64,000 bases of DNA from Novosphingobium piscinae (GTDB lineage Bacteria; Pseudomonadota; Alphaproteobacteria; Sphingomonadales; Sphingomonadaceae). Of the stretch, positions 1 through 64,000 are shown one piece after another (within the stretch, counting starts at the first letter, position 1; each line of letters starts with the position of its first letter). The stretch covers positions 62,001-126,000 of the forward strand of contig NZ_JACLAX010000009.1 of NCBI RefSeq assembly GCF_014230355.1, read 5' to 3'. A model generated the notes under the pieces. The model ran no database searches and was not told the origin of the DNA. It was given only the letters and a program-made list of their open reading frames with translations. A program made the position numbers and the translations under genes.

Positions 1-85
1 CCGTGTCCGCCCGGGCCGGGGCGGCGAGGGCAAGGGCCGAAGACGCCATCGCCGCGGCGATGAGCGCAAGCCTGGTGCTGGTCAT
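1..85 (-). CDS. Exported protein, N-terminal fragment
   Basis: Only the first 28 codons lie in the window, and the gene runs off the left edge. The start codon is the complement of CAT at 83-85, with an AGGAGG ribosome site at the complement of 97-102. The peptide begins MTSTRLALIAAAMASSALAL and continues through a hydrophobic stretch to an AxA-type site (PARA before DT), which is a classical Sec signal peptide. The mature protein would therefore be periplasmic or in the outer membrane. Nothing in the visible part identifies the family. Its position next to the ferulate genes makes a porin or receptor possible, but that is speculation. Confidence 0.6.
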   Translation of the reverse strand, partial: MTSTRLALIAAAMASSALALAAPARADT

Positions 86-246
86 GGTTGGTCAATCCTC
101 CTGTCGGGGCCCAATCGTTGCCGGGCCGGACCAGGTGGCTACCGCGTGAGGGCCAGGGTTCCCAATTGGAAGCTCGCGTGACTGTAATCGGCAACATCAA
201 TGAGCCGGGGCGAAGGCGCTGCCGCTCCCGCTCCCGGGCGCGCCGA

Positions 247-711
247 TCAGCCGAGCAGCGCCTGCAGAGCCGGGACCAGATGCGGCCGATGTTGGGCCGG
301 GATCCGTTCGAGCAGGTCGGCCTCAAACTTCTGGGTCACGGCGCGCACCTCGTCCAGCCGCGTGCGGCCGTGCGGTGTCAGCACGATCGCCTGTGACTTG
401 CGGTTGATCGGTACACGGTGAATCAGACCCGCCGTCTCAAGGCGCGCCAACAGCGGCACCATGTTGGCGCGCTGGATCTCCAGCAGTTTTCCGATTTCGG
501 CCGAGGTGAGATCGGTCCGATCGTTGATGAGCAGAAGCACGGTTGCCTCCGAGATGCGCAGTTCATGGGCATTGAGCCGGGTCCCCAGCTCGGCCATCAT
601 GGAGTTGGCAGCGCGCCTCAGGAGGTAGCCTGGAAGGTCGGCCAGCGGATCGACCGCGGACACGGGCAACGCGTCCGCGGAGTGGGTGGAACCTGTCACA
701 AAGTCCGTCAT
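247..711 (-). CDS. ferC: MarR-type repressor of the ferulate operon (FerC)
   Basis: A 154-residue MarR-family regulator. The winged helix-turn-helix spans about residues 50-115, with helix SAEIGKLLEIQR, recognition helix ANMVPLLARLETAG and a wing around NRKSQAIVLTPHG. It is transcribed away from ferBA. In Sphingobium SYK-6 the MarR protein FerC is encoded beside ferBA, represses it, and is released by hydroxycinnamoyl-CoA thioesters. The same gene order here, plus two palindromes in the shared promoter region (737-751 and 761-775), supports the same role and probably autoregulation. The ligand specificity is inferred from context. A different hydroxycinnamate-responsive MarR regulator such as a CouR type cannot be excluded. 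Confidence 0.85.
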   Translation of the reverse strand: MTDFVTGSTHSADALPVSAVDPLADLPGYLLRRAANSMMAELGTRLNAHELRISEATVLLLINDRTDLTSAEIGKLLEIQRANMVPLLARLETAGLIHRVPINRKSQAIVLTPHGRTRLDEVRAVTQKFEADLLERIPAQHRPHLVPALQALLG

Positions 712-736
712 GCTCGCCGTCCTACAGGCTCAGACC

Positions 737-751
737 GCTATTGACTATAGC
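737..751. promoter_or_regulatory. Operator palindrome 1 (probable FerC site)
   Basis: GCTAT-N5-ATAGC is a perfect 5-bp-arm dyad lying over the -35 hexamer TTGACT of the ferB promoter. The same dyad recurs at 761-775, with a centre-to-centre distance of 24 bp. MarR dimers bind short dyads of this kind. Binding by FerC is inferred. Confidence 0.7.
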
Positions 752-768
752 AGAGAGAAAGCTATCCA
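741..768 (+). promoter_or_regulatory. Predicted sigma70-type promoter of ferBA
   Basis: TTGACT at 741-746, a 16-bp spacer and TATCCA at 763-768 form a plausible -35/-10 pair ending about 35 bp before the ferB start at 803. Both hexamers are covered by the operator palindromes, so a bound repressor would block RNA polymerase. The spacer is one base shorter than ideal. Confidence 0.55.
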
Positions 769-775
769 TCATAGC
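761..775. promoter_or_regulatory. Operator palindrome 2 (probable FerC site)
   Basis: GCTAT-N5-ATAGC is the second copy of the dyad at 737-751, and here it covers the -10 region of the ferB promoter. Two identical dyads in an otherwise unrelated 90-bp intergenic region are unlikely to be accidental. Confidence 0.7.
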
Positions 776-802
776 AATTGGATTCGTTTCGTGGGGAGTG
801 CC

Positions 803-1642
803 ATGTCTGAGCGTGCCGAACAGGATACCGTTGCCGTCAAGGTCGAGAACCGCATCGCCTGGGTGTCCTATAACCGACCGGAAAAGCGCAACTGCATGAG
901 CCCCAAGCTCAATCGCCAGATGCTGCGCGTGCTCGAGGAGCTCGAGTTCCGCGAGGATGTTGGCGTGCTGGTGCTGACCGGCGAGGGCGATGCCTTTTCG
1001 GCGGGCATGGACCTGAAGGAATACTTCCGCGAGAACGAGGCGCTGGGGATCGGTGCTATCCGCAAGAGCCAGCGGGAAGCCTACAGCTGGTGGGACCGCT
1101 TGCGCTGGTATGAGAAGCCGACAATCGGCATGATCAACGGCTGGGCCTTCGGTGGCGCCTACGGTCCGCTGCATGCACTCGACATCGTGGTCGCCTCGGA
1201 TGACGCCACCTTCGGTCTCTCGGAGATCAACTGGGGCATCCTGCCGGGCGGCGGCGCGAGCAAGGTGGCGCAGGAGCTTATGCCGTTCCGCAAGGCGATC
1301 TACCATGCCATGATGGGCGAGAACCTGACCGGCAAGCAGGCCGCCGAGCAGGGGCTGGTGACCGAGAGCGTGCCGCACGACCAGCTGCGGGATCGCGTCT
1401 TGGAGATCGCCGAGGTCCTGCTCAAGAAGGATCCGAATGCCCTGCGCGCCACCAAGTGGGCCATGCGCCGGATGAGCGAGATGACCTTCGACAATGCGAT
1501 GGACTACCTGATCCGCGCTCAGGAAGCGCTCAATGGCATGGGCGGCATGGCGGCGCGCAAGGAGGCGACCAAGCAGTTCCTCGACGACAAGACCTTCAAG
1601 CCCGGGCTTGGCGCGTTCGACGCCACCAAGGTGGCTCGCTAG
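803..1642 (+). CDS. ferB: Feruloyl-CoA hydratase/lyase (FerB)
   Basis: A 279-residue crotonase-fold enzyme. It hydrates hydroxycinnamoyl-CoA (feruloyl-, caffeoyl-, coumaroyl-CoA) and cleaves it by a retro-aldol reaction to the aromatic aldehyde (vanillin from ferulate) and acetyl-CoA. The oxyanion-hole segments are AFSAGMDLKEY (about 64-74) and WAFGGAYGP (about 114-122). Glu141 in GLSEINWGILPGG and Tyr235 in AMDYLIRAQE match the residues known to be needed in hydroxycinnamoyl-CoA hydratase-lyases and separate it from ordinary enoyl-CoA hydratases. The ATG at 803 follows GGGGAG. A longer reading from 686 would run through the promoter and is rejected. It is followed 22 bp later by ferA. Confidence 0.92.
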   Translation: MSERAEQDTVAVKVENRIAWVSYNRPEKRNCMSPKLNRQMLRVLEELEFREDVGVLVLTGEGDAFSAGMDLKEYFRENEALGIGAIRKSQREAYSWWDRLRWYEKPTIGMINGWAFGGAYGPLHALDIVVASDDATFGLSEINWGILPGGGASKVAQELMPFRKAIYHAMMGENLTGKQAAEQGLVTESVPHDQLRDRVLEIAEVLLKKDPNALRATKWAMRRMSEMTFDNAMDYLIRAQEALNGMGGMAARKEATKQFLDDKTFKPGLGAFDATKVAR

Positions 1643-1664
1643 GTCGGCGCGGGGAGAGGGCAAC

Positions 1665-3782
1665 ATGGCGGGCAAGCTTGCAGCGGAACAGATCGCACGG
1701 CTGCTGCGACCGGGCTCGGTCGCAGTGGTCGGGGCGAGCGACAAGCCCGGAGCGCTGGGTGCTTCGGTGATCGGGAACCTCGATCGCAACGGCTTTGCCG
1801 GGACGGTCTATCCGATCAACCCCAACCGGGAGGCGATCGGTGAGCGCCCTTGTCTGCCTTCGGTCGAGGCCTTGCCCGAGGGGGTCGACGTGGCTGTGCT
1901 GGCGATCCCGCAACCAGCCGTGCTTGATGCCGTGCGCGGACTGGCAGCGCGGGGCTGCGGTGCGGCGATCGTGTTTTCCGCTGGGTTCGCCGAGGGGGGC
2001 GAGGAGGGCCTGGCGCAACAGGCCGAGATCGCCCGGATCGCCGCGGCGGCAGGGATGGTGATCGAAGGTCCCAATTGTCTCGGCATGGTCAACCATGTCG
2101 ACGGCATCCCCCTGACCTTCGTCGAGACGCAGTGTGTTGCGCCCGCCGGGCGGCGGGCTGTCGGGATCGTCTCGCAATCAGGCGCCATGGCGGCCGTCCT
2201 GGCGACCACGCTGCAGGCGCGCGAGGTTGCCGTCAGCTACTCGATCTCGACCGGGAATGAGGCTGGCTCCTCGGTCGAGGACTATGTGGATTGGCTGGTC
2301 GACGAGCCGAACACGGCTGTCGTCGCGATGATCGTCGAGCAGTTCCGCCACCCGCGGCGCTTCCTTGCGGCGGCGGCGCGGGCTCTCGCGGCGGGCAAGC
2401 CGATCGTGCTGTTGCACCCCGGCAAGTCGAGCGCCGCTCGGGAGAGCGCTGCCACCCATACCGGGGCGATGGCTGGCGATTACCAGTTGATGCGAGCCAA
2501 GGTGGAGCGCGCTGGCGTTGTCTTCGCCGAGACGCTGGAGGAGCTGGGCGACATCGCCGAGATCCTCGTGCGCTGCGCGCCACTGACCCGGCCCGAAGTG
2601 GCGGTGCTGGGCGAATCCGGGGCGTTCAAGGCCCTGACGCTGGATCTGGCTGAGGAGCTGGCCCTGCCGCTGGCTGCGCTGGCCGATGCCGACAGTCCGG
2701 CGCTGCGCGAGGCGCTGCCGCCGTTCGTGCCGGTCAGCAATCCGCTCGACATCACCGCCCAGGGCCTGAGCCAGCCGGCGATCTATACCCGGTCGCTGAT
2801 CGCGCTGCGCGACGATGCGCGGGTTGGCGGAATCGTCTGCGGGATCATCCAGGGCGATCCGGTGACCAGCGCGATCAAGGTGCCCGCCATTCTTGCAGCA
2901 CTTGACGAGCGGCCGATGGGCAAGCCGATGATTTTCGCCGGTCTTGATGAGGGCGCCGACATACCCGCGCGGTTCATCTCCGAGTTGCGGGCGCGCGACG
3001 TGCCGTGGTTTCCGACCACGGAACGCGCCTTCCGTGCACTCGCGCGGCTCGGTACGCGGTTTGGGCGCGATCTGGCCGATCACCGTCCGGTCCCGACCGC
3101 GCTGCCGGGGCTGGGGGATCATCTTGGGGTCATTCCCGAGTACCGCGCCAAGGCACTGCTCGGTCCGCAGGGTGTTCCATTCCCGGCCGGACGGTTTGCC
3201 GCTTCGGCGGACGAGGCCGCCGCGGCAGCCGAGGCGCTTGGCTTCCCGGTGGCGATGAAGGCCCAGGCGGCCGCCCTCAGCCACAAGAGCGACGCCGGCG
3301 GGGTGATCCTGAACCTGACCGACGCCGCAGCCGTGCGTGCCGCCTGGACCAAGATGCACGCCAGCGTGGCGGCCTACGACGCCACGATCAGGCTCGACGG
3401 CGTGCTGATCGAGGCGATGGGTGCTCGCGGGGTCGAGATGATCGTCGGCGCGCGCAACGATCCCGAATGGGGACCCGTCGTGCTGGCCGGCTTCGGCGGT
3501 GTGACCGCCGAAATCCTGCACGATGTAAGGCTGATCACTCCTGACCTCGACGAGGCGCAGATCATCGCCGAACTGGGCAAGCTGAAAAGCGCACCGCTCT
3601 TGCATGGCTACCGTGGTGCTCCGGCCCTCGATGTGCCAGCTCTGGCCCGGCTGATCCGCACGGTCAGCGCGGTCCTGCTGGCCGAGCCCGGTCTGCGCGA
3701 GCTCGATCTCAACCCGGTCATCCTTCATCCGGCGGGACAGGGCGTGGTCGCGCTCGATGCCTTGATCCTGGCTGGCGGATAG
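1665..3782 (+). CDS. ferA: Feruloyl-CoA synthetase, NDP-forming (FerA)
   Basis: A 705-residue acyl-CoA synthetase of the NDP-forming superfamily (acetate-CoA ligase and succinyl-CoA synthetase relatives), not the AMP-forming ANL type used by Pseudomonas Fcs. In order it has a CoA-binding Rossmann domain (LLRPGSVAVVGASDKPG, about 13-29), succinyl-CoA-ligase-like domains with the expected phosphohistidine at His265 in the THTGAMAG motif, and a C-terminal ATP-grasp domain (SHKSDAGGVIL). It should activate ferulate and related hydroxycinnamates with ATP and CoA for FerB. The ATG at 1665 is preceded by GGGGAGAGGG, and upstream in-frame codons lie inside ferB. SYK-6 FerA is of this class by family knowledge. 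Substrate range is inferred from neighbours. Confidence 0.88.
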   Translation: MAGKLAAEQIARLLRPGSVAVVGASDKPGALGASVIGNLDRNGFAGTVYPINPNREAIGERPCLPSVEALPEGVDVAVLAIPQPAVLDAVRGLAARGCGAAIVFSAGFAEGGEEGLAQQAEIARIAAAAGMVIEGPNCLGMVNHVDGIPLTFVETQCVAPAGRRAVGIVSQSGAMAAVLATTLQAREVAVSYSISTGNEAGSSVEDYVDWLVDEPNTAVVAMIVEQFRHPRRFLAAAARALAAGKPIVLLHPGKSSAARESAATHTGAMAGDYQLMRAKVERAGVVFAETLEELGDIAEILVRCAPLTRPEVAVLGESGAFKALTLDLAEELALPLAALADADSPALREALPPFVPVSNPLDITAQGLSQPAIYTRSLIALRDDARVGGIVCGIIQGDPVTSAIKVPAILAALDERPMGKPMIFAGLDEGADIPARFISELRARDVPWFPTTERAFRALARLGTRFGRDLADHRPVPTALPGLGDHLGVIPEYRAKALLGPQGVPFPAGRFAASADEAAAAAEALGFPVAMKAQAAALSHKSDAGGVILNLTDAAAVRAAWTKMHASVAAYDATIRLDGVLIEAMGARGVEMIVGARNDPEWGPVVLAGFGGVTAEILHDVRLITPDLDEAQIIAELGKLKSAPLLHGYRGAPALDVPALARLIRTVSAVLLAEPGLRELDLNPVILHPAGQGVVALDALILAGG

Positions 3783-3837
3783 GTCGAAAAGACACGAATC
3801 ACGGCACAAGCCGGGTTCAACACGGCGGGAGAGTGGA

Positions 3838-5175
3838 ATGGTCGAAGCAAGGGACGGGGCAGGGGCGGTCGCTGGTGATCCGCGGCGGCGGCTCGCCCAG
3901 GCGCCGATGACCTGGCAGCAGATCGTCGCGATCGCGATGTGCGTGCTGCTCAATGCGCTCGACGGGTTCGACGTCCTGTCGATCAGCTTCGCATCGCCGG
4001 GCATTTCGAAGGAATGGGGGATCGATCGCGCTGCGCTGGGCGTGGTCCTGTCGATGGAGCTGATCGGCATGATGGTGGGCTCGGTTCTGCTGGGCCAGCT
4101 GGCCGACCGCGTGGGGCGCCGACCGACGGTGCTCGCCTGTCTCGTGATCATGGCTTCGGGGATGGTGGCGACCACCCAGGTCGGCTCGATCGAGGCCCTC
4201 GCGGCGACCCGCCTGTTCACCGGCCTCGGGATCGGCGGCATGCTGGCCGTCATCAATGCCCTGGCCGCGGAATTCGCCAGCGATCGGGCGCGCGGTGCGG
4301 CTGTCGCGATCATGGCAGCGGGCTATCCCGTGGGGGGCATTGCCGGTGGTGCGATCGCCAGTGGCCTGCTCGCCCAGGGGGACTGGCGCGACGTCTTCTG
4401 GCTCGGTGCGGGGCTTACTGCCCTGTTCCTGCCGCTCGTGCCGCTGTTCGTGCCGGAACCCGTCAGTTCCCTGCTGCAGCGCAGGGGCCCCGAGACTCTG
4501 CAGAAGGTCAACCGCAGCCTGGTCGCGCTGGGTCACTCCCCGACCGACCAGCTCCCGCCGGTCGATCCCATTGTGCGCTCGAGTTCGATCTTCGAGCTCT
4601 TCCGCGGCGGCATGGCCCTGACCACGGTACTGCTGACCGTGATCTACTTCAGCCAGTTGCTGACCTTCTACTTCGTGCTCAAATGGTCCCCCAAGATCGT
4701 GTCGGACATGGGCTTTGCCCCCTCGTCGGCCGGCAGCGTGCTGGTCTGGGGCAATGTCGGCGGGCTCGTCGGCAGCTTGCTCTACAGCGCCCTGTCTGTT
4801 CGCATGCCGATCCGCAGCCTGATTGCCGGCTTCATGCTGGCGTCTTGCGCCGCGGTTGCCCTGTTCGGGCACAGCCCGGCCAATCTCGGCATGCTGGCCC
4901 TTGCCGCGGCGACTGCCCAGTTCTGCGCCAACGGCGTGATCGTCGGGCTCTATGGTCTGGTCGCAAGCAGCTTCCCGACCGCGAACCGGGCGGGTGGAAC
5001 CGGCTTCGTCATCGGGCTTGGCCGCGGTGGTGCGGCGCTCAGCCCGATGGTTGGCGGCTATCTGTTCAAGGCGGGCTATTCGCTTCCCATGGTCTCGGCG
5101 ATCATGGCCGGCGGCTCGCTCGTCGCACTCGCCGCACTGTTGATCCTACCCCGAAGAACGGCTGAAAGCTGCTGA
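3838..5175 (+). CDS. MFS transporter, aromatic acid:H+ symporter type
   Basis: A 445-residue major facilitator protein with about 12 hydrophobic segments. The first membrane helix carries LNALDGFDVLSISFASPGI, and the DGFD motif is typical of the aromatic acid:proton symporter (AAHS) family such as PcaK and BenK. The loop between helices 2 and 3 has GQLADRVGRRP. It lies 55 bp after ferA in the same direction, so it probably brings in ferulate or another lignin-derived aromatic acid. The substrate is inferred. A later start at 3910 (MTWQQ) would remove a hydrophilic 24-residue leader and is an alternative, but GGGAGAG lies at a good distance before the 3838 start. Confidence 0.85.
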   Translation: MVEARDGAGAVAGDPRRRLAQAPMTWQQIVAIAMCVLLNALDGFDVLSISFASPGISKEWGIDRAALGVVLSMELIGMMVGSVLLGQLADRVGRRPTVLACLVIMASGMVATTQVGSIEALAATRLFTGLGIGGMLAVINALAAEFASDRARGAAVAIMAAGYPVGGIAGGAIASGLLAQGDWRDVFWLGAGLTALFLPLVPLFVPEPVSSLLQRRGPETLQKVNRSLVALGHSPTDQLPPVDPIVRSSSIFELFRGGMALTTVLLTVIYFSQLLTFYFVLKWSPKIVSDMGFAPSSAGSVLVWGNVGGLVGSLLYSALSVRMPIRSLIAGFMLASCAAVALFGHSPANLGMLALAAATAQFCANGVIVGLYGLVASSFPTANRAGGTGFVIGLGRGGAALSPMVGGYLFKAGYSLPMVSAIMAGGSLVALAALLILPRRTAESC

Positions 5176-5227
5176 TTTCTTTTGATTGTTTTGCCTTTTT
5201 TGACCCCTGCCGAGCATGGAGAGAGCC

Positions 5228-6625
5228 ATGGAATTCACCCGCATCAATCCGATCACTGGCGAGCCTGCATCCTCTGCCCCCGCGCTGAAGAGCGCCGACA
5301 TTCCTGCGATTGCCGCGCGGGCCGGAGCAGCGCAGCCGGCCTGGGCGGCGCAGGGCCCGAATGCCCGGCGCGCGGTGCTGATGAAGGCGGCTGACGCGCT
5401 GATGGCACGCAAGGATGCGTTCGTTGCAGCCATGATGGCCGAGACCGGCTCGACCGCGGGCTGGGCCATGTTCAACCTCGGGCTCGCTGCGGGGATGGTG
5501 CGCGAGGCAGCGGCAATCACGACGCAGATCGCCGGCGAGGTGATCCCTTCGGACAAGCCCGGTTGCCTGTCGATGGCGCTGAAGGAGCCGGTTGGCGTGA
5601 TCCTCGGCATTGCTCCGTGGAATGCTCCGATCATCCTCGGGGTGCGGGCGATCGCGGTGCCGCTCGCCTGCGGTAACAGCGTGATCCTCAAGGCGAGCGA
5701 GACCTGCCCGCGGACCCACGCCCTGATCATCGAGGCTTTCGCCGAGGCGGGCTTCCCCGAAGGCGTGGTCAACGTGGTGACCAATGCGCCCGAGGACGCC
5801 GGCGAGGTGGTCGGTGCGCTGATCGATGCGCCCGAGGTGAAGCGGATCAACTTCACCGGTTCGACCGCGGTCGGGCGGATCATCGCCAAGCGCGCGGCCG
5901 AGCATCTCAAGCCCTGCCTGCTCGAGCTGGGCGGCAAGGCGCCTTTGCTTGTGCTCGAGGACGCGGACCTGGACGAGGCGGTCAAGGCGGCGGCCTTCGG
6001 GGCCTTCATGAACCAGGGCCAGATCTGCATGAGCACCGAGCGGATCATCGTGGTCGAGGCCGTGGCCGACGCCTTTATCGAGAAGTTCGCCGCCAAGGCC
6101 CGGGCCCTGCCGGCAGGTGACCCGCGCGAGGGGACGACCCCGCTGGGCGCGGTGATCGATCAGAAGACCGTCACTCACGTCAACGCGCTGATCGATGATG
6201 CCGTGGCGAAGGGCGCGCAGATCGTCGCCGGGGCCAAGGGCGAAAGCGTGATCATGGGGGCGACCGTGGTGGCGGGCGTGACTGCCGAGATGAACCTCTA
6301 CCGCGACGAGAGCTTCGGTCCGGTGGTCGGGGTGATCCGCGCCCGCGACACCGAGCATGCGATCGAACTGGCCAATGACAGCGAATACGGCCTGTCCGCC
6401 GCGGTCTTCACGCGTGACACGGCCAGGGGCTTGGCCGTGGCGCGGCGGATCAAGTCGGGCATCTGCCACGTCAACGGGCCGACCGTGCACGATGAGGCGC
6501 AGATGCCCTTCGGCGGGGTCGGCTCCTCGGGCTACGGTCGCTTCGGCGGACGTCAGGGCATCGACAGCTTCACCGAGACGCGCTGGATAACCATCGAGAC
6601 CCAGCCCGGCCACTTCCCGATCTGA
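5228..6625 (+). CDS. Aldehyde dehydrogenase, probable vanillin dehydrogenase
   Basis: A 465-residue NAD(P)-dependent aldehyde dehydrogenase. The catalytic cysteine is Cys267 in NQGQICMST and the general base is Glu233 in LLELGGKAP. NFTGSTAVG (about 208-216) lies in the cofactor domain and PWNAP (130-134) carries the conserved Asn. GQICMS around the cysteine is typical of the benzaldehyde, vanillin and salicylaldehyde group. Following ferB, which makes vanillin, it would oxidise vanillin to vanillate, equivalent to LigV/Vdh. The start at 5228 is preferred because GGAGAGAG lies just before it, whereas the ATG at 5216 has no ribosome site. The exact aldehyde cannot be read from the sequence. Confidence 0.85.
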   Translation: MEFTRINPITGEPASSAPALKSADIPAIAARAGAAQPAWAAQGPNARRAVLMKAADALMARKDAFVAAMMAETGSTAGWAMFNLGLAAGMVREAAAITTQIAGEVIPSDKPGCLSMALKEPVGVILGIAPWNAPIILGVRAIAVPLACGNSVILKASETCPRTHALIIEAFAEAGFPEGVVNVVTNAPEDAGEVVGALIDAPEVKRINFTGSTAVGRIIAKRAAEHLKPCLLELGGKAPLLVLEDADLDEAVKAAAFGAFMNQGQICMSTERIIVVEAVADAFIEKFAAKARALPAGDPREGTTPLGAVIDQKTVTHVNALIDDAVAKGAQIVAGAKGESVIMGATVVAGVTAEMNLYRDESFGPVVGVIRARDTEHAIELANDSEYGLSAAVFTRDTARGLAVARRIKSGICHVNGPTVHDEAQMPFGGVGSSGYGRFGGRQGIDSFTETRWITIETQPGHFPI

Positions 6626-6639
6626 TGGGAGACGACACC

Positions 6640-7170
6640 ATGACCATGCGCACCGCCTTGGCCACCGCTGCCGCCTCCGTCCTGGCCGGGCCGGCCGGGG
6701 CTGGACCGGCGGCACCGGCGCCGACGCTCGAGTATGCCTTCACGGTGACGGCGGAAGTGGCTCCCGCGATCGAGCAAGGGACAGTCGATGGCGGGCGCAA
6801 GCGTTTCATCGCGATCACCGGCGGCAAGGTCGAAGGGCCGATGATGAGCGGCTCCGTCCTTCCTGGCGGAGGGGATTGGCAGGTGATCGAGGCCAATGGG
6901 GTGACCCGGGTCGAAGCGCGGTACTTTCTGCGCACGGTCAATGGCACGGTTGTCGAGGTGACCAACCCCGGTGTGCGGGTGGCCAGTCCCGAGGTGATCG
7001 AGCGCTTGTCCCGGGGCGAGGTGGTTGATCCCTCGCTCTACTATTTTCGCACGACGCCGAACTTCAAGGTCGCCGATGGACCTTACGACTGGCTGCGCCG
7101 GCATGCCTTCGTCGCGCGGGGGGTGCGCCAGCCCGACAAGGTGCTGATCGACTTTTACGTGGTGAAATAG
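6640..7170 (+). CDS. Exported DUF3237-family protein
   Basis: About 176 residues. The N-terminus MTMRTALATAAASVLAGPAG is a short signal peptide. The rest matches the DUF3237 pattern from memory: a beta-rich fold with GGKVEGPMMSGSVLPGGGDW, RVEARYFLRT, and a C-terminal end with YFRTTPNFKVADGPYDWL. No catalytic residues can be assigned, and the family has no established function. GGGAG at 6627-6631 favours the ATG at 6640. An ATG at 6625 overlaps the dehydrogenase stop (TGATG). Close spacing suggests co-transcription with the aldehyde dehydrogenase, and therefore a side role in aromatic metabolism, which is inference only. Confidence 0.75.
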   Translation: MTMRTALATAAASVLAGPAGAGPAAPAPTLEYAFTVTAEVAPAIEQGTVDGGRKRFIAITGGKVEGPMMSGSVLPGGGDWQVIEANGVTRVEARYFLRTVNGTVVEVTNPGVRVASPEVIERLSRGEVVDPSLYYFRTTPNFKVADGPYDWLRRHAFVARGVRQPDKVLIDFYVVK

Positions 7171-7258
7171 GGCGATCGCGTCCCGAGCACGCCAAACGCC
7201 CCGCCGCCGGGCGAGGGGGTTGCGCGTGCCGGACGCCGGCCGCGTGGTCGCTCCCGAA

Positions 7259-7284
7259 GGGCGGCCCCCTTGCGGGAGCCGCCC
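7259..7284. terminator. GC-rich hairpin between convergent genes
   Basis: GGGCGGC (7259-7265) pairs with GCCGCCC (7278-7284) around a C/G-rich loop that can pair further. It sits 18 bp beyond the flagellin stop and about 90 bp beyond the DUF3237 stop, where a shared terminator would be expected. There is no clear T-tract on either strand, so confidence is low. Confidence 0.35.
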
Positions 7285-7301
7285 CCACCGGGGAGGGTGA
7301 C

Positions 7302-8126
7302 TTACTTCAGCAGCGAGAGGACGTTCTGCTGGGCCTGGTTCGCCTGGGCAATCATCGCGGTCGATGCCTGCGACAGGATCTGGGCCTTGGCCAGCTTGGT
7401 CGTCTCCACCGAATAATCGGTATCTTCGATCCGCGACTTCGCGTCCGACAGGTTCGCGATGTTGCTGGTGAGGTTGTTCACTGCGGATTCGAGTCGGTTC
7501 TGCCCGCCACCGAGCGAGGCGCGGGCCGCGTTCACATCCGACAGGGCGAGATCGACGTTGCCCATGGTAGTCGAGGCCGCCGTCGCGCTGGTGACATCCA
7601 GCGCTGTTGCGCTGATGTTGGTGCCATCGATCGCGGTTGAGGTGAGGGTGACCACCTGGGCGGCATCGGCACCGGTCTGGATGTCAATGCTGACATCGGT
7701 GCCGACCGTGGTGCTGAACAGCGTGATCCCGTTGAACTTGGTGTTGGTCAGCACGTCGGCGACCTGCTGGGTGAGGTTCGAGACTTCCGACTGCATCGCC
7801 GCGCGATCCGAGTTCTGGAAGGTTCCCGAGGCGCCCTGGACCGCGAGTTCGCGGATGCGCTGCAGCATGTTCGCCACTTCGGCCAGCGCGCCTTCAGCCG
7901 TCTGCGCCAGCGAGATGCCGTCGTTCGCGTTGCGGATACCCTGGGCCATGCCGCGGGTCTGTGCCGTCATGCTCGTCGCGATGGCCAGGCCAGCCGCGTC
8001 GTCCTTGGCACTGTTGATGCGCTTGCCCGTCGACAGGCGTTCCATCGCCGATCCGAGCATCTTGTCAGCCGCAATGGACGCGTTCGAGGCGCGCAGCGCA
8101 CTGATGTTCGTGTTAATAACCGCCAT
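7302..8126 (-). CDS. Flagellin
   Basis: A 274-residue flagellin. The N-terminal D0/D1 region begins MAVINTNISALRASNAS and contains LSTGKRINSAKDDAAGLAIA. The C-terminal D1/D0 region has NLSDAKSRIEDTDYSVETTKLAKAQI in outline and ends AQQNVLSLLK. The central variable domain is short (about residues 140-195) and rich in Thr and Ala. The start at 8126 follows GGGAG and gives the canonical flagellin N-terminus, while the longer frame adds a non-homologous tail. No other flagellar gene is near, so it is a solitary filament gene whose basal-body genes must lie elsewhere. A weak sigma54-like element lies upstream (8185-8199). Confidence 0.95.
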   Translation of the reverse strand: MAVINTNISALRASNASIAADKMLGSAMERLSTGKRINSAKDDAAGLAIATSMTAQTRGMAQGIRNANDGISLAQTAEGALAEVANMLQRIRELAVQGASGTFQNSDRAAMQSEVSNLTQQVADVLTNTKFNGITLFSTTVGTDVSIDIQTGADAAQVVTLTSTAIDGTNISATALDVTSATAASTTMGNVDLALSDVNAARASLGGGQNRLESAVNNLTSNIANLSDAKSRIEDTDYSVETTKLAKAQILSQASTAMIAQANQAQQNVLSLLK

Positions 8127-8184
8127 AGGTTGCTCCCGGTGTTGATCAGGGCCATGACGACCCGCCAATGATCACAATCCAAGA

Positions 8185-8199
8185 GCGGCACCGGTCCCA
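8185..8199 (-). promoter_or_regulatory. Possible sigma54-type -24/-12 element for flagellin
   Basis: On the minus strand TGG (8199-8197), a 10-nt gap after the GG, and GC (8186-8185) give the GG-N10-GC spacing of RpoN promoters. The element lies about 60 bp before the flagellin start. Flanking bases match the consensus poorly. Late flagellar promoters in Caulobacter use sigma54, which is the only reason for listing it. Confidence 0.25.
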
Positions 8200-8320
8200 G
8201 AAATTTAAGGGGTCTGGTTACCGGCTAAGCAAGAAATTTTCTAAATATCTGAAATTAAATGATAATGACTAGCTGGCTGGCGGGCCTTCGCAGTGTCTGG
8301 AGGCGTCGCAGGCTCGGGCG

Positions 8321-9232
8321 TCACGCAGCCAGAAAGGCGGTCACATCGGCAATGAAGCTGTCGAGCCGATCGTGATGGAGCCAGTGCCCGGCCTGTTCGT
8401 AAGTGATCAGGCGCGCATTGGCGAAATGGGCCATGCGCCCGTCCTCGGCCGGGCTGCTTGCCCAGGAATCGGCGCCCCAGAGCAGGAGAACCGGACAGGT
8501 GATCGCCTGCCACAGACGAAAGATCTCCTCGCCGCCAAGCTCGTCCGGCGGGGCGGTGAACAGGTAGTTGTCATATTTCCAACTCCAGCTGCCGTCCTCG
8601 TTGCGGCTGGCGCCGTGCACGGTGAGGTGGCGGGCCTGCTCGTCCGACAGGTAGGAATTGGCTTCCTTCATCCGCTGGTATGCCTCCTCCAGCGTCGCAT
8701 AGCGGCGCGGCTGGCGACCGGCCGCCCCGCGGCGCTCGGTGATCCATTTGCGCATCCGGTCGGCATGGCTCGTCTCGGCCTGCCGCGCGAGGTCCTCGGC
8801 AGTGTAGCCCAGCCCCTCGATGTTGACGTAGCGGGCCACCCTCTCGGGATAGAGCCCAACGTAGCGGCTGGTGATATGGCCGCCCAGCGAATGGGCGATG
8901 ATCGTGACTTGGTCGTAGCCAAGCGTCTGGACCAGCTGGGCAAAATCGTAGACGCAGCTGATCAGCCGGTAGTCCCCATCGGGCGACCACGCGCTGTCGC
9001 CATGGCCGCGCAGGTCGGGGGCGATGACATGCCAGTCATGGCGCAGCCGCTGTGCCACCCAGTCCCAGCTGCGGCAGTGATCGCGCCCGCCATGCTGGAG
9101 GATCAGCGGCGGGGCCTCGGGATTGCCCCAATCGACGTAGTGCAGTCGCAGGCGCTGGGAGATGAAGCTGTGCGAGGTCGGCCCGAGATCGTTCATGCCC
9201 CCGAGCCTGTTCGCCCACCATGGCTCTGTCAA
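8321..9232 (-). CDS. Alpha/beta hydrolase
   Basis: About 303 residues with the alpha/beta-hydrolase fold. The oxyanion region is LILQHGGRDH, the strand-loop DLRGHGDS is conserved, the nucleophile elbow is AHSLGGH, the acid is probably Asp in LLWGADSW, and the catalytic His lies in QAGHWLHH near the C-terminus. No signal peptide is visible, so it is probably cytosolic. The substrate is unknown. The family includes epoxide hydrolases, haloperoxidase-like enzymes and ring-cleavage-product hydrolases. The gene is monocistronic and divergent from trxB. A start at 9196 (MNDLGPTSH) is a reasonable alternative, because neither start has a strong ribosome site. Confidence 0.8.
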   Translation of the reverse strand: MTEPWWANRLGGMNDLGPTSHSFISQRLRLHYVDWGNPEAPPLILQHGGRDHCRSWDWVAQRLRHDWHVIAPDLRGHGDSAWSPDGDYRLISCVYDFAQLVQTLGYDQVTIIAHSLGGHITSRYVGLYPERVARYVNIEGLGYTAEDLARQAETSHADRMRKWITERRGAAGRQPRRYATLEEAYQRMKEANSYLSDEQARHLTVHGASRNEDGSWSWKYDNYLFTAPPDELGGEEIFRLWQAITCPVLLLWGADSWASSPAEDGRMAHFANARLITYEQAGHWLHHDRLDSFIADVTAFLAA

Positions 9233-9332
9233 CCCGGCGGCAGTCTCTTCCGGTCGGGCAAAACGCCCGGCGGGGACTCGTCATTCCGGCCGCCGCCACC
9301 TATCTCCGCAGCGACAGGAGGAACGACGATCC

Positions 9333-10307
9333 ATGGCCACGCACACCACCCGCATGCTCATCATCGGCTCCGGCCCGGCCGGACTGACCGCGGCGATCTA
9401 TGGCGCCCGCGCGGGGATGCAGCCGATCGTCGTCCAGGGCCTCCAGCCCGGCGGCCAGCTGACCATCACCACCGATGTCGAGAACTATCCCGGCTTCCGC
9501 GACGTGGTGCAGGGGCCCTGGCTGATGCAGGAGATGCAGGCTCAGGCCGAACACGTCGGCACCCGCATGCTGTGGGACACGATCGTCGACATCGACCTGT
9601 CCGGCCCGCCTTTCCGCGCGATCGGCGATTCGGGTGACGTGTACGAGGGCGAGACCCTGGTGATCGCCACCGGCGCGCAGGCCCGCTGGCTGGGCGCGCC
9701 CGGTGAGCAGGAGCTCGGCGGCAAGGGCGTTTCGGCCTGTGCCACCTGCGACGGCTTCTTCTATCGCGGCAAGAAGGTGGTGGTGATCGGCGGCGGCAAT
9801 ACCGCGGTCGAGGAGGCGCTCTACCTGACCAACCATTCGCCTGAGGTGACGATCATCCACCGCCGCGATTCCTTCCGCGCCGAGAAGATCCTGCAGGACC
9901 GGCTGTTCGCTCATCCCGCGGTCAAGGTGGTGTGGAACAAGACCGTCGCCCGCTTTGTCGGCGATCCCGCCCAGGGCGGACTCAAGGCGGTCGAGGTGGT
10001 CGACACCAAGACCGGCGAGACCTCGCTGATCGAGACCGACGGCGCCTTCGTGGCGATCGGTCATGCTCCGGCGACCGAGTTGTTCCGGGGCAAGCTTGAG
10101 CTCGACGACAGTGGCTACATCGTGGTGACGCCGGGCACGCCGAAAACCTCGATCCCGGGTGTCTTCGCCTGCGGTGACGTGATGGACCACACCTACCGTC
10201 AGGCGGTCACCGCAGCCGGGACCGGCTGCATGGCCGCGCTCGATGCCGAGCGGTTCGTCGCCGAGCGCGAGTTTGCGCGGGGGCAGGAGGCAGCGGTTCC
10301 AGCCTGA
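9333..10307 (+). CDS. trxB: Thioredoxin reductase
   Basis: A 324-residue low-molecular-weight NADPH-thioredoxin reductase. The FAD-binding motif is GSGPAGLTAAIYGARAG (12-28), the redox-active pair is Cys136 and Cys139 in ACATCDG, the NADPH motif is VIGGGNTAVEEA, and the C-terminal FAD motif is PGVFACGDVMDHTYRQA. It keeps thioredoxin reduced in the cytoplasm. The start at 9333 follows CAGGAGG (9315-9321) and gives the canonical length. It is convergent with the exosortase hydrolase gene, with only 21 bp between the stops. Confidence 0.95.
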   Translation: MATHTTRMLIIGSGPAGLTAAIYGARAGMQPIVVQGLQPGGQLTITTDVENYPGFRDVVQGPWLMQEMQAQAEHVGTRMLWDTIVDIDLSGPPFRAIGDSGDVYEGETLVIATGAQARWLGAPGEQELGGKGVSACATCDGFFYRGKKVVVIGGGNTAVEEALYLTNHSPEVTIIHRRDSFRAEKILQDRLFAHPAVKVVWNKTVARFVGDPAQGGLKAVEVVDTKTGETSLIETDGAFVAIGHAPATELFRGKLELDDSGYIVVTPGTPKTSIPGVFACGDVMDHTYRQAVTAAGTGCMAALDAERFVAEREFARGQEAAVPA

Positions 10308-10328
10308 TCCGGCGCTGCCGCGGCGAGA

Positions 10329-11111
10329 TCAGTCGTGGCACTCGGTCAGCACGGCCAGCACCTGCGTCAGCAGCCAGTCCCGCGCGGCGGGTTCGACAAA
10401 GCTGTGCGACGCCTCCGGGCAGACATGCAGGCGGGGATCGGTCTGGTCCCATCCCGCCATGAACACCTGCGCGGTGCGATCGCGGCCTGCCAACAGGATG
10501 CGGACCGGGCCGGCGAACCCAGCCAGCCCCGCAGCCATGCGCGCGGCCAGCGACGAGGGCGGCTGGGGTCTGAGCATATCGCGCAGTGATATCAGCAGCT
10601 GCCGCGGCGCGATCCGGCCCTTGAGCAGGCGCAGTACGGCTGCCGGATCACGCAGCCGGCGGGCATAGTGGGCACGCAGCGCGGCTGGCTGCGCGGCCGC
10701 CTCGGCACCCGGCTCGATCGTCCACGGATTGCTCAGCACCAACGCGTCGCAGCCGGCCCCGGCGCACAGCATCAGGGCTGCCGCGGCGTCGCAGTTGCCC
10801 AGCGCGACGATCCGCCGCACTCCGGGCGCCGCGGCCCGGAAGGCCACCGCGGCTGCGCGCAGGTCGGGCTCGCTGCCAAGGAAACCGGTGTTGCGGCCTT
10901 CGCTGTCACCCACGCCGCGGCGGTCGAAGCGGAACACCGGAAAGCCCTGCGCGGCGATGACGGCAGCGAGCGCGGCTTGGCCATTCCACGCCCCTGCGCG
11001 CAGCTCGTTGCCGCCCGACACGATCAGCAGCCCGGTGGCGCCGGGCGCGAGGTCGAGTGTTCCGAGGCAGGTGCTGCCGGCGCAGGGGAAGGCCAGATGG
11101 AGCCGGGTCAT
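10329..11111 (-). CDS. Exosortase A system-associated hydrolase 1
   Basis: A 260-residue alpha/beta-hydrolase-like protein matching the PEP-CTERM/XrtA hydrolase 1 family (TIGR03100 by memory). FPCAGSTCLGTLDL, LLIVSGGNELRAG, FRFDRRGVGDSEGRNTGF and PEASHSFVEP (late His) are recognisable. The usual GxSxG elbow is replaced by ALGNCDAAAA, so the nucleophile may be Cys or the enzyme may act differently. The ATG at 11111 overlaps the stop of hydrolase 2 (ATGA), which implies translational coupling and rules out the longer reading. It is found only with exosortase A loci that also carry the ligase, carrier protein and decarboxylase seen nearby. The substrate is unknown. Confidence 0.85.
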   Translation of the reverse strand: MTRLHLAFPCAGSTCLGTLDLAPGATGLLIVSGGNELRAGAWNGQAALAAVIAAQGFPVFRFDRRGVGDSEGRNTGFLGSEPDLRAAAVAFRAAAPGVRRIVALGNCDAAAALMLCAGAGCDALVLSNPWTIEPGAEAAAQPAALRAHYARRLRDPAAVLRLLKGRIAPRQLLISLRDMLRPQPPSSLAARMAAGLAGFAGPVRILLAGRDRTAQVFMAGWDQTDPRLHVCPEASHSFVEPAARDWLLTQVLAVLTECHD

Positions 11112-11785
11112 GCGGCGAGGCCCGCGGCAATCCGCGCGGCCAGTGCCGCGCTCTGCGCCGCGTTCTCGTCGGGCTCGGCGCGTAGCCACAGACCGGCGCC
11201 GCCGATATCGGCCTGGGATATCACGGCGAGCCCGTCAGCCGGGATGGCCTCGCCCAGTTCGACGACCAGGGCCGGGCCGAGCCGGTAGCCGGCCAGTTCC
11301 AGTCCGCTGGCGCGGCCCTGCTCGAGCAGGGTCTCGGCCTGTTCGGTGCGGCCAGCCTCACGCGCGGCCAGGAGGCGCGCACGCACCATCTGGCGCAGCA
11401 GCGCCGCGCCGCCGAGCGGGGCATAGGCCCAGCCGGGCAGGGCCGGCGCCACCAGCGCGGCGCCGCGGATCGCCAGCACGTGGGTGACGGCAAAGTGGTG
11501 CGCGGCGCGTTCGGCTGCTGTGCGCCAGCCGGTGAGCGACTGCCGGTCGAGCGGAGCGAGGCTCTCGTTGGTGCCGGGCAGGTCGGGCAGGACGCTGTCG
11601 ATCCCGGCCGCATCGAGCGCGCGCATCGCCTCGACGGTAAACCGGCGCAGGCGGTTGCCCTCGTCGAACAGGGCGGGGAGCACCAGCACCCGCGCCGCGC
11701 GGCCGCGATCGAAGGTCAGCGCGAGTTCGTGCCCGTCGTCGTGCCCCTGCGTCGAGGCGTCGCGCGCGGGCCAGCGGGCGATCAT
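11108..11785 (-). CDS. Exosortase A system-associated hydrolase 2
   Basis: A 225-residue protein resembling the XrtA hydrolase 2 family (TIGR03101 by memory). LVLPALFDEGNRLRRFTVE and LPDLPGTNES are the recognisable segments. It starts 8 bp after the stop of the acyl carrier protein gene and overlaps hydrolase 1 by 4 bp, so the minus-strand genes form one transcript. At the nucleophile-elbow position only AIRGAAL is visible, and the catalytic serine is not obvious, so activity should not be assumed. It may process or release the product carried on the neighbouring carrier protein. Confidence 0.8.
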   Translation of the reverse strand: MIARWPARDASTQGHDDGHELALTFDRGRAARVLVLPALFDEGNRLRRFTVEAMRALDAAGIDSVLPDLPGTNESLAPLDRQSLTGWRTAAERAAHHFAVTHVLAIRGAALVAPALPGWAYAPLGGAALLRQMVRARLLAAREAGRTEQAETLLEQGRASGLELAGYRLGPALVVELGEAIPADGLAVISQADIGGAGLWLRAEPDENAAQSAALAARIAAGLAA

Positions 11786-11793
11786 TCCGTGGG

Positions 11794-12057
11794 TCAGGCG
11801 CTCGCCAGCTTGGCTTCGGTGAAGGCGAGCAGCGAGCCGTAGGTCTCGAGCAGTTCGCCGTCCACGTCCTCATCGTCAATGATGAAGCCGAGCCGGTCCT
11901 CCATTTCGGTGAGCAGTCCAGCAACCGACATCGAATCGAGTTCGGGCAGGTGGCCGAACAGGCCGGTGCTGCGGTCGAACCCCGCGACCCGGGCAGGGTC
12001 GAGACCCAGCACGTCGGCAAGGATCTGGCGCAGGGTCTGGTCGGCGGATGGCGTCAT
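11794..12057 (-). CDS. Acyl carrier protein, exosortase A locus
   Basis: An 87-residue stand-alone carrier protein beginning MTPSADQTLRQILADVLGLD. The phosphopantetheine serine is in LDSMSVAGL, embedded in the usual helix II context, and the C-terminus is acidic (DDEDVDGELLETYG). It would tether an acyl or aminoacyl intermediate made by the adjacent acyl-CoA ligase (13159) and be acted on by the hydrolases downstream. The start at 12057 gives the normal carrier-protein length, and the longer frame adds an unrelated basic leader. It lies between the GNAT/FemAB gene and hydrolase 2 in one minus-strand unit. Confidence 0.88.
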   Translation of the reverse strand: MTPSADQTLRQILADVLGLDPARVAGFDRSTGLFGHLPELDSMSVAGLLTEMEDRLGFIIDDEDVDGELLETYGSLLAFTEAKLASA

Positions 12058-12088
12058 GACGGGTCCGGTCGTTGTCCTGGTGGGGCCT

Positions 12089-13111
12089 CTAGCGGGCAGC
12101 GGGCTGGCGGGCAAGGCGCCCGCCGATCTGGCCGGTCAGCCGGCGCGAGAGGTGCAGCCACGTGTTGGGCGAGGACAGGCGCAGCGCCTCGAGATGATAT
12201 CGCGGTCTGACATCTTCCATCCAGTCCTGCTTGTAGGAATCGTTGCCGGTACCGAAATCGATCAGCTCGACCTGGTCGACATCGATGACATGGGCGAACA
12301 GCGCGGCGCTGAGCACGGTTCCCGGCGAGGCGCCGCGGGCGCTCTCGCGATGGGCCAGCTTGTGGATGTAGGCGGTGCCCGCCTCGACCGTCCAGAGCTG
12401 GGCGGCAACGGCGGTGCCGTCGACGCTTGCCACGCCCAGCCTGAGCCGGCCCGCCGCGCTTTCCGCCTCGGCAAAGGCGCGCAGGAATGCGGGCGAGCCT
12501 TCCTCCGGTTTCCAGCTGTCGGCATAGATCGCCTCGTAGTCCGCCCAGACCGCCTCGGCAAAGGCCGTGTGGATGGTGCAGGCCACCCGTCCGGACTTGC
12601 GCTTGAGCGAGGTTCGCAGCGCCCCGGGCAGGGTGGCGTGATAGTCGGCATAGCTGCGCCCGTCGACGCGCAGGATATGGTTGCTATCGTGCGACACGCA
12701 GCGGGTCATCCAGCCAGCCTTGCGGAAGGCCCGGGTCAGCGCGCTGCCGGTGCCGTCCTCCTCGGGCAAACCGGTCAGCGAGACGCGCCAGCTGTGTTCG
12801 GACAGATCGCGGGCGATCGCCTCGAACATCGGCACCGGATTGATCCCCGGGGTCACCAGCGGACGCCAGCGGAAGGTGTACCAGTTGGCGAGGGGAGCCA
12901 GCACCCCTTCCTCGCGTTCGACCAGCGGCAATAGGGCAACCCCCTCGCGCGACTGTCCAAGCACGTAGAGCGGCTTGAACCCGCAGTGCCGGCACAACCG
13001 CTCCCACCACTCGGTGCGGTCGAACGGCGCAGCCGCGCTGGCCAGCAGGTCCGCCACCGCGGTGTCGGCGGAGGCTTTACGCAGGTCGCTGAGATACTCT
13101 ACTGCGAACAC
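12089..13111 (-). CDS. GNAT/FemAB-like acyltransferase, exosortase locus
   Basis: 340 residues. The middle and C-terminal part looks like an acetyltransferase of the BioF2/FemAB-like GNAT group: SLKRKSGRVACTIHT, YEAIYADSWKPEEGSP, LGVASVDGTAVAAQLW, AYIHKLAH and DFGTGNDSYKQDWM. The last segments resemble the equivalent LDFGRSKTGSGAYHFK pattern in the second FemAB protein of the locus. Such enzymes transfer amino-acyl or acyl groups from tRNA or carrier proteins. Its place directly upstream of the carrier protein suggests that it takes an acyl group from it, which is inference. It is first in the minus arm and divergent from the ligase gene. Confidence 0.75.
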   Translation of the reverse strand: MFAVEYLSDLRKASADTAVADLLASAAAPFDRTEWWERLCRHCGFKPLYVLGQSREGVALLPLVEREEGVLAPLANWYTFRWRPLVTPGINPVPMFEAIARDLSEHSWRVSLTGLPEEDGTGSALTRAFRKAGWMTRCVSHDSNHILRVDGRSYADYHATLPGALRTSLKRKSGRVACTIHTAFAEAVWADYEAIYADSWKPEEGSPAFLRAFAEAESAAGRLRLGVASVDGTAVAAQLWTVEAGTAYIHKLAHRESARGASPGTVLSAALFAHVIDVDQVELIDFGTGNDSYKQDWMEDVRPRYHLEALRLSSPNTWLHLSRRLTGQIGGRLARQPAAR

Positions 13112-13158
13112 TCTGGTCCTTCTGGAGCTTGACGGGCACCTTGTCGCGCGAAACCCGA

Positions 13159-14667
13159 ATGGCGGTTCGACCGCTCGATCATCTGGTCCTGACCGGAGCG
13201 GACGACAGCCCAGCCCTGTTGCTTCGCGACCGGGTGTTTACGTTCCAAGACTTAAGGAGCCGTATCGCCGCGCTAGGGGGCTGGCTGGCCGACCAGGCGG
13301 GCGGACCCGGCGCGCGGGTGGCGAGCTGGGCGGCCAAGGGCGAGCTGACCTGCCTGCTGCCCCTGGCCGCTGCGCGCGCCGGGCTGATCCACGTGCCGAT
13401 CAACCCGCTGCTTAAACGCGCGCAGGTTGCGCATATCCTGTCGGACAGCGGAGCCCGGCTGCTGATCGGCTCGGCCGCGCGGCTGGCCACGCTCGAGCCC
13501 GATGATATCGCGGGCCTATATCGCTGCATCGAGGAGGGGGCCGCGCTGGCCGAGGCCGCGGCGCTGGAGCGGGCTTTGCCTCCGTCCGCAGCCGATCCGG
13601 ACGATCTTGCCGCGATCCTCTATACCAGCGGATCGACCGGGCGGCCCAAGGGGGTGATGCTCAGCCATGCAAACCTGTGGCTGGGGGCCGAAAGCGTGGC
13701 GACCTATTTGGACCTGCGCAGCGATGACAGGACCCTGGCGGTGCTGCCGCTGTCGTTCGACTATGGTCAGAACCAGCTGCTCTCCACCTGGTACGCAGGG
13801 GGCGCGGTGGCTCCGCTAGACTATCTCACCCCGCGTGACGTGATCAAGGCGGTGGCGCGCCATGCCATCACTACGCTGGCAGCCGTCCCGCCGCTGTGGG
13901 TCCAGCTGGCCGAGCTGGACTGGCCGGGCGAGGTCGCAGGCCACCTGCGTCGGCTGACCAACAGTGGCGGTGCGCTGACCGTACCGCTGGTTCGCCAGCT
14001 GCGCGGCCTGTTCCCGCAGGCGCGGCTTTTCGCCATGTACGGCCTGACCGAAGCCTTCCGCTCGACCTACCTCGATCCGGCGCTGATCGACAGCCATCCG
14101 ACCTCGATGGGCAAGGCGATACCACATGCTGATATCATCGTCGTCAACGACGCCGGCGCCGTGGCAGCCGATGGCGAGGAGGGCGAACTGGTCCATTGTG
14201 GCCCGCTGGTCGCACAGGGGTACTGGCACGACCCCGAACGGACCGCCGAGCGGTTCCGTCCTGCCCCGGCTGCGTCGCGCTATGGCGGCCTGGCGGTGTG
14301 GTCGGGCGACCGGGTGCGCCGCGAGGCCGACGGCCTGCTCTACTTTGTCGGGCGGCGCGACGCGATGATCAAGTCGGCCGGCAACCGGATCAGCCCGCAG
14401 GAGATCGAGGACGCCGCGCTTGCCACGGGCCTGGTCGCCGAGGCGGTCGCCCTGGGGGTGCCCGATCCGCGCCTCGGGCAGGCGGTGCACCTGGTCGCGC
14501 GGGCGTTGGGCGATCCCGCCGCCGCTGCCGCCGAGCTGCCGCGGCGGCTGGCTCAGGACCTGCCCAATTTCATGCACCCCCGGGCGATCCACTGGCGCGA
14601 GGCCATGCCGGTCGGCCCCAATGGCAAGCTCGATCGGACCGGGCTGCTCGAGGAGCTTATCGGATGA
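13159..14667 (+). CDS. Acyl-CoA ligase (AMP-forming), exosortase A associated
   Basis: A 502-residue ANL-superfamily adenylating enzyme of the XrtA-locus ligase group (TIGR03098 by memory). The P-loop-like motif is ILYTSGSTGRPKGV, the A5 motif is AMYGLTEAFRS, the A7/A8 hinge is SGDRVRREADGLLYFVGRRD and the catalytic Lys lies in GPNGKLDR near the C-terminus. It should activate a carboxylic or amino acid and load it on CoA or on the neighbouring carrier protein. The ATG at 13159 lacks a clear ribosome site, and TTG codons at 13129 and 13141 could be the true start. The next gene overlaps its stop (ATGA). Confidence 0.87.
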   Translation: MAVRPLDHLVLTGADDSPALLLRDRVFTFQDLRSRIAALGGWLADQAGGPGARVASWAAKGELTCLLPLAAARAGLIHVPINPLLKRAQVAHILSDSGARLLIGSAARLATLEPDDIAGLYRCIEEGAALAEAAALERALPPSAADPDDLAAILYTSGSTGRPKGVMLSHANLWLGAESVATYLDLRSDDRTLAVLPLSFDYGQNQLLSTWYAGGAVAPLDYLTPRDVIKAVARHAITTLAAVPPLWVQLAELDWPGEVAGHLRRLTNSGGALTVPLVRQLRGLFPQARLFAMYGLTEAFRSTYLDPALIDSHPTSMGKAIPHADIIVVNDAGAVAADGEEGELVHCGPLVAQGYWHDPERTAERFRPAPAASRYGGLAVWSGDRVRREADGLLYFVGRRDAMIKSAGNRISPQEIEDAALATGLVAEAVALGVPDPRLGQAVHLVARALGDPAAAAAELPRRLAQDLPNFMHPRAIHWREAMPVGPNGKLDRTGLLEELIG

Positions 14668-15890
14668 AGCCGCTTGGTCCTGTTCCCAATACTTTCAGTG
14701 ACAAGAATGGCATTCTTGCCATTGATGACGAGGATGCTGAAGCACTGGTGGCCCGCGCCGGGCGCACTCCCCTGTTCGTCTATTCGCGCGCCTTGATCCG
14801 CACCCGGGTGGCCCGTCTGCGCGCCGCCTTGCCGGCAGAGATTGCGCTTCATTATGCCGTTAAAGCAAACCCATATAAGCCTGTTCTTGAGACATTACTG
14901 GAAGATGTCGACGGGTTTGATATTGCCTCTGGGGGCGAGCTTGATCTGGTTGTGGCGGCCGGGATCGATCCGCGTCAGGTCAGTTTTGCAGGTCCGGGCA
15001 AGCGCGATGACGAACTTTTCAAAGCCATTGGTTTGGGCGTCACTCTTAATGTGGAATCTGAAAATGAGGCGCGGCGGGCGCTGCGCCTGGCGGAGGCCGC
15101 CGGCCGGCCGCCACGGATCGCGATCCGGGTCAACCCGGAGTTCGATCTGAAGGGCTCCGGGATGAAAATGGGCGGCGGGGCCAAGCCGTTCGGGCTCGAT
15201 GCCGAGCGGGTTCCGGCGCTGGTCCGTGAGGTCGTCGCGGGCGGCGCGGAATGGCGCGGGTTCCACATCTTCGCCGGGAGCCAGGCGCTGTCGGCCGAAC
15301 ACATCATTGAGACCCAGGCGCAGACGCTGCAACTCGCGGCGCGGCTGGCCGAGCAGGGCGGGGCGGGCTGTCCGCACCTCAACCTCGGTGGGGGCTTCGG
15401 CATTCCCTATTTTCCGGGCGACGAACCACTCGATCTGGAACGCGTCGGCGCGGCCCTGGCCGAGCGGCTGGCGGTGCGTCCGGCGGTTCTGGCGGAAACG
15501 CGCATGTGTCTGGAACTGGGGCGTTATCTGGTGGGCGAGGCGGGCGTCTACCTGACCCGGATCGTTGACCGCAAGGTCAGCCATGGCGAGGTGTTCCTGA
15601 TCACCGACGGCGGCATGCACCACCAACTCGCCGCTTCGGGCAACTTCGGCACGGTCGTGCGTCGCAACTACCCCGTGGCGATCGCCAGCCGGTTCGGCGC
15701 CCCGGTCGAGGAGGAGGCCTCGGTGGTGGGTTGCCTGTGCACCCCACTTGACCGGCTGGCCGACAAGGCCGGGTTGCCGCGCGCCGAGGTGGGCGATCTG
15801 GTCGCCGTGTTCTGCGCCGGCGCCTATGGCGCAACCGCCAGTCCGATGCAGTTCCTCGGCCAGGGCCCCGCCGCCGAGCTAATGGTCTAG
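14664..15890 (+). CDS. PLP-dependent decarboxylase, exosortase A associated
   Basis: A 408-residue fold-type III decarboxylase related to diaminopimelate/ornithine decarboxylases (XrtA family TIGR03099 by memory). The PLP lysine is in HYAVKANPYKP, the phosphate-binding glycine loop is LNLGGGFGIPY, and the C-terminal active-site cysteine is in VFCAGAYGATASP. The substrate is unknown. With the ligase and carrier protein it would form a small amine- or aminoacyl-building module. It is translationally coupled to the ligase (ATGA overlap). The first third (about 14670-15065) has clearly lower GC than the rest of the locus (see findings). Confidence 0.88.
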   Translation: MKPLGPVPNTFSDKNGILAIDDEDAEALVARAGRTPLFVYSRALIRTRVARLRAALPAEIALHYAVKANPYKPVLETLLEDVDGFDIASGGELDLVVAAGIDPRQVSFAGPGKRDDELFKAIGLGVTLNVESENEARRALRLAEAAGRPPRIAIRVNPEFDLKGSGMKMGGGAKPFGLDAERVPALVREVVAGGAEWRGFHIFAGSQALSAEHIIETQAQTLQLAARLAEQGGAGCPHLNLGGGFGIPYFPGDEPLDLERVGAALAERLAVRPAVLAETRMCLELGRYLVGEAGVYLTRIVDRKVSHGEVFLITDGGMHHQLAASGNFGTVVRRNYPVAIASRFGAPVEEEASVVGCLCTPLDRLADKAGLPRAEVGDLVAVFCAGAYGATASPMQFLGQGPAAELMV

Positions 15891-16142
15891 CAGCCTTCCG
15901 CCATGGTCCGGCAGCGCCCGGTTCGGGGCTACAGCCGGGTTCGGACATCACCGCCCGACTGGGTTTACCCAAGCCGCGCGGCCTGTGCCGTATCGGGACC
16001 GGGCCACGCAAATCCGGCCTTCGCGGGGCATCACTAACCGGTTGTTCACCCTTTTCGCCGATAGCGGGCGCAATGGGCTCAGGCCCGGACCGCGTCGGGA
16101 CGCCCGGCGCTGCCCGGTCCAGCCGCTTGCGAGGACCTGTCG
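15891..16142. other. Intergenic region before the polysaccharide export genes
   Basis: There are 252 bp without a supportable gene between the decarboxylase and the export lipoprotein. It probably holds the promoter of the export operon, but no convincing -35/-10 pair or operator was found. The GC content is similar to the flanks. The plus-strand readings through it are not supported by a ribosome site. Confidence 0.5.
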
Positions 16143-16787
16143 ATGCCGTTCACCCGCGTGTTTTCCCTGCTGGCGCTGTGCGCGCTGGCGACACTGTCGG
16201 TGGCCGGATGTGCTGGCGGTGGGGGCCGGACGGAACTGCCGCCGGCTTCGTTCGTGGCGATGCAGGAGGGCCCAGGTGAAGACTACGTCATCGGGCCGCT
16301 CGATGAACTGACCATCTTCGTCTGGCGCAACCCCGAGCTTGGCGCGAGCGTCCAGGTCCGTCCTGACGGACGCATCACGACCCCGCTGATCACCGACATG
16401 CCGGCCGTGGGCAAGACCCCCTCGATGCTGGCCGAGGACATCAAGCTGCAGCTCTCGCAATACATCCAGGAACCGCTGGTGTCGGTGATCGTCAACAAGT
16501 TTGCCGGCACTTTCAGCCAGCAGGTGCGGATCGTCGGCGCCACCGGCAAGCCGGCCTCGATCCCCTATCGTGCCAACATGACGGTGCTCGACGCGATGAT
16601 CGCAGTCGGCGGCCTGTCCGAGTTCGCGGCGGGCAACCGCTCGAAGCTGATCCGCTTCGACAAGGAAACCGGCAAGCAGCGCGAATATGCGCTGAAGCTG
16701 GGGGATCTGCTCAAGAAGGGCGACAGCCGCGCCAACGTGATGCTGATGCCGGGGGACGTGATCATCATCCCCGAGAGCACGTTCTGA
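16143..16787 (+). CDS. XrtA/PEP-CTERM polysaccharide export lipoprotein (Wza-like)
   Basis: 214 residues. The signal peptide ends in lipobox SVAG-Cys (about residue 23), so it is probably an outer-membrane lipoprotein. The Poly_export domain starts at YVIGPLDELTIFVWRNPEL, followed by VRPDGRITTPLI and two SLBB-like segments (QVRIVGATGKP, NMTVLDAMIAVGGLSEFA), ending MLMPGDVIIIPESTF. It matches the XrtA export family (TIGR03027 by memory). It would form the exit channel for the exopolysaccharide made by this locus. The chain-length determinant follows 16 bp later. Confidence 0.92.
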   Translation: MPFTRVFSLLALCALATLSVAGCAGGGGRTELPPASFVAMQEGPGEDYVIGPLDELTIFVWRNPELGASVQVRPDGRITTPLITDMPAVGKTPSMLAEDIKLQLSQYIQEPLVSVIVNKFAGTFSQQVRIVGATGKPASIPYRANMTVLDAMIAVGGLSEFAAGNRSKLIRFDKETGKQREYALKLGDLLKKGDSRANVMLMPGDVIIIPESTF

Positions 16788-16803
16788 GGCGCGGGGGCAG
16801 GGC

Positions 16804-18321
16804 ATGAACGGCCTCTTCGACGAAGCGCGCGCCGCGCTGTTCAGCGTCTGGCACCGCAAGTGGATCGCCCTTGGCATCGCCTGGGGCGTCTGCCTGCTGG
16901 GCTGGCTCGCCGTGGCGGCAGTGCCCAACAGCTATCAGTCGAAGGCGCGGATCTTCGTACAGCTCGACGATCCACTGGCCGAGCAGATCGGCATCGGCGC
17001 GGGCGACCGCCGCCGCGACATCGAACGCGTGCGCCAGACCCTGACCAGTGCGATCAACCTCGAAAAGGTGGTGCGCTCGACCCGTCTCGGCGATGGCATC
17101 GCCACGCCCAAGCAGATGGAAGCCATGGTGCTCGACCTGGGCAAGGCGGTGAAGGTCTCGAGCGAGCAGGACAACCTGTTCGAGATCACCGCCACCTCGA
17201 CCGACCGGCACCTGTCCGATGCGGAAAGCGCCAAGCTGGCGCAGGACATCGCCCAGAAGATGATCGACATCTTCCGCGAGGAGAACCTGGCGGGCGGGCG
17301 CGGCGAGATGGCCGAGACGCTCGAATTCATGAACCAGCAGCTCGCCGACCGGCAGAAGCAGCTGGAAACTGCCGAACAACGCCGCCTGCAGTTCGAGGCA
17401 CAGCACCCCGAACTGTCCCAGGGCGGTGCCTCGCTGCTGCAGCGAATGGAAGCCTCGCGCATGGAGCTGCGCGGGCTCGACGCCGACATCGCCGCGGCGC
17501 AGAGCGCGCTGGCCGCGATCAATGGTCAGCTCGCGGGGACCCCGCAGTCGCTGATCGGCCCGGGCAGCGGCGGCGCCAAAAGCGCGCTGAGCGAAGCGCT
17601 CGGCCAGCTTGCCGCGCTCAAGGCGCGCGGCCTGACTGACAGCCACCCCGACGTGATCGCGGCGCGCAACCAGGTGGCGCAGCTGCGCACCCTGGCCGGG
17701 GCCGAGGGTCCGGGCGGCGGCGTGCCCAATCCGGCCTACAGCTCGCTGCAGTCGATCCGTGCGGAAAAGGCGGCGGCGTTGCAGGGGCTGCTGACCCGCC
17801 GCGCCGCGGCCCAGGCCGACCTCGCCCGGACCAGCGGGCAGCAGGTCGCCAATCCCGAGGCTGCGGCCGAGGCGCAGCGCATCAGCCGTGACTACGACGT
17901 GCTCAAGCAGCAATACGACAAGCTGCTGCTGGACCGCGAGCAGCTGCGGCTCCGCGGCCAGGTCGAGACCGAGCGCAGCGCGGTCAAGTTCCAGGTGATC
18001 GATCCCCCGACCACGCCCCGCAAGCCGGTCGCCCCCAACCGTCCGCTGCTCCTGCTGGCAGTGCTGGTGGTGGGCATCGGCGCGGGCATCGCCGGGGCCT
18101 TCGCGGTAGGACAGCTCCGTTCGGGCTTCCACACCACCGGGCGTCTCGAGAAGGCGCTCGGGCTGCCGGTACTCGGCGCGATCTCGCACACGATGACCGA
18201 TGCCGGCCGGGCGCTCGCCCAGCGGCGGCTCAAGTATTTCATGGCCGGCAGCGCGGCACTCGGCGTGGTCTTCGTGCTGCTGCTGACTTCGGAATTCATC
18301 CAGCGTGGCATGGTGGCCTGA
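16804..18321 (+). CDS. XrtA chain-length determinant (Wzc N-terminal type)
   Basis: A 505-residue polysaccharide copolymerase. A Wzz domain has a membrane helix near the start (WIALGIAWGVCLLGWLAVAA, about 20-39). A long periplasmic coiled-coil region follows (about 180-400, for example MAETLEFMNQQLADRQKQLE). A proline-rich motif and second membrane helix come near 400-440 (PPTTPRKPVAPNRPLLLLAV), and a further hydrophobic stretch lies close to the C-terminus. It matches TIGR03007 by memory. It works with the separate tyrosine kinase encoded 9 bp downstream to control polymer length and export in the inner membrane. Confidence 0.92.
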   Translation: MNGLFDEARAALFSVWHRKWIALGIAWGVCLLGWLAVAAVPNSYQSKARIFVQLDDPLAEQIGIGAGDRRRDIERVRQTLTSAINLEKVVRSTRLGDGIATPKQMEAMVLDLGKAVKVSSEQDNLFEITATSTDRHLSDAESAKLAQDIAQKMIDIFREENLAGGRGEMAETLEFMNQQLADRQKQLETAEQRRLQFEAQHPELSQGGASLLQRMEASRMELRGLDADIAAAQSALAAINGQLAGTPQSLIGPGSGGAKSALSEALGQLAALKARGLTDSHPDVIAARNQVAQLRTLAGAEGPGGGVPNPAYSSLQSIRAEKAAALQGLLTRRAAAQADLARTSGQQVANPEAAAEAQRISRDYDVLKQQYDKLLLDREQLRLRGQVETERSAVKFQVIDPPTTPRKPVAPNRPLLLLAVLVVGIGAGIAGAFAVGQLRSGFHTTGRLEKALGLPVLGAISHTMTDAGRALAQRRLKYFMAGSAALGVVFVLLLTSEFIQRGMVA

Positions 18322-18330
18322 GGACTGACG

Positions 18331-19386
18331 ATGACGGAACAGCGCAAGATCATCGTCCCCGAAGACGGCACGGCACCGCCGGACGCGGAACCGGCGGCGC
18401 GCCGGGTGGTGCGTTCGTCGGTCGAACGCGCGGTCGAAGGCTTCGACCTGGCGCGGCTGGGCGGCATCGTCCTGCCGGCCGAGGGCCGCCAGCGGGTGGT
18501 CATGCGCGAGCTGTCGATCGAGACCCTCCCCGACCTGGCCGAGCCGGTGCCGGCAACCGCCGCAGCCGAGCCCCAGACGCCTGCCGCCGCGGCGGTGCCG
18601 GCCGCAACCCCGGTTCCGCCGCAGCTGCCCGAAGTGCCGGTGCAGTTCCCTGCGGTGCATCATCCGATTGAGCGCAAACGCCTGCGCGAGCAGGGCCTGA
18701 TCGTGCCGGAAGGCACGGTGAGCGGGCTGATGGAGGAGTTCCGCATCATCAAGCGCCAGCTATTGCTCGGCGCGATGGACCTGCGGCGGGCCGGCGCCGG
18801 CGGCGCGGCCCAGCGCGTGCTGATCTGCTCGCCATTGCCAGGCGAGGGCAAGACCTATTGCGCCACCAACCTCGCACTGGCGATCGCCGCCGAGAAGGAG
18901 AGCGAGGTCGTGCTGGTCGATGCCGATTTCGCCAAGCCCTCGATCCTTTCGACGCTGGGTCTGCCCGGCGGTCCGGGGCTGATGGACGCGCTGACCGATC
19001 CCGCGATCGACGTCGCCGACTGCGTGATCGGCACGGACGTGCCCGGCCTGTGGGTGCTGCCCGCCGGCAATGCCACCAACTCGGACAGCGAATACCTCGC
19101 CTCGTCGCGCACCCACGCGGTGCTCGATCGGCTGACCCAGGGCGCGCCGCAGCGCATCGTGATCTTCGACAGTCCGCCGGCCCTGGCCGCTTCGCCCGCG
19201 GCTGAGCTGGCGCAGTATGTCGGGCAGGCCGTGGTGGTCGCACGGGCCGACCGGACCGGACAGAGCGCGCTGGAGGATGCCATTGCCCTGCTCTCAGGCT
19301 GTCCCAACATTCAACTGCTGCTCAATGCCGCGCGGTTTTCGCCCAGCGGGCGGCGTTTCGGGTCCTACTACGGATACAGGGGGTAG
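18331..19386 (+). CDS. XrtA-associated tyrosine autokinase
   Basis: A 351-residue BY-kinase (TIGR03018 by memory). Residues about 1-130 form a low-complexity Ala/Pro/Glu-rich linker. The kinase part has Walker A SPLPGEGKTYCATNLA, Walker A' VVLVDADFAKPS and Walker B IVIFDSPPALA. The C-terminus GSYYGYRG is the expected tyrosine cluster for autophosphorylation. It partners the chain-length protein immediately upstream. It is shorter than Wzc because the membrane part is encoded separately. Confidence 0.92.
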   Translation: MTEQRKIIVPEDGTAPPDAEPAARRVVRSSVERAVEGFDLARLGGIVLPAEGRQRVVMRELSIETLPDLAEPVPATAAAEPQTPAAAAVPAATPVPPQLPEVPVQFPAVHHPIERKRLREQGLIVPEGTVSGLMEEFRIIKRQLLLGAMDLRRAGAGGAAQRVLICSPLPGEGKTYCATNLALAIAAEKESEVVLVDADFAKPSILSTLGLPGGPGLMDALTDPAIDVADCVIGTDVPGLWVLPAGNATNSDSEYLASSRTHAVLDRLTQGAPQRIVIFDSPPALAASPAAELAQYVGQAVVVARADRTGQSALEDAIALLSGCPNIQLLLNAARFSPSGRRFGSYYGYRG

Positions 19387-19390
19387 GCAG

Positions 19391-21127
19391 ATGGACCGGT
19401 TCCCAATCGCACGGCGCCTGGGGGGCGCGATCGCCGGACTGGCCATGGCCGGACAGGCGCTGCCGGCGCAGGCCCAGTCGCTGCCCTATGGCAATACCGC
19501 CAGCGGCGATGACACGGTCGCCGCGCCGGGCGGCGGGTCGGGTCAGGCCCCGCGTGGCCGGGGGACCGGGCCGCGTCGGCAGGTGACGGTTTCGCCCTAC
19601 ATCGAGGCAGCTCAGGTGGTCGGCGCCCAACTCTCGCCCGATCAGGAGGTGTTGACCTGGACCGCGCTCGCCGCCGGGGTCGATGCCGGGCTCGCCGGAC
19701 GCAATACCCAGGGCTCGCTCTCGATCCGCTACGAACGCCGGATCGGCTGGGGCAGGGCCGGCAGCGGCGACGTGCTCAGCGGCCTCGCCCGCGCCTCGGT
19801 CGCCGTGGTGCCCCAGGCTCTGGCGATCGAGGTCGGTGGCCTCGCTGCACGCTCGACCGTCGATGGGCGCAGTCCGGCCGTGCCGGGCGGCTTCACCGGC
19901 GCCGACAGCGCCCAGCTCTATTCGGTCTATGCCGGGCCCAGCCTGCGGACCCAGGCCGGGGCGGTCGCCCTGACCGGCTCCTACCGGGTCGGCTATACGG
20001 AGGTCGGCACCAGCGACACGCTGCGCACCGCGACAAGCACCGCCAACCTCGATACCTTCGACCACAGCATCACCCACAACGCCGCGGTCCGCGCCGGAGT
20101 GCGGCCGGGCGATGTCCTGCCGATCGGGGTCGGCGTCGGCGCCGGCTACCTGCGCGAGGACGTCTCGAACCTCGACCAGCGGGTGGAGGACTTCCATGCC
20201 CGCAGTGACGTGATCGTGCCGGTCTCCAGCGCGGTCGCGCTGGTCGGCGGGGTCGGCTTCGAGGATGTCCAGATCTCCGGGCGCGATGCCCTGCGCGACG
20301 CCAGCGGAGCCCCGGTACGCGGCCCCGACGGGCGGCTCGTCACCGACCGCGCCGCGCCGCGGCAGATCGCCTATCAGACCAAGGGCTTCATCTGGGACGC
20401 CGGAATCACCTGGCGCCCGAGCAGCCGCACCGCCTTCGAGGCCCACGTCGGCCGGCGTTATGGCTCGATGACCTACTATGGCTCGTTCGGCTGGCGAGCC
20501 AGCTCGCGCAGCTCGCTCAGCGTGGCGGTCTATGACAGCATGACCGGGCTGGGCGGCCAGATCAACCGCGCCCTGGTCGAACTGCCGACCGAGTTCACCG
20601 CGCTGCGCGACCCGACCACCGGCAATCTCAACGGCTGCGTCAGCCCGACCGGCAATCCCACCCTCGCTCCCAGCGGATCGAACTGCCTGACCAGCGCCTT
20701 CGGCAGCCTGCGCTCGGCGGTGTTCCGCTCGCGCGGGGTCCAGGCGACCTATGCCACCCAGCTGGGACGGCTTGGAGCTGGGTTGGCGGGCGGCTATGAC
20801 CGGCGCCGTTACGTTGCCGCGCCGGGAACGCTGCTGGCCAGCATCAACGGCATCGTCGACGAGAACACCTGGCTGTCGGCCTGGCTGTCCGGTCGGCTGG
20901 ACGAACGCTCGAGCTTCTCGACCTTCGTCTATGCCAACTGGTTCAGCAATGGCGCGCTGTCGGGCGGGCAGGGGACCGCGCTGGGCGCCAACGCGCTGTT
21001 CAGCCGCGAGTTCGGCAACCGCATCTCGGGCAATGCCTCGTTCGGCATCCAGGGACTGCGTCGCGACCTGACCGAGGACGAGTGGCAGGCCAGTGCCCTG
21101 CTGGGCCTGCGCTACAGTTTCTTTTGA
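19391..21127 (+). CDS. XrtA/PEP-CTERM-associated outer membrane beta-barrel protein
   Basis: 578 residues with signal peptide (GLAMAGQALPAQAQ). The rest is a series of amphipathic strands rich in Ser, Gly, Arg and Tyr (for example SLSIRYERRIGWG, TAFEAHVGRRYGSMTYYGSFGW), and it ends LLGLRYSFF, a typical outer-membrane-protein C-terminus with terminal Phe. It fits the TIGR03016 family of exosortase-locus outer membrane proteins. Its exact role is not known. It may complete the export path outward of the Wza-like lipoprotein. The start at 19391 is 4 bp after the kinase stop. Confidence 0.85.
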   Translation: MDRFPIARRLGGAIAGLAMAGQALPAQAQSLPYGNTASGDDTVAAPGGGSGQAPRGRGTGPRRQVTVSPYIEAAQVVGAQLSPDQEVLTWTALAAGVDAGLAGRNTQGSLSIRYERRIGWGRAGSGDVLSGLARASVAVVPQALAIEVGGLAARSTVDGRSPAVPGGFTGADSAQLYSVYAGPSLRTQAGAVALTGSYRVGYTEVGTSDTLRTATSTANLDTFDHSITHNAAVRAGVRPGDVLPIGVGVGAGYLREDVSNLDQRVEDFHARSDVIVPVSSAVALVGGVGFEDVQISGRDALRDASGAPVRGPDGRLVTDRAAPRQIAYQTKGFIWDAGITWRPSSRTAFEAHVGRRYGSMTYYGSFGWRASSRSSLSVAVYDSMTGLGGQINRALVELPTEFTALRDPTTGNLNGCVSPTGNPTLAPSGSNCLTSAFGSLRSAVFRSRGVQATYATQLGRLGAGLAGGYDRRRYVAAPGTLLASINGIVDENTWLSAWLSGRLDERSSFSTFVYANWFSNGALSGGQGTALGANALFSREFGNRISGNASFGIQGLRRDLTEDEWQASALLGLRYSFF

Positions 21128-21167
21128 TCTCGCATTCGATCTCGCATTCAAGGCTGGGGACAAGCCC

Positions 21168-22340
21168 ATGTACGAAAACTTCTATGGCCTCACCGCAAGG
21201 CCGTTCCAGCTCACCCCAGACCCGGCCTTCTATTTCGAGAGCCTGACGCACCGCAAGGCGCTGTCCTACCTCGGCTATGGCCTCAACCAGGGGGAGGGCT
21301 TCATTGTCATCACCGGCGAGGTCGGGGCCGGCAAGTCGACCCTGGTGGCGCATCTGATGGCGACGATCGACCCGGCTCGCCTGACCGCGGCGCAGGTGGT
21401 GACCAGCGCGCTCAGCGGCGAGGAGATCATCCACGTCGTGGCTCAGGCCTTCGGGCTGGTGATCGGCGGGCATGACAAGGCTTCAGCCCTGGCCGCGATC
21501 GAGGGGCTGCTCCATGCCGAAGCCCGCAACGGCCGCCGTTGCCTGCTGGTGGTCGACGAGGCGCAGAACCTGTCGATCGACGCGCTCGAGGAGCTGCGCA
21601 TGCTCTCCAACTTCCAGCTCGGCGCGCAGCCGCTGCTGCAGACCTTGCTGCTTGGCCAGCCCGAGTTCCGCGAGCTGCTGCAGACCAGCCCCGAGCTCGA
21701 GCAGCTGCGCCAGCGCGTGATCGCGGCGCATCACCTCGATGCGATGGAGGCCGACGAGCTGCGGCCCTACATCGAACACCGTCTCCGGCTGGTCGGCTGG
21801 AATGGCCGCCCGGCGCTGGAAACGGCGCTCTACCCCGTGCTGCACCAAGCCAGCGGCGGCGTTCCGCGGCGGGTCAACCAGATCGCCAACCGGCTGTTCT
21901 TGATGGGCGCGGTCGAGCAGATTGAGCATTTCGATGTCGGTCTGCTCGAGCAGGTCCTGGCGGAAATCGCCAACGACACGGCCCTGCCGCTCAACCGCGG
22001 CGCCATGCCCCGCTCTGCGGCGCCAGTACCGCAGGAGGTTGCGGCCGCGCTGGACGCCAACCCAGCCAGCCCGACCTCCGGCCTGGATGCGGCCGCGTTC
22101 CACACGGCGCTGGCCGAGCGCGATGCGCTGATTGCCGAGCTGCAGCAGGCGGTGATCGAGGTGGCAAACCAGGTCGAGCAGCCCGCCATGGGTGATCCGG
22201 TGCTGCGCACCGAGCTCGCCGATCTGGCCGCCCGGCTCACCCGCATGGAGCAGCGGCTCGAGGAGCAGGAGGCCACGGTCAAGCACACCCTGTCCATGCT
22301 GATCGAGTGGCTCGAGACAGACAAGAAGGCCGTGGCCTGA
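21168..22340 (+). CDS. XrtA-associated ATPase (ExeA/GspA-like)
   Basis: A 390-residue AAA-type ATPase beginning MYENFYGLTARPFQLTPDP, the hallmark of the ExeA-like family. Walker A is GEVGAGKSTLV (about 50-60) and Walker B is CLLVVDEAQNLS. Sensor and arginine-finger regions lie around LRQRVIAAHHL and GGVPRRVNQIANRL. The C-terminus (about 330-385) is a predicted coiled coil (LAARLTRMEQRLEEQEATVK). It matches TIGR03015 by memory. It probably energises or positions the secretion machinery at the inner membrane. The start at 21168 lies just after a 12-bp tandem duplication (21126-21149). Confidence 0.9.
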   Translation: MYENFYGLTARPFQLTPDPAFYFESLTHRKALSYLGYGLNQGEGFIVITGEVGAGKSTLVAHLMATIDPARLTAAQVVTSALSGEEIIHVVAQAFGLVIGGHDKASALAAIEGLLHAEARNGRRCLLVVDEAQNLSIDALEELRMLSNFQLGAQPLLQTLLLGQPEFRELLQTSPELEQLRQRVIAAHHLDAMEADELRPYIEHRLRLVGWNGRPALETALYPVLHQASGGVPRRVNQIANRLFLMGAVEQIEHFDVGLLEQVLAEIANDTALPLNRGAMPRSAAPVPQEVAAALDANPASPTSGLDAAAFHTALAERDALIAELQQAVIEVANQVEQPAMGDPVLRTELADLAARLTRMEQRLEEQEATVKHTLSMLIEWLETDKKAVA

Positions 22341-22366
22341 CCGGCGCACCGCCAGGAGACGCTCAG

Positions 22367-23242
22367 GTGTCCATCGTCAATGCCTTGTCCGTCGACGTCG
22401 AGGAGTGGTTCCAGGTCGGCGCGTTCGAGCGGACCATCGACCGCGCCGACTGGGACGCGCTGGCCTCGCGCGTGGCTGACAATTGCGGGCAGGTGATCGA
22501 TCTGTTCGCGGCGGCCGGGGTCAGGGCCACCTTCTTCACGCTCGGCTGGGTCGCGGCACGCCATCCCGCGCTGATCCGGCGGATCCACGCGGCCGGGCAC
22601 GAGCTGGCCAGCCACGGCTGGGCCCATGCCCGGGTCTTCACGCTCGATCCGGCTGCCTTCGCGCGCGACCTGGCCGACAGCCGCAAGGCGATCGAGGATG
22701 CCGCCGGGGTGGCGATCACCGGCTACCGTGCACCGAGCTTCTCGATCGACCAGCGCACCCCCTGGGCCTACCCCGTGCTGGCCGAGCAGGGCTTCGTCTA
22801 TTCCTCAAGCGTCGCGCCGATTGCGCATGACCATTACGGCTGGCGCGAGGCGCCGCGCTTCGCCTTTCGGCCGCTGCCCGATCATCCGCTGGTCGAGGTG
22901 CCGGTGACCACGGTCGAGGCACTGGGCCGCCGCATGGCGGCCGGGGGCGGGGGGTTTTTCCGCGTCCTGCCCTATGGTTTCTCGCGCTGGGCGATCAGCC
23001 AGGTCAACACGGTCGAACAGCGCCCGGCGATCTTCTACTTCCACCCCTGGGAGGTGGACCCGGAGCAACCGCGCGTGGCTGCCGCGCCGCTGCGCTCGCG
23101 TCTGCGCCACTATACCGGGCTTGGCGCCATGGCCGGCAAGCTGCGGCGGCTCACCGCCGATTTCGCATGGGAGCGGATGGACCGCGTGGTCGCCGCCGAG
23201 GTGGCCCGGCTTGAGCCGGCGAGGCTGGCTCTGGCCGCATGA
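22367..23242 (+). CDS. XrtA system polysaccharide deacetylase
   Basis: A 291-residue NodB-type carbohydrate esterase 4 protein (TIGR03006 by memory). The metal Asp is in LSVDVEEWF, the metal His pair is in ASHGWAHARVF, the arginine motif is TGYRAPSFSID, and the C-terminal His motif is IFYFHPWEVDPE. It would remove N-acetyl groups from the locus polysaccharide. No signal peptide is visible. The GTG at 22367 is chosen because AGGAG lies 8 bp before it and it gives the family N-terminus. The longer frame overlaps the ATPase gene. It overlaps femAB by 4 bp. Confidence 0.9.
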   Translation: MSIVNALSVDVEEWFQVGAFERTIDRADWDALASRVADNCGQVIDLFAAAGVRATFFTLGWVAARHPALIRRIHAAGHELASHGWAHARVFTLDPAAFARDLADSRKAIEDAAGVAITGYRAPSFSIDQRTPWAYPVLAEQGFVYSSSVAPIAHDHYGWREAPRFAFRPLPDHPLVEVPVTTVEALGRRMAAGGGGFFRVLPYGFSRWAISQVNTVEQRPAIFYFHPWEVDPEQPRVAAAPLRSRLRHYTGLGAMAGKLRRLTADFAWERMDRVVAAEVARLEPARLALAA

Positions 23243-24306
23243 ACGCCCCGTTCTTCCCTGTCACGCCAGCCGTGCGCTGGGCCGATCCGGCCGACCGGCG
23301 GGTCGATGCCTTCCTGCACGACCAGCCGCAGGCCACCCCGTTCCACGCCTCGCGCTGGCTGGCGGCGGTGGAGGCGGCCACTGGCCACCGCGCCCGCCTG
23401 CTGGTCGCCGAGCAGGGCGGCCGGCTGGTCGGGGTGCTGCCCCTGAGCGAGATCCATTCGCCGATCTTCGGCCGGGTGCTGGCCTCGACCGGCTTTGCCG
23501 TCAGCGGCGGGGTGCTGGTCGAGGAGGGCGTTCCGGCCGAACCGCTATGGCAGGCCGCGACCGAGCTGGCGACCCGGTTGAGCTGTCCCTCGATCGAACT
23601 GCGCGGCGGCGCGGTGCCGCCGGATGGGCTGGCCGGGTGGACCCGACGGAGCGAATCCCACTGTGGCTTCGTCACGGCGCTGGCCGCAAGCGACGAGGCG
23701 CAGCTGCTGGCGATCCCGCGCAAGCAGCGCGCCGAAGTGCGCAAGGGACTGGAGGGCGCGCTGACGGTGACCATCGGCAGCGGCCCGCGCGACCGCGCGG
23801 CGCACTATGCGGTCTACGCCGAAAGCGTCCGCAATCTCGGTACCCCGGTGTTTCCCCGTGCGCTGTTCGCGGCGGTGCTCGATCGCTTCGGGACGGATGC
23901 CGACATTCTCACCGTCTGGTCCGGTCCGCAGCCGGTGGCCAGCGTGCTGTCGCTTTACCATCGCGGACTGGTCATGCCCTACTGGGGCGGCGGGACCCGG
24001 GATGCCCGGCCGCTGCGTGCCAACGACCGCATGTATTTCGAACTGATGCGCCACGCCCGCGCGCGCGGCTGCCACGGCTTCGACTTCGGCCGCTCCAAGA
24101 CCGGGAGCGGGGCCTACCACTTCAAGCGCAACTGGGGCTTCACCCCCGAGCCCTTAGTCTACGCCAGCTGGACCGCCTCGGGCCAGTTGGCACGCGATGC
24201 CGATCCGACCAGCGACCGGCACCGCGCGCTGATCGCGGCGTGGCAGCGCCTGCCGCTACGCGTGGCGAACCGCGTCGGCCCGTGGATCGCCCGGGGCCTG
24301 GGCTGA
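23239..24306 (+). CDS. FemAB-family protein, XrtA/PEP-CTERM associated
   Basis: A 355-residue GNAT-fold FemAB relative (TIGR03019 by memory). FHASRWLAAVEAATGHRARLL, IPRKQRAEVRKGLE, YHRGLVMPYWGGGTRDA and GFDFGRSKTGSGAYHFKRNW are the diagnostic stretches. Classical FemAB proteins transfer amino acids from tRNA to peptidoglycan. In exosortase loci the acceptor is unknown and may be the polysaccharide after deacetylation, since this gene is coupled (ATGA) to the deacetylase. A second FemAB-like protein is encoded at 12089-13111. Confidence 0.88.
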   Translation: MNAPFFPVTPAVRWADPADRRVDAFLHDQPQATPFHASRWLAAVEAATGHRARLLVAEQGGRLVGVLPLSEIHSPIFGRVLASTGFAVSGGVLVEEGVPAEPLWQAATELATRLSCPSIELRGGAVPPDGLAGWTRRSESHCGFVTALAASDEAQLLAIPRKQRAEVRKGLEGALTVTIGSGPRDRAAHYAVYAESVRNLGTPVFPRALFAAVLDRFGTDADILTVWSGPQPVASVLSLYHRGLVMPYWGGGTRDARPLRANDRMYFELMRHARARGCHGFDFGRSKTGSGAYHFKRNWGFTPEPLVYASWTASGQLARDADPTSDRHRALIAAWQRLPLRVANRVGPWIARGLG

Positions 24307-24310
24307 GCCC

Positions 24311-25543
24311 GTGGCCGAGATCCTGTTCATCGCTCACCGGATCCCGTTTCCGCCCGACCGCGGCGACAAGATCCGCTCGCACCACATCCTGCGCCGGCTG
24401 GCCGCCCTCGCGCCGGTCCATGTCGCGTGTTTCGCCGACAATCCGGCCGACCTCGCCCATGAGCCGGCGCTCGCCGCGATGGCCGCCAGCCATTGCCTCG
24501 TGGCGCGGTCGCGGCCGCTGCCGCTGGCCGGGTTGGCGGCGCTGGGGCAGGGCCGACCGGTCAGCCTGACCGCCTTTGCCGACGCCCGCCTGCGCGCCTA
24601 TGTCGCGCATATCGTGGCGACCCGGCCGATCGCAGCGATCTACGTCTTTTCCGGGCAGATGGGCCAATATGTCCCCCCCGCATTCGCCGGGCGCGTGGTG
24701 ATCGATCTGGTCGACGTGGATTCGCTGAAGTTCGGGGCCTATGCCGCCGCGGCGACCGGGCCGCGGCGCTGGCTCTACGCCCGCGAGGAGCGGCTGCTGC
24801 GCGCCGAGGAGGCACGGCTGGTGGCCCGCGCGGATCGCACGCTGCTGGTCAGTCCCGAGGAGCAGGCGCTGCTTGGCCCGCGCCTTCCGGCCGGGCTCGC
24901 CGGCAAGGTCGGCGCAATCGGCAACGGGATCGATACGACGCTTTACGATCCGGACCGGGTCACCCCGGCCGCTGCGCTGGCGGAGCAGCCTGGCCCGGCC
25001 CTCATCTTCACCGGACAGATGGACTATCCGCCCAATGTCGCCGCGGTCGTGCGTGGGGCCCGCCGGATCATGCCGGCGATCCGCGCGGTGCACCCCGAGG
25101 CGACCTTCGAGATCGTCGGGCGCCAGCCCGCCGCCGCGGTGCGCGCGCTCGACGGGATCAATGGGTGCCGGGTGCGCGGCGCGGTGGACGATATCCGGCC
25201 CTGGCTCCGCGGCGCAGATCTGGCGCTGGTTCCGCTCGAAATCGCCCGCGGCATCCAGAACAAGGTGCTCGAAGCCATGGCCATGGCCCTGCCGGTGGTC
25301 GCCAGTACCGGGGCTGCCACCGGCATCCCGGTGCGACCGGGCGAGGAACTGGCCGTGGCCGACAGCGATGCCGCGATGATCGCAGCGACGCTGGCCTTGC
25401 TGGCCGATCGGGCCGCCGCCCGCGCGATGGGCCTGGCCGCGCGGCGCTGCGTGGTGGCAACGCACGGCTGGGACGCGGTGCTCGCGCCGCTGGCGGCAAC
25501 CCTCGGCCTGGCCGGTGGGGAGGGGCTGCCCGATGCCGCCTGA
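24311..25543 (+). CDS. XrtA system glycosyltransferase (TIGR03087 type)
   Basis: A 410-residue GT-B glycosyltransferase related to GT4 enzymes. The N-terminus is AEILFIAHRIPFPPDRGDKIRS with the conserved HRIPFPPDRGDK signature of the exosortase-locus family. The C-terminal domain has ALIFTGQMDYPPNVAAV and an E-x7-E region around LVPLEIARGIQNKVLEAMAMA. It should add a sugar to a lipid-linked or growing glycan at the inner face of the membrane. The GTG start at 24311 follows femAB by 4 bp, and its end overlaps the exosortase start by 11 bp. Confidence 0.9.
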   Translation: MAEILFIAHRIPFPPDRGDKIRSHHILRRLAALAPVHVACFADNPADLAHEPALAAMAASHCLVARSRPLPLAGLAALGQGRPVSLTAFADARLRAYVAHIVATRPIAAIYVFSGQMGQYVPPAFAGRVVIDLVDVDSLKFGAYAAAATGPRRWLYAREERLLRAEEARLVARADRTLLVSPEEQALLGPRLPAGLAGKVGAIGNGIDTTLYDPDRVTPAAALAEQPGPALIFTGQMDYPPNVAAVVRGARRIMPAIRAVHPEATFEIVGRQPAAAVRALDGINGCRVRGAVDDIRPWLRGADLALVPLEIARGIQNKVLEAMAMALPVVASTGAATGIPVRPGEELAVADSDAAMIAATLALLADRAAARAMGLAARRCVVATHGWDAVLAPLAATLGLAGGEGLPDAA

Positions 25544-27095
25544 GGCCCTGCCGCCCGAACTGGTCCTCCAGCCGGTCCGCACCGGCTTGCCGCAGGCCTG
25601 GCGCCGGGCGCTGGTGCTGCTGGCTGCCACGCTCGCCGCGCTGCTCGTCGCCTATGCCTCCGACTGGGCGGCCATGGCCGGGCAGTGGTGGAATGCCTCG
25701 ACCTACAACCACATCCTGCTGGTTCCCCCGATCCTCGCCTGGCTGGTGCTGCAACGCTGGCCCGAGCTGCAGCGGCTGGCCCCGAGCGGCTGGTGGCCGG
25801 GCCTGATCCTCTTCGCGCTGGCCCAGCTGGTCTGGGTGGTGGGAGCCTTCGCTGGCTTCTCCCTGCTGCGCCAGGCCGGCGCCGTGGCAATGGTCGGGGC
25901 GGCCGTGCTGGCCCTGCTCGGCCCCCGGGTCGGCGCAGGACTGACCTTCCCGCTGGCCTACATGGTTTTTCTGGTGCCCTTCGGTGACGAGCTGGTGCCG
26001 CTGCTGCAGATGGTCACCGCGGCGTTGACGATCGCGCTGGTCCATCTGTCGGGGATTCCCGCCGCGATCGACGGCGTGTTCATCCAGACGCCGGCCGGCC
26101 TGTTCGAAGTGGCCGAGGCCTGCTCCGGCGTGAAGTTCCTGATCGCGATGATCGCGCTCGGCGTGCTGGTCGGGCACGTCTGCTTCCGCCAGTGGCGGCG
26201 GCGGGCAGCCTTCCTGGCAGCCTGCATCGTTGTTCCGGTCCTTGCCAACGGGGTGCGTGCCTGGGGCACGGTCTATGTCGCGCAGTTCGTCGGCGCGGAA
26301 CGCGCCGGGGGCATCGACCACCTGATCTACGGCTGGGTGTTCTTCGGTGTGGTCATCGCGCTGGTCCTTGCCCTCGGCTGGCGCTTCTTCGACCGCGCCC
26401 CGGGCGACCCGCTGCTCGATGCCGACCGCCTGCTGGCGTCGCCTGCGTTGGTCCGGCTCGCGGCGCTGCGGCTCGGCGATGGCGCCTTGATCGCTGGTCT
26501 GGTCGCCCTGGTCGTCGCGGGGCAGGGCTGGGCTTTCGCTGCAGACCGGCTCGAGGCCAGCCTGCCGCGGCAGATCCACCTTCCGGAGGTACCCGGGTGG
26601 CACCGCGCCGACTATCGTCCCGCACTGTGGTGGCAGCCGCGGGCCACGGGCGCCGATCATCGCCTGCTCGGCCGCTTTGCCGATGGCCAGGGTAACGCGG
26701 TTGACGTCTTCGTCGCGCTCTACGCCGGCCAGTCGGAGGGCCGTGAGGCGGGTGGTTTCGGCGAGGGCGCGCTGGTTCCCGACAGTGGCTGGGCCTGGCA
26801 GGGCCATGGGCCAGCACTGCCGGACGCCCGCAGCGAGCGGCTGCTCGGACGGGGCGAGGTGGGCCGGCTGGCCATCACGTACTACCGCACTGGCCCCCTG
26901 CTGACCGGCAGCAACGGGCGGCTGAAGCTGGCGAACATCGCCGATCGCCTCCGACTGCGCGCGCGCCCGACGATGACCCTGATCCTGTCGGCCGAGGACC
27001 GCTCCGGCGCACCGGCAACCCGGCAGGTCACCGCCTTCACCCGGGCGATCGGTCCGGTCGGGCCGTGGATGGACCGCATCGCGGCCGGACGGTAG
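25533..27095 (+). CDS. xrtA: Exosortase A fused to EpsI domain
   Basis: A 520-residue multi-pass membrane protease/transpeptidase that recognises PEP-CTERM sorting tails. The catalytic triad is visible: Cys197 in EVAEACSGVKFL, Arg242 in LANGVRAWG and His263 in GGIDHLIYGW. Membrane helices fill about residues 25-290. The C-terminal about 200 residues form a periplasmic EpsI-like domain (DUF3485), with LPRQIHLPEVPGW and LAITYYRTGPLLTGSNGRLKLANI. The ATG at 25533 is preceded by a GGGGAGGGG-like ribosome site inside the glycosyltransferase gene. No PEP-CTERM substrate was seen in this window. Confidence 0.93.
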   Translation: MPPEALPPELVLQPVRTGLPQAWRRALVLLAATLAALLVAYASDWAAMAGQWWNASTYNHILLVPPILAWLVLQRWPELQRLAPSGWWPGLILFALAQLVWVVGAFAGFSLLRQAGAVAMVGAAVLALLGPRVGAGLTFPLAYMVFLVPFGDELVPLLQMVTAALTIALVHLSGIPAAIDGVFIQTPAGLFEVAEACSGVKFLIAMIALGVLVGHVCFRQWRRRAAFLAACIVVPVLANGVRAWGTVYVAQFVGAERAGGIDHLIYGWVFFGVVIALVLALGWRFFDRAPGDPLLDADRLLASPALVRLAALRLGDGALIAGLVALVVAGQGWAFAADRLEASLPRQIHLPEVPGWHRADYRPALWWQPRATGADHRLLGRFADGQGNAVDVFVALYAGQSEGREAGGFGEGALVPDSGWAWQGHGPALPDARSERLLGRGEVGRLAITYYRTGPLLTGSNGRLKLANIADRLRLRARPTMTLILSAEDRSGAPATRQVTAFTRAIGPVGPWMDRIAAGR

Positions 27096-27105
27096 GACAG
27101 GCACC

Positions 27106-29001
27106 ATGTGCGGCATTGCTGGTCTGTTCCATCTTCACACCCCCAAGCCGGTCGATCCGGCGCGGATCGAGGCGATGTGCACGGCGATGGTCCATCGCGG
27201 TCCCGACGGCGGCGGGGTTTGGGTCGGGCCGGGCGTGGGGCTGGGTCATCGCCGCCTGTCGATCATTGACGTGGCCGGCTCGCCCCAGCCGATGGCCTCG
27301 CCCGATGGCCGGGCCGTGCTGGTGTTCAACGGCGAGATTTACAACTACCGCGAACTGCGCGCCGAACTGCGCGCGCTCGGCGCCACGTTCCGCACCGACG
27401 GGGACAGCGAGGTGATCCTGGCAGCATGGCAGCAGTGGGGCGAGGGATGCCTGGCCCGGCTGCACGGAATGTTTGCCTTCGCGCTCTACGACCTCGCTGA
27501 GCGGACGCTGTTCCTTGCCCGCGACCGGCTCGGGGTCAAACCGCTCTACTATGCGCCGCTGAGTGACGGCAGCCTGGCCTTCGCAAGCGAGCTCAAGGGC
27601 TTGCTGGCCCATCCTCTGCTCCGGCGTGAGATCGATCCGCAGGCGGTCGAGGACTATCTGGCCTGGGGCTATGTGCCCGATCACCGTTGCATCCTGTCCG
27701 GTGTGCACAAGCTGCCCGCCGGGCATGCGCTGCTGCTGCGCGGCAATGGCCAGCTCCCGGCACCGAGCCAGTGGTGGGACGTGTCCTTCGCTGATCGCCA
27801 TGCCGGCAGGCCGGCCGATCTCGAGGCCGAACTGGTCCACCTGCTGCGCCAGGCGGTGACCTCGCGCATGGTGGCCGACGTGCCGCTGGGAGCCTTCCTC
27901 TCGGGCGGGGTCGACAGCTCGAGCGTGGTCGCGCTCATGGCTGAGGCCAGCTCCGGCCCGGTCAAGACCTGTTCGATCGGGTTCGACGTGGGCGAACTCG
28001 ACGAAACCGGCTATGCCGCCCGGGTCGCCCGGCAGTTCGCGACCGATCATCGCACCCGCACCGTATCTCCCGACGATTTCGGCGCGGTCGACACGCTGGC
28101 GGCGATGTTCGACGAACCCTTTGCCGACGCCTCGGCCTTGCCCACCTGGCGGGTCTGCCAGCTGGCGCGGGAGAGCGTGACTGTGGCCCTGTCGGGCGAC
28201 GGGGCCGACGAGGCCTTCGCCGGCTATCGGCGCCAGCGCTTCCATTACCACGAGGACCGCCTGCGCCGGCTGGTGCCGCAGGGCGCGCGCGCGGCGCTGT
28301 TCGGATCGCTCGGCGCGGTCTACCCCAAAGCCGACTGGGCGCCGCGGCCGCTGCGTGCCAAGACGACCTTGCTGGCACTCGCGGAAGCGGGCGAGCAGGC
28401 CTATGCCCGCGCACTGGCGATCAACGATCCAGCTACGCGCGATAGCCTTTACACCGCTGCCTTTCGCCGAGAACTGGGTGACTATCGCGCCGAGCAGCCG
28501 CTGGTCGCGCTGATGCAGGCGGCGCCAGCCCGGTCGGGCCTGGACCGCGCCCAATATGCCGATCTGCGCTTCTGGCTGCCGGGCGACATCCTGACCAAGG
28601 TCGACCGGACCAGCATGGCAGTCAGCCTCGAGGCGCGCGAGCCGCTGCTCGACCATCGCCTGATCGAGTTTGCCGCCCGCCTGCCTGAAGGCCTGCGGAT
28701 CAAGCGCGGGCAGGGCAAGTGGCTGGTGAAGACGGCGATGCGCCGTTACCTGCCGGACGAGATCCTGTTCCGTCCGAAACAGGGCTTTGTCACCCCGACC
28801 GCACAGTGGTTCCGTGGACCGCTGGCCGCAACTGCCCGCTCGATCGCCACCAGCGCCCCATTGGCCCGCAGCGGCTGGTTCGATACGACCCGTCTAGGGG
28901 CAATCGCGGAGGCGCACATCGCCGGACGGAGCGATCACGGGCGCCTGCTGTGGCAGTTGGTGATGCTGGATCGCTCGCTCGGTCGACTGGGAATGTCCTG
29001 A
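27106..29001 (+). CDS. XrtA/PEP-CTERM system amidotransferase (AsnB-like)
   Basis: A 631-residue class II glutamine amidotransferase fused to an asparagine-synthetase domain (TIGR03108 by memory). The nucleophile is Cys2 (MCGIAGLFHLH), and the glutaminase domain has VHRGPDGGGVW and FNGEIYNYRELR. The synthetase PP-loop is AFLSGGVDSSSVVAL, and VALSGDGADEAFAGY is the second nucleotide motif. It probably amidates a sugar or an aminoacyl group in the exosortase-linked exopolysaccharide and is not housekeeping AsnB. It is the last gene of the XrtA operon, starting 10 bp after xrtA. Confidence 0.92.
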   Translation: MCGIAGLFHLHTPKPVDPARIEAMCTAMVHRGPDGGGVWVGPGVGLGHRRLSIIDVAGSPQPMASPDGRAVLVFNGEIYNYRELRAELRALGATFRTDGDSEVILAAWQQWGEGCLARLHGMFAFALYDLAERTLFLARDRLGVKPLYYAPLSDGSLAFASELKGLLAHPLLRREIDPQAVEDYLAWGYVPDHRCILSGVHKLPAGHALLLRGNGQLPAPSQWWDVSFADRHAGRPADLEAELVHLLRQAVTSRMVADVPLGAFLSGGVDSSSVVALMAEASSGPVKTCSIGFDVGELDETGYAARVARQFATDHRTRTVSPDDFGAVDTLAAMFDEPFADASALPTWRVCQLARESVTVALSGDGADEAFAGYRRQRFHYHEDRLRRLVPQGARAALFGSLGAVYPKADWAPRPLRAKTTLLALAEAGEQAYARALAINDPATRDSLYTAAFRRELGDYRAEQPLVALMQAAPARSGLDRAQYADLRFWLPGDILTKVDRTSMAVSLEAREPLLDHRLIEFAARLPEGLRIKRGQGKWLVKTAMRRYLPDEILFRPKQGFVTPTAQWFRGPLAATARSIATSAPLARSGWFDTTRLGAIAEAHIAGRSDHGRLLWQLVMLDRSLGRLGMS

Positions 29002-29124
29002 TTACAGTGACAAGCATGGTAAGCTTCACCCTCCAGCGCCTAGGCCTTCGCCCTCGCCAGATGGTAAGCCCTTTTTAAACCATTTGCCCTATCCCGGATC
29101 GCAAGGTCCTTTGCGGGCGAAAAC

Positions 29125-31377
29125 ATGCGGGCGTATCTCAAGCAACCTCTGGTGATCTCGACGCTGGTCGCGCTGCTGTGCGGCCTGTTGTCGCTCGCCC
29201 GCCCGCTGGACCAGGGGTATTGGAATACACGTTATCGTTTTGGTCAGAAGCCCGCGCCGCAGTCGGTCGTGCTGATCAACATGGATGCCGAGATCAGCGG
29301 CTCCGACCGCCAGACCGCCCGCGTGCTCCAAGCCGTGGCGGCTGCGCAGCCCGCGCAGGTTTACCTCGACCGCAAGACGAATGCCGCCTCGCCCGAACTG
29401 CAGAACGCCATCGACCGACTGGGTAACCGCCTCCGGCTGGTCGTTCGCTATGCCAAGCAGGACACGTTCGAAGAGGCCTACATTACCCTCCCGCCCCCAG
29501 CGATCGTGCCGAGATCGCGGATCGTGGCCTCGGGCTGGATCACCAACTTCTGGCGTTATGGCGTGTCGACCGCGGCCACAGCACGGGTCGGCGGCGTCAC
29601 CTATCCGATGCTGGGATCGGCCCTGGCCGGGCGGCTAGGCGAGGCGGACGAAGAGATCCGCCCCGATTTTGCGGTCGACCCGCGCACCGTCCAGCAGATC
29701 GCCGCCGAGCGGTTGCTGGCCAGCCGGAGTGCCGGAGCGGCGCTGCGCGGCAAATCGGTCATCCTCAAGGAGCCGCGATCGGGCCCCGGCGTTCTCGTCG
29801 GCTACTTCTCGCATGGCCGCATCGATCCTGTCTATCTCGACATCGCCGCGGGCGAGGCCCTCAAGAACGGCGATACGCACAGCATCGACTGGCTCCCGCT
29901 GATTGCGGCGTTCGCCGCGATCATGTTCGCCGTCAAACGGATCGCCGCCCGCCGGCTCCGCCGGGCGGCCTACGTCGTCGCGGGTCTGGGCCTGCTGGTG
30001 GGACCGGCCCTGCTCGATCACATTGGCATCACCAGCAATCCCTCGGCCAGCCTCGTCGGTCTGACCTGTTTTGTCGCCATCAAGCTTTGGTCCAAGTGGC
30101 AGACGCAGGTGCTGCAAACGAGCCGCTCGGGCCTGCCGAACTTCGTCGCGCTCACCGAACAGCCCTTGCCCGGCCAGCACGACGTCATCATCGCCATCGT
30201 CGGTCGGTATGAAGAGATCATGGCCACGCTGCCGGGCGACCTGCATGGCGAATTCGCCCGGCAGATCGCCCGCCGTCTGGCGGTTGGGTGCGGTGCCCGG
30301 CACATCTACCACGGCGAGGGCGGTCTGTTCGCGTGGATCGAGCCGACCCGCTCGCTCGAGCAGCACATCGACAACCTCGAGGGCCTGCGCAGCCTGTTCG
30401 CGGCGCCGCTGCTGGTCGGCAAGCATGTGTTCGATACCAATGTGCACTTCGGGCTTGAGCGGAACCACGAACTGGACGCGGTGACCCGCGTAAACACCGC
30501 GGTGGCCAGCGCGACCGAGGCGCTCAAACATGGCCGTACCGTCGAGATGTTCGAGGCGAAGCGGCTCGCCAACGCCGCCTGGGAGCTTTCGCTGCTGGCG
30601 CGGATCGACGAGGGCATGCGCAACGGCGACATCTGGCTCGCCTACCAGCCACAGTGGGACTACCATGAGGCCCGGCTCAGCGGAGCCGAGGCGCTGATCC
30701 GCTGGAACGATCCGGTTCGGGGTCCGATCCGGCCCGACGAGTTCATCCTCCAGGCCGAGCAGGCCGGCCGGATCGACGCCCTGACATACTGGGTGCTGGA
30801 TCAGGCGATCAGTGCGGCCGAGCGGTTCAACGCCTTCGGGCCGCGGTTCCAGATCAGCATCAACTTGTCGGCCCAGTTGGTTGATAAGCCTTCGCTGATT
30901 AGCTCGGTGGCCGATATCGTCCGCCGCCGCGGGATCGATTGCCGGCTACTCACGATCGAGGTGACCGAGACTGCCGGCATGTGCAACCGTCCGGCCGCGA
31001 TTCAGAACCTGATGAAGCTGCGGGCGATGGGCTTCCGCTTGTCGATCGACGATTTCGGGACCGGCGAGGCCTCACTATCCTATCTTGCCGAGCTGCCCAG
31101 CGACGAGCTGAAGCTGGACCGGCGCTTTGTCTCCAAGATCGTCCATCACGAGCGTGAGCGCCATATCGTGGCCAGTACGATCAATCTCGCTCACGCGCTC
31201 AAGCAGACCGTGGTCGCCGAAGGAATCGAGGATCTCTCGACCTTCGAGCTGTTGCGCCAGCTGGGCTGCGATGTTGGACAGGGATACCATATCTCGCGCC
31301 CGGAGACTCTGGATCAGCTGATTGCGCGCTACGCGGCGCTCACCAAACAGGGCTCCACCAAGCTTAAGTCTTGTTAA
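29125..31377 (+). CDS. CHASE2-degenerate GGDEF-EAL c-di-GMP phosphodiesterase
   Basis: 750 residues. An N-terminal membrane helix (LVISTLVALLCGLLSLA) is followed by an extracytoplasmic CHASE2-like sensor region (about 30-245), then two or three membrane helices (about 250-330). The following domain has a GGDEF-like outline, but the signature is replaced by HGEGGLFAW, so no cyclase activity is expected. The EAL domain (about 490-740) keeps GAEALIRW, EVTETA, IDDFGTGEASLSYL, LKLDRRF and VVAEGIED, so it should hydrolyse c-di-GMP. Lying 123 bp after the exosortase operon, it may tune polysaccharide output, which is inference. Its ligand is unknown. Confidence 0.85.
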   Translation: MRAYLKQPLVISTLVALLCGLLSLARPLDQGYWNTRYRFGQKPAPQSVVLINMDAEISGSDRQTARVLQAVAAAQPAQVYLDRKTNAASPELQNAIDRLGNRLRLVVRYAKQDTFEEAYITLPPPAIVPRSRIVASGWITNFWRYGVSTAATARVGGVTYPMLGSALAGRLGEADEEIRPDFAVDPRTVQQIAAERLLASRSAGAALRGKSVILKEPRSGPGVLVGYFSHGRIDPVYLDIAAGEALKNGDTHSIDWLPLIAAFAAIMFAVKRIAARRLRRAAYVVAGLGLLVGPALLDHIGITSNPSASLVGLTCFVAIKLWSKWQTQVLQTSRSGLPNFVALTEQPLPGQHDVIIAIVGRYEEIMATLPGDLHGEFARQIARRLAVGCGARHIYHGEGGLFAWIEPTRSLEQHIDNLEGLRSLFAAPLLVGKHVFDTNVHFGLERNHELDAVTRVNTAVASATEALKHGRTVEMFEAKRLANAAWELSLLARIDEGMRNGDIWLAYQPQWDYHEARLSGAEALIRWNDPVRGPIRPDEFILQAEQAGRIDALTYWVLDQAISAAERFNAFGPRFQISINLSAQLVDKPSLISSVADIVRRRGIDCRLLTIEVTETAGMCNRPAAIQNLMKLRAMGFRLSIDDFGTGEASLSYLAELPSDELKLDRRFVSKIVHHERERHIVASTINLAHALKQTVVAEGIEDLSTFELLRQLGCDVGQGYHISRPETLDQLIARYAALTKQGSTKLKSC

Positions 31378-31399
31378 CCATACTCCTTAGTGTTAACCA
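31371..31399 (+). promoter_or_regulatory. Possible promoter with two CtrA-like half-sites
   Basis: TTAACCAT occurs at 31374-31381 and again at 31393-31400, 19 bp apart. This octamer equals the half-site reported for the alphaproteobacterial cell-cycle regulator CtrA. TTGTTA (31371) and TAACCA (31394) with a 17-bp spacer also form a plausible -35/-10 pair, which would start a transcript near 31406. The element overlaps the end of the EAL gene. Confidence 0.45.
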
Positions 31400-31429
31400 T
31401 GCTCATCCGTTTCGATGGAGGCATGGAAC

Positions 31430-31465
31430 ATGTGGGACTTCTGGAAGTGGTTTCTCGGAGAATAA
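31430..31465 (+). CDS. Putative 11-residue Trp-rich peptide MWDFWKWFLGE
   Basis: A 12-codon ORF with a perfect GGAGG (31417-31421) 8 bp before its ATG. The product contains three Trp, two Phe and one Leu in 11 residues. It is too short for homology. It lies inside an apparent short transcription unit: promoter-like sites with two TTAACCAT boxes upstream, then a hairpin at 31482-31502 and an intrinsic terminator at 31581-31612. It could be a leader peptide, a membrane-active microprotein or part of a dual-function small RNA. No amino-acid biosynthesis gene follows. Existence of the peptide is a prediction. Confidence 0.4.
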   Translation: MWDFWKWFLGE

Positions 31466-31481
31466 TCCGCTGATTTCCGCG

Positions 31482-31502
31482 AGTTGGGGGCAATTCCCAA
31501 CT
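31482..31502 (+). other. RNA hairpin downstream of the micro-ORF
   Basis: AGTTGGG and CCCAACT form a perfect 7-bp stem around a 7-nt loop (GGCAATT). With the terminator at 31581 it suggests a structured small RNA of about 200 nt. Confidence 0.4.
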
Positions 31503-31580
31503 GGAAGTCTCGGGTTGTTCGTCGAACACGATGCGAGTCGCGGTTTCCTTCGGGGGCTGCGTATGAAGCGAATACATTAA

Positions 31581-31612
31581 CCGCTCCGGCCAATGCCGGG
31601 GCGGTTTGCTTT
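31581..31612 (+). terminator. Intrinsic terminator of the micro-ORF unit
   Basis: CCGCTCCGGC and GCCGGGGCGG form a 10-bp stem (one G-T pair) with loop CAAT, followed by TTTGCTTTT. The T-tract lies on the plus strand only, so it ends the 31406-31612 unit or read-through from the EAL gene, not zapE. Confidence 0.75.
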
Positions 31613-31654
31613 TGTCCGGACGGGGCCTGTTCCTGTCTGTAACCCGGACGGTAC

Positions 31655-31686
31655 GGACCATGGCCGGTCCAGACTATGGCCGGTCT
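31655..31686. repeat. Two adjacent 16-bp dyad units
   Basis: GGACCATGGCCGGTCC (31655-31670) is followed directly by AGACTATGGCCGGTCT (31671-31686). Both have complementary ends around a shared ATGGCC core, and a weaker third unit follows to 31702. They lie between a terminator and the 3' end of zapE. The function is unknown. It could be a protein site or part of the zapE 3' end. Confidence 0.45.
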
Positions 31687-31761
31687 GGCGCCGGTCCGGT
31701 CTGATCGTGTGTCGTTCCGACGCTGCCGTTGATGCGATGGCTCGGCGCGGTCGGACCCGCC

Positions 31762-32898
31762 TCAGCTCTCGCCATGACCGAGCGCCATGTATTCGGCGCT
31801 CTGCATTTCCATCAGGCGGCTGACCGTGCGGTCGAACTCGAACCGGCCGTTGTCGTCCGCTGCGCCGGCGCGGGCATAGAGCGCTTCCGGCATGACCGCC
31901 GCCGTGGCGATCAGCTTGACCTTGTTCTCGTAGAGTGCGTCGATCAACGTGACGAAGCGGGCAGTCTCGTTGCGCAGCTCAGCCCCGAGCTGCGGGATGC
32001 CGACGATCACCACGGTATGGTAGTGCCGCGCCACGGCCAGATAGTCACTGGCGCCCCGCGCCTCGCCGCACAGCCGCTTGAAGCTGAACACCGCCACGCC
32101 CTTGAGGCTTTTGGGCACGAACAGCGTGCGTCCGCCGCCGACCGAGAGTTCGGCTGAGGGCACGTTCGCGCTGTCCTCGGGGGGATAGTCGGTCAGGCGG
32201 AAGAAGGCCTCGCGCGCCTGGGCGGTCGCTGCGGCGTTGGCCGGGGCGTGCCAGGTGGCCATGCCACCGAGCCGGTCGAGCCGGTAGTCGACCGGGCCGT
32301 TGAGCGGCAGCACGTCGAGCTCGCGGCCGATCAGGTCAATGAACGGGAGAAAGTGCTCACGGTTCAGGCCATCCTTGTAGAGGTCGTCCGGCACCCGGTT
32401 CGAGGTTGTCACCACGGTCACGCCCTCGGTCCCGATCAGCGCGGTGAACAGGCGGCTCATGATCATGGCATCGGCGCTGTTGTTCACCACCATCTCGTCG
32501 AAGGCGAGCACCTTAAGGTCGCGGGCGAGAGCGGCGGCGACCGGCGGGATCGGGTCGCCGCTTTCCTTCTTGCGCTCTTCGCGCAGCAGCGCGTGGACCT
32601 CGAGCATGAAGGCGTGGAAGTGGATGCGCCGCTTCTCGGCAAGGTCGAGTGTGTCATGGAACAGGTCCATCAGCATCGACTTGCCGCGCCCGACGCCGCC
32701 CCACATGTAGATCCCGCGGGGACGCGGCGGCGGCTTGCGACCGAGCAGGCGGCCGACCAGTCCGCTGGCAGCGGGCGGCGCGGTTTCGAGCGCGTCCTGC
32801 AGCTGGGCAAGCCGCTCGGCCGCCGCCGCTTGCTCGGGATCGGGTCGCAGTTCGCCGGCCGTGACCAGCGCATGGTAGCGCGCGAGCAGTCCGCTCAT
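31762..32898 (-). CDS. zapE: Cell division protein ZapE (AFG1-like ATPase)
   Basis: A 378-residue AFG1/ZapE family P-loop ATPase. Walker A is WGGVGRGKSMLMD (about 66-78), Walker B is KVLAFDEMVVNN, and YTTSN-like sensor residues appear as VVTTSNRVPDDLYKDGLNR. The C-terminal FSFKRLCGEARGASDYLAVA is family-typical. In E. coli ZapE acts on FtsZ rings under stress. In other bacteria AFG1 proteins are linked to membrane-protein quality control. The gene overlaps the thioesterase gene by 4 bp and shares a minus-strand operon with sdhB. Confidence 0.92.
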   Translation of the reverse strand: MSGLLARYHALVTAGELRPDPEQAAAAERLAQLQDALETAPPAASGLVGRLLGRKPPPRPRGIYMWGGVGRGKSMLMDLFHDTLDLAEKRRIHFHAFMLEVHALLREERKKESGDPIPPVAAALARDLKVLAFDEMVVNNSADAMIMSRLFTALIGTEGVTVVTTSNRVPDDLYKDGLNREHFLPFIDLIGRELDVLPLNGPVDYRLDRLGGMATWHAPANAAATAQAREAFFRLTDYPPEDSANVPSAELSVGGGRTLFVPKSLKGVAVFSFKRLCGEARGASDYLAVARHYHTVVIVGIPQLGAELRNETARFVTLIDALYENKVKLIATAAVMPEALYARAGAADDNGRFEFDRTVSRLMEMQSAEYMALGHGES

Positions 32899-33359
32899 GC
32901 CGCTAGGCCCAGTTTGCGGACGGTACTCTGGAACGAGGCGACGAGAGTGCCATCCTGCTCGATCACGCCGCGCAGGAACGCCAGCCGGCCGGTTTCGCGC
33001 AGCAGCTCGACCACGGCATCGAGCGGACGGTCGAGCTTTCCCGGTGCGATGAACTGGAGGGTGAGGTCGAGCGTCACGGCGGCACTGGGATCACGGCCGG
33101 TGAGCACCCGCAGCGCGGCGAACAGGCTCATGTCGCTGAAACCGAGCAGGGCGCCCCCGTGCACATGGCCCATCGCATTGGCGAGGTGCCGCTGCGGCTC
33201 GATCCGGACCCGCGCCACCGTCTCGCTCTCGCGGCGGGCGAGCGTCGGACCGAGCACGCTGGCGTTGAACCCGCCGGCATCGGGAGCGGCAAAACTCAGC
33301 CAGCCCGGGTGATCCGGGCTGGGCTCGACACGGAATGACCGGGGTACACCGTCGGCCAC
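32895..33359 (-). CDS. PaaI-type hotdog thioesterase
   Basis: A 154-residue hotdog-fold acyl-CoA thioesterase. The signature is NAMGHVHGGALLGFSDMSLFAAL, where the HGG and the following Asp are the active-site elements of the PaaI/YbgC-like 4HBT group, and DLTLQFIAPGKLDRPLDAVVEL is the central strand pair. The start codon is GTG (complement of 33357-33359), one base after the sdhB stop, and the gene overlaps zapE by 4 bp. The substrate is unknown, probably an aryl- or acyl-CoA. Its coupling to sdhB and zapE says little about function. Confidence 0.85.
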   Translation of the reverse strand: MADGVPRSFRVEPSPDHPGWLSFAAPDAGGFNASVLGPTLARRESETVARVRIEPQRHLANAMGHVHGGALLGFSDMSLFAALRVLTGRDPSAAVTLDLTLQFIAPGKLDRPLDAVVELLRETGRLAFLRGVIEQDGTLVASFQSTVRKLGLAA

Positions 33360-33360
33360 G

Positions 33361-34143
33361 TCAGATGTGGCGTTCGGCCTGCATCTTCTTGATCTCGGCG
33401 ATCGCGCGCGCGGGCGAAAGTCCCTTCGGGCAGACGTTGGCGCAGTTCATGATCGTGTGGCAGCGATAGAGCCGGAACGGATCCTCGAGCTCGTCGAGCC
33501 GCTCGCCGGTCATCTCGTCACGGCTGTCGGCCAGCCAGCGATAGGCCTGGAGCAGGATCGCCGGTCCCAGGAACTTGTCCGAGTTCCACCAGTAGCTGGG
33601 GCACGAGGTGCTGCAGCAGGCGCAGAGGATGCACTCGTAGAGCCCGTCCAGCTTCTCGCGCTGCTCGGGCGATTGCAGCCGCTCCTTGCCCGAGGGCGTG
33701 GTGCTGACGGTCTGCAGCCACGGTCGGATCGAGGCGTACTGCGCGTAGAAATGGGTGAAATCGGGGACAAGATCCTTGATCACTTCCATGTGCGGAAGCG
33801 GGGTGATGCGGATATCGCCCTTGAGATCCTCGATCGCAGTGGTGCAGGCCAGACCGTTGCGGCCGTTCATGTTCATCGCGCAGGACCCGCAGATCCCTTC
33901 GCGGCACGAGCGGCGGAAGGTCAGGGTAGGGTCGATCTCGTTCTTGATCTTGATGATCGCGTCGAGGACCATCGGACCGCAGGTGTCGAGATCGATCTCG
34001 AACTTGTCGTAGCGCGGGTTTTCCCCGCTGTCGGGATCGTAGCGGTAGACCGTGAACGTCTTGATCCGGGTGGCCCCTTCCGCCTTGTGGACGCGGCCCT
34101 TGCCGGTGATCTTGCTGTTCTTGGGAAGGGTAAAAGTGGCCAT
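33361..34143 (-). CDS. sdhB: Succinate dehydrogenase iron-sulfur subunit
   Basis: 260 residues. The [2Fe-2S] ligands are in [15 protein letters not shown] with a further Cys in GLACTT. The [4Fe-4S] motif is [16 protein letters not shown], and the [3Fe-4S] ligands are in [17 protein letters not shown]. It passes electrons from the SdhA flavin to ubiquinone in complex II and the TCA cycle. The start at 34143 gives the normal N-terminus [11 protein letters not shown]. No sdhA, sdhC or sdhD precedes it. Upstream is a 294-bp gap and a plus-strand SDR, so sdhB is separated from the other subunit genes. Confidence 0.95.
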
Positions 34144-34437
34144 TATCCGATCCGTATCCCGATCCATGACTGCTGCGGCGCAACAACGCCGATGCACGTC
34201 TCTCTAGCGATTCGAGCCGCAAGGGCAAGCCTGCCCGATGGGCAATATCTCAGGCATCGCCCTTAGGGCGGGGTTGCTGATGGTCTCTCTGGTTGACACG
34301 GTTGACAGGGTCCAGAAGCGGCAACCGCCAGATCCGATCGGCGCGATGCAGCGGGGCGGTCGCGGAGGAGCAGTGCGGGGCCATCCCGCCTACCATGCCC
34401 GGCCTGTGCCGTTTAGGACAGCCAGTGAAAGCGCACC

Positions 34438-35214
34438 ATGCCCGAGACCCCGCCGCCATCCCCGTCCCAATCGCCGATGCCGTCGCCCCGGCCCCGCCGA
34501 GTCGCCGTGTTCGGGGCCGGCGGCGGGATCGGTGCGGCGCTGGTCGCGCAGCTGATATCACGCGATGATGTCGGTGAGGTTTTCGCGCTCAGTCGCACGG
34601 CGCCGCCGGTTCCGGCAGATACCAGGGGCAAGCGTGTGCCGCTGGCCTTCGACCTGACCGACGAGGCGAGCATCGCCGCCGCCGCCGCCCGGATCGCCGC
34701 GCCGCTTGATCTCTGCATCATCGCGACCGGGATCCTGACCCTGCCCGACGGGACCGGGCCGGAGAAGGGGGCGCGGCAGATCGATCCGGCGGCGATGGCG
34801 CGCGTCTTCGCGCTCAACACGATCGGCCCGGCGCTGATCGCCAAGCACCTGTTGCCCTTGCTGCCACGGGATCGCCCGAGCGTTTTTGCGGCGCTGTCGG
34901 CCCGGGTCGGCTCGATCGGCGACAACCGGATGGGCGGCTGGCATTCCTACCGGGCCAGCAAGGCCGCGCTCAACATGCTGGTGCGCAACTTCGCGATCGA
35001 ACTCGGCCGAACCCACCGTTTGGCGATCTGCGTGGGGCTGCATCCGGGCACGGTCGACACCGGGCTGTCGGCGCCGTTCCAGCGCGGCGTGCCGGCCGAG
35101 CAGCTGTTCACCCCGGAGCTCTCCGCGGCCCATCTGTTGCGGGTGATCGACGGGCTGACCCCGGCCGACAGCGGCGGCTGTTTCGCCTGGGACGGAGCGC
35201 GGATCGAGCCCTAG
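34438..35214 (+). CDS. Short-chain dehydrogenase/reductase (CsgA/C-factor-like)
   Basis: 258 residues, NAD(P)-binding Rossmann fold. The cofactor motif is VFGAGGGIGAAL (about 23-34), preceded by an unusual Pro/Ser-rich 20-residue leader. The catalytic residues Ser (ALSARVGS) and Tyr/Lys in YRASK are present, then LHPGTVDTGLS. It resembles SDRs of the C-factor/YwfD type found widely in sphingomonads. The substrate is unknown. It lies alone between the divergent sdhB operon and a repeat-rich gap. A later start at 34477 (MPSPRPRR) would remove most of the leader. Confidence 0.82.
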   Translation: MPETPPPSPSQSPMPSPRPRRVAVFGAGGGIGAALVAQLISRDDVGEVFALSRTAPPVPADTRGKRVPLAFDLTDEASIAAAAARIAAPLDLCIIATGILTLPDGTGPEKGARQIDPAAMARVFALNTIGPALIAKHLLPLLPRDRPSVFAALSARVGSIGDNRMGGWHSYRASKAALNMLVRNFAIELGRTHRLAICVGLHPGTVDTGLSAPFQRGVPAEQLFTPELSAAHLLRVIDGLTPADSGGCFAWDGARIEP

Positions 35215-35255
35215 CGGTGCTTGCCGGTTGCGAATGGTGGTTTGCGCCCCAAACC

Positions 35256-35323
35256 CGTCATCCCAGCGCAGGCTGGGATCTCTCGCCCCGCCGCGGAAGA
35301 TGCCAGCCTGCGCTGGCATGACG
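35256..35323. repeat. Composite REP-like palindrome, copy 1
   Basis: Two hairpins about 20 bp apart, TCCCAGC/GCTGGGA (35261-35278) and TGCCAGC/GCTGGCA (35301-35318), are flanked by the inverted ends CGTCA (35256) and TGACG (35323). The same 68-bp arrangement recurs at 35372-35439 with one base change in the first loop. This is a dispersed intergenic palindrome of the REP/BIME type known in sphingomonads. Confidence 0.8.
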
Positions 35324-35371
35324 GGATGGAGAGGAGGGCTGACATCGGCTCGGAGGCTTGCGCCCGATACC

Positions 35372-35439
35372 CGTCATCCCAGCGAAGGCTGGGATCTTTG
35401 GCTTCGCCGCGGAAGATGCCAGCCTGCGCTGGCATGACG
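35372..35439. repeat. Composite REP-like palindrome, copy 2
   Basis: It has the same two-hairpin structure and CGTCA/TGACG ends as 35256-35323. The loop of the first hairpin reads GCGAAGG where the first copy has GCGCAGG. The start-to-start distance is 116 bp. Confidence 0.8.
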
Positions 35440-35503
35440 CTGGGTTTGGCTTTGGGCAGGCCATGAGCGACAGCCCCGTCTACCCAGCAACCCACGTCTG
35501 CTG

Positions 35504-35533
35504 CCCCCCCGTTACGGACGGTTTGGGGGGGGG
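35504..35533. repeat. Homopolymer hairpin C7/G9
   Basis: Seven C (35504-35510) and nine G (35525-35533) surround a 14-nt loop. Runs this long are prone to length change and may also be a sequencing weak point. Confidence 0.5.
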
Positions 35534-35733
35534 CGACCGGTGGCACGTCTCGGCCCATCCTTCTTTTGTCGTCGCTTCAGACGTGATCCGGAGACCAGCC
35601 GACCTCTCCGGCCGTGGTGGGTGAGCGACGGCAAAGTCCCGGGTCAACCCCGGGGCACCGGGGACGTGGTTAGGCCGGTCGCGCTGGACCGTTGAACGTC
35701 CGCTGTCCGCCAGAGTGGCCCAGCCCCATGAGA

Positions 35734-35763
35734 AACGGCGCGGAACCGGGGTTCCGCGCCGTT
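35734..35763 (-). terminator. Intrinsic terminator of rne
   Basis: AACGGCGCGGAACC (35734-35747) pairs perfectly with GGTTCCGCGCCGTT (35750-35763). On the minus strand it is followed by TCTCAT after GTT. It starts 24 bp after the rne stop codon. The T-rich flank is weak but the stem is very stable. Confidence 0.7.
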
Positions 35764-35786
35764 CTCGTTGCCGGTCTGGCCTGGCG

Positions 35787-38573
35787 TTACTCGCCGAAGG
35801 TGCGCTGCCACCAGCCGCGGCGGGGCGGCTGGCCGGCAGTGTCCTCGGCCGGCGCCGGATCGGCGGCGTCGGGCTGGGCGACCGTCTCGGCCGCCACGGC
35901 CGGAGCTGCCTGGGGCGCGGCCGGCTCGGCCTCAACCTTCTTGCGGCTGCGGCTGGGGCGCTTCTTCGGTGCAGCCTCGGCCTCGGCTTCGGCTGGGTCC
36001 GCGCTAACCACCTCGGCCGGAGCCTCGGCAGCGACCGTGTCGGCCTGCTTGCGGCTGCGGCTGGCGCGCTTCTTGGGCGCGGGCACCTCAGCCTCGACCT
36101 CGGCTTCGGCCTCCGGCGCAGCGCTGGCCGGTTCAGCCGCGACTTCGGCCTTCTTGCGGCTGCGGCTGGCGCGCTTCTTCGGCGCGGGCTCGGCCTCGGG
36201 CTCAAACTCGGCCTCTCCGGCCGGAGCTGCCTCGACGTCGTCGGCTTCGGCCGGCTCGCCCTCGGCGCCATCGGCACCCTCGAGCTGCTCGCCGCCCTCG
36301 CGGTTGCGTCCGCCCCGCCGGCGACGGCCGCGCCGGCGACGCTTGCGCGGGCCTTCCTCGCTGCTGTCACCCGCCTCGCCGGCATAGTCGCCGGCGTCAC
36401 CATCGGCCTCGGTCTCGGTCTCGGCATCCTCGGCTGAGCCGGTCTCGCCGGCGCCGGCGTCGTCCTCGGTGCCTTCGCCCTCGAACTCGCCGCCTTCGCC
36501 GCGGCCACGGTTGCGACCGCCGCGCCGGCGCTTGCGCCGCTTGCGGCGACCGCCGCCTTCGCCGTCGCCCTCGTCGTCACGCGCCGCCCGCTCGCCGCGG
36601 CCTTCGCCGCGCCCGCCGCCGCGACGCGAGTCCTCGCGGACCTCGTCCTCGGCTTCGTCCTCGGCGAAGTCCTCCTCGTCGATGAGGTCGTCCTCGGGCT
36701 CGATGATCGGCTCGAACTTGGGCAGCGAGGTGGGACGCGGACCCGAAGAGGCGACGCGCATCTTCGCGCCCTCGTTCTCACCCTCGGGGATCACCTCGAC
36801 GCGCACGCCATAGCGATGCTCGATCTCCTGCAGGTCGGCGCGCTTGGCGTTGAGCACATAGACCGCTGCCTCCTGCGAGGCGAACAGCGAGATGATCGTG
36901 CCCTTGCCCTTGGCGGCCTCGTCCTCGATCAGCCGCAGGGCCGACAGGCCGGCGCTGGAGGCGGTGCGGACCAGGCCCGAACCGTCGCAGTGCGGGCACG
37001 ACCGGGTGGTGGCTTCCAGCACGCCGGTGCGCAGGCGCTGGCGGCTCATCTCCATCAGGCCGAAGCCCGAGATGCGACCGACCTGGATGCGGGCCCGATC
37101 GTCCTTGAGCGCGTCCTTCATGGCCTTCTCGACCTTGCGGACGTTCGAGCCGTATTCCATGTCGATGAAGTCGATGACGACCAGCCCGGCCATGTCGCGC
37201 AGACGCAGCTGGCGGGCGATCTCGCGCGCGGCTTCGAGGTTGGTGCTGACCGCGGTCGCCTCGATCCCGTGCTCCTTGGTCGAGCGGCCCGAGTTGATGT
37301 CGATCGAGACCAGCGCCTCGGTAGGGTTGATCACCAGGTAGCCGCCGCTCTTCAGCTGGACCACCGGATCGTACATCGCGGTGAGCTGGTCTTCGGCGCC
37401 ATAGCGCTGGAACAGCGGCACCGGATCGGCATAGGCCTTCACCCGGCGCACGTGGCTGGGCATCAGCAGCTTCATGAAATCGCGCGCGGCGCGGTAACCG
37501 GCTTCACCCTCGACCACGACCTCTTCGATGTCGCGGTTGTAGATGTCGCGGATCGCGCGCTTGATCAGGTCGCTGTCCGAGTGAATGATCGCCGGAGCGC
37601 TCGACTTCAGGGTGGTTTCGCGGATCCCGTCCCACAGCCGGGCGAGATAGTCGAAATCGCGCTTGATCTCGGTCTTGGTGCGCTGCAGCCCGGCGGTGCG
37701 GACGATACACCCCATCGACTTGGGGAGGTCCATCTCGGCGATGATCGACTTCAGCCGCTTGCGGTCGGCGGCCGAGCTGATCTTGCGGCTGATCCCGCCG
37801 CCATGGCTGGAGTTGGGCATCAGCACGCAATAGCGACCGGCCAGCGAGAGGTAGGTGGTGAGAGCGGCGCCCTTGTTGCCGCGCTCCTCCTTGACGACCT
37901 GGACCAGCAGCACCTGGCGCCGGTGGATCACGTCCTGGATCTTGTAGCGGCGGCGCAGCGCCATGCGCTTGTCGCGCAGCTCGTCGGCTTGCTTGGCGTG
38001 GGCCCGGCCCTTGTCGCCACCCTGACGGCGACGACCGCGGCGACGCGGCTGCTCCTCGCTGGCCTCGCGCGCATCCTCGCCTTCATGGTCGAAGGCGCCC
38101 TCGACATGGCCGTCCTCGATCGTGGCGACCTCGTCCTTCTCGGACGTGTCGATCTCGGTCACGCCGCCATAGTCGTCGTGGTCGGTGCCGGCGAGGTCGT
38201 CGGCCAGGCTCTCGCCCATCTCGTCGTCGCCGACGAAGTCCTCCTCGCCCTCGGCGACGGCGCGCAGGGCGGCCTCTTCCTCGGCGTGGGCGGCCTCTTC
38301 GGCGAGGAGCCGCTCGCGGTCTTCCTTGGGGATCTGGTAGTAGTCGGGATGGATCTCGCTGAAGGCGAGAAACCCGTGGCGATTGCCGCCAAAGTCGACG
38401 AAGGCCGCCTGCAGCGACGGTTCGACCCGGGTTACCTTCGCGAGATAGATGTTGCCCTTGATCTGCTTGTGTTCAGCCGATTCAAAGTCAAACTCTTCAA
38501 TCCGATTGCCCTTGAGCACCGCCACCCGTGTTTCTTCCGGGTGGCGCGCATCGATTAGCATGCGCGTGGTCAT
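35787..38573 (-). CDS. rne: Ribonuclease E
   Basis: 928 residues. It is the endoribonuclease that starts mRNA decay and processes rRNA and tRNA. The S1 domain near the N-terminus (GNIYLAKVTRVEPSLQAAFVDFG) is split by a long acidic/basic insertion (about 90-200). The catalytic metal-binding part has VSIDINSGRST and VVIDFIDMEYGSN, and the Zn-link is CPHCDGSG. The C-terminal about 330 residues are low-complexity: acidic, Arg-rich (RRKRRKRRRGGRNRGRGEG) and three KKR-SRSRK modules, as expected for a disordered RNA/degradosome-binding tail. The ATG at 38573 is preferred over a TTG at 38576. A long 5' leader precedes it. Confidence 0.95.
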   Translation of the reverse strand: MTTRMLIDARHPEETRVAVLKGNRIEEFDFESAEHKQIKGNIYLAKVTRVEPSLQAAFVDFGGNRHGFLAFSEIHPDYYQIPKEDRERLLAEEAAHAEEEAALRAVAEGEEDFVGDDEMGESLADDLAGTDHDDYGGVTEIDTSEKDEVATIEDGHVEGAFDHEGEDAREASEEQPRRRGRRRQGGDKGRAHAKQADELRDKRMALRRRYKIQDVIHRRQVLLVQVVKEERGNKGAALTTYLSLAGRYCVLMPNSSHGGGISRKISSAADRKRLKSIIAEMDLPKSMGCIVRTAGLQRTKTEIKRDFDYLARLWDGIRETTLKSSAPAIIHSDSDLIKRAIRDIYNRDIEEVVVEGEAGYRAARDFMKLLMPSHVRRVKAYADPVPLFQRYGAEDQLTAMYDPVVQLKSGGYLVINPTEALVSIDINSGRSTKEHGIEATAVSTNLEAAREIARQLRLRDMAGLVVIDFIDMEYGSNVRKVEKAMKDALKDDRARIQVGRISGFGLMEMSRQRLRTGVLEATTRSCPHCDGSGLVRTASSAGLSALRLIEDEAAKGKGTIISLFASQEAAVYVLNAKRADLQEIEHRYGVRVEVIPEGENEGAKMRVASSGPRPTSLPKFEPIIEPEDDLIDEEDFAEDEAEDEVREDSRRGGGRGEGRGERAARDDEGDGEGGGRRKRRKRRRGGRNRGRGEGGEFEGEGTEDDAGAGETGSAEDAETETEADGDAGDYAGEAGDSSEEGPRKRRRRGRRRRGGRNREGGEQLEGADGAEGEPAEADDVEAAPAGEAEFEPEAEPAPKKRASRSRKKAEVAAEPASAAPEAEAEVEAEVPAPKKRASRSRKQADTVAAEAPAEVVSADPAEAEAEAAPKKRPSRSRKKVEAEPAAPQAAPAVAAETVAQPDAADPAPAEDTAGQPPRRGWWQRTFGE

Positions 38574-39061
38574 CAACGTATCTCCGTGCGCGCCCAGGCC
38601 TGGCCCTCTTGTCGAGGTCCGGGCGGGCGCGTTCCTGTGCGAAAACGCCGCGACAACGCAGGGTTGCGGCGGCGGAAGTGCGATGGTGGGGTTGCGTGTC
38701 TGCAGGCAGGGGAAGGCGCGGCGAAATCGAACGCGCGATCAAGCGAGGACCTGTCACCATCGGTGCCGTCGCCCCGAAGGGCAAGGGACGGCAGGACAGC
38801 GAACAACTTCTCATACCAGCATCAACTCGGTTCAGGAGGCCGGACAGTGTGCCCGGCCGGAGGTGTGGCCTGCCCGAACCTTCTGCATTCCCTTGGTGGA
38901 ATACGGCGCCACTGGCCCGTTCAAGGGCTGAGACGAAGCAAGGTTTACGCGGGCAGGACGGCCCTCTGTCCCGGTGCCTAGCATCGCTCCCGCCGGACGG
39001 CAAGTTGTTGCACATCCGATGAATCGAAGCCGGTTCGAGACGATTGCGACATAGCTGACGA
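38574..39061. other. Long divergent region: rne leader and amidase promoter
   Basis: There are 488 bp between the divergent rne and amidase genes. No ORF in it has a ribosome site and family-like composition. By analogy with E. coli, where rne autoregulation uses a long structured 5' UTR, much of this could be rne leader RNA, which is inference. No promoter hexamers stood out. Confidence 0.4.
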
Positions 39062-40015
39062 ATGCTTAACGAAGCATGCATGTACCGCCCCGACGGGTCC
39101 CGTCTGATCGCCCTTGGCCTGCTTGTGCTCGCGCCGGTCGCCGTTTTTGCCGCGATGGTGGCGGTGGACCGGACGTTCGGGGCTCCGGGTCGCGGCATGG
39201 GCTATGTCGTGCGGCTCAAGCTGCCCCCGGCCAGCGGCGAGATCGGCCTGCCGCAGGTGCGCGGGCCGCTCGACGCCAGCCGTCCGCTGGTGGTGATCGA
39301 TGCCGGCCACGGTGGCCACGATCCCGGAGCGGGCAGCGGTCCGGTCAGGGAGAAGGCGCTGACCCTGGCGCTGGCGCTGGCGCTGCGCGACGAACTTCTG
39401 CGGCGCGGCGGGGTGCGCGTGGCGCTGACCCGCGAGGATGACCGCTTCCTGGTCCTGTCCGAACGCGCCGGAATCGCGCGCCGGCTCAACGCCGACCTGT
39501 TCCTCTCGCTCCATGCCGACAGCGCCCCGGCCGATACGGCCAGCGGGGCCACGCTCTACACCCTGTCGGAGCGAGGTTCGAATGACAGCGCGGCGCGGCT
39601 GGCCGAGGCCGAAAACCGCGCCGACACGGTCAACGGGGTGCCGCTGGAGCGGCAGAGCGGGGCGGTCAACGCGATCCTCGTCGACCTCTCGCAACGCGAT
39701 ACCGCGGCGCGGTCGACCGCCTTCGCCGAACTGGTCCTGCGCGAGGGCGCCGGGCGGGTGCCGTTTCGGGCCCGGCCGATCCAGTCGGCCGCCTTCGTCG
39801 TGCTCAAATCGGCCGACTTGCCCTCGGTACTGGTTGAATCCGGCTATATCAGCAACCCTGCCGATGCCGCGCGGATGAGCTCGGCCGAAGGGCGGCAGGC
39901 GCTTGCCGAATCTCTAGCACGCGCGATCCGCGTCTATTTCGCCCGCCAGGCCGCACCCGATCCGGCCGTGGCCGAGACCCCCGCGGCAACCGCTAGCGAG
40001 CCGGCAGCGCCGTGA
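39062..40015 (+). CDS. N-acetylmuramoyl-L-alanine amidase (Amidase_3)
   Basis: 317 residues. The N-terminal hydrophobic segment (LIALGLLVLAPVAVFAAMVA) acts as signal or anchor, so the enzyme works in the periplasm. The zinc amidase domain has VVIDAGHGGHDPGA (first His), EKALTLALALAL (Glu), LFLSLHADSAP (second His), and the C-terminal VLVESGYISNPADAA with the catalytic Glu. It splits the amide bond between MurNAc and the stem peptide during cell separation. It is followed by the PBP1A gene 48 bp later. An alternative start at 39080 (MYRPDGSR) shortens the leader by six residues. Confidence 0.92.
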   Translation: MLNEACMYRPDGSRLIALGLLVLAPVAVFAAMVAVDRTFGAPGRGMGYVVRLKLPPASGEIGLPQVRGPLDASRPLVVIDAGHGGHDPGAGSGPVREKALTLALALALRDELLRRGGVRVALTREDDRFLVLSERAGIARRLNADLFLSLHADSAPADTASGATLYTLSERGSNDSAARLAEAENRADTVNGVPLERQSGAVNAILVDLSQRDTAARSTAFAELVLREGAGRVPFRARPIQSAAFVVLKSADLPSVLVESGYISNPADAARMSSAEGRQALAESLARAIRVYFARQAAPDPAVAETPAATASEPAAP

Positions 40016-40063
40016 GCCAAAGCGGCTGGCTTCGACCCGGATCCGCGTGCTAGAGGCGCCGCG

Positions 40064-42616
40064 ATGGCCGACGATCCTGCTCCCGACCAGCCTCAGCGCG
40101 TTCGTATCCGCCGTGATGCCGGCGGGCTCCTGGCAGGGCTGGCCAGCCGCATCGCGCCGTGGCGCGGGCGCCTGGTCCAGCTGTGGCGCGACTATGCGCT
40201 GGTGCGCTTCGCCGGGGTGGTGCTGGGCGCGGTGCTGGCGGTCTACCTGCTGGTCTGGGCCACCGTGGCCCGCAACCTGCCCTCGGCCGACGGCCTCCTG
40301 ACCTACCAGCCGCCGCTGCCGACCATGGTGCGCGGAGTGAACGGCGAGATCGTCTACAGTTATGCCCGCGAGCGCCGCGTCCAGCTGCGTTTCGTCGATT
40401 TTCCCCGGCCGGTGATTGACGCGTTCCTCTCGGCCGAGGACAAGACCTTCTGGACCCACGGCGGGGTGGATTTCACCGGCCTGGCCGGGGCGGTGGTGGA
40501 CTATGCGATCAAGTTCGGTTCGGGCGAGCGCGCGCGCGGCGGGTCGACCATCACCCAGCAGGTCGCCAAGAACATCCTGATCGGCAACGAATATTCGGTC
40601 ACCCGAAAGCTCAAGGAGATGATCCTGGCGCGGCGCATCGAGGGTGTGCTGAACAAGCAGCAGATCCTCGAGCTCTACCTCAACGAGATCCCCCTCGGCC
40701 GGCAGAGCTATGGCGTGCAGGCCGCTTCGCAGGCCTATTTCGGCAAGGACGTCGACCAGCTCGCGCTGCACGAGGCCGCCTTTCTGGCGATCCTGCCCAA
40801 GGCGCCCGAGATCTACAGCCGTGCCCGCCACGCCGGGCGCGCGCTCGAGCGGCGCAACTGGGTGCTCGACCAGATGGTCAAGAACGGGGTGGCCTCGCCG
40901 GGCCAGGCCAGTTTCGCCAAGGCCCAGCCGCTGGGGCTGATCCCGCGCCGTACCGAGAGCTGGGATCCGAGCGTCGGTTATTTTGTCGAGGAGGTCCGTC
41001 GCCGGCTGATCGACCGCTATGGCGAAAGCGCCGAGAATGGGCCCAACAGCGTTTACGCCGGCGGTCTGTGGGTGCGCACCTCGCTTGACCTCGAGCTGCA
41101 GAAGGCGGCCCAGGACGCGCTGCGCAGCGGCTTGTTGCGCTACCATTCGGGCAAGGGCTGGCATGGACCGCTCGCCCGGCTGAAGCTCGGCGAGGACGAC
41201 TGGCAAGGCCAGCTTATCGCCAGCAACCTGTCGCTGCGTTACCAGAACTGGCGGGTCGGCGTAGTGATCCGCCGCAGCGGACCGGCAGCCACGATAGGCT
41301 TCCCCGACGGGACCACCGCGCCTTTGACCAGTCTCCCCGATCCGCTTCGCCGTGGCGATGTGATCGCCGCGGCGCCGGTGGGCGGTGGCGTCTGGGGGGT
41401 GCGGATCGTGCCCGAGGTGTCGGGCGGGATGGTGGTCGAGAATCCGCGCTCCGGCCGGGTGCTGGCTATGGCCGGCGGGTTCGACGCCGGGCTCGGCTCG
41501 TTCAACCGCGCCACCCAGGCGCTGCGCCAGCCGGGCTCCACCATCAAGCCCTTCGTCTACGCCACGGCGCTGGACTATGGCATGACCCCGGCGACCATGG
41601 TCCCGGACCAGTCGTTCTGCGTCTACCAGGGCGCCGGGCTGGGGCAGAAGTGCTTCCGCAACTTCGACATGCGCGGTGCCGGCGGAGTGCACACGATGCG
41701 CTGGGGGCTTGAGCAGTCGCGCAACCTCATGACCGTGCACATCGCCAACGATACCGGCATGCCCCGGGTGGTCAGCACGATCCAGCGCGTCGGGATCGGC
41801 AAGTACGATCCCTACCTGAGCTTCGCGCTCGGGGCAGGGGACACCACCGTCGCGCAGATGGTCAACGCCTATGCCGCGCTGGCCAACAACGGCGTGCAAT
41901 ATGCCCAGTCGATGATCGACTATGTGCAGGACCGCAGCGGCAAGGTGATCTGGCGCGCCGACAGCCGCCCCTGCGAAGGCTGCAACATGGCCGAGTGGGA
42001 CGGCAAGCCCATGCCGCGCCTGACCGCGCGCGGCAAGCAGGTCCTGGACCCGCGCACCGCCTACCAGGTGGTCCATATGCTCGAGGGCGTGGTCCAGCGC
42101 GGCACGGCGACCGTACTGCGCGATCTGGGCCTGCCGCTGTTCGGCAAGACCGGGACCACTTCCGGCCCGACCAACGTCTGGTTCGTCGGCGGATCGCAGG
42201 ACATCGTCGGCGGGGTCTACCTCGGCTATGACCAGCCGCGCTCGCTTGGCGGCTACGCCCAGGGCGGTACCTTCGCGGCGCCGATCTTCCGCCAGTTCGT
42301 CAGCCAGACCAAGTCGCGCTGGAGCCATACGCCGTTTTCCGCCCCTACGGATGTGCGCATGGTCAAGATCGACCGGGTCACCGGCAAGCGGGTGTTTGGC
42401 GGCGAGCCCACCTCCGATCCCAAGTCGGCGATCATCTGGGAGGCCTTCAAGGCCGATACCGAACCGCCGCGGGCCACCCGTCAGGACCAGCTCGCCGCCG
42501 AACGCGAGATGATCATCGCGGCGATCCGCAAGCTGCGCGAGGTGCAGGGCAACGAGGCGCTGCCCGGCGAGGAGGAAGGCGCCGACTTTGTCGAGCAGCA
42601 GGGCGGGGTGTACTGA
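40064..42616 (+). CDS. mrcA: Penicillin-binding protein 1A (class A PBP)
   Basis: 850 residues. A cytoplasmic tail and one membrane helix (VRFAGVVLGAVLAVYLLVWATVA) come first. The GT51 glycosyltransferase domain follows, with EDKTFWTHGGVDF, GGSTITQQVAKN and LYLNEIPLGRQSYG. The transpeptidase domain has the SxxK serine in PGSTIKPFVY, SRN in QSRNLMT and KTG in FGKTGTTSGP. It polymerises and crosslinks peptidoglycan in the periplasm. Pairing with the amidase gene upstream puts wall synthesis and hydrolysis side by side. The length is normal for alphaproteobacterial PBP1A. Confidence 0.95.
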   Translation: MADDPAPDQPQRVRIRRDAGGLLAGLASRIAPWRGRLVQLWRDYALVRFAGVVLGAVLAVYLLVWATVARNLPSADGLLTYQPPLPTMVRGVNGEIVYSYARERRVQLRFVDFPRPVIDAFLSAEDKTFWTHGGVDFTGLAGAVVDYAIKFGSGERARGGSTITQQVAKNILIGNEYSVTRKLKEMILARRIEGVLNKQQILELYLNEIPLGRQSYGVQAASQAYFGKDVDQLALHEAAFLAILPKAPEIYSRARHAGRALERRNWVLDQMVKNGVASPGQASFAKAQPLGLIPRRTESWDPSVGYFVEEVRRRLIDRYGESAENGPNSVYAGGLWVRTSLDLELQKAAQDALRSGLLRYHSGKGWHGPLARLKLGEDDWQGQLIASNLSLRYQNWRVGVVIRRSGPAATIGFPDGTTAPLTSLPDPLRRGDVIAAAPVGGGVWGVRIVPEVSGGMVVENPRSGRVLAMAGGFDAGLGSFNRATQALRQPGSTIKPFVYATALDYGMTPATMVPDQSFCVYQGAGLGQKCFRNFDMRGAGGVHTMRWGLEQSRNLMTVHIANDTGMPRVVSTIQRVGIGKYDPYLSFALGAGDTTVAQMVNAYAALANNGVQYAQSMIDYVQDRSGKVIWRADSRPCEGCNMAEWDGKPMPRLTARGKQVLDPRTAYQVVHMLEGVVQRGTATVLRDLGLPLFGKTGTTSGPTNVWFVGGSQDIVGGVYLGYDQPRSLGGYAQGGTFAAPIFRQFVSQTKSRWSHTPFSAPTDVRMVKIDRVTGKRVFGGEPTSDPKSAIIWEAFKADTEPPRATRQDQLAAEREMIIAAIRKLREVQGNEALPGEEEGADFVEQQGGVY

Positions 42617-42729
42617 CGGGCGGCTGGACTTGCCCGTCGGCGCCTTTGTTGGTGATCTGGTTCGCCCGATCAGCCCTCGCCCCTAGGTGCCGCTTTACCT
42701 TCCAGGGGAAGCAAGGCATTCTGTCTGCC

Positions 42730-43269
42730 ATGAACCGTCACGCCCTTGCTCCGCTCGCTGCGCTGGTCGCGCTTGTCTCCACCCCGGCCATGGCCGCGCT
42801 GTCAGTCGGCGCGCCGGCGCCGCAGATCGTCACCCAGGGGGCGATTGCGGGCAAGACCTTCACCTTCGATCTGCAGAAAGCGCTGAAGAAGGGGCCGGTG
42901 GTGCTCTACTTCTTCCCCAAGGCCTTTACCCAGGGCTGCACGCTGGAAACCAAGGCCTTTGCCGATGCCAGCGACAAGTTTGCGGCGGCCAAGGCGACGA
43001 TCGTGGGCATGTCAGCCGATGATCTGCCGACGCTGCAGAAGTTCTCTACCGAGGCCTGCCGCAGCAAGTTCGGCGTGGCCACGGCCGGTTCGGCGGTGGT
43101 CTCGGCCTACAACGTCTCGCTTCTGCCGGCCGGCATCGGCGGGATGACCAACCGGACCAGCTATGTGATCAGCCGCGACGGGAAGATCGCCATGGTCCAT
43201 TCCGAGATGGACTGGCGCCAGCATGTGGCCAAGACGCTGGCCGCGGTTGAGGCGCTCAAGGGCAAGTAA
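42730..43269 (+). CDS. Exported peroxiredoxin/redoxin-family protein
   Basis: 179 residues with signal peptide MNRHALAPLAALVALVSTPAMA. The mature part has the AhpC/TSA fold: PVVLYFFPKAFTQGCTLETKAFADASDKF, where the T-x-x-C arrangement marks the peroxidatic cysteine. A second Cys in TEACRSKFGVA could resolve it. It is probably a periplasmic thiol peroxidase. The usual PxxxT is degenerate (PKAFT). It is monocistronic: a perfect intrinsic terminator (43315-43344) follows. The start at 42730 is chosen for the signal peptide. Confidence 0.85.
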   Translation: MNRHALAPLAALVALVSTPAMAALSVGAPAPQIVTQGAIAGKTFTFDLQKALKKGPVVLYFFPKAFTQGCTLETKAFADASDKFAAAKATIVGMSADDLPTLQKFSTEACRSKFGVATAGSAVVSAYNVSLLPAGIGGMTNRTSYVISRDGKIAMVHSEMDWRQHVAKTLAAVEALKGK

Positions 43270-43314
43270 GCCGCCCGGCCCGGTGCGCCGCCTGCACCGG
43301 CTTTACAAACACGC

Positions 43315-43344
43315 GCGGCCCGCTAAGCGGGCCGCTCGTTTTTT
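43315..43344 (+). terminator. Strong intrinsic terminator just upstream of prfB
   Basis: GCGGCCCGC (43315-43323) and GCGGGCCGC (43327-43335) form a perfect 9-bp stem with loop TAA, followed by TCG and six T. It ends one base before the GGGAG ribosome site of prfB (43345-43349), leaving 15 bp to the start codon. Confidence 0.9.
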
Positions 43345-43359
43345 GGGAGTGCTTGTGAC

Positions 43360-44487
43360 ATGCGTGCCGAAGGGCAGGCCCATATCGACCGGATCGAGGC
43401 CGCGTTGGCGCTGGTCCGTCGCTCGCTCGACTGGGAGCGCGCGCTGCGCCGGCTGGACGAGCTGAACGCGCGGGTGGAAGACCCCAAGCTCTGGGACAAC
43501 CCCAAGGAGGCCGAGGCGGTCATGCGCGAGCGCCGCCGGCTCGAGGCGTCGGTCAGCGCGGTACACCAGATCACGGCGGAAATGGCCGATGCGGTCGAGT
43601 TCGTCGAACTGGGCGAGGCCGAGGGCGACGACGACACCGTGGCCGAAGGGCTGTCGAGCCTGGCAGCCCTGGCCGAACGCGCCGATGCCGACAAGGTCCA
43701 GGCGCTCCTGTCAGGCGAGGCCGACGCCAACGACGCCTATCTCGAGGTTCATGCCGGGGCCGGTGGGACCGAGAGCCAGGACTGGGCCGAGATGCTCCAG
43801 CGCATGTACACCCGCTGGGCCGACCGCCACGGCTACAAGGTCGAACTGGTCGACTATCACGCCGGCGAAGCTGCAGGTATCAAGAGCTGCACGCTGCTGA
43901 TCAAGGGCGAGAACGCCTATGGCTATGCCAAGACCGAGAGCGGCGTACACCGGCTGGTGCGGATCAGCCCCTATGACAGCTCCGCCCGGCGCCACACCTC
44001 GTTCAGCTCGGTCTGGGTCTATCCGGTGATCGACGACAACATCAGCATCGAGGTCAATCCGGCCGATCTCAAGATCGACACCTACCGCGCGTCGGGCGCG
44101 GGCGGGCAGCACGTGAACACCACCGATTCGGCGGTCCGCATCACCCACGTGCCGAGCGGGATCATCGTCGCCAGCCAGCAGGACCGCAGCCAGCACAAGA
44201 ACCGCGAAATCGCGATGAACATGCTGAAAGCCCGGCTCTACGAGGCCGAGCTGGCGCGGCGCGAGGCGGCGGCCTCGGGCGAGTATCAGGCCAAGACCGA
44301 AATCGGCTGGGGCCACCAGATCCGCTCGTACGTGCTCCAGCCCTATCAGCTGGTGAAGGACCTGCGCACCGGACAGACCTCGACCGCGCCCGACGATGTG
44401 CTCGACGGCGCGCTCGATCCGTTCATGGCCGCGGCCCTGGCGCAACGTGTCACCGGCGACAAGGTGGCCGTGGAAGACGTCGATTGA
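43360..44487 (+). CDS. prfB: Peptide chain release factor 2
   Basis: A 375-residue RF2 that ends translation at UGA and UAA. The catalytic GGQ is in [14 protein letters not shown], and the stop-codon-reading motif is SPY ([12 protein letters not shown]) where E. coli has SPF. The reading frame is continuous, so the programmed +1 frameshift that regulates prfB in many bacteria is absent. The ATG at 43360 has GGGAG 10 bp before it. The gene begins immediately after the terminator at 43315-43344. Confidence 0.95.
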
Positions 44488-44507
44488 TCAGACGCTGCGG
44501 TCCGGCG

Positions 44508-45242
44508 ATGCGCGCTTGGCCGGTCCTTGCGTTGGCGCTGGCGGCCTGCCGGCCAGGCGCAGCCGCAGACGAGGCCGGCCGTGCGCCCGCCGCGCGCGGC
44601 TTTCCGCGACCCGATCGGCCGGTTTCGACCATCGGCGCCACCCAGTTCTCTTCGGAAGACCTGCGCGACCGCATGGGCGAGGCGCGCACAGTGATGGATC
44701 TGGCGCGGATCGCCGAAGGCATGACCGTGGCTGATCTGGGCGCGGGCGAGGGCTATTACACGATCCGGCTGGCCGAGCGCGTGGGCCGCAGCGGGCGGGT
44801 ACTGGCCGAAGATATCGACAAGGGCGCGGTAGAGCGGCTTGGGCTGCGGGTGGAACGCCAGCGGCTCGACCAGGTCTCGATCCGCTTGGGCACGCCCGAG
44901 GACCCGCGCTTGCCAGCCGGCTCGTTCGACCGGGTGTTCATGGTCCACATGTACCACGAGGTTGCCGAGCCCTACGCCTTTCTGTGGAACCTGCGGCCGG
45001 CGCTGCGCAAGGGCGGTAGCGTGATCGTGGTCGATGCCGACCGGCCAACCGGTCGCCACGGCACGCCGCCTGGGCTACTGTTCTGCGAATTCGCCGCCGT
45101 GGGCTTTCGTTTGGTAGAATTTGCCCGTAGACCAACAATGGTGGGCTATTATGCCCGCTTCGAAACGGACGGTCCGCGTCCGGCGCCAGCGTCCATCAAG
45201 CCGTGCAAGCTTGGCGCTGATGGAGCCGCGGTTGGACCATGA
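44508..45242 (+). CDS. Class I SAM-dependent methyltransferase-like lipoprotein
   Basis: 244 residues. The N-terminus MRAWPVLALALAACRPG contains a lipobox (LAAC), predicting export and lipidation. The remainder is a class I methyltransferase fold: motif I VADLGAGEGYYTIRLAERVG, a post-I Glu-Asp (LAEDIDKGAVERL), and FDRVFMVHMYHEVAEPYAF. An exported SAM-dependent enzyme is unusual because SAM is cytosolic, so it may bind another ligand. Similar exported proteins occur in sphingomonads and xanthomonads by memory. The start at 44508 lies 20 bp after prfB, and a TTG at 44484 is possible but would bury the signal. Confidence 0.75.
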   Translation: MRAWPVLALALAACRPGAAADEAGRAPAARGFPRPDRPVSTIGATQFSSEDLRDRMGEARTVMDLARIAEGMTVADLGAGEGYYTIRLAERVGRSGRVLAEDIDKGAVERLGLRVERQRLDQVSIRLGTPEDPRLPAGSFDRVFMVHMYHEVAEPYAFLWNLRPALRKGGSVIVVDADRPTGRHGTPPGLLFCEFAAVGFRLVEFARRPTMVGYYARFETDGPRPAPASIKPCKLGADGAAVGP

Positions 45243-45276
45243 CCATTTTTCGGGCGACGGGGAAGTAAAGGGCACA

Positions 45277-46683
45277 ATGGCGTTCAAGGGTTTACAGCCG
45301 ATTCTCTATGGCGGTCGCGAGGTTTGGCCACTGGTGGAGGGCGGTAAGGGGGTTGCCGCAACGAATCACGCCAGCTCGGGTGCATGGGCTGCCGCCGGTG
45401 GGATCGGCACGGTCAGTGCGGTCAATGCCGACAGCTATGATGCCGAGGGCAAGATCATTCCCCAGGTGTACCGGGCGCTGACCCGCAAGGAACGGCACGA
45501 AGAGCTGATCCGCTATGCCATCGACGGCGCAGTCGAACAGGTCCGCCGCGCCTATGACATTGCCGGCGGCAAGGGTGCGATCAACATCAACGTGCTGTGG
45601 GAAATGGGCGGTGCGCAGCAGGTGCTGGAAGGCGTGCTGGACAAGACTCGCGGGCTGGTGACCGGTGTCACCTGCGGCGCGGGGATGCCCTACAAGCTCA
45701 GCGAGATCGCCGCGCGGTTCAACGTCAACTACCTGCCGATCGTCAGCTCGGGCCGTGCCTTTCGCGCGCTGTGGAAGCGGGCCTATCACAAGGTCTCCGA
45801 TCTGATGGCGGCAGTGGTCTACGAAGATCCCTGGTTGGCTGGCGGACACAATGGGCTCTCCAATGCCGAGGATCCCCGCAAGCCGGAAGATCCCTATCCG
45901 CGGGTCAAGGCGCTGCGCGAGACGATGAGGGCCGAAGGGGTTGCCGATTCGGTGCCGATCGTGATGGCTGGCGGGGTCTGGTACCTGCGCGAGTGGGACA
46001 ACTGGATCGACAATCCCGAGTTGGGCCAGATCGCGTTCCAGTTCGGCACGCGTCCGCTGCTGACCGAAGAGAGCCCGATCCCGCAGGCGTGGAAGGACCA
46101 TCTGCGCCGGCTCGAGCCCGGCGACGTCCTGTTGCACCGGTTTTCGCCCACGGGCTTCTACAGCTCGGCCGTGCGCAACCCGTTCCTGCGCAACCTGGAA
46201 GCCCGCTCGGAGCGCCAGGTCCCTTACTCGAAGGTGTCCGCCGGCGAGCACACGGTGCAGCTGGACGTGGCCGTCAAGGGCAAGAACTTCTGGGTGACCC
46301 CGGCCGATCGCGACCGCGCTCGCGCCTGGTACGGCGCCGGCTTCACCGAAGGGCTGCGCACTCCGGACGATACGCTTGTCTTTGTCACCCCTGCCGAGCG
46401 CGAGGAGATCCGCAAGGATCAGGCGGACTGCATGGGCTGTCTCTCGCACTGCGGGTTTTCGTCGTGGAAGGACCACGACGACTACACCACTGGGCGGCTC
46501 GCTGATCCCCGCAGCTTCTGCATCCAGAAGACCCTGCAGGACATCGCCCATGGCGGTGACATCGACAAGAACCTGATGTTTGCCGGTCACGCTGCCTATC
46601 GGTTCAAGCAGGATCCGTTCTATTCCAACAACTTTACGCCGACCGTGCGCCAACTGGTCGATCGGATCCTGACCGGCGACTGA
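45277..46683 (+). CDS. Nitronate monooxygenase-like flavin oxidoreductase
   Basis: 468 residues, an FMN-binding TIM barrel of the 2-nitropropane dioxygenase group. VAATNHASSGAWAAAGGIGTVSA (N-terminal glycine-rich loop), GVTCGAGMPYKLSEIA, HNGLSN and PIVMAGGVWYLREW (phosphate-binding glycines), and FQFGTRPLLTEESP are visible. It is about 120 residues longer than usual members: the C-terminal part holds a Cys cluster, Cys385, 388, 392 and 415. The substrate is unknown, and it could be nitronate detoxification or another FMN-dependent redox step. The start at 45277 gives the family N-terminus, and a frame from 45121 overlaps the methyltransferase gene. Confidence 0.8.
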   Translation: MAFKGLQPILYGGREVWPLVEGGKGVAATNHASSGAWAAAGGIGTVSAVNADSYDAEGKIIPQVYRALTRKERHEELIRYAIDGAVEQVRRAYDIAGGKGAININVLWEMGGAQQVLEGVLDKTRGLVTGVTCGAGMPYKLSEIAARFNVNYLPIVSSGRAFRALWKRAYHKVSDLMAAVVYEDPWLAGGHNGLSNAEDPRKPEDPYPRVKALRETMRAEGVADSVPIVMAGGVWYLREWDNWIDNPELGQIAFQFGTRPLLTEESPIPQAWKDHLRRLEPGDVLLHRFSPTGFYSSAVRNPFLRNLEARSERQVPYSKVSAGEHTVQLDVAVKGKNFWVTPADRDRARAWYGAGFTEGLRTPDDTLVFVTPAEREEIRKDQADCMGCLSHCGFSSWKDHDDYTTGRLADPRSFCIQKTLQDIAHGGDIDKNLMFAGHAAYRFKQDPFYSNNFTPTVRQLVDRILTGD

Positions 46684-47095
46684 ACCGGTGCCCACCTGGT
46701 CGAGTTGACATCATGGTGGCTGCGCTTCCCGAAAGGCCGGGTTACCTCCGCCACTATGGTGCTGTACTATCTCCAGTTAATATCGATTGCATCGACTTGA
46801 AAAACCATTCAGTTTGGTCGACGTTGCATACGAGCTTCGGTTCGCACGTCGGCCCGGGTCGGTCTTCGTGGGGAAGATGACTGGAGTCTCGCAGGTGCCC
46901 CGACCGCCGTGTCGGAGTTGGCGCCGGGGCCCCTTTCAATTCTGTTTTTCTCGCTAGAAAATATTTTATCTCCAACGGTTTAGATCGATTGACAAGTCCC
47001 CCTTCGGCGATGGTACATCTGCCTGGCGGAGTGGTTAACGCCACCTCGTCGCGGCCGGGAAACCGCGTGGTCTGGTTGACCTGAAGGGGGTTGCA
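46684..47095. other. Gene-free gap with AT-rich promoter region
   Basis: There are 412 bp without a supportable gene. The segment 46931-46985 is clearly AT-rich (runs of T and A) in a GC-rich genome and lies directly before a TTGACA box. A minus-strand frame across 46754-47266 overlaps the promoter and the next gene and has no family resemblance. Confidence 0.5.
46989..47018 (+). promoter_or_regulatory. Predicted strong promoter of the winged-helix gene
   Basis: A consensus -35 TTGACA (46989-46994) with a 17-18 bp spacer to GGTACAT (47012-47018), preceded by an AT-rich stretch that could act as an UP element. The start codon lies about 75 bp downstream. Confidence 0.6.
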
Positions 47096-47542
47096 ATGAT
47101 GCACGTAGAACACGACGCCAGTCTGATAAAAGACCTCTGTGGGGTGATCGAGCGGTACTCGACCCGTCGTCCCATGACCGAACTCGAGAACGAACGGGCC
47201 ATCGATCTCGCCGCTGAGCGGGTCTGGGAGGCGCGCCGCGCCCGCGCTCAGGTGATCGCACCGCATCTGCTGGGCGAACCTGGCTGGGACATGATGATCG
47301 ATCTGTTCATCGCCGAGCGACAGGGCCGGGTCAGTCTGGTCAAGTCAGTGTGCCTTGCTTCGGGCGTGCCGTACACTACGGCGTGGCGATGGCTTCGCGT
47401 GCTTGAGCGTGAAGGACTGGTTCGGCTGACCAGCGACAGCAAGGATCTGCGCCGAGTGGTCGTCCGCATTAGCGAGAGCGGATATGCCAAGATGTTCGAC
47501 TATTTCCAGATGATGGTCCGGGACAACCGCTGCGCGGCCTAG
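47096..47542 (+). CDS. Winged-helix transcriptional regulator, MarR-like
   Basis: 148 residues. The N-terminal half is helical (EVWEAR-type repeats around AAERVWEARRARAQVIAPHLL). The winged helix-turn-helix follows at about 75-140: SLVKSVCLASGVPYTTAWRWLRVLEREGLVRL as recognition region and RVVVRISESGYAKM as wing. No ligand domain is present beyond this. A ribosome site AAGGGGG precedes ATGATG at 47096. It stands alone with its own promoter, convergent with amtB. Its target genes are unknown. Confidence 0.75.
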   Translation: MMHVEHDASLIKDLCGVIERYSTRRPMTELENERAIDLAAERVWEARRARAQVIAPHLLGEPGWDMMIDLFIAERQGRVSLVKSVCLASGVPYTTAWRWLRVLEREGLVRLTSDSKDLRRVVVRISESGYAKMFDYFQMMVRDNRCAA

Positions 47543-47589
47543 TTCGGGTCCTGACTGACCATGGCGCCGGCCTCTGCGCTGGCGGGAAC

Positions 47590-47620
47590 AGAGGGCGGGC
47601 TGGAATGCGGTCCGCCCTCT
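47590..47620. terminator. Hairpin between convergent regulator and amtB
   Basis: AGAGGGCGG (47590-47598) pairs with CCGCCCTCT (47612-47620), a perfect 9-bp stem with a 13-nt loop, located between the two stop codons. Neither side has a good T-tract. Confidence 0.45.
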
Positions 47621-47632
47621 CTGGTGTGCTGG

Positions 47633-48940
47633 TCAGTCAACCATTTCCCAGGCCCGTTCGCCATGCGAGGTGAGGTCCAGCCCTTCGCGCTCGGCATCCT
47701 CGGACACGCGCATCGGCAGGATCAGGTTGAGACCCAGCGCGAGGATGACCGTCGCGATCGCCGAATAGGCCGCCACAGCGAGGACGCCGATCGCTTGCGC
47801 CACGATCTGGCTCGCCATGGTCATCCCCTCGGCATAGCCGGTGCCGCCAAACGCTGGCGAAAGGAACAGGCCGAGCAGGATCGACCCAGTCATCCCGCCC
47901 ACGCCGTGAACCGCGAAGACGTCCAGCGAATCGTCGATCTGCAACCGGAACTTGATGAGGTGGATCATCGGATAGCAGATCGCCGCTGCCGCCGTGCCGA
48001 AGACGAAGGCTGCGCCGGGCGAGATGAACCCGGCGGCCGGAGTGACCGTCGCCAGCCCCGCGATCGCGCCGGTGGCGAAGCCGATCGACGTGGCCTTGCC
48101 GACATGCAGTCGCTCGATCGCAATCCACACCAGGGCGGCAACCGAAGCGGCTGCGTGGGTATTGATGATGGCCGCCGCCGCATCGTCGTTGGCCGCCAGG
48201 GCCGAACCGCCGTTGAAGCCGAACCAGCCCATCCATAACAGCGCCGCCCCGGCCATGGTCAGTGCCGGGCTATGCGGGAGCATCAGCGTCTTGGGAAAGC
48301 CGGACCGCCTGCCCAGCAGTGCCGCGATGACCAGCGCCGAGACCCCGGCCGTGGTATGAACCACGATCCCGCCGGCGAAGTCGAGCGCGCCCAGCTTGGT
48401 TGCGAGCCAGCCGCCGCCCCACAGCCAGTGGGCGCTGGGAGCATAGACCACCAGACCCCACAGCGCGCAGAACGCGACCACCCAGCCGAAGCGCGCACGA
48501 TCGACCCAGGCGCCGACCATCAGCGCCGGGGTGATCGCCGCGAAGGTCATCTGGAACAGGGCGAAGGCGCTTTCCGGCACGGCATAGCCCGCGCGCACGT
48601 TGCCGAGGTTGTTGAGCATCATTGCGGCGTCCCCGCCGAGCCAGCCATTGCCAACCGGTCCGAAGGCCAGGGTATAGCCGGCGATGATCCACAGCGTGGA
48701 GCAGGCCGCGATGATCCCGCCGCACTGGACCATGACGGAAAGGAAGTTCTTGGCCCGTACCAGTCCGCCGTAAAACAAGGTCAGGCCGGGGGCGGCCATC
48801 AGCAGGACCAGGGCGGACGAGACGAGGATCCAGGCCGTATCGCCGGTATCGGCAACATCTACCGCACCCTCCTGGGCCTGGGCGGTGAGCGGGGCGAGCA
48901 GCAGCGCGGCCGCGGCGAGCCGCGCGGTCCATTTGGTCAT
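47633..48940 (-). CDS. amt: Ammonium transporter
   Basis: A 435-residue Amt/Mep/Rh channel with signal peptide (TARLAAAALLLAPLTAQA) and 11 membrane helices. Recognisable parts are GLTLFYGGLVRAKNFLSVMVQ, WGGGWLATKLGALDFAGGIVVHTTAGVSALV (first pore His) and DVFAVHGVGGMTGSILLGLF (second pore His). It takes up ammonium across the inner membrane. In most proteobacteria the PII gene glnK lies directly before amtB. No glnK is present here in the 170 bp upstream, where the next gene is a divergent SH3 protein. Confidence 0.95.
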   Translation of the reverse strand: MTKWTARLAAAALLLAPLTAQAQEGAVDVADTGDTAWILVSSALVLLMAAPGLTLFYGGLVRAKNFLSVMVQCGGIIAACSTLWIIAGYTLAFGPVGNGWLGGDAAMMLNNLGNVRAGYAVPESAFALFQMTFAAITPALMVGAWVDRARFGWVVAFCALWGLVVYAPSAHWLWGGGWLATKLGALDFAGGIVVHTTAGVSALVIAALLGRRSGFPKTLMLPHSPALTMAGAALLWMGWFGFNGGSALAANDDAAAAIINTHAAASVAALVWIAIERLHVGKATSIGFATGAIAGLATVTPAAGFISPGAAFVFGTAAAAICYPMIHLIKFRLQIDDSLDVFAVHGVGGMTGSILLGLFLSPAFGGTGYAEGMTMASQIVAQAIGVLAVAAYSAIATVILALGLNLILPMRVSEDAEREGLDLTSHGERAWEMVD

Positions 48941-49110
48941 CGGTTATCCCTCCAGGCGCCGGGTTTCCCGGTCGCGATCCGCGCGCGGCTTAGGAGCAAG
49001 CGGCGCCGGGTGCAAGGCACCGGGCCAGCACCATGACCGGGCGTCGCCTGGCCATGCTTCGGCACGAACATGCCTTGAAGCGGCTCGGTGCGCCGGGCTA
49101 AGGGGGCGGG

Positions 49111-49617
49111 ATGACCGGTCGCTTACCCTCTCGCAAGCTCTTGATCGCGCTGGGCGCGATGCTGCTCGGCCTGGCTGCCGCGCCGGTGGCGGCCGAGGAT
49201 CCCGGTGTGCCCTATTGGGCTTCGCTGCGGGCCAAGCAGGCCAACCTGCGCGTCGGTCCGGGTGAGGACTATCGGATCAGCTGGCGCTATCACCGCGAAC
49301 ACCTGCCGATGAAGGTGCTGCGGGTGATGGAGGGTTGGCGTCTGGTGCAGGATCCCGATGGCACGCGGGGCTGGATGCTGGCCCGTTTCCTCAAGCGCGA
49401 CCGGGGGGCGATCGTCCGGGTACCCGCCGGGGCCGGGCCGGGCTGGCTTGCCGAGATGCGCGCCGCAGGCGATCCAGGGGCACGGCTGCTATGGCGGCTC
49501 CAGCCCGGCGTGACCGGCCGTCTCGGCGATTGCGCCAACGGCTGGTGCGAGTTCGAAACCGGCAGCCATCTGGGCTATGTTGAGGCCGCGGCGCTGTGGG
49601 GCGCGGGAGAGCCCTGA
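49111..49617 (+). CDS. Exported SH3-domain protein
   Basis: 168 residues with signal peptide (LLIALGAMLLGLAAAPVAAE). Two bacterial SH3-like units are visible: RAKQANLRVGPGEDYRISWRYHREHLPMKVLRVMEGWRLV in outline with GTRGWMLARFL, and a second degenerate unit LQPGVTGRLGDCANGWCEFETGSHLGYVEAAALWG. Such proteins bind peptidoglycan or other proteins in the periplasm. It belongs to the SH3-like family common in alphaproteobacteria. It lies alone upstream of nuo. The partner is unknown. Confidence 0.8.
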   Translation: MTGRLPSRKLLIALGAMLLGLAAAPVAAEDPGVPYWASLRAKQANLRVGPGEDYRISWRYHREHLPMKVLRVMEGWRLVQDPDGTRGWMLARFLKRDRGAIVRVPAGAGPGWLAEMRAAGDPGARLLWRLQPGVTGRLGDCANGWCEFETGSHLGYVEAAALWGAGEP

Positions 49618-49817
49618 GATCCAGCCGCGCCGTCCACCTGCGCACAAGAACGTATTTAAATCGCTGGACAATGGCCGCGCGGTGTCAAGGGCCGGGCAGC
49701 CACCGATTCCGTGGGAAATTGCGCAGGAGAGGGTGCATATTGCGGCGCACACCACTTGCGCGCGACGCGGGGCCGGACTAGGGCGCCGGGATAGTTCAGC
49801 TAGGCGAGTCAGCCCCC

Positions 49818-50192
49818 TTGGTCGACCTGATCCAATACCTGCCGATCCTGATCTTTCTGGTCATTGCCCTGGCGCTCTCGGCTGCCTTCGTGTTTCTCCC
49901 TATGGGGGTGTCGCGGCTCACCGGGACGCACAATCCCAACGCCGAGAAGAACTCGGAGTACGAGTGCGGCTTCCCGGCGTTCGAGGATCCGCGCAGCCAG
50001 TTCGATGTGCGGTTCTACCTCGTCGCGATCCTGTTCATCATCTTCGACCTCGAGGCGGCCTTCCTGTTCCCTTGGGCGGTGAGCCTGAAGGACACCGGCT
50101 GGGCCGGCTGGCTGACCATGATGCTGTTCCTGTTCGAACTCGTGGTCGGGTTCGTCTACGCCTGGAAGAAGGGCGCTCTGGATTGGGAATGA
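49818..50192 (+). CDS. nuoA: NADH-quinone oxidoreductase subunit A
   Basis: A 124-residue membrane subunit with three helices: [49 protein letters not shown], and the last around [18 protein letters not shown]. The conserved loop [16 protein letters not shown] (with the redox-sensitive Cys) is present. The start codon is TTG at 49818: no ATG or GTG lies in frame between it and the stop codon at 49779. It is the first gene of the complex I operon, 4 bp before nuoB. Confidence 0.93.
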
Positions 50193-50196
50193 CCCT

Positions 50197-50745
50197 ATGA
50201 CTGCCGCGCTTTCCCCCGTTCCCGGCGCCGCTGGTGCCGTGGTTGCCCCTGATGCCGCCTTCTTCGACAGCCTCAACAGCGAGGTTTCGGACAAGGGGTT
50301 TCTCGTCACCTCGACCGAGGAGCTTTTCCAGTGGGCCCGCACCGGCTCGCTGTGGTGGATGACCTTCGGCCTTGCGTGCTGCGCGGTCGAGATGATCCAT
50401 GTGAACATGCCGCGCTATGACATGGAGCGGTTCGGCGTCGCCCCGCGCGCCAGCCCGCGCCAGTCGGACGTGATGATCGTCGCCGGCACGCTGTGCAACA
50501 AGATGGCCCCCGCGCTGCGCAAGGTCTACGACCAGATGTCGGACCCCAAGTACGTGATCTCGATGGGCTCCTGCGCCAATGGCGGCGGCTATTATCATTA
50601 CAGCTACAGCGTGGTGCGCGGCTGCGACCGGATCGTGCCCGTGGACATCTATGTCCCCGGGTGCCCGCCGACCGCCGAAGCGCTGCTGTACGGCGTGATG
50701 CAGCTGCAGCGGAAGATCCGCCGCGTGGGGACGATCGAGCGGTGA
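50197..50745 (+). CDS. nuoB: NADH-quinone oxidoreductase subunit B
   Basis: A 182-residue peripheral-arm subunit that carries cluster N2, the last Fe-S centre before quinone. The ligands are visible: the double Cys in [12 protein letters not shown], Cys in [16 protein letters not shown] and Cys in [12 protein letters not shown]. Family-standard length with a slightly long Ala/Pro-rich N-terminus. A 124-bp gap holding an inverted repeat (50760-50834) separates it from nuoC. Confidence 0.95.
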
Positions 50746-50759
50746 TCAGGGCGCGTGGC

Positions 50760-50834
50760 CTTCGACAGGCTCAGGCTGAGCGGATGTCTTGCCTGAACCA
50801 GATCCAGAATCCGCTCGGGCTGAGCTTGTCGAAG
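50760..50834. repeat. Inverted REP element between nuoB and nuoC
   Basis: A left arm at 50760-50785 (starts CTTCGACAGGCTCAGGCTGA) and a right arm at 50809-50834 (ends CTGAGCTTGTCGAAG) are 26-bp imperfect inverted copies. A third copy of the arm occurs at 54255-54280. This TTCGACA-GCTCAG palindrome is dispersed in many sphingomonad genomes by memory. Confidence 0.8.
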
Positions 50835-50869
50835 CCCGCGCGCAAGCTTTGCCGGATGGGAGTCCAGGT

Positions 50870-51733
50870 GTGACCGTGCTTCATTCCGCCCCCCGGTTCG
50901 TGGCCGAGGACGGCCTGGTCGACCGCATCACCGCCGCCCTTGGCGCCCAGCTTGTCGCCGCGCGCGAGGAATACGGCGAGACCGTGCTCGACGTGCAGCG
51001 CGACGGCATTGTCGCCGCGCTGACCACGCTGCGCGACGCGTTCGCCTACCAGCAGCTGATGGAGATCGCTGGAGCCGACTATCCGGCCCGCGCCGAGCGG
51101 TTCGAGGTTGTCTACATGCTGCTGTCGGTGACGCGGAACCACCGCGTGATCGTCAAGGTGCGCGCTGCCGAGGACACCCCGGTGCCGAGTGTGACCGGGA
51201 TCTGGCCGAATGCCGGCTGGCTCGAGCGCGAGGTGTTCGACATGTACGGCGTGATCTTCGCCGGCAACACCGACCTGCGCCGGATCCTGACCGACTACGG
51301 CTTCGAGGGGCATCCCTTCCGCAAGGACTTCCCGCTGACGGGCTATGTCGAGCTGCGCTACTCCGAGGAAGACAAGCGCGTGGTCTACGAGCCGGTCAAG
51401 CTGGCCCAGGACCTGCGCACCTTCGACTTCATGAGCCCGTGGGAAGGCACAGATTACGTGCTGCCCGGCGACGAGAAGGCGGCGACCCCGCCCGCCCCGG
51501 TCGCGCCGGCTCCGGTCCCGGCGGCCAAGGCCGAAGTCCCCAAAACCACCGACAAGCCGGCCGATACCGCCGCAGGCGACAAGGCCAGTGCCGAAGCTGC
51601 CAAGCCTGCGCGCGTGCGTAAGTCCAAGGCGGTCGAGGCTTCCGCGCCGACCGAGGCGCGCCCCGCACGCAAGCCGCGCGCCAAGAAGGCCGCTGGCGAA
51701 GGCGGCCAGGGTCCGGCGCCGGAGGGTAGCTGA
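50870..51733 (+). CDS. nuoC: NADH-quinone oxidoreductase subunit C with charged tail
   Basis: 287 residues. Residues 1-200 are the 30-kDa subunit domain ([60 protein letters not shown]). From about residue 202 a tail of 85 residues rich in Ala, Pro and Lys ([13 protein letters not shown] near the end) follows, which ordinary NuoC lacks. The GTG at 50870 has GGGAG 7 bp before it, and a longer ATG frame from 50789 would translate the repeat arms. The nuoD start follows two bases after the stop. Confidence 0.93.
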
Positions 51734-51735
51734 TC

Positions 51736-52947
51736 ATGTCCATGCAACTCGAACAGTCGCCCACCACCGGCGACGAGGTCATCACCAACTACACGATCAA
51801 CTTCGGGCCCCAGCACCCGGCAGCGCACGGCGTGCTGCGCATGGTGATGGAGCTGGACGGGGAGATCATCGAGCGGATCGATCCGCACGTCGGCCTGCTC
51901 CACCGCGGCACCGAGAAGCTGATCGAGCACAAGACCTATCTCCAGGCGCTGCCCTACTTCGACCGGCTCGACTACTGCTCGCCGCTGGCGATGGAGTACA
52001 GCTACGTGCTGGCGGTGGAGAAGCTGCTCAACGTCGAGGTCCCGCTGCGCGGGCAGTATCTGCGGGTGCTGTTCGCCGAGCTGACCCGCATCTGCAACCA
52101 CATGCTCAACATCGGCTCGCACGTCATGGACGTCGGGGCGATGACGCCCAACCTGCTGCTGTTCGAGATCCGCGAGGACTGCCTCAACTTCTTCGAGCGG
52201 GCCAGCGGCGCGCGCATGCATGCGGCCTGGTACCGCCCGGGCGGCGTGGCCCGTGACGTGCCGGAGAAGCTGCTGGTGGATCTGGGCAACTGGATCGACG
52301 AACGGCTGTTCCCGCTGTTCGAGGACGCCATGAGCCTGGTTGTGGACAACCGCATCTTCAAGCAGCGTAACGTCGACATCGCCGTGGTCAGCCGCGAGGA
52401 CGCGCTGGCCTGGGGCTTCTCAGGCCCGATGATCCGCGCCGCCGGTATTCCGTGGGACCTGCGCAAGAGCCAGCCCTACGACGTCTACGACCGGATGGAC
52501 TTCGAGATCCCGGTCGGCACCAATTCGGACTGCTACGACCGCATGATGGTTCGCGTCGAGGAGGTCCGCCAGTCGGCCCGGATCATGCGCCAGTGTCTGG
52601 CGGAGATGCCGGGCGGCCCGGTGATCAGCACCGACCGCAAGGTGGCGCCGCCGCGCCGCGGCGAGATGAAGAGCTCGATGGAAGCCCTGATCCATCACTT
52701 CAAGCTCTACACCGAGGGCTTCCACGTGCCGGCGGGCGAGGTCTATGTCGCCACCGAGAGCCCCAAGGGCGAATTTGGCGTCTATCTGGTCAGCGACGGC
52801 AGCAACAAACCCTATCGCTGCAAGATCCGCCCGACCGCCTTCAGCCACCTGCAGGCGATGGACTTCATGTCGAAAGGCCACATGCTGCCCGACGCGACCG
52901 CCATCCTCGGCGCGATCGACGTGGTCTTCGGGGAGTGCGACCGGTGA
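51736..52947 (+). CDS. nuoD: NADH-quinone oxidoreductase subunit D
   Basis: A 403-residue 49-kDa subunit that forms the quinone cavity with Nuo[23 protein letters not shown] is the hydrogenase-derived signature, followed by [26 protein letters not shown] and the C-terminal DVVFGECDR. The length is normal. The stop codon overlaps the GTG of the next, non-nuo gene (GTGA). Confidence 0.96.
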
Positions 52948-53294
52948 GCAACCTTGCAACCGCCAAGGCCATGATCGCCGCCTACAACGCCCAGGACGTG
53001 GACACCTACGTGTCCTACATGACCGAGGATGCCTGCGAGGCGAACTATCGCGGTGATGTCGTGCGCGAGGGCAAGGAGGGCACCCGTTCGGGCCTCGCCG
53101 CCGCCTTCGCGCGCTGGCCGCAGAATCGTGCCGAGATCGTCGAGGCTCAGGCCATCGGCACCTACGTCGTGATGCGCGAGCACGTCACCCGCGGCCCCGC
53201 CACCGACGGATCGGCGCTGGTCGAGCCGTTCGACGTGGTGGCCGTCTATTCTTTCGAGGGCGACAAGTGCTCTCGCGTGGAGTTTATCCGGTGA
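52944..53294 (+). CDS. SnoaL/NTF2-like small protein inside the nuo operon
   Basis: 116 residues. The sequence [20 protein letters not shown] and [25 protein letters not shown] fits the SnoaL/NTF2 cone fold (DUF4440-like pattern: helix with YNAQD, then acidic segment), with later strands [13 protein letters not shown] and [19 protein letters not shown]. It starts with GTG overlapping the nuoD stop and ends overlapping the next gene (GTGA), so it is translationally coupled on both sides. No role in complex I is established for such a protein. It could be a ligand-binding or assembly helper, which is inference. Confidence 0.75.
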
Positions 53295-53488
53295 AGTCCA
53301 CATTCGATCTGATGCGCGTCTGGGCAGCGCTGACCGGCCTGGTCCTGGCCGCGTTCTACTTCGTGTCGCTGGGCCTCGGCGCCCGGCCGAGTGACCTGTT
53401 GCCGATGCTGATCGCCGCGATCGGCGGGTTCGAGCTGTCGCTCTATGCGCAGGATCTCTGGCTGAAGCGGAGGCGCCAGCATGGCTGA
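53291..53488 (+). CDS. Small two-helix membrane protein inside the nuo operon
   Basis: 65 residues with two hydrophobic stretches (LTGLVLAAFYFVSLGLGA and LLPMLIAAIGGFELSLYA) and a basic C-terminus (LKRRRQHG). The GTG start at 53291 overlaps the stop of the SnoaL-like gene, and its last 8 bases overlap nuoE. Its position in a tightly coupled chain makes it a real gene. No family is recognised. It may be an accessory or assembly subunit of complex I, which is inference. Confidence 0.65.
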   Translation: MKSTFDLMRVWAALTGLVLAAFYFVSLGLGARPSDLLPMLIAAIGGFELSLYAQDLWLKRRRQHG

Positions 53489-54149
53489 CCGTCATATCGA
53501 ACCCGACAGTCCCGAACTGCGCGCCCGCTGGGGCAACTGGGCCTGGACCCCGGACAACGCGGCCAAGGCGCAGGAGATCATCGCGCGCTATCCCGAAGGA
53601 CGCCAGCGCTCGGCGGTGATGCCGCTGCTGGATCTGGCCCAACGCCAGGTCGGTGCCGAGACCAACACGCAGGGCTGGCTGCCGATTCCGGTGATGGAAA
53701 AGATCGCGGCGCAACTCGACATGCCAATCATTCGCGTGGTCGAGGTCGCGACCTTCTATACGATGTACAACCTCGTCCCCGTTGGGCGCTTTCACGTGCA
53801 GGTCTGCGGGACGACGCCGTGCATGCTGCGCGGCTCCGACGATCTGATCAAGGCCTGCCACCAGCGCGGGATGAAGCCGGGGCACACCACGGCCGACGGT
53901 CTCTGGACCTTCACCGAAGTCGAATGCATGGGCAACTGCGCCTCGGCGCCGATGGTCCAGATCAACGACGACAACTACGAGGACCTGACGGCCGAGCGGC
54001 TGAACACCGTTCTGGATGCGCTGGCGCGGGGCGAGCAGCCCAAGACCGGCACGCAGGAGCCGGGACGCCATACGGTCGAGCCGGTGGGTGCCCTGTCCTC
54101 GCTGACCGCGATGGTCTCCGAAAACCATGATTATCGGGGGGAGTGGTAA
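53481..54149 (+). CDS. nuoE: NADH-quinone oxidoreductase subunit E
   Basis: A 222-residue 24-kDa thioredoxin-like [2Fe-2S] subunit (cluster N1a). The ligands are in VCGTTPCMLRGSDD and ECMGNCASAPMVQIN. FYTMYNLVPVGRFHVQ precedes them, as in all NuoE. It is next to NuoF in the NADH-oxidising tip of the complex. A 158-bp repeat-containing gap separates it from nuoF. Confidence 0.95.
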   Translation: MADRHIEPDSPELRARWGNWAWTPDNAAKAQEIIARYPEGRQRSAVMPLLDLAQRQVGAETNTQGWLPIPVMEKIAAQLDMPIIRVVEVATFYTMYNLVPVGRFHVQVCGTTPCMLRGSDDLIKACHQRGMKPGHTTADGLWTFTEVECMGNCASAPMVQINDDNYEDLTAERLNTVLDALARGEQPKTGTQEPGRHTVEPVGALSSLTAMVSENHDYRGEW

Positions 54150-54186
54150 GTCATGGCTGCCGCCTTCTTGTTCCCTTGCACCACCC

Positions 54187-54280
54187 CCACTCAGCCAGAG
54201 CCGGTCGAAGGCCACGCGCTGCGTGTCGAGCTTGGTCATTCCGCCGCGCGTGGGCTTCGACAAGCTCAGCCTGAGCGGAT
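54187..54280. repeat. REP element between nuoE and nuoF
   Basis: 54255-54280 repeats the CTTCGACAAGCTCAGCCTGA arm seen between nuoB and nuoC. A degenerate opposite arm lies at about 54187-54210 (ACTCAGCCAGAGCCGGTCGA). No gene is supported in the 158-bp gap. Confidence 0.7.
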
Positions 54281-54307
54281 CTTGTTTGCTGATGAAGGAG
54301 GTGAGGC

Positions 54308-55594
54308 ATGAGCCTCGCTGACAAGGATCGCATCTTCACCAACCTCTATGGCTACCAGCCGTGGAGCCTGAAGGCCGCGATGGCGCGGGGCGATTGGGAC
54401 AACACCAAGGCCCTGCTCGCCCGTGGGCAGGATGCGATCATCCAGGAAATCAAGGACTCCGGTCTGCGCGGGCGCGGCGGGGCGGGCTTCCCGACCGGCA
54501 TGAAGTGGTCCTTCATGCCCAAGGAAAGCCGCGACGGCCGTCCCAGCTTCCTGGTGATCAACGCCGACGAATCCGAGCCGGGTTCGTGCAAGGACCGCGA
54601 GATCATCCGCCACGATCCGCACAAGCTGATCGAGGGCGCGCTGGTCGCCGGCTTCGCGATGCGCGCGCGGGCGGCCTACATCTACATCCGCGGCGAATAC
54701 ATCCGCGAGGCCGAGACGCTGTTTGCCGCCGTCGCCGAGGCCTATGACGCCGGGCTGCTCGGCAAGAACGCGGCCGGCTCGGGCTACGATTTCGACGTCT
54801 TCGTCCATCGCGGGGCCGGCGCGTATATCTGCGGCGAAGAGACCGCGATGATCGAAAGCCTCGAAGGCAAGAAGGGCCAGCCGCGTCTCAAGCCGCCGTT
54901 CCCGGCCGGGGCGGGGCTCTATGGCTGCCCGACCACGGTCAACAACGTCGAATCCATCGCGGTGGCGCCGACCATCCTGCGCCGTGGCGCGAGCTGGTTC
55001 TCCAGCTTCGGGCGTGACAACAACAAGGGCACCAAGCTCTTCCAGATCAGCGGGCACGTGAACAAGCCCTGCGTGGTTGAGGAGGAGATGAGCATCCCCT
55101 TCCACGAGCTGATCGAGAAGCATTGCGGCGGCATCCGCGGCGGACGCGACAACCTGCTGGCGGTGATCCCGGGCGGGTCCTCGGTCCCGCTCGTCCCGGC
55201 GGAGCAGATCTGGGACGCCCCGATGGACTTCGACGGGCTGCGCGCGCTCGGCTCGGGCCTGGGCACGGCAGCCGTCATCGTGATGGACAAGTCCACCGAC
55301 ATCGTGCGCGCGATCAGCCGCCTGTCCTACTTCTACAAGCACGAGTCCTGCGGCCAGTGCACGCCCTGCCGCGAAGGCACCGGCTGGATGTGGCGCGTCA
55401 TGGAGCGCCTGCGCACCGGCGATGCCGCGGTCGAAGAAATCGACATGCTGCAGCAGGTGACCAAGCAGGTCGAAGGCCACACCATCTGCGCCCTGGGCGA
55501 CGCGGCCGCCTGGCCGATCCAGGGCCTGATCCGCCATTTCCGTCCCGAGATCGAGCGACGGATCGCCGAGAACGCGCGGGAGGCAGCAGAGTGA
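54308..55594 (+). CDS. nuoF: NADH-quinone oxidoreductase subunit F
   Basis: A 428-residue NADH- and FMN-binding subunit. The glycine-rich [15 protein letters not shown] binds [20 protein letters not shown] contributes to the FMN site, and the [4Fe-4S] cluster N3 ligands are in [15 protein letters not shown] plus a later Cys in [12 protein letters not shown]. It oxidises NADH and passes electrons to NuoE and NuoG. A clear AGGAGG ribosome site precedes the ATG. Confidence 0.96.
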
Positions 55595-55608
55595 CCGTCA
55601 AAGTGATC

Positions 55609-55697
55609 GTCGTCCCGGCGCAGGCCGGGACCGCTGGCCTCATCGACGCCGGCGTTCAGTCCAGTCTCCAGCGGTCCCGGATCAAGTCCGGGACGAC
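55609..55697. repeat. Paired-hairpin repeat between nuoF and nuoG
   Basis: Two hairpins, GTCCCGGC/GGCCGGGAC (55612-55632) and GTCCCGGA/TCCGGGAC (55674-55694), are themselves inverted copies flanked by CGTC and GACG. It occupies most of the 117-bp gap. It belongs to a different family from the TTCGACA element at the other nuo junctions. Confidence 0.75.
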
Positions 55698-55711
55698 GAA
55701 TGGGGTCCCAA

Positions 55712-57733
55712 ATGCCTAAAGTCACTGTAGACGGCACCGAACTCGAAGTCCCGGCCGGCGCCACCGTGCTGCAGGCCTGCGAGCTTGCCGGCAAGGAAAT
55801 CCCGCGCTTCTGCTATCACGAGCGCCTGTCGATCGCCGGCAACTGCCGGATGTGCCTGGTCGAGGTGAGCCCCGGGCCGCCAAAGCCGCAGGCGAGTTGC
55901 GCGCTGCCCGCCACCGAGGGTCAGGTCATCAAGACCGACAGCGAGATGGTGAAGAAGGCCCGCGAAGGGGTGATGGAGTTCCTCCTCATCAACCACCCGC
56001 TCGACTGCCCGATCTGCGACCAGGGTGGCGAGTGCGACCTGCAGGACCAGTCGGTCGCCTATGGCCGCGGGGCCTCGCGCTATGACGAGAACAAGCGGGC
56101 CGTGACCGACAAGTACATGGGTCCGCTGATCAAGACGACGATGACCCGGTGCATCCACTGCACCCGCTGCGTCCGCTTCAGCGAGGAAGTGGCTGGGGTG
56201 GACGAGATCGGCGCGCTCTATCGCGGCGAGAACATGCAGATCTCGACCTACCTCGAGCATGCCGCCAAGCACGAGCTGTCTGCCAACGTCATTGACCTGT
56301 GCCCGGTCGGCGCCCTGACCAGCCGGCCCTATGCCTTCGAGGCGCGCCCGTGGGAGCTCAAGAAGACTCTGTCGATCGACGTGTCCGACGCGATCGGCGC
56401 CAATGTTCGCGTCGATGCGCGCGGCCGCGAGGTGCTGCGCATTCTGCCACGCGTCAACGATGACGTGAACGAGGAGTGGCTGAGCGACAAGGGCCGCTTC
56501 CAGGTCGATGGGCTGACCAAGCGCCGGCTCGATCGGCCGTGGATCCGCCGCGACGGCAAGCTCACCCCGGCGACCTGGGCCGAAGCCTTCGCCGCGGTGG
56601 CCAGCATCAATCCCGGTTCGTCGATCGCGGCGGTGGCCGGTGATCTGGTCGACTGCGAGACGATGTTCGCCGCCAAGGCGCTGCTCGGCGCGCTGGGTTC
56701 CAGCCTGCTCGAAGGCCGCCAGACCGGGATGAGCTATCCGGCCGACAATCTCGCTGCGGTGAACTTCAACACGACTCTCGCCGGGATCGAAATCGCCGAT
56801 GCGGTGCTGATCGTCGGCAGTCACATTCGCTGGGAAGCTGCGTTGCTCAACGCTCGCCTACGCAAGGCGGTGAAGCGCGGGGCCAGGGTGTTCGTGGTCG
56901 GGCCCGAGTATGACCTCACCTACAAGGCCGAGTTCCTCGGCGACGATGCCGCGCTGCTGGGTAAGCTGCCGGGGCATGTGAGCGAGGCGTTCGGCGCGGC
57001 CAAGCGTCCGGCGATTATCATCGGCGGCGCGGGCCTGGCCAAGGGCGCGCTCGGGCCGGCGCTGGCCCTGGCCGAGCAGTGGAACCTGGTGCGCACGCTG
57101 GACGACGGCACCGCCTGGAACGGCTTCAACGTGCTGCACATGGCGGCGAGCCGCATGGGCGGGCTGATGCTGGGCTATGCCCAGGCCGGCGGGATCGCCG
57201 ATCTGGTCGCGGCTAAGCCCAAGCTGGTGCTGTCGCTCGGCGCCGACGAGGTCGATTACACCCGCTTCGCCGGCTCGATGGTGGTCTACATCGGCCACCA
57301 TGGCGACAAGGGCGCCCATGCCGCTGACATCATCCTGCCCGGTTCGGCCTATACCGAGAAGGCCGGGACCTACGTCAACACCGAAGGCCGGGTGCAGTAC
57401 GCCGAGAAGGCCGTGTTCGCGCCGGGCGATGCCCGCGAGGACTGGACGATCCTGCGCGCACTGGCCGATGCCTTCGGGGTTTCGGTCGGCTTCGACAGCT
57501 TCGAGGAGCTGCGTGCGGCGATGGTCGCGGCGGTCCCGGCGCTGGGCGTGGAAGGGTTGGCCGATTACGGTGCGCTACCGCAGGCGGACAAGAAGGCCAC
57601 TGCGGAAGGTACGATCACCTATCCGATCAAGGACTTCTACCTGACCAACCCGATCGCCCGCGCCTCGGCGACGATGCAGCGTTGCTCGGCCGAGCTGCTT
57701 CACGGCGAAGACTTCGCGGAGGCCGCGGAATGA
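55712..57733 (+). CDS. nuoG: NADH-quinone oxidoreductase subunit G
   Basis: A 673-residue 75-kDa subunit. The N-terminal [2Fe-2S] ligands are in [23 protein letters not shown], the His/Cys cluster N5 region has [24 protein letters not shown], and the [4Fe-4S] ligands are in [11 protein letters not shown] with [15 protein letters not shown]. The C-terminal half is the molybdopterin-oxidoreductase-like domain without cofactor. The ATG at 55712 has GGGG 6 bp before it, and an ATG at 55700 has none. The stop overlaps the nuoH start. Confidence 0.95.
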
Positions 57734-58776
57734 CCGCCTTCTTCCAATCGGCCGGCCTCCCGTTCGAGGCCGCATGGCTGCTCGCCACGGTCGCGGGGAT
57801 CCTGCTGATCGCCTTCCCGGTGATGCTCGCCGTGGCGATCGTGATCTATTTCGACCGCAAGATCTGGGCGGCCATGGCGCTGCGCAAGGGCCCCAACGTG
57901 GTCGGCCCCTTCGGCATCCTGCAAAGCTTCGCCGATGGCCTGAAGGTGTTCCTGCAGGAAACGATCATCCCCTCGGCGGCGAACAAGGGCCTGTTCCTGA
58001 TCGCGCCGATCATCACCTTCACCGTGGCGCTGCTGGCCTGGGCGGTGATCCCGTTCAGCGCGACGGCGATCCTCTCGAACATCAATGTCGGGCTGCTGTA
58101 CATCCTCGCGATCTCGTCGCTGGGGGTCTATGGCACGGTTATCGCCGGCTGGTCGTCGAACTCGAAATACCCGTTCTTCTCGGCGATGCGCGCCTCGGCG
58201 CAGATGATCTCCTATGAGGTCTCGATCGGCTTCATCCTGATCTGCGTGGTGCTGTGGGCCGGCTCATTCAACCTCGACACCATTGTCCAGGCGCAGAAGG
58301 GCCACGTCTTCGGGATCGTCAACGGCTTCGTGGCGAACCCGCTGCTGTTCCCGATGTGGGTGATGTTCCTGATCTCGGGCATGGCCGAGACCCAGCGTGC
58401 TCCGTTCGACCTGACAGAGGCCGAGTCCGAGCTCGTCGCCGGCTACCAGACCGAATACTCGTCAATGGCCTTCGCGCTCTACTGGCTGGGCGAATACGCC
58501 AACGTGCTGCTGATGTGCGCGCTCAACGCTGTGCTGTTCTGGGGCGGCTATCTGCCGCCGCTCGACATTCCGGTCTTGTATGCCGTCCCCGGCCTCGTCT
58601 GGATGCTCGGCAAGATCCTGTTCTTCTTCTTCATCTTCAGCTGGGTGAAGGCCACCGTGCCGCGCTACCGCTATGACCAGCTGATGCGGTTGGGCTGGAA
58701 GGTTTTCCTGCCCGTTTCGCTGGCGTGGGTCGTTATCGTCAGCGGCTACCTCATGATCACCGGACACTTCGCATGA
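57730..58776 (+). CDS. nuoH: NADH-quinone oxidoreductase subunit H
   Basis: A 348-residue membrane subunit of eight or nine helices that links the quinone site to the proton-pumping arm. Typical parts are [23 protein letters not shown], the loop [32 protein letters not shown], and the C-terminal [17 protein letters not shown]. It overlaps nuoG and nuoI by 4 bp each (ATGA), so it is translationally coupled on both sides. Confidence 0.96.
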
Positions 58777-59258
58777 CCGTTGCCCAGCTCATCAAGAGCT
58801 TCACGCTCTGGGAATTCCTGAAGGCTCACCTGATCACCCTGAAGTACTTCTTCAAGGTGAAGGCGACCATCAACTATCCCTTCGAGAAGAACCCGCTGTC
58901 GCCCCGTTTCCGCGGCGAGCACGCGCTGCGTCGCTATCCCAGCGGCGAAGAGCGCTGCATCGCCTGCAAGCTGTGCGAGGCGGTGTGCCCGGCCCAGGCG
59001 ATCACGATCGAGGCCGAGCCGCGCGATGATGGCAGCCGCCGCACCACGCGTTACGACATCGACATGACCAAGTGCATCTACTGCGGCTTCTGTCAGGAAG
59101 CCTGTCCGGTGGACGCCATCGTCGAAGGACCGAACCTCGAGTTCGCCACCGAAACGCGCGAAGAGCTGCTCTACGACAAGGCCAAGCTGCTCGCCAACGG
59201 GGACAAGTGGGAGCGCGCCCTGGCCGCGAACCTTGAAGCCGATGCACCGTACCGGTAG
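58773..59258 (+). CDS. nuoI: NADH-quinone oxidoreductase subunit I
   Basis: A 161-residue ferredoxin-like subunit with two [4Fe-4S] clusters (N6a, N6b): [16 protein letters not shown] and [16 protein letters not shown]. The N-terminal amphipathic region and [18 protein letters not shown] are standard. It is coupled to nuoH by ATGA and followed 12 bp later by nuoJ. Confidence 0.97.
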
Positions 59259-59270
59259 GGGGCCGCGCTC

Positions 59271-59888
59271 ATGATTCAACTCATTGCCTTCTACCTGTTC
59301 GCGACGCTTGCCACTGCGGCGGGCGCACTGACGATCCTGGCGCGCAACCCGGTTCATTCGGTGCTGTGGCTGATTGTCGCCTTCTTCAACGCCGCTGGGC
59401 TGATGGTGCTGGTCGGGGCCGAGTTCATCGCCATGCTGCTGGTGATCGTCTATGTCGGCGCCGTGGCCGTGCTGTTCCTGTTCGTGGTCATGATGCTCGA
59501 CATCGACTTCGCCGAGCTGCGCGCCGGTTTCATCCGCAACTTCCCCCTGGGCTTCGCGCTGGCGCTGGTCCTGCTGATGGAGCTGGTGCTCGGCGCTGGA
59601 GCCTACAAGGCCGGTGCGCTCAAGCTGGGCACGCCCGACGGTTCGGCCACCGCTGCCGCCGGAGCCAGCAACATCGAGGCGATCGGCGCGCTGCTTTACA
59701 GCCGTTACCTGTTCCTGTTCGAGGCAGCCGGCCTGGTCTTGCTGGTCGCCATGGTCGGAGCGATCGTGCTGACCCACCGCCAGCGCAGCGGGGTCCGCGG
59801 GCAGAACGTCGCCCGGCAGAACGCGCGCCGCCCGGACGAGGCGACGCACAACGTCTCGCCCGAGGTGGGTAAGGGAGTCACGCTGTGA
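59271..59888 (+). CDS. nuoJ: NADH-quinone oxidoreductase subunit J
   Basis: A 205-residue five-helix membrane subunit. The conserved third-helix region is [30 protein letters not shown]. The C-terminus is long and Arg-rich ([21 protein letters not shown]), as in other alphaproteobacteria. The stop overlaps the GTG of nuoK. Confidence 0.95.
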
Positions 59889-60190
59889 TCGGCATCGAAC
59901 ACTACGTCGTCGTCAGCTCGATCCTCTTCGTGCTGGGCGTGCTGGGGATATTCCTCAACCGCAAGAACGTGATCATCATCCTGATGGCGATCGAGCTGAT
60001 CCTGCTGGCCGTGAACCTCAACCTGGTCGCCTTCTCGAGCTTCCTCGGCGACCTGACCGGGCAGATCTTCGCCATGTTCGTCCTGACCGTGGCGGCCGGC
60101 GAAGCCGCGGTGGGTCTGGCGATCCTGGTGATCTACTTCCGCGGCCGCGGCACCATCGCGGTTGACGATGTGAACCGGATGAAGGGGTAA
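59885..60190 (+). CDS. nuoK: NADH-quinone oxidoreductase subunit K
   Basis: A 101-residue three-helix subunit with the two buried glutamates of the proton path in [18 protein letters not shown] and [17 protein letters not shown] start overlapping nuoJ (GTGA). nuoL starts 5 bp after its stop. Confidence 0.96.
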
Positions 60191-60195
60191 GCTTC

Positions 60196-62262
60196 GTGAA
60201 CTCCATTCTCTTCATCGTCTTCGTGCCGCTGCTCGCCGCGGTCGTTGCCGGGCTGGGCAACAAGCAGCTCGGCAATGTCCCGGCGAAGGTCATCACCACT
60301 GGATCGCTGGCGATCTCTTGCCTGCTGTCGTGGCCGATCTTCCTGTCGTTCCTGAGCGGCAGCGCCGAGGCCAGCGTGACCCCGGTGCTGCAATGGGTGC
60401 AGTCGGGCACGATGGCCTTCGACTGGGCGCTGCGGGTCGACTCGCTGACTGCGGTCATGCTGGTGGTGATCACCAGCGTCTCGTTCCTCGTGCACCTCTA
60501 TTCGTGGGGCTACATGAGCGAGGAGCCCGACCAGCCGCGCTTCTTCGCCTACCTCTCGCTGTTCACCTTCGCGATGCTGATGCTGGTGACTGCGGACAAC
60601 CTGGTGCAGATGTTCTTCGGCTGGGAGGGGGTCGGCCTCGCGTCCTACCTGCTGATCGGCTTCTGGTTCCGCAAGCCATCGGCCTGCGCCGCGGCGATCA
60701 AGGCCTTCGTGGTCAACCGCGTCGGCGATCTCGGCTTCATGCTCGGCATCTTCGGCACCTATCTGGTGTTCGACACCGTCTCGATCCCCGAGATCCTGGC
60801 TGCCGCGCCGTCGATGGCCGGATCGACCATCGGCTTCCTCGGCTACCGGCTCGATACGATGACCGTGCTGTGCGTGCTGTTGTTCATCGGCGCGATGGGC
60901 AAGTCAGCCCAACTTGGGCTGCACACCTGGCTGCCGGACGCGATGGAGGGCCCGACCCCGGTCTCGGCGCTGATCCACGCCGCGACCATGGTCACTGCCG
61001 GCGTTTTCATGGTCTGCCGCCTCTCGCCGATGTTCGTGGTGAGTCCCACCGCACTGGGCTTCGTCACCTTCATCGGCGCCGCCACCTGCTTCTTCGCCGC
61101 GACGGTCGGAACGACGCAGTGGGACATCAAGCGGGTGATCGCCTATTCGACCTGCTCGCAGCTGGGCTACATGTTCTTCGCCGCCGGCGTTGGCGCCTTC
61201 GGCTCGGCCATGTTCCACCTGTTCACCCACGCCTTCTTCAAGGCGCTCCTGTTCCTCGGTGCCGGCTCGGTGATCCACGCGATGCACCACGAGCAGGACA
61301 TGCGTTACTACGGTGCGCTGCGGAAGGAGATCCCGATCACCTTCTGGGCCATGATGATGGGCACCCTGGCCATCACCGGGGTCGGCATCGTCGACGTGTT
61401 CGGCTTCGCCGGGTTCTACTCGAAGGACTCCATCCTCGAAGCAGCCTATGGCGCCGGGACCGAACTAGGCGGCTTTGCCTTCTGGTGCGGCATCACCGCC
61501 GCGCTGATGACCAGCTTCTATTCGTGGCGCCTGGTGTTCCTGACCTTCTACGGCCAACCGCGCTGGGCCGCCTCGGAGCACATCCAGCACGCGGTGCATG
61601 ACAGTCACGATCATGGTCATGACGACCACGCTCACGCGCACGACCACGCGCATGATGATCATGGCCACGCCCATGACCACGGGGCCAGCCACGATGGCAC
61701 CGGCGGCTACCACCCGCACGAGAGCCCCTGGGTCATGCTGGTGCCGCTGATCGTGCTGAGCCTGGGCGCGGTGCTGGCTGGCTATGTCTTCCACCATGCT
61801 TTCATCAGCGAGGGCACGGGCGAGTTCTGGCAGGGTAGCCTGGTTTTTGCCGAGCACACCATCCATGCGATGCACGCCGTGCCGACCTGGGTGAAATGGG
61901 CTCCGTTCACGGTGATGGCCCTGGGCTTTGCCACAGCCTGGTACGCGTACCTGAAGAACCCCAGCCTGCCGGCCGCCTTTGTCGAGCAGCTGGGCGTCAT
62001 CCACCAGTTCGTCTTCCGCAAGTGGTACTTCGACGAGCTCTATGCCTTCCTGTTCGTCCGCCCGGCCTTCTGGTTCGGCCGGGTGTTCTGGAAGCAGGGC
62101 GACGTCGGGATTATCGACCGCTTCGGCCCGAACGGCGCCGCCTGGGTCGTCGCGCAGGGTGCGCGCGTCGCCCAGCGGGTGCAGTCCGGTTATCTTTACA
62201 GCTATGCGCTGGTCATGCTCATCGGGCTTGTGATGGGGATCAGCTACGTGGTGGTGCGCTGA
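60196..62262 (+). CDS. nuoL: NADH-quinone oxidoreductase subunit L with His-rich loop
   Basis: A 688-residue antiporter-like subunit with 15-16 helices and the long lateral helix near the C-terminus. Standard parts are [47 protein letters not shown] and [19 protein letters not shown]. Between two helices, residues about 465-509 form an unusual loop with 17 His in 45 residues plus many Asp (for example [16 protein letters not shown], then [11 protein letters not shown]). The start is GTG at 60196. 34 bp separate it from nuoM. Confidence 0.95.
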
Positions 62263-62296
62263 TGCGCGCGGCGGCCACGAGCGGGGGTAGAAAGTA

Positions 62297-63844
62297 ATGT
62301 CCGGGTTTCCCATCCTCACGCTGATGCTGCTTGTGCCGCTGGCCGGCGCGGTCGGCTGCCTGGTCTCCGGTGACCGCGGCGCACGGCAGATCGCGCTTGT
62401 TGCCACGCTGATCGATCTGGCATTGGGCGCGGTGCTTTGGTCAGGCTATCAGATCGGTGGACCGCAGTGGCAGTTCGTCGAGCATGTGCCGCTGTTCGCC
62501 GGCTTCTCCTGGGCGCTGGGGATCGACGGGATCGCGCTGCTGCTGATCCTGCTGTCGGTTTTCCTGATGCCGATCTGCATCGGCGCGAGCTGGGAGGCGG
62601 TGACCAAGCGGGTCGGCGAATACTACGCTGCCTTCCTGCTGATGGAGACGCTGATGATCGGCGTGTTCGCGGCCCAGGACCTCTACCTGTTCTACATCAT
62701 GTTCGAGGCCGGCCTGATCCCGATGTACCTGATCATCGGCATCTGGGGCGGCCAGGACCGGATCTACGCCAGTTACAAGTTCTTCCTCTACACGCTGCTC
62801 GGTTCGGTGCTGATGCTGATCGCGATGCTGTGGATGGCGCACGAGGCCGGCACCACCGACATTCCGACGCTGATGGCCTATGACTTCGCGCCCACCGCGC
62901 AGACCTGGCTGTTCCTGGCCTTCTTCGCCAGCTTCGCGGTGAAGATGCCGATGTGGCCGGTCCACACCTGGCTGCCAGACGCCCACGTTCAGGCGCCGAC
63001 CGCCGGTTCGGTGATCCTCGCCGGCGTGCTGCTGAAGATGGGCGGCTACGGCTTCATCCGCTTCTCGCTCCCGATGTTCCCTGAAGCTTCGGCTCAGTTT
63101 TCGGGTCTGGTCTTCGCGCTGTCGATGATCGCGGTGGTGGTCACCTCGCTCATCGCGCTGGTTCAGCACGACATGAAGAAGCTGATCGCCTATTCGTCGG
63201 TGGCGCACATGGCGATCGTCACGATCGGCCTGTTCGCCTTCAACGTGCAGGGCCTCGAAGGCGCGATGATCGTGATGCTCAGCCACGGACTGGTCTCGGG
63301 TGCGTTGTTCCTGTGCGTCGGCATCATCTACGATCGGCTGCACACCCGCGAGATCGACCGTTACGGCGGGCTCTCGATCAACATGCCGCGCTACGCCCTG
63401 TTTTTCCTGCTGTTCACGATGGCCTCGATCGGCCTTCCCGGCACCAGCGGCTTCGTTGGCGAGTTCCTCTCGCTCGGCGGGATCTACCAGGTGTCGAGCT
63501 GGGTGGCGCTGGTCTGCACAACGGGCATTATCCTGGGTGCGGCCTACATGCTCTACCTTTATCGCCGTGTCGCCTTTGGCGAGCAGCAGCACGCCGATGC
63601 CGCGGCCATGACCGACCTGACCCCGCGCGAGCTGGCGATGGTCGTCCCGCTTGCGCTCGCGGTGCTGTGGATGGGGGTCTATCCTGAAAGCTTCCTGGCG
63701 CCGATGCGCGCCGATATCGCCGCGCTGGACGCGCGCGTCGCCCGGGCCAAGCCGGCCGGCGATGCCAAGGTCACGCCCGGCAAACCCGTTGTACATGATG
63801 CCGCCCATGCTCAGCATGGTGCCGCGCCCGAGGGGGCCCACTGA
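62297..63844 (+). CDS. nuoM: NADH-quinone oxidoreductase subunit M
   Basis: A 515-residue antiporter-like proton-pumping subunit. LYFIMFEAGL-type glutamate helix ([24 protein letters not shown]), [27 protein letters not shown], and [15 protein letters not shown] are present. The C-terminus is extended and polar with several His ([16 protein letters not shown]). Its stop overlaps the nuoN start by one base (TGATG). Confidence 0.96.
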
Positions 63845-64000
63845 TGGACTGGTCGCAGTCGCTGCGCCTGATCGCGCCTGAAGAAACTCTGTCCCTTGCC
63901 GGGCTGGCCCTGTTGCTCGTCGCGGCCTGGGCTGGCGACAAGGCTGCGCGGGCGATCTCGATCGCGGCAGTCAGCGTGCTCGTTGCTGTCATGGCGCTGG
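63844..64000 (+). CDS. nuoN: NADH-quinone oxidoreductase subunit N, 5' end
   Basis: Only the first 52 codons lie in the window. The sequence begins [20 protein letters not shown] and continues with a hydrophobic helix (LALLLVAAWAGDKAARAISI). Position directly after nuoM with a TGATG overlap and the APEETLSLAG pattern fit NuoN, the third antiporter-like subunit. Confidence 0.88.
   Translation, partial: MDWSQSLRLIAPEETLSLAGLALLLVAAWAGDKAARAISIAAVSVLVAVMAL

Follow-up and report, generated by a model that had tools for sequence, protein, structure and literature searches.

Genes of 7-20 codons are usually missed by annotation. The products of the ycgZ-ymgABC operon are small. This operon of E. 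coli reportedly belongs to one pathway with BluF, a degenerate EAL protein, via the repressor BluR (PMC3509220). The locus described here, from a window (the whole stretch of 64,000 nucleotides analysed) of Novosphingobium piscinae, likewise appears to pair an EAL protein with a small product. The EAL domain of BluF, however, is inactive, whereas the EAL positions of the window enzyme are intact, and the window peptide is much shorter. In Sinorhizobium meliloti, the leader peptide of a transcription attenuator, peTrpL, is reported to have a function of its own (PMC7298713). Both are very short, leader-type alphaproteobacterial peptides, but the window peptide gene trails an enzyme gene, has a predicted promoter of its own and is followed by no biosynthetic gene. 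Small DUF1127 proteins of Agrobacterium are reported to act on the sensor kinase PhoR (PMC12501420). They share with the window peptide a length below 50 residues and an alphaproteobacterial host, and their target is a signalling protein. They constitute a named family, however, whereas the members of the present microprotein family that were tried matched nothing in Pfam or NCBIfam.

CtrA-controlled promoters carry a TTAACC/TTAACCAT box at -35 (PMC6180460, PMC11264516). The window leader has such a box at -35. In contrast to full CtrA sites, it holds half-sites only, at -35 and -10; reading of 31360-31430 disclosed no TTAA-N7-TTAA, and the site is a predicted one. In the IS10 and IS50 transposase genes and in gene e of phage T4, fold-back control is achieved by a stem that covers the ribosome site when the RNA is a read-through product and that is absent from RNA made at the native promoter. 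The stem of the window locus differs in that it would protect a microprotein gene of the chromosome against its own upstream partner. A literature search under the fold-back read-through phrase yielded no paper.

The 11-residue frame of the window (Table 1) looks like a real, overlooked gene. It lies on the same strand directly downstream of an EAL gene, with 52 nt between the stop codon of the latter and its ATG, and is followed by a convergent gene for an AFG1/ZapE-type ATPase on the opposite strand. Relatives have the ORF, the promoter and the stem at the corresponding position, which goes beyond chance. Much of the original prediction was recovered as claimed: the two TTAACCAT boxes 19 bp apart, the GGAGG 8 nt before the ORF and the 7-bp hairpin are all present, and the stretch listed contains no sizeable plus-strand gene after the ORF. 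Missing from it were the association with the EAL phosphodiesterase, the overlap of the first box with the stop codon of that gene, the stem that covers the ribosome site and the WDWL core common to the family.

Table 1. Features of the microORF locus (positions in the window)
Feature	Position	Strand	Basis or remark
CHASE2-like / degenerate GGDEF / EAL gene (750 aa), predicted c-di-GMP phosphodiesterase; upstream partner of the microORF	29125-31377	+	Pfam EAL
-35 element TTGTTA	31371-31376	+	overlaps first TTAACCAT box and EAL stop codon; alignment of relatives
First TTAACCAT box, CtrA-type half-site	31374-31381	+	overlaps phosphodiesterase stop codon (31375-31377)
Extended -10 element TGTTAACCA (hexamer TAACCA, 31394-31399)	31391-31399	+	overlaps second TTAACCAT box
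Second TTAACCAT box	31393-31400	+	exact match
Stem-loop pairing the Shine-Dalgarno with the region around predicted +1	31398-31425	+	folding, covariation
Predicted transcription start (+1), within 5' half of stem	31406	+	deduced from -10 position
Shine-Dalgarno GGAGG	31417-31421	+	8 nt before ATG at 31430
MicroORF MWDFWKWFLGE, 11 codons and stop	31430-31465	+	sequence, relatives
7-bp hairpin AGTTGGG/CCCAACT, 3' part	31482-31502	+	window sequence alone
Intrinsic-terminator-like stem-loop, 12 pairs, T run	31579-31606	+	window sequence

The upstream gene product is a predicted c-di-GMP phosphodiesterase. It matches Pfam EAL with an E value of 9.4e-65. CHASE2 is matched by the window protein only at E 0.035 (14.1 bits against a cut-off of 26.3), and at E up to 1 by five of six aligned relatives, the best with 5e-17. 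E522 A523 L524, N580, E612, D642 D643, K663, E699 and Q719, which we take to be the catalytic positions, are invariant in 32 aligned sequences. A structure model (mean pLDDT 87) matches GGDEF-EAL structures and was used for domain placement only.

Right behind the gene of this one membrane-bound c-di-GMP enzyme, many sphingomonads have a tryptophan-rich microprotein of 7-41 residues. We define these here as the WDWL microprotein family linked to the CHASE2/EAL enzyme. The core reads G-[FI]-W-[DE]-W-[LI]-[FLM]-G-G-G, and the Novosphingobium forms are shortened to 7-20 residues. With F-W-K-W-F-L, the window peptide fits the core [FI]-W-x-W-[LIF]-[FLM]; its locus also shows the downstream same-strand position and the TTAACC-type promoter with the stem. 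We thus see in it, tentatively, a short Novosphingobium form of this Sphingomonadaceae family.

The linkage is tight. The microORF stands beside the enzyme in 41 of 41 enzyme-carrying Novosphingobium genomes (40 via a covariance model, G013 via reading) and was found in one of 58 without the enzyme; in G036 the model match is on a different contig, because the contig of the enzyme ends. It was further recognised in 39 of 39 Sphingopyxis-group enzyme loci and in 70 of 88 others, which come from 40 genera of Sphingomonadaceae, the latter count comparing to 2 on the reverse strand and a mean of 1.05 in shuffles; the recognition rule was fixed after examples had been seen. The enzyme is accompanied by a microORF in at least 34 genera. 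The examination of 80 listed loci covered those other than L083-L096, L098-L117 and L119. Four model matches read individually (L158, L163, L165, L178) all had the microORF. The DNA pattern for WDWLxGG had 9 matches in 149 genomes, all 9 within 240 nt of an enzyme match, and its reversal none. In G013 the convergent neighbour differs and the microORF is still beside the enzyme, which implies that the link is to the enzyme. The covariance model, R1, scores the window locus with 50.8 bits, but this locus belonged to the training set; 70 of the 72 genomes having any match have just one.

A recognised microORF was absent from 18 of the 88 enzyme loci from 40 genera. Five of these are second copies, the other enzyme gene of the same genome having a microORF, and one is followed by a transposase-like frame, so that 12 remain. 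One (L300) of two further family loci read also lacked it. No microORF accompanied the second enzyme-like paralogue in the window's own genome (L188) or any of 18 EAL proteins from other families within the order; for most of these 18, similarity to the query is confined to the GGDEF-EAL part. When plasmids were searched with the Sphingopyxis enzyme, 2 of 156 records, from Qipengyuania, matched at least 80% of its length, at 28.6% identity. Among 61 genomes, a DNA similarity search with the region of 252 bases matched only the genome from which it comes; the region diverges too fast for a nucleotide search, and the enzyme gene and the covariance model were therefore employed. Of 195 genomes of the genus, 2 matched a degenerate pattern for the window peptide, namely the window's own and G061. 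Exact 21-base matches of the ORF start in six stretches of viral contigs were dismissed as chance: none has a GGAG-type leader, five share one unrelated 31-residue frame and the sixth carries another. A weak model match in another genus (L184) was likewise discarded, as it begins a frame of about 100 residues and has no EAL gene before it.

The codon changes fit selection at the level of the peptide. The pN/pS ratio is 0.45 in 35 Sphingopyxis-group ORFs, with off-frame values of 1.30 and 1.07, and 0.16 in 9 Novosphingobium ORFs. To judge from the sequences read, the N-terminus varies more than the aromatic core; many members have a charged or glycine-rich frame instead of a membrane-spanning stretch. 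Lack of conservation of ORF and boxes in relatives had been named as evidence against the prediction; ORF and promoter turned out to be conserved, and the prediction is not refuted by this check.

The microORF has, by prediction, its own conserved sigma-70-like promoter with a CtrA-type box. In the 64 kb of the window, TTAACCAT has exactly two exact matches on both strands, where 0.17 are expected; two were reached in 2 of 100 shuffles. The -35/-10 pair postulated before fared unevenly: a strict sigma-70 scan detects no promoter at the start region of the microORF, but TTGTTA-17 nt-TAACCA with an extended -10 TG is conserved in relatives. TTGTTAAC occurs in 68 of 68 leaders, although TTGTTAA was part of the search rule. 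Positions 1-2 of the -10 element, which lay outside this rule, are TA in all 68, and TGnTA is found at the same offset in 55. TTAACC-N11-TGnTA occurs once in the window's own genome, as does the reversed control pattern. As to the proposed CtrA-type control, the TTAACC box at -35 is conserved beyond what sigma-70 requires, but the second box is not general, and the -10 reads TAACC in only part of the relatives. A TTAACC/TAAACC-like box was recognised in only 41 of the 70 other loci; a different box rule gave 38 of 69 against 1 of 88 reverse windows. Of five distant microORF leaders read, four (L204, L212, L216, L229) have TTAACC, TAACC or TTGACC nearby, L206 not.

GGAG is invariant in 30 aligned leaders, and in nearly all of them, when folded, the 3' arm of the stem includes the Shine-Dalgarno. 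The covariation score of 72 leaders is 0.328 against 0.208 in shuffles, none of 500 being as high, and 0.08-0.18 in slid versions; the underlying alignment, A3, was fitted to a structure model of the RNA, which favours the stem. Plain MAFFT with RNAalifold yielded no common structure for 30 leaders, which speaks against a rigid one; the stem register shifts between leaders, and single-sequence folds and the model-fitted alignment were used instead. Compared with shuffled upstream sequence, the native one leaves the Shine-Dalgarno more closed in 58 of 68, 55 of 68 and 34 of 39 loci. For RNAs that start at index 24 or earlier, folding predicts a mean unpaired value of 0.09-0.11; for a start at index 32, the predicted +1, it is 0.32, with 0.30 for shuffled upstream sequence. 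The opening at +1 thus only reaches background: a rise of at least 0.2 is seen in 38 of 68 loci, while in 12 the unpaired value itself remains under 0.1; the change from 0.08 to 0.35 in the window is partial.

Taken together, the explanation that we prefer, at a little below an even chance for the whole including the family assignment, is a separately timed, read-through-guarded microprotein that is a partner of the CHASE2/EAL phosphodiesterase. In most Novosphingobium loci only about 10 bases separate the stop codon of the enzyme from the box, and RNA of the enzyme gene should therefore run through the microORF. In this long RNA the stem would hide the Shine-Dalgarno, and little peptide would be made. 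RNA from the microORF's own sigma-70-like promoter would start inside the 5' arm, lose part of the stem and be better translated, while the CtrA-type box at -35 may provide cell-cycle or surface-related timing. The aromatic peptide, located at the membrane or sitting on the enzyme itself, might then tune activity or assembly and so adjust c-di-GMP. That the two work together is probable. Against a partner role, peptides of 7 residues offer little room for a specific surface.

The incomplete opening at the predicted +1 lowers our confidence in the read-through guard and raises that in an ordinary switch: if transcription began a few nt earlier, upstream of the stem, the latter would act on the native RNA and respond to temperature, a ligand or a small RNA. 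This is the less likely choice, yet the strongest competitor. The stem is supported across genera, with nested stems and an extra, variable inner hairpin in some loci, and in 12 of 68 leaders even a start at the predicted +1 does not open the ribosome site. The conserved -10, however, places +1 within the 5' arm, the loop lacks the invariance expected of a ligand pocket, and Rfam has no family at its gathering cut-off in 30000-33000, the best score (sX6, confined to the terminator) being 17.3 bits against 40. We also considered, and set aside, a Trp attenuator, control of the CsrA type and thermometers of the ROSE type; the loop GGA that a CsrA site would need is not kept in all leaders. The inverted repeat could also be a DNA operator at the promoter, with the pairing of the ribosome site as a by-product. 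It does overlap the predicted start, and, in our reading of the covariation data, C-to-T changes that give G-U pairs are not clearly above the expectation from transitions alone. The variable inner hairpins and the position of the Shine-Dalgarno within the 3' arm make an operator improbable. Still less credible is a non-coding small RNA or Trp attenuator with an incidental peptide. A terminator-like stem follows the ORF, and Trp codons are there. As a strong terminator, the window stem had been claimed with partial success: its 12 pairs exist, but one such stem against a shuffle mean of 1.3 is alone not significant; by a strict rule, a terminator follows the ORF in 29 of 72 Novosphingobium loci, in 38 of 39 loci of the Sphingopyxis group and in 56 of the 70 others, with 1, 0 and 0 in shuffled sequence. 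The pN/pS ratios below the off-frame controls argue against an incidental peptide, and no operon follows on the strand. In contrast to the retained peptide core, the RNA 3' of the ORF shows mostly poor conservation in eight close relatives, which also weakens the dual-function small RNA suggested originally. A trp leader had already been set aside there, rightly so: no Trp biosynthesis gene lies downstream, and only 61 of 68 Novosphingobium peptides contain any Trp.

If the peptide matters, it need not be a partner in the above sense. It could be exported and sensed by the CHASE2 domain, in a pheromone circuit into c-di-GMP. Peptide signals are known from ComS/ComR, SHP/Rgg and Rap/Phr, and here the gene for a short peptide has a promoter of its own and is tightly linked to that of an enzyme which resembles a receptor, its N-terminal domain being CHASE2-like; the constancy of the core relative to the N-terminus would suit a ligand. 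Yet forms of 7-20 residues have no room for a signal peptide of the usual kind, and the core varies little between genera, whereas most pheromone specificity types vary. We consider such a circuit improbable, and equally so its extended version, in which the genus-spanning peptides, down to 7 residues, would be dedicated ligands of the phosphodiesterase, timed by the CtrA-type promoter and guarded by the stem against read-through. If true, a peptide signal would be coupled to c-di-GMP in Gram-negative sphingomonads. A type I toxin, i.e. a small hydrophobic peptide with a hidden ribosome site held by antisense RNA, would likewise be short and aromatic. The single model match in nearly all genomes that have any, the tie to one gene and the many charged or glycine-rich members render it very unlikely.

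The microprotein-enzyme pair that we favour would be specific and testable, in at least 34 genera. It could supply c-di-GMP phosphodiesterases with a new class of partners. It also suggests a way in which a tiny downstream ORF may be silenced in read-through RNA and yet be translated from its own promoter.

The original prediction was accurate as to the architecture of 31364-31615: two TTAACCAT boxes spaced by 19 bp, a GGAGG 8 nt 5' of the 12 codons that encode MWDFWKWFLGE, a hairpin of 7 bp and a terminator-like stem are all present. The stop codon of the preceding EAL gene falls inside the first TTAACCAT box. The neighbourhood is compiled in the table. The genes directly upstream of the EAL gene form a set of the kind found in exosortase/exopolysaccharide clusters.

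Features of the microORF locus and its surroundings in the window
Feature	Position	Remark
Exosortase (EpsH type, with DUF3485) and asparagine-synthase-type amidotransferase genes	25515-29001	directly upstream of the enzyme gene
EAL protein (enzyme) gene, 750 residues	29125-31377	same strand as the microORF, upstream side
Predicted stem	31398-31425	
Predicted transcription start (+1)	31406	
Shine-Dalgarno GGAGG	31417-31421	
microORF	31430-31465	+ strand
AFG1/ZapE-type ATPase gene	31762-32898	convergent to the microORF

The enzyme carries a single hydrophobic segment at its N terminus, then a CHASE2-like domain and more hydrophobic helices; it ends with a GGDEF region, which is degenerate and was assigned by structure match and not by Pfam, and an EAL domain. 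Its structure model resembles GGDEF-EAL structures such as MorA, the EAL part resembling BifA. Since the Pfam match to CHASE2 is weak in the window protein itself (E 0.035), the label depends on the relatives, the best of which reaches 5e-17. Across 32 sequences the EAL positions do not vary. The enzyme is probably an active, membrane-bound phosphodiesterase.

With the EAL protein as anchor, a close match (at least 42% identity, E < 1e-150) was found in 41 of 99 Novosphingobium genomes. The layout behind these genes is shared: TTGTTAACC is followed by an extended -10 and by an imperfect inverted repeat with the Shine-Dalgarno sequence at its end; next come ATG and a short frame. The frames comprise 7-20 codons, many of them for Leu, Trp, Phe and Ile. 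The N. aerophilum peptide reads MWNFWKWFLGDPA; others are MIWHYLFR, MLWHWLFK, MWKWLFF and MFEILRWIFT. R1, a covariance model trained on 30 leaders, the window's own among them, matches 72 of 195 genus genomes, 70 of them once only, and reading the match sites revealed microORFs, including those at L158, L163, L165 and L178. Among the 41 enzyme-bearing genomes 40 contain an R1 match, and the remaining one (G013) has a microORF by eye; of the 58 others a single one has an R1 match (G199, a fragmented assembly). In G036 the enzyme contig continues for only about 150 bp after the gene, and the match sits on another contig; the microORF of G014 and G098 is displaced downstream by a few hundred bases.

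Some members deserve separate mention. To our knowledge, the seven-residue ones (MWKWLFF, MLRWLFN and MWRYFFQ at L030, L141 and L159) are among the shortest conserved coding genes. Locus L169 of genome G194 (1201-2091) carries a second promoter-stem-microORF unit in tandem, 829 bp behind the first and separated from it by an apparent ZapE-type gene fragment; its peptide and that of the first unit differ (MFKYIFGGGS, MFKIIWHYLMN). A block near GATTCGTGGTTAAC, some 130 nt past the microORF, is retained within variable surroundings in the majority of eight closely related Novosphingobium loci (L120-L127); its reverse complement contains a TTAACC box.

The family extends beyond the genus. A second covariance model, R2, matched 10 sites in 397 genomes of the family; four of these are weak matches outside the genus. 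As some 20 chance matches are expected at this threshold, the weak ones weigh only by local context: three lie directly behind an EAL gene, and their peptides are longer, for example MTGHVRGTSHQPVRWDIWDWLLGGGQWR; the fourth is a chance match. A short frame of the MGWFWRFLGGGGTDSGGGQA type follows the enzyme gene in all 39 readable loci of the Sphingopyxis group, against 4 on the reverse strand by the same rule. This set comprises L044-L074, L076-L082 and L118 (34 titled Sphingopyxis, 5 more broadly); L075 and L097, which are without a readable gene end, were left out. In the wider family the enzyme occurs in 115 of 249 genomes (E 1e-80 or better) at 132 places, of which 88 were read: L191-L218 (28), the 40 next in rank and 20 chosen lower down, together 84 genomes of 40 genera. 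A rule that was fixed only after examples were known detects the microORF in 62 of these 88 loci; the reverse strand gives 2, and 20 shuffles average 1.05, with 4 as the maximum. Seven loci recognised by reading and L229 raise the total to 70. At least one microORF is found in 34 of the 40 genera, or 35 if the separately read L183 is counted. Of the 18 loci without one, five are second copies in genomes where the other copy has it (L237, L239, L263, L270, L274), and in L193 (G339) a transposase-like frame starts right behind the enzyme gene. Two further family loci, L299 and L300, are split, one with and one without. No microORF was found in 18 EAL loci from other families of the order, most of which match only in the GGDEF-EAL part.

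If the first T of TTAACC is taken as index 0, TA occupies index 20-21 in all 68 distinct Novosphingobium leaders, and TGnTA starts at offset 17 in 55. The inferred promoter consists of TTGTTA, 17 nt and TAnnnn with extended -10, which places +1 at index 32. The invariance of TTGTTAA is partly built in, because this motif belonged to the search rule; the TA did not. Sigma-70 does not require positions 3-6 (ACCA), yet they are retained in 61-68 of the 68 leaders, an indication of a transcription factor at this promoter. CtrA is the natural candidate, since the ungapped variant TTAACCAT and activating sites near -35 are reported for it in PMC6180460 and PMC11264516. In Sphingomonas melonis, motility and biofilm are under the CtrA phosphorelay, according to a title cited in PMC9437464. 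All 39 Sphingopyxis-group loci have a GANTC site in the stretch from enzyme gene to microORF, as opposed to 13.9 in shuffles; the 12 loci inspected have it as GACTC, next to a TTTACC/TTAACC box. Methylation-linked timing is possible there. Other genera show no such excess (21 of 70 loci versus 20.8). TTAACC-N11-TGnTA occurs once in the organism's own genome, at the microORF gene, and so does the reversed control; the pattern therefore marks no wide regulon in this genome.

The stem is predicted to cover the ribosome site. All of the first 30 leaders fold into a hairpin, and in nearly all the Shine-Dalgarno sequence lies within the 3' arm (in L041 not, in L023 only partly); MAFFT with RNAalifold found no common structure in these 30. 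In 72 model-aligned leaders, an alignment fitted to the structure and hence biased in the stem's favour, two-sided changes affect 7 of 10 pairs (equalled by 63 of 500 shuffles) and 89 cells (reached by none of 500). The covariation score is 0.328, versus 0.208 shuffled (0 of 500 reach it) and 0.08-0.18 for slid partners. Shuffling the upstream sequence makes the Shine-Dalgarno bases more accessible in 58 of 68 leaders from Novosphingobium, in 34 of 39 from the Sphingopyxis group and in 55 of 68 others. The mean unpaired probability of these bases is 0.09-0.11 when the model RNA begins at index 24 or earlier, 0.20 at index 30 and 0.32 at index 32, the shuffled upstream value being 0.30; the shift coincides with the predicted +1. 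The shift is not a sharp one everywhere: moving the start from index -40 to 32 raises the unpaired probability by at least 0.2 in 38 of 68 loci (0.08 to 0.35 in the window) and leaves it below 0.1 in 12. From this modelling we infer that the stem may be a read-through guard: it would quiet the microORF in RNA running through from the enzyme gene, and the native transcript, beginning inside the 5' arm, would be better translated. If the transcript started a few bases earlier, the stem would be an ordinary switch.

For the microORF, pN/pS is 0.45 in 35 distinct Sphingopyxis-group frames, versus 1.30 (35 sequences) and 1.07 (24 without stops) off-frame in the same DNA. Nine Novosphingobium frames, all belonging to one subtype, give 0.16. 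The core seen in the different genera reads G-[FI]-W-[DE]-W-[LI]-[FLM]-G-G-G; 64 of 69 peptides fit the alignment rule, and 53 of these have the second-position Trp, the first being anchored by construction. Pfam (two microproteins, E 0.001) and NCBIfam (six, E 1) returned no match; such short peptides rarely reach thresholds. A DNA pattern for W-D-W-[LF]-[LF]-G-G yields nine sites in 149 family genomes, its reversal none, and all nine lie no more than 240 nt from the enzyme match in the same genome. Within this sample, therefore, the motif accompanies solely this one enzyme.

In the literature available, no title or abstract listed on CHASE2-EAL proteins and sphingomonads, on Novosphingobium and CtrA, or on Novosphingobium start sites and small RNA describes this microprotein family; nor do those listed for small proteins in sphingomonads and alphaproteobacteria, ribosome profiling and c-di-GMP phosphodiesterases. 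pN/pS and the cross-genus core speak for selection on the peptide and are silent on its amount or stability. A small RNA acting without a peptide fits less well, as do an attenuator and a toxin; to read the peptide as a pheromone is a bolder possibility. Most economically, the gene is explained as encoding a microprotein that works with or on the enzyme: produced on its own schedule, it would act as a membrane-interface peptide that tunes the activity or assembly of the phosphodiesterase.
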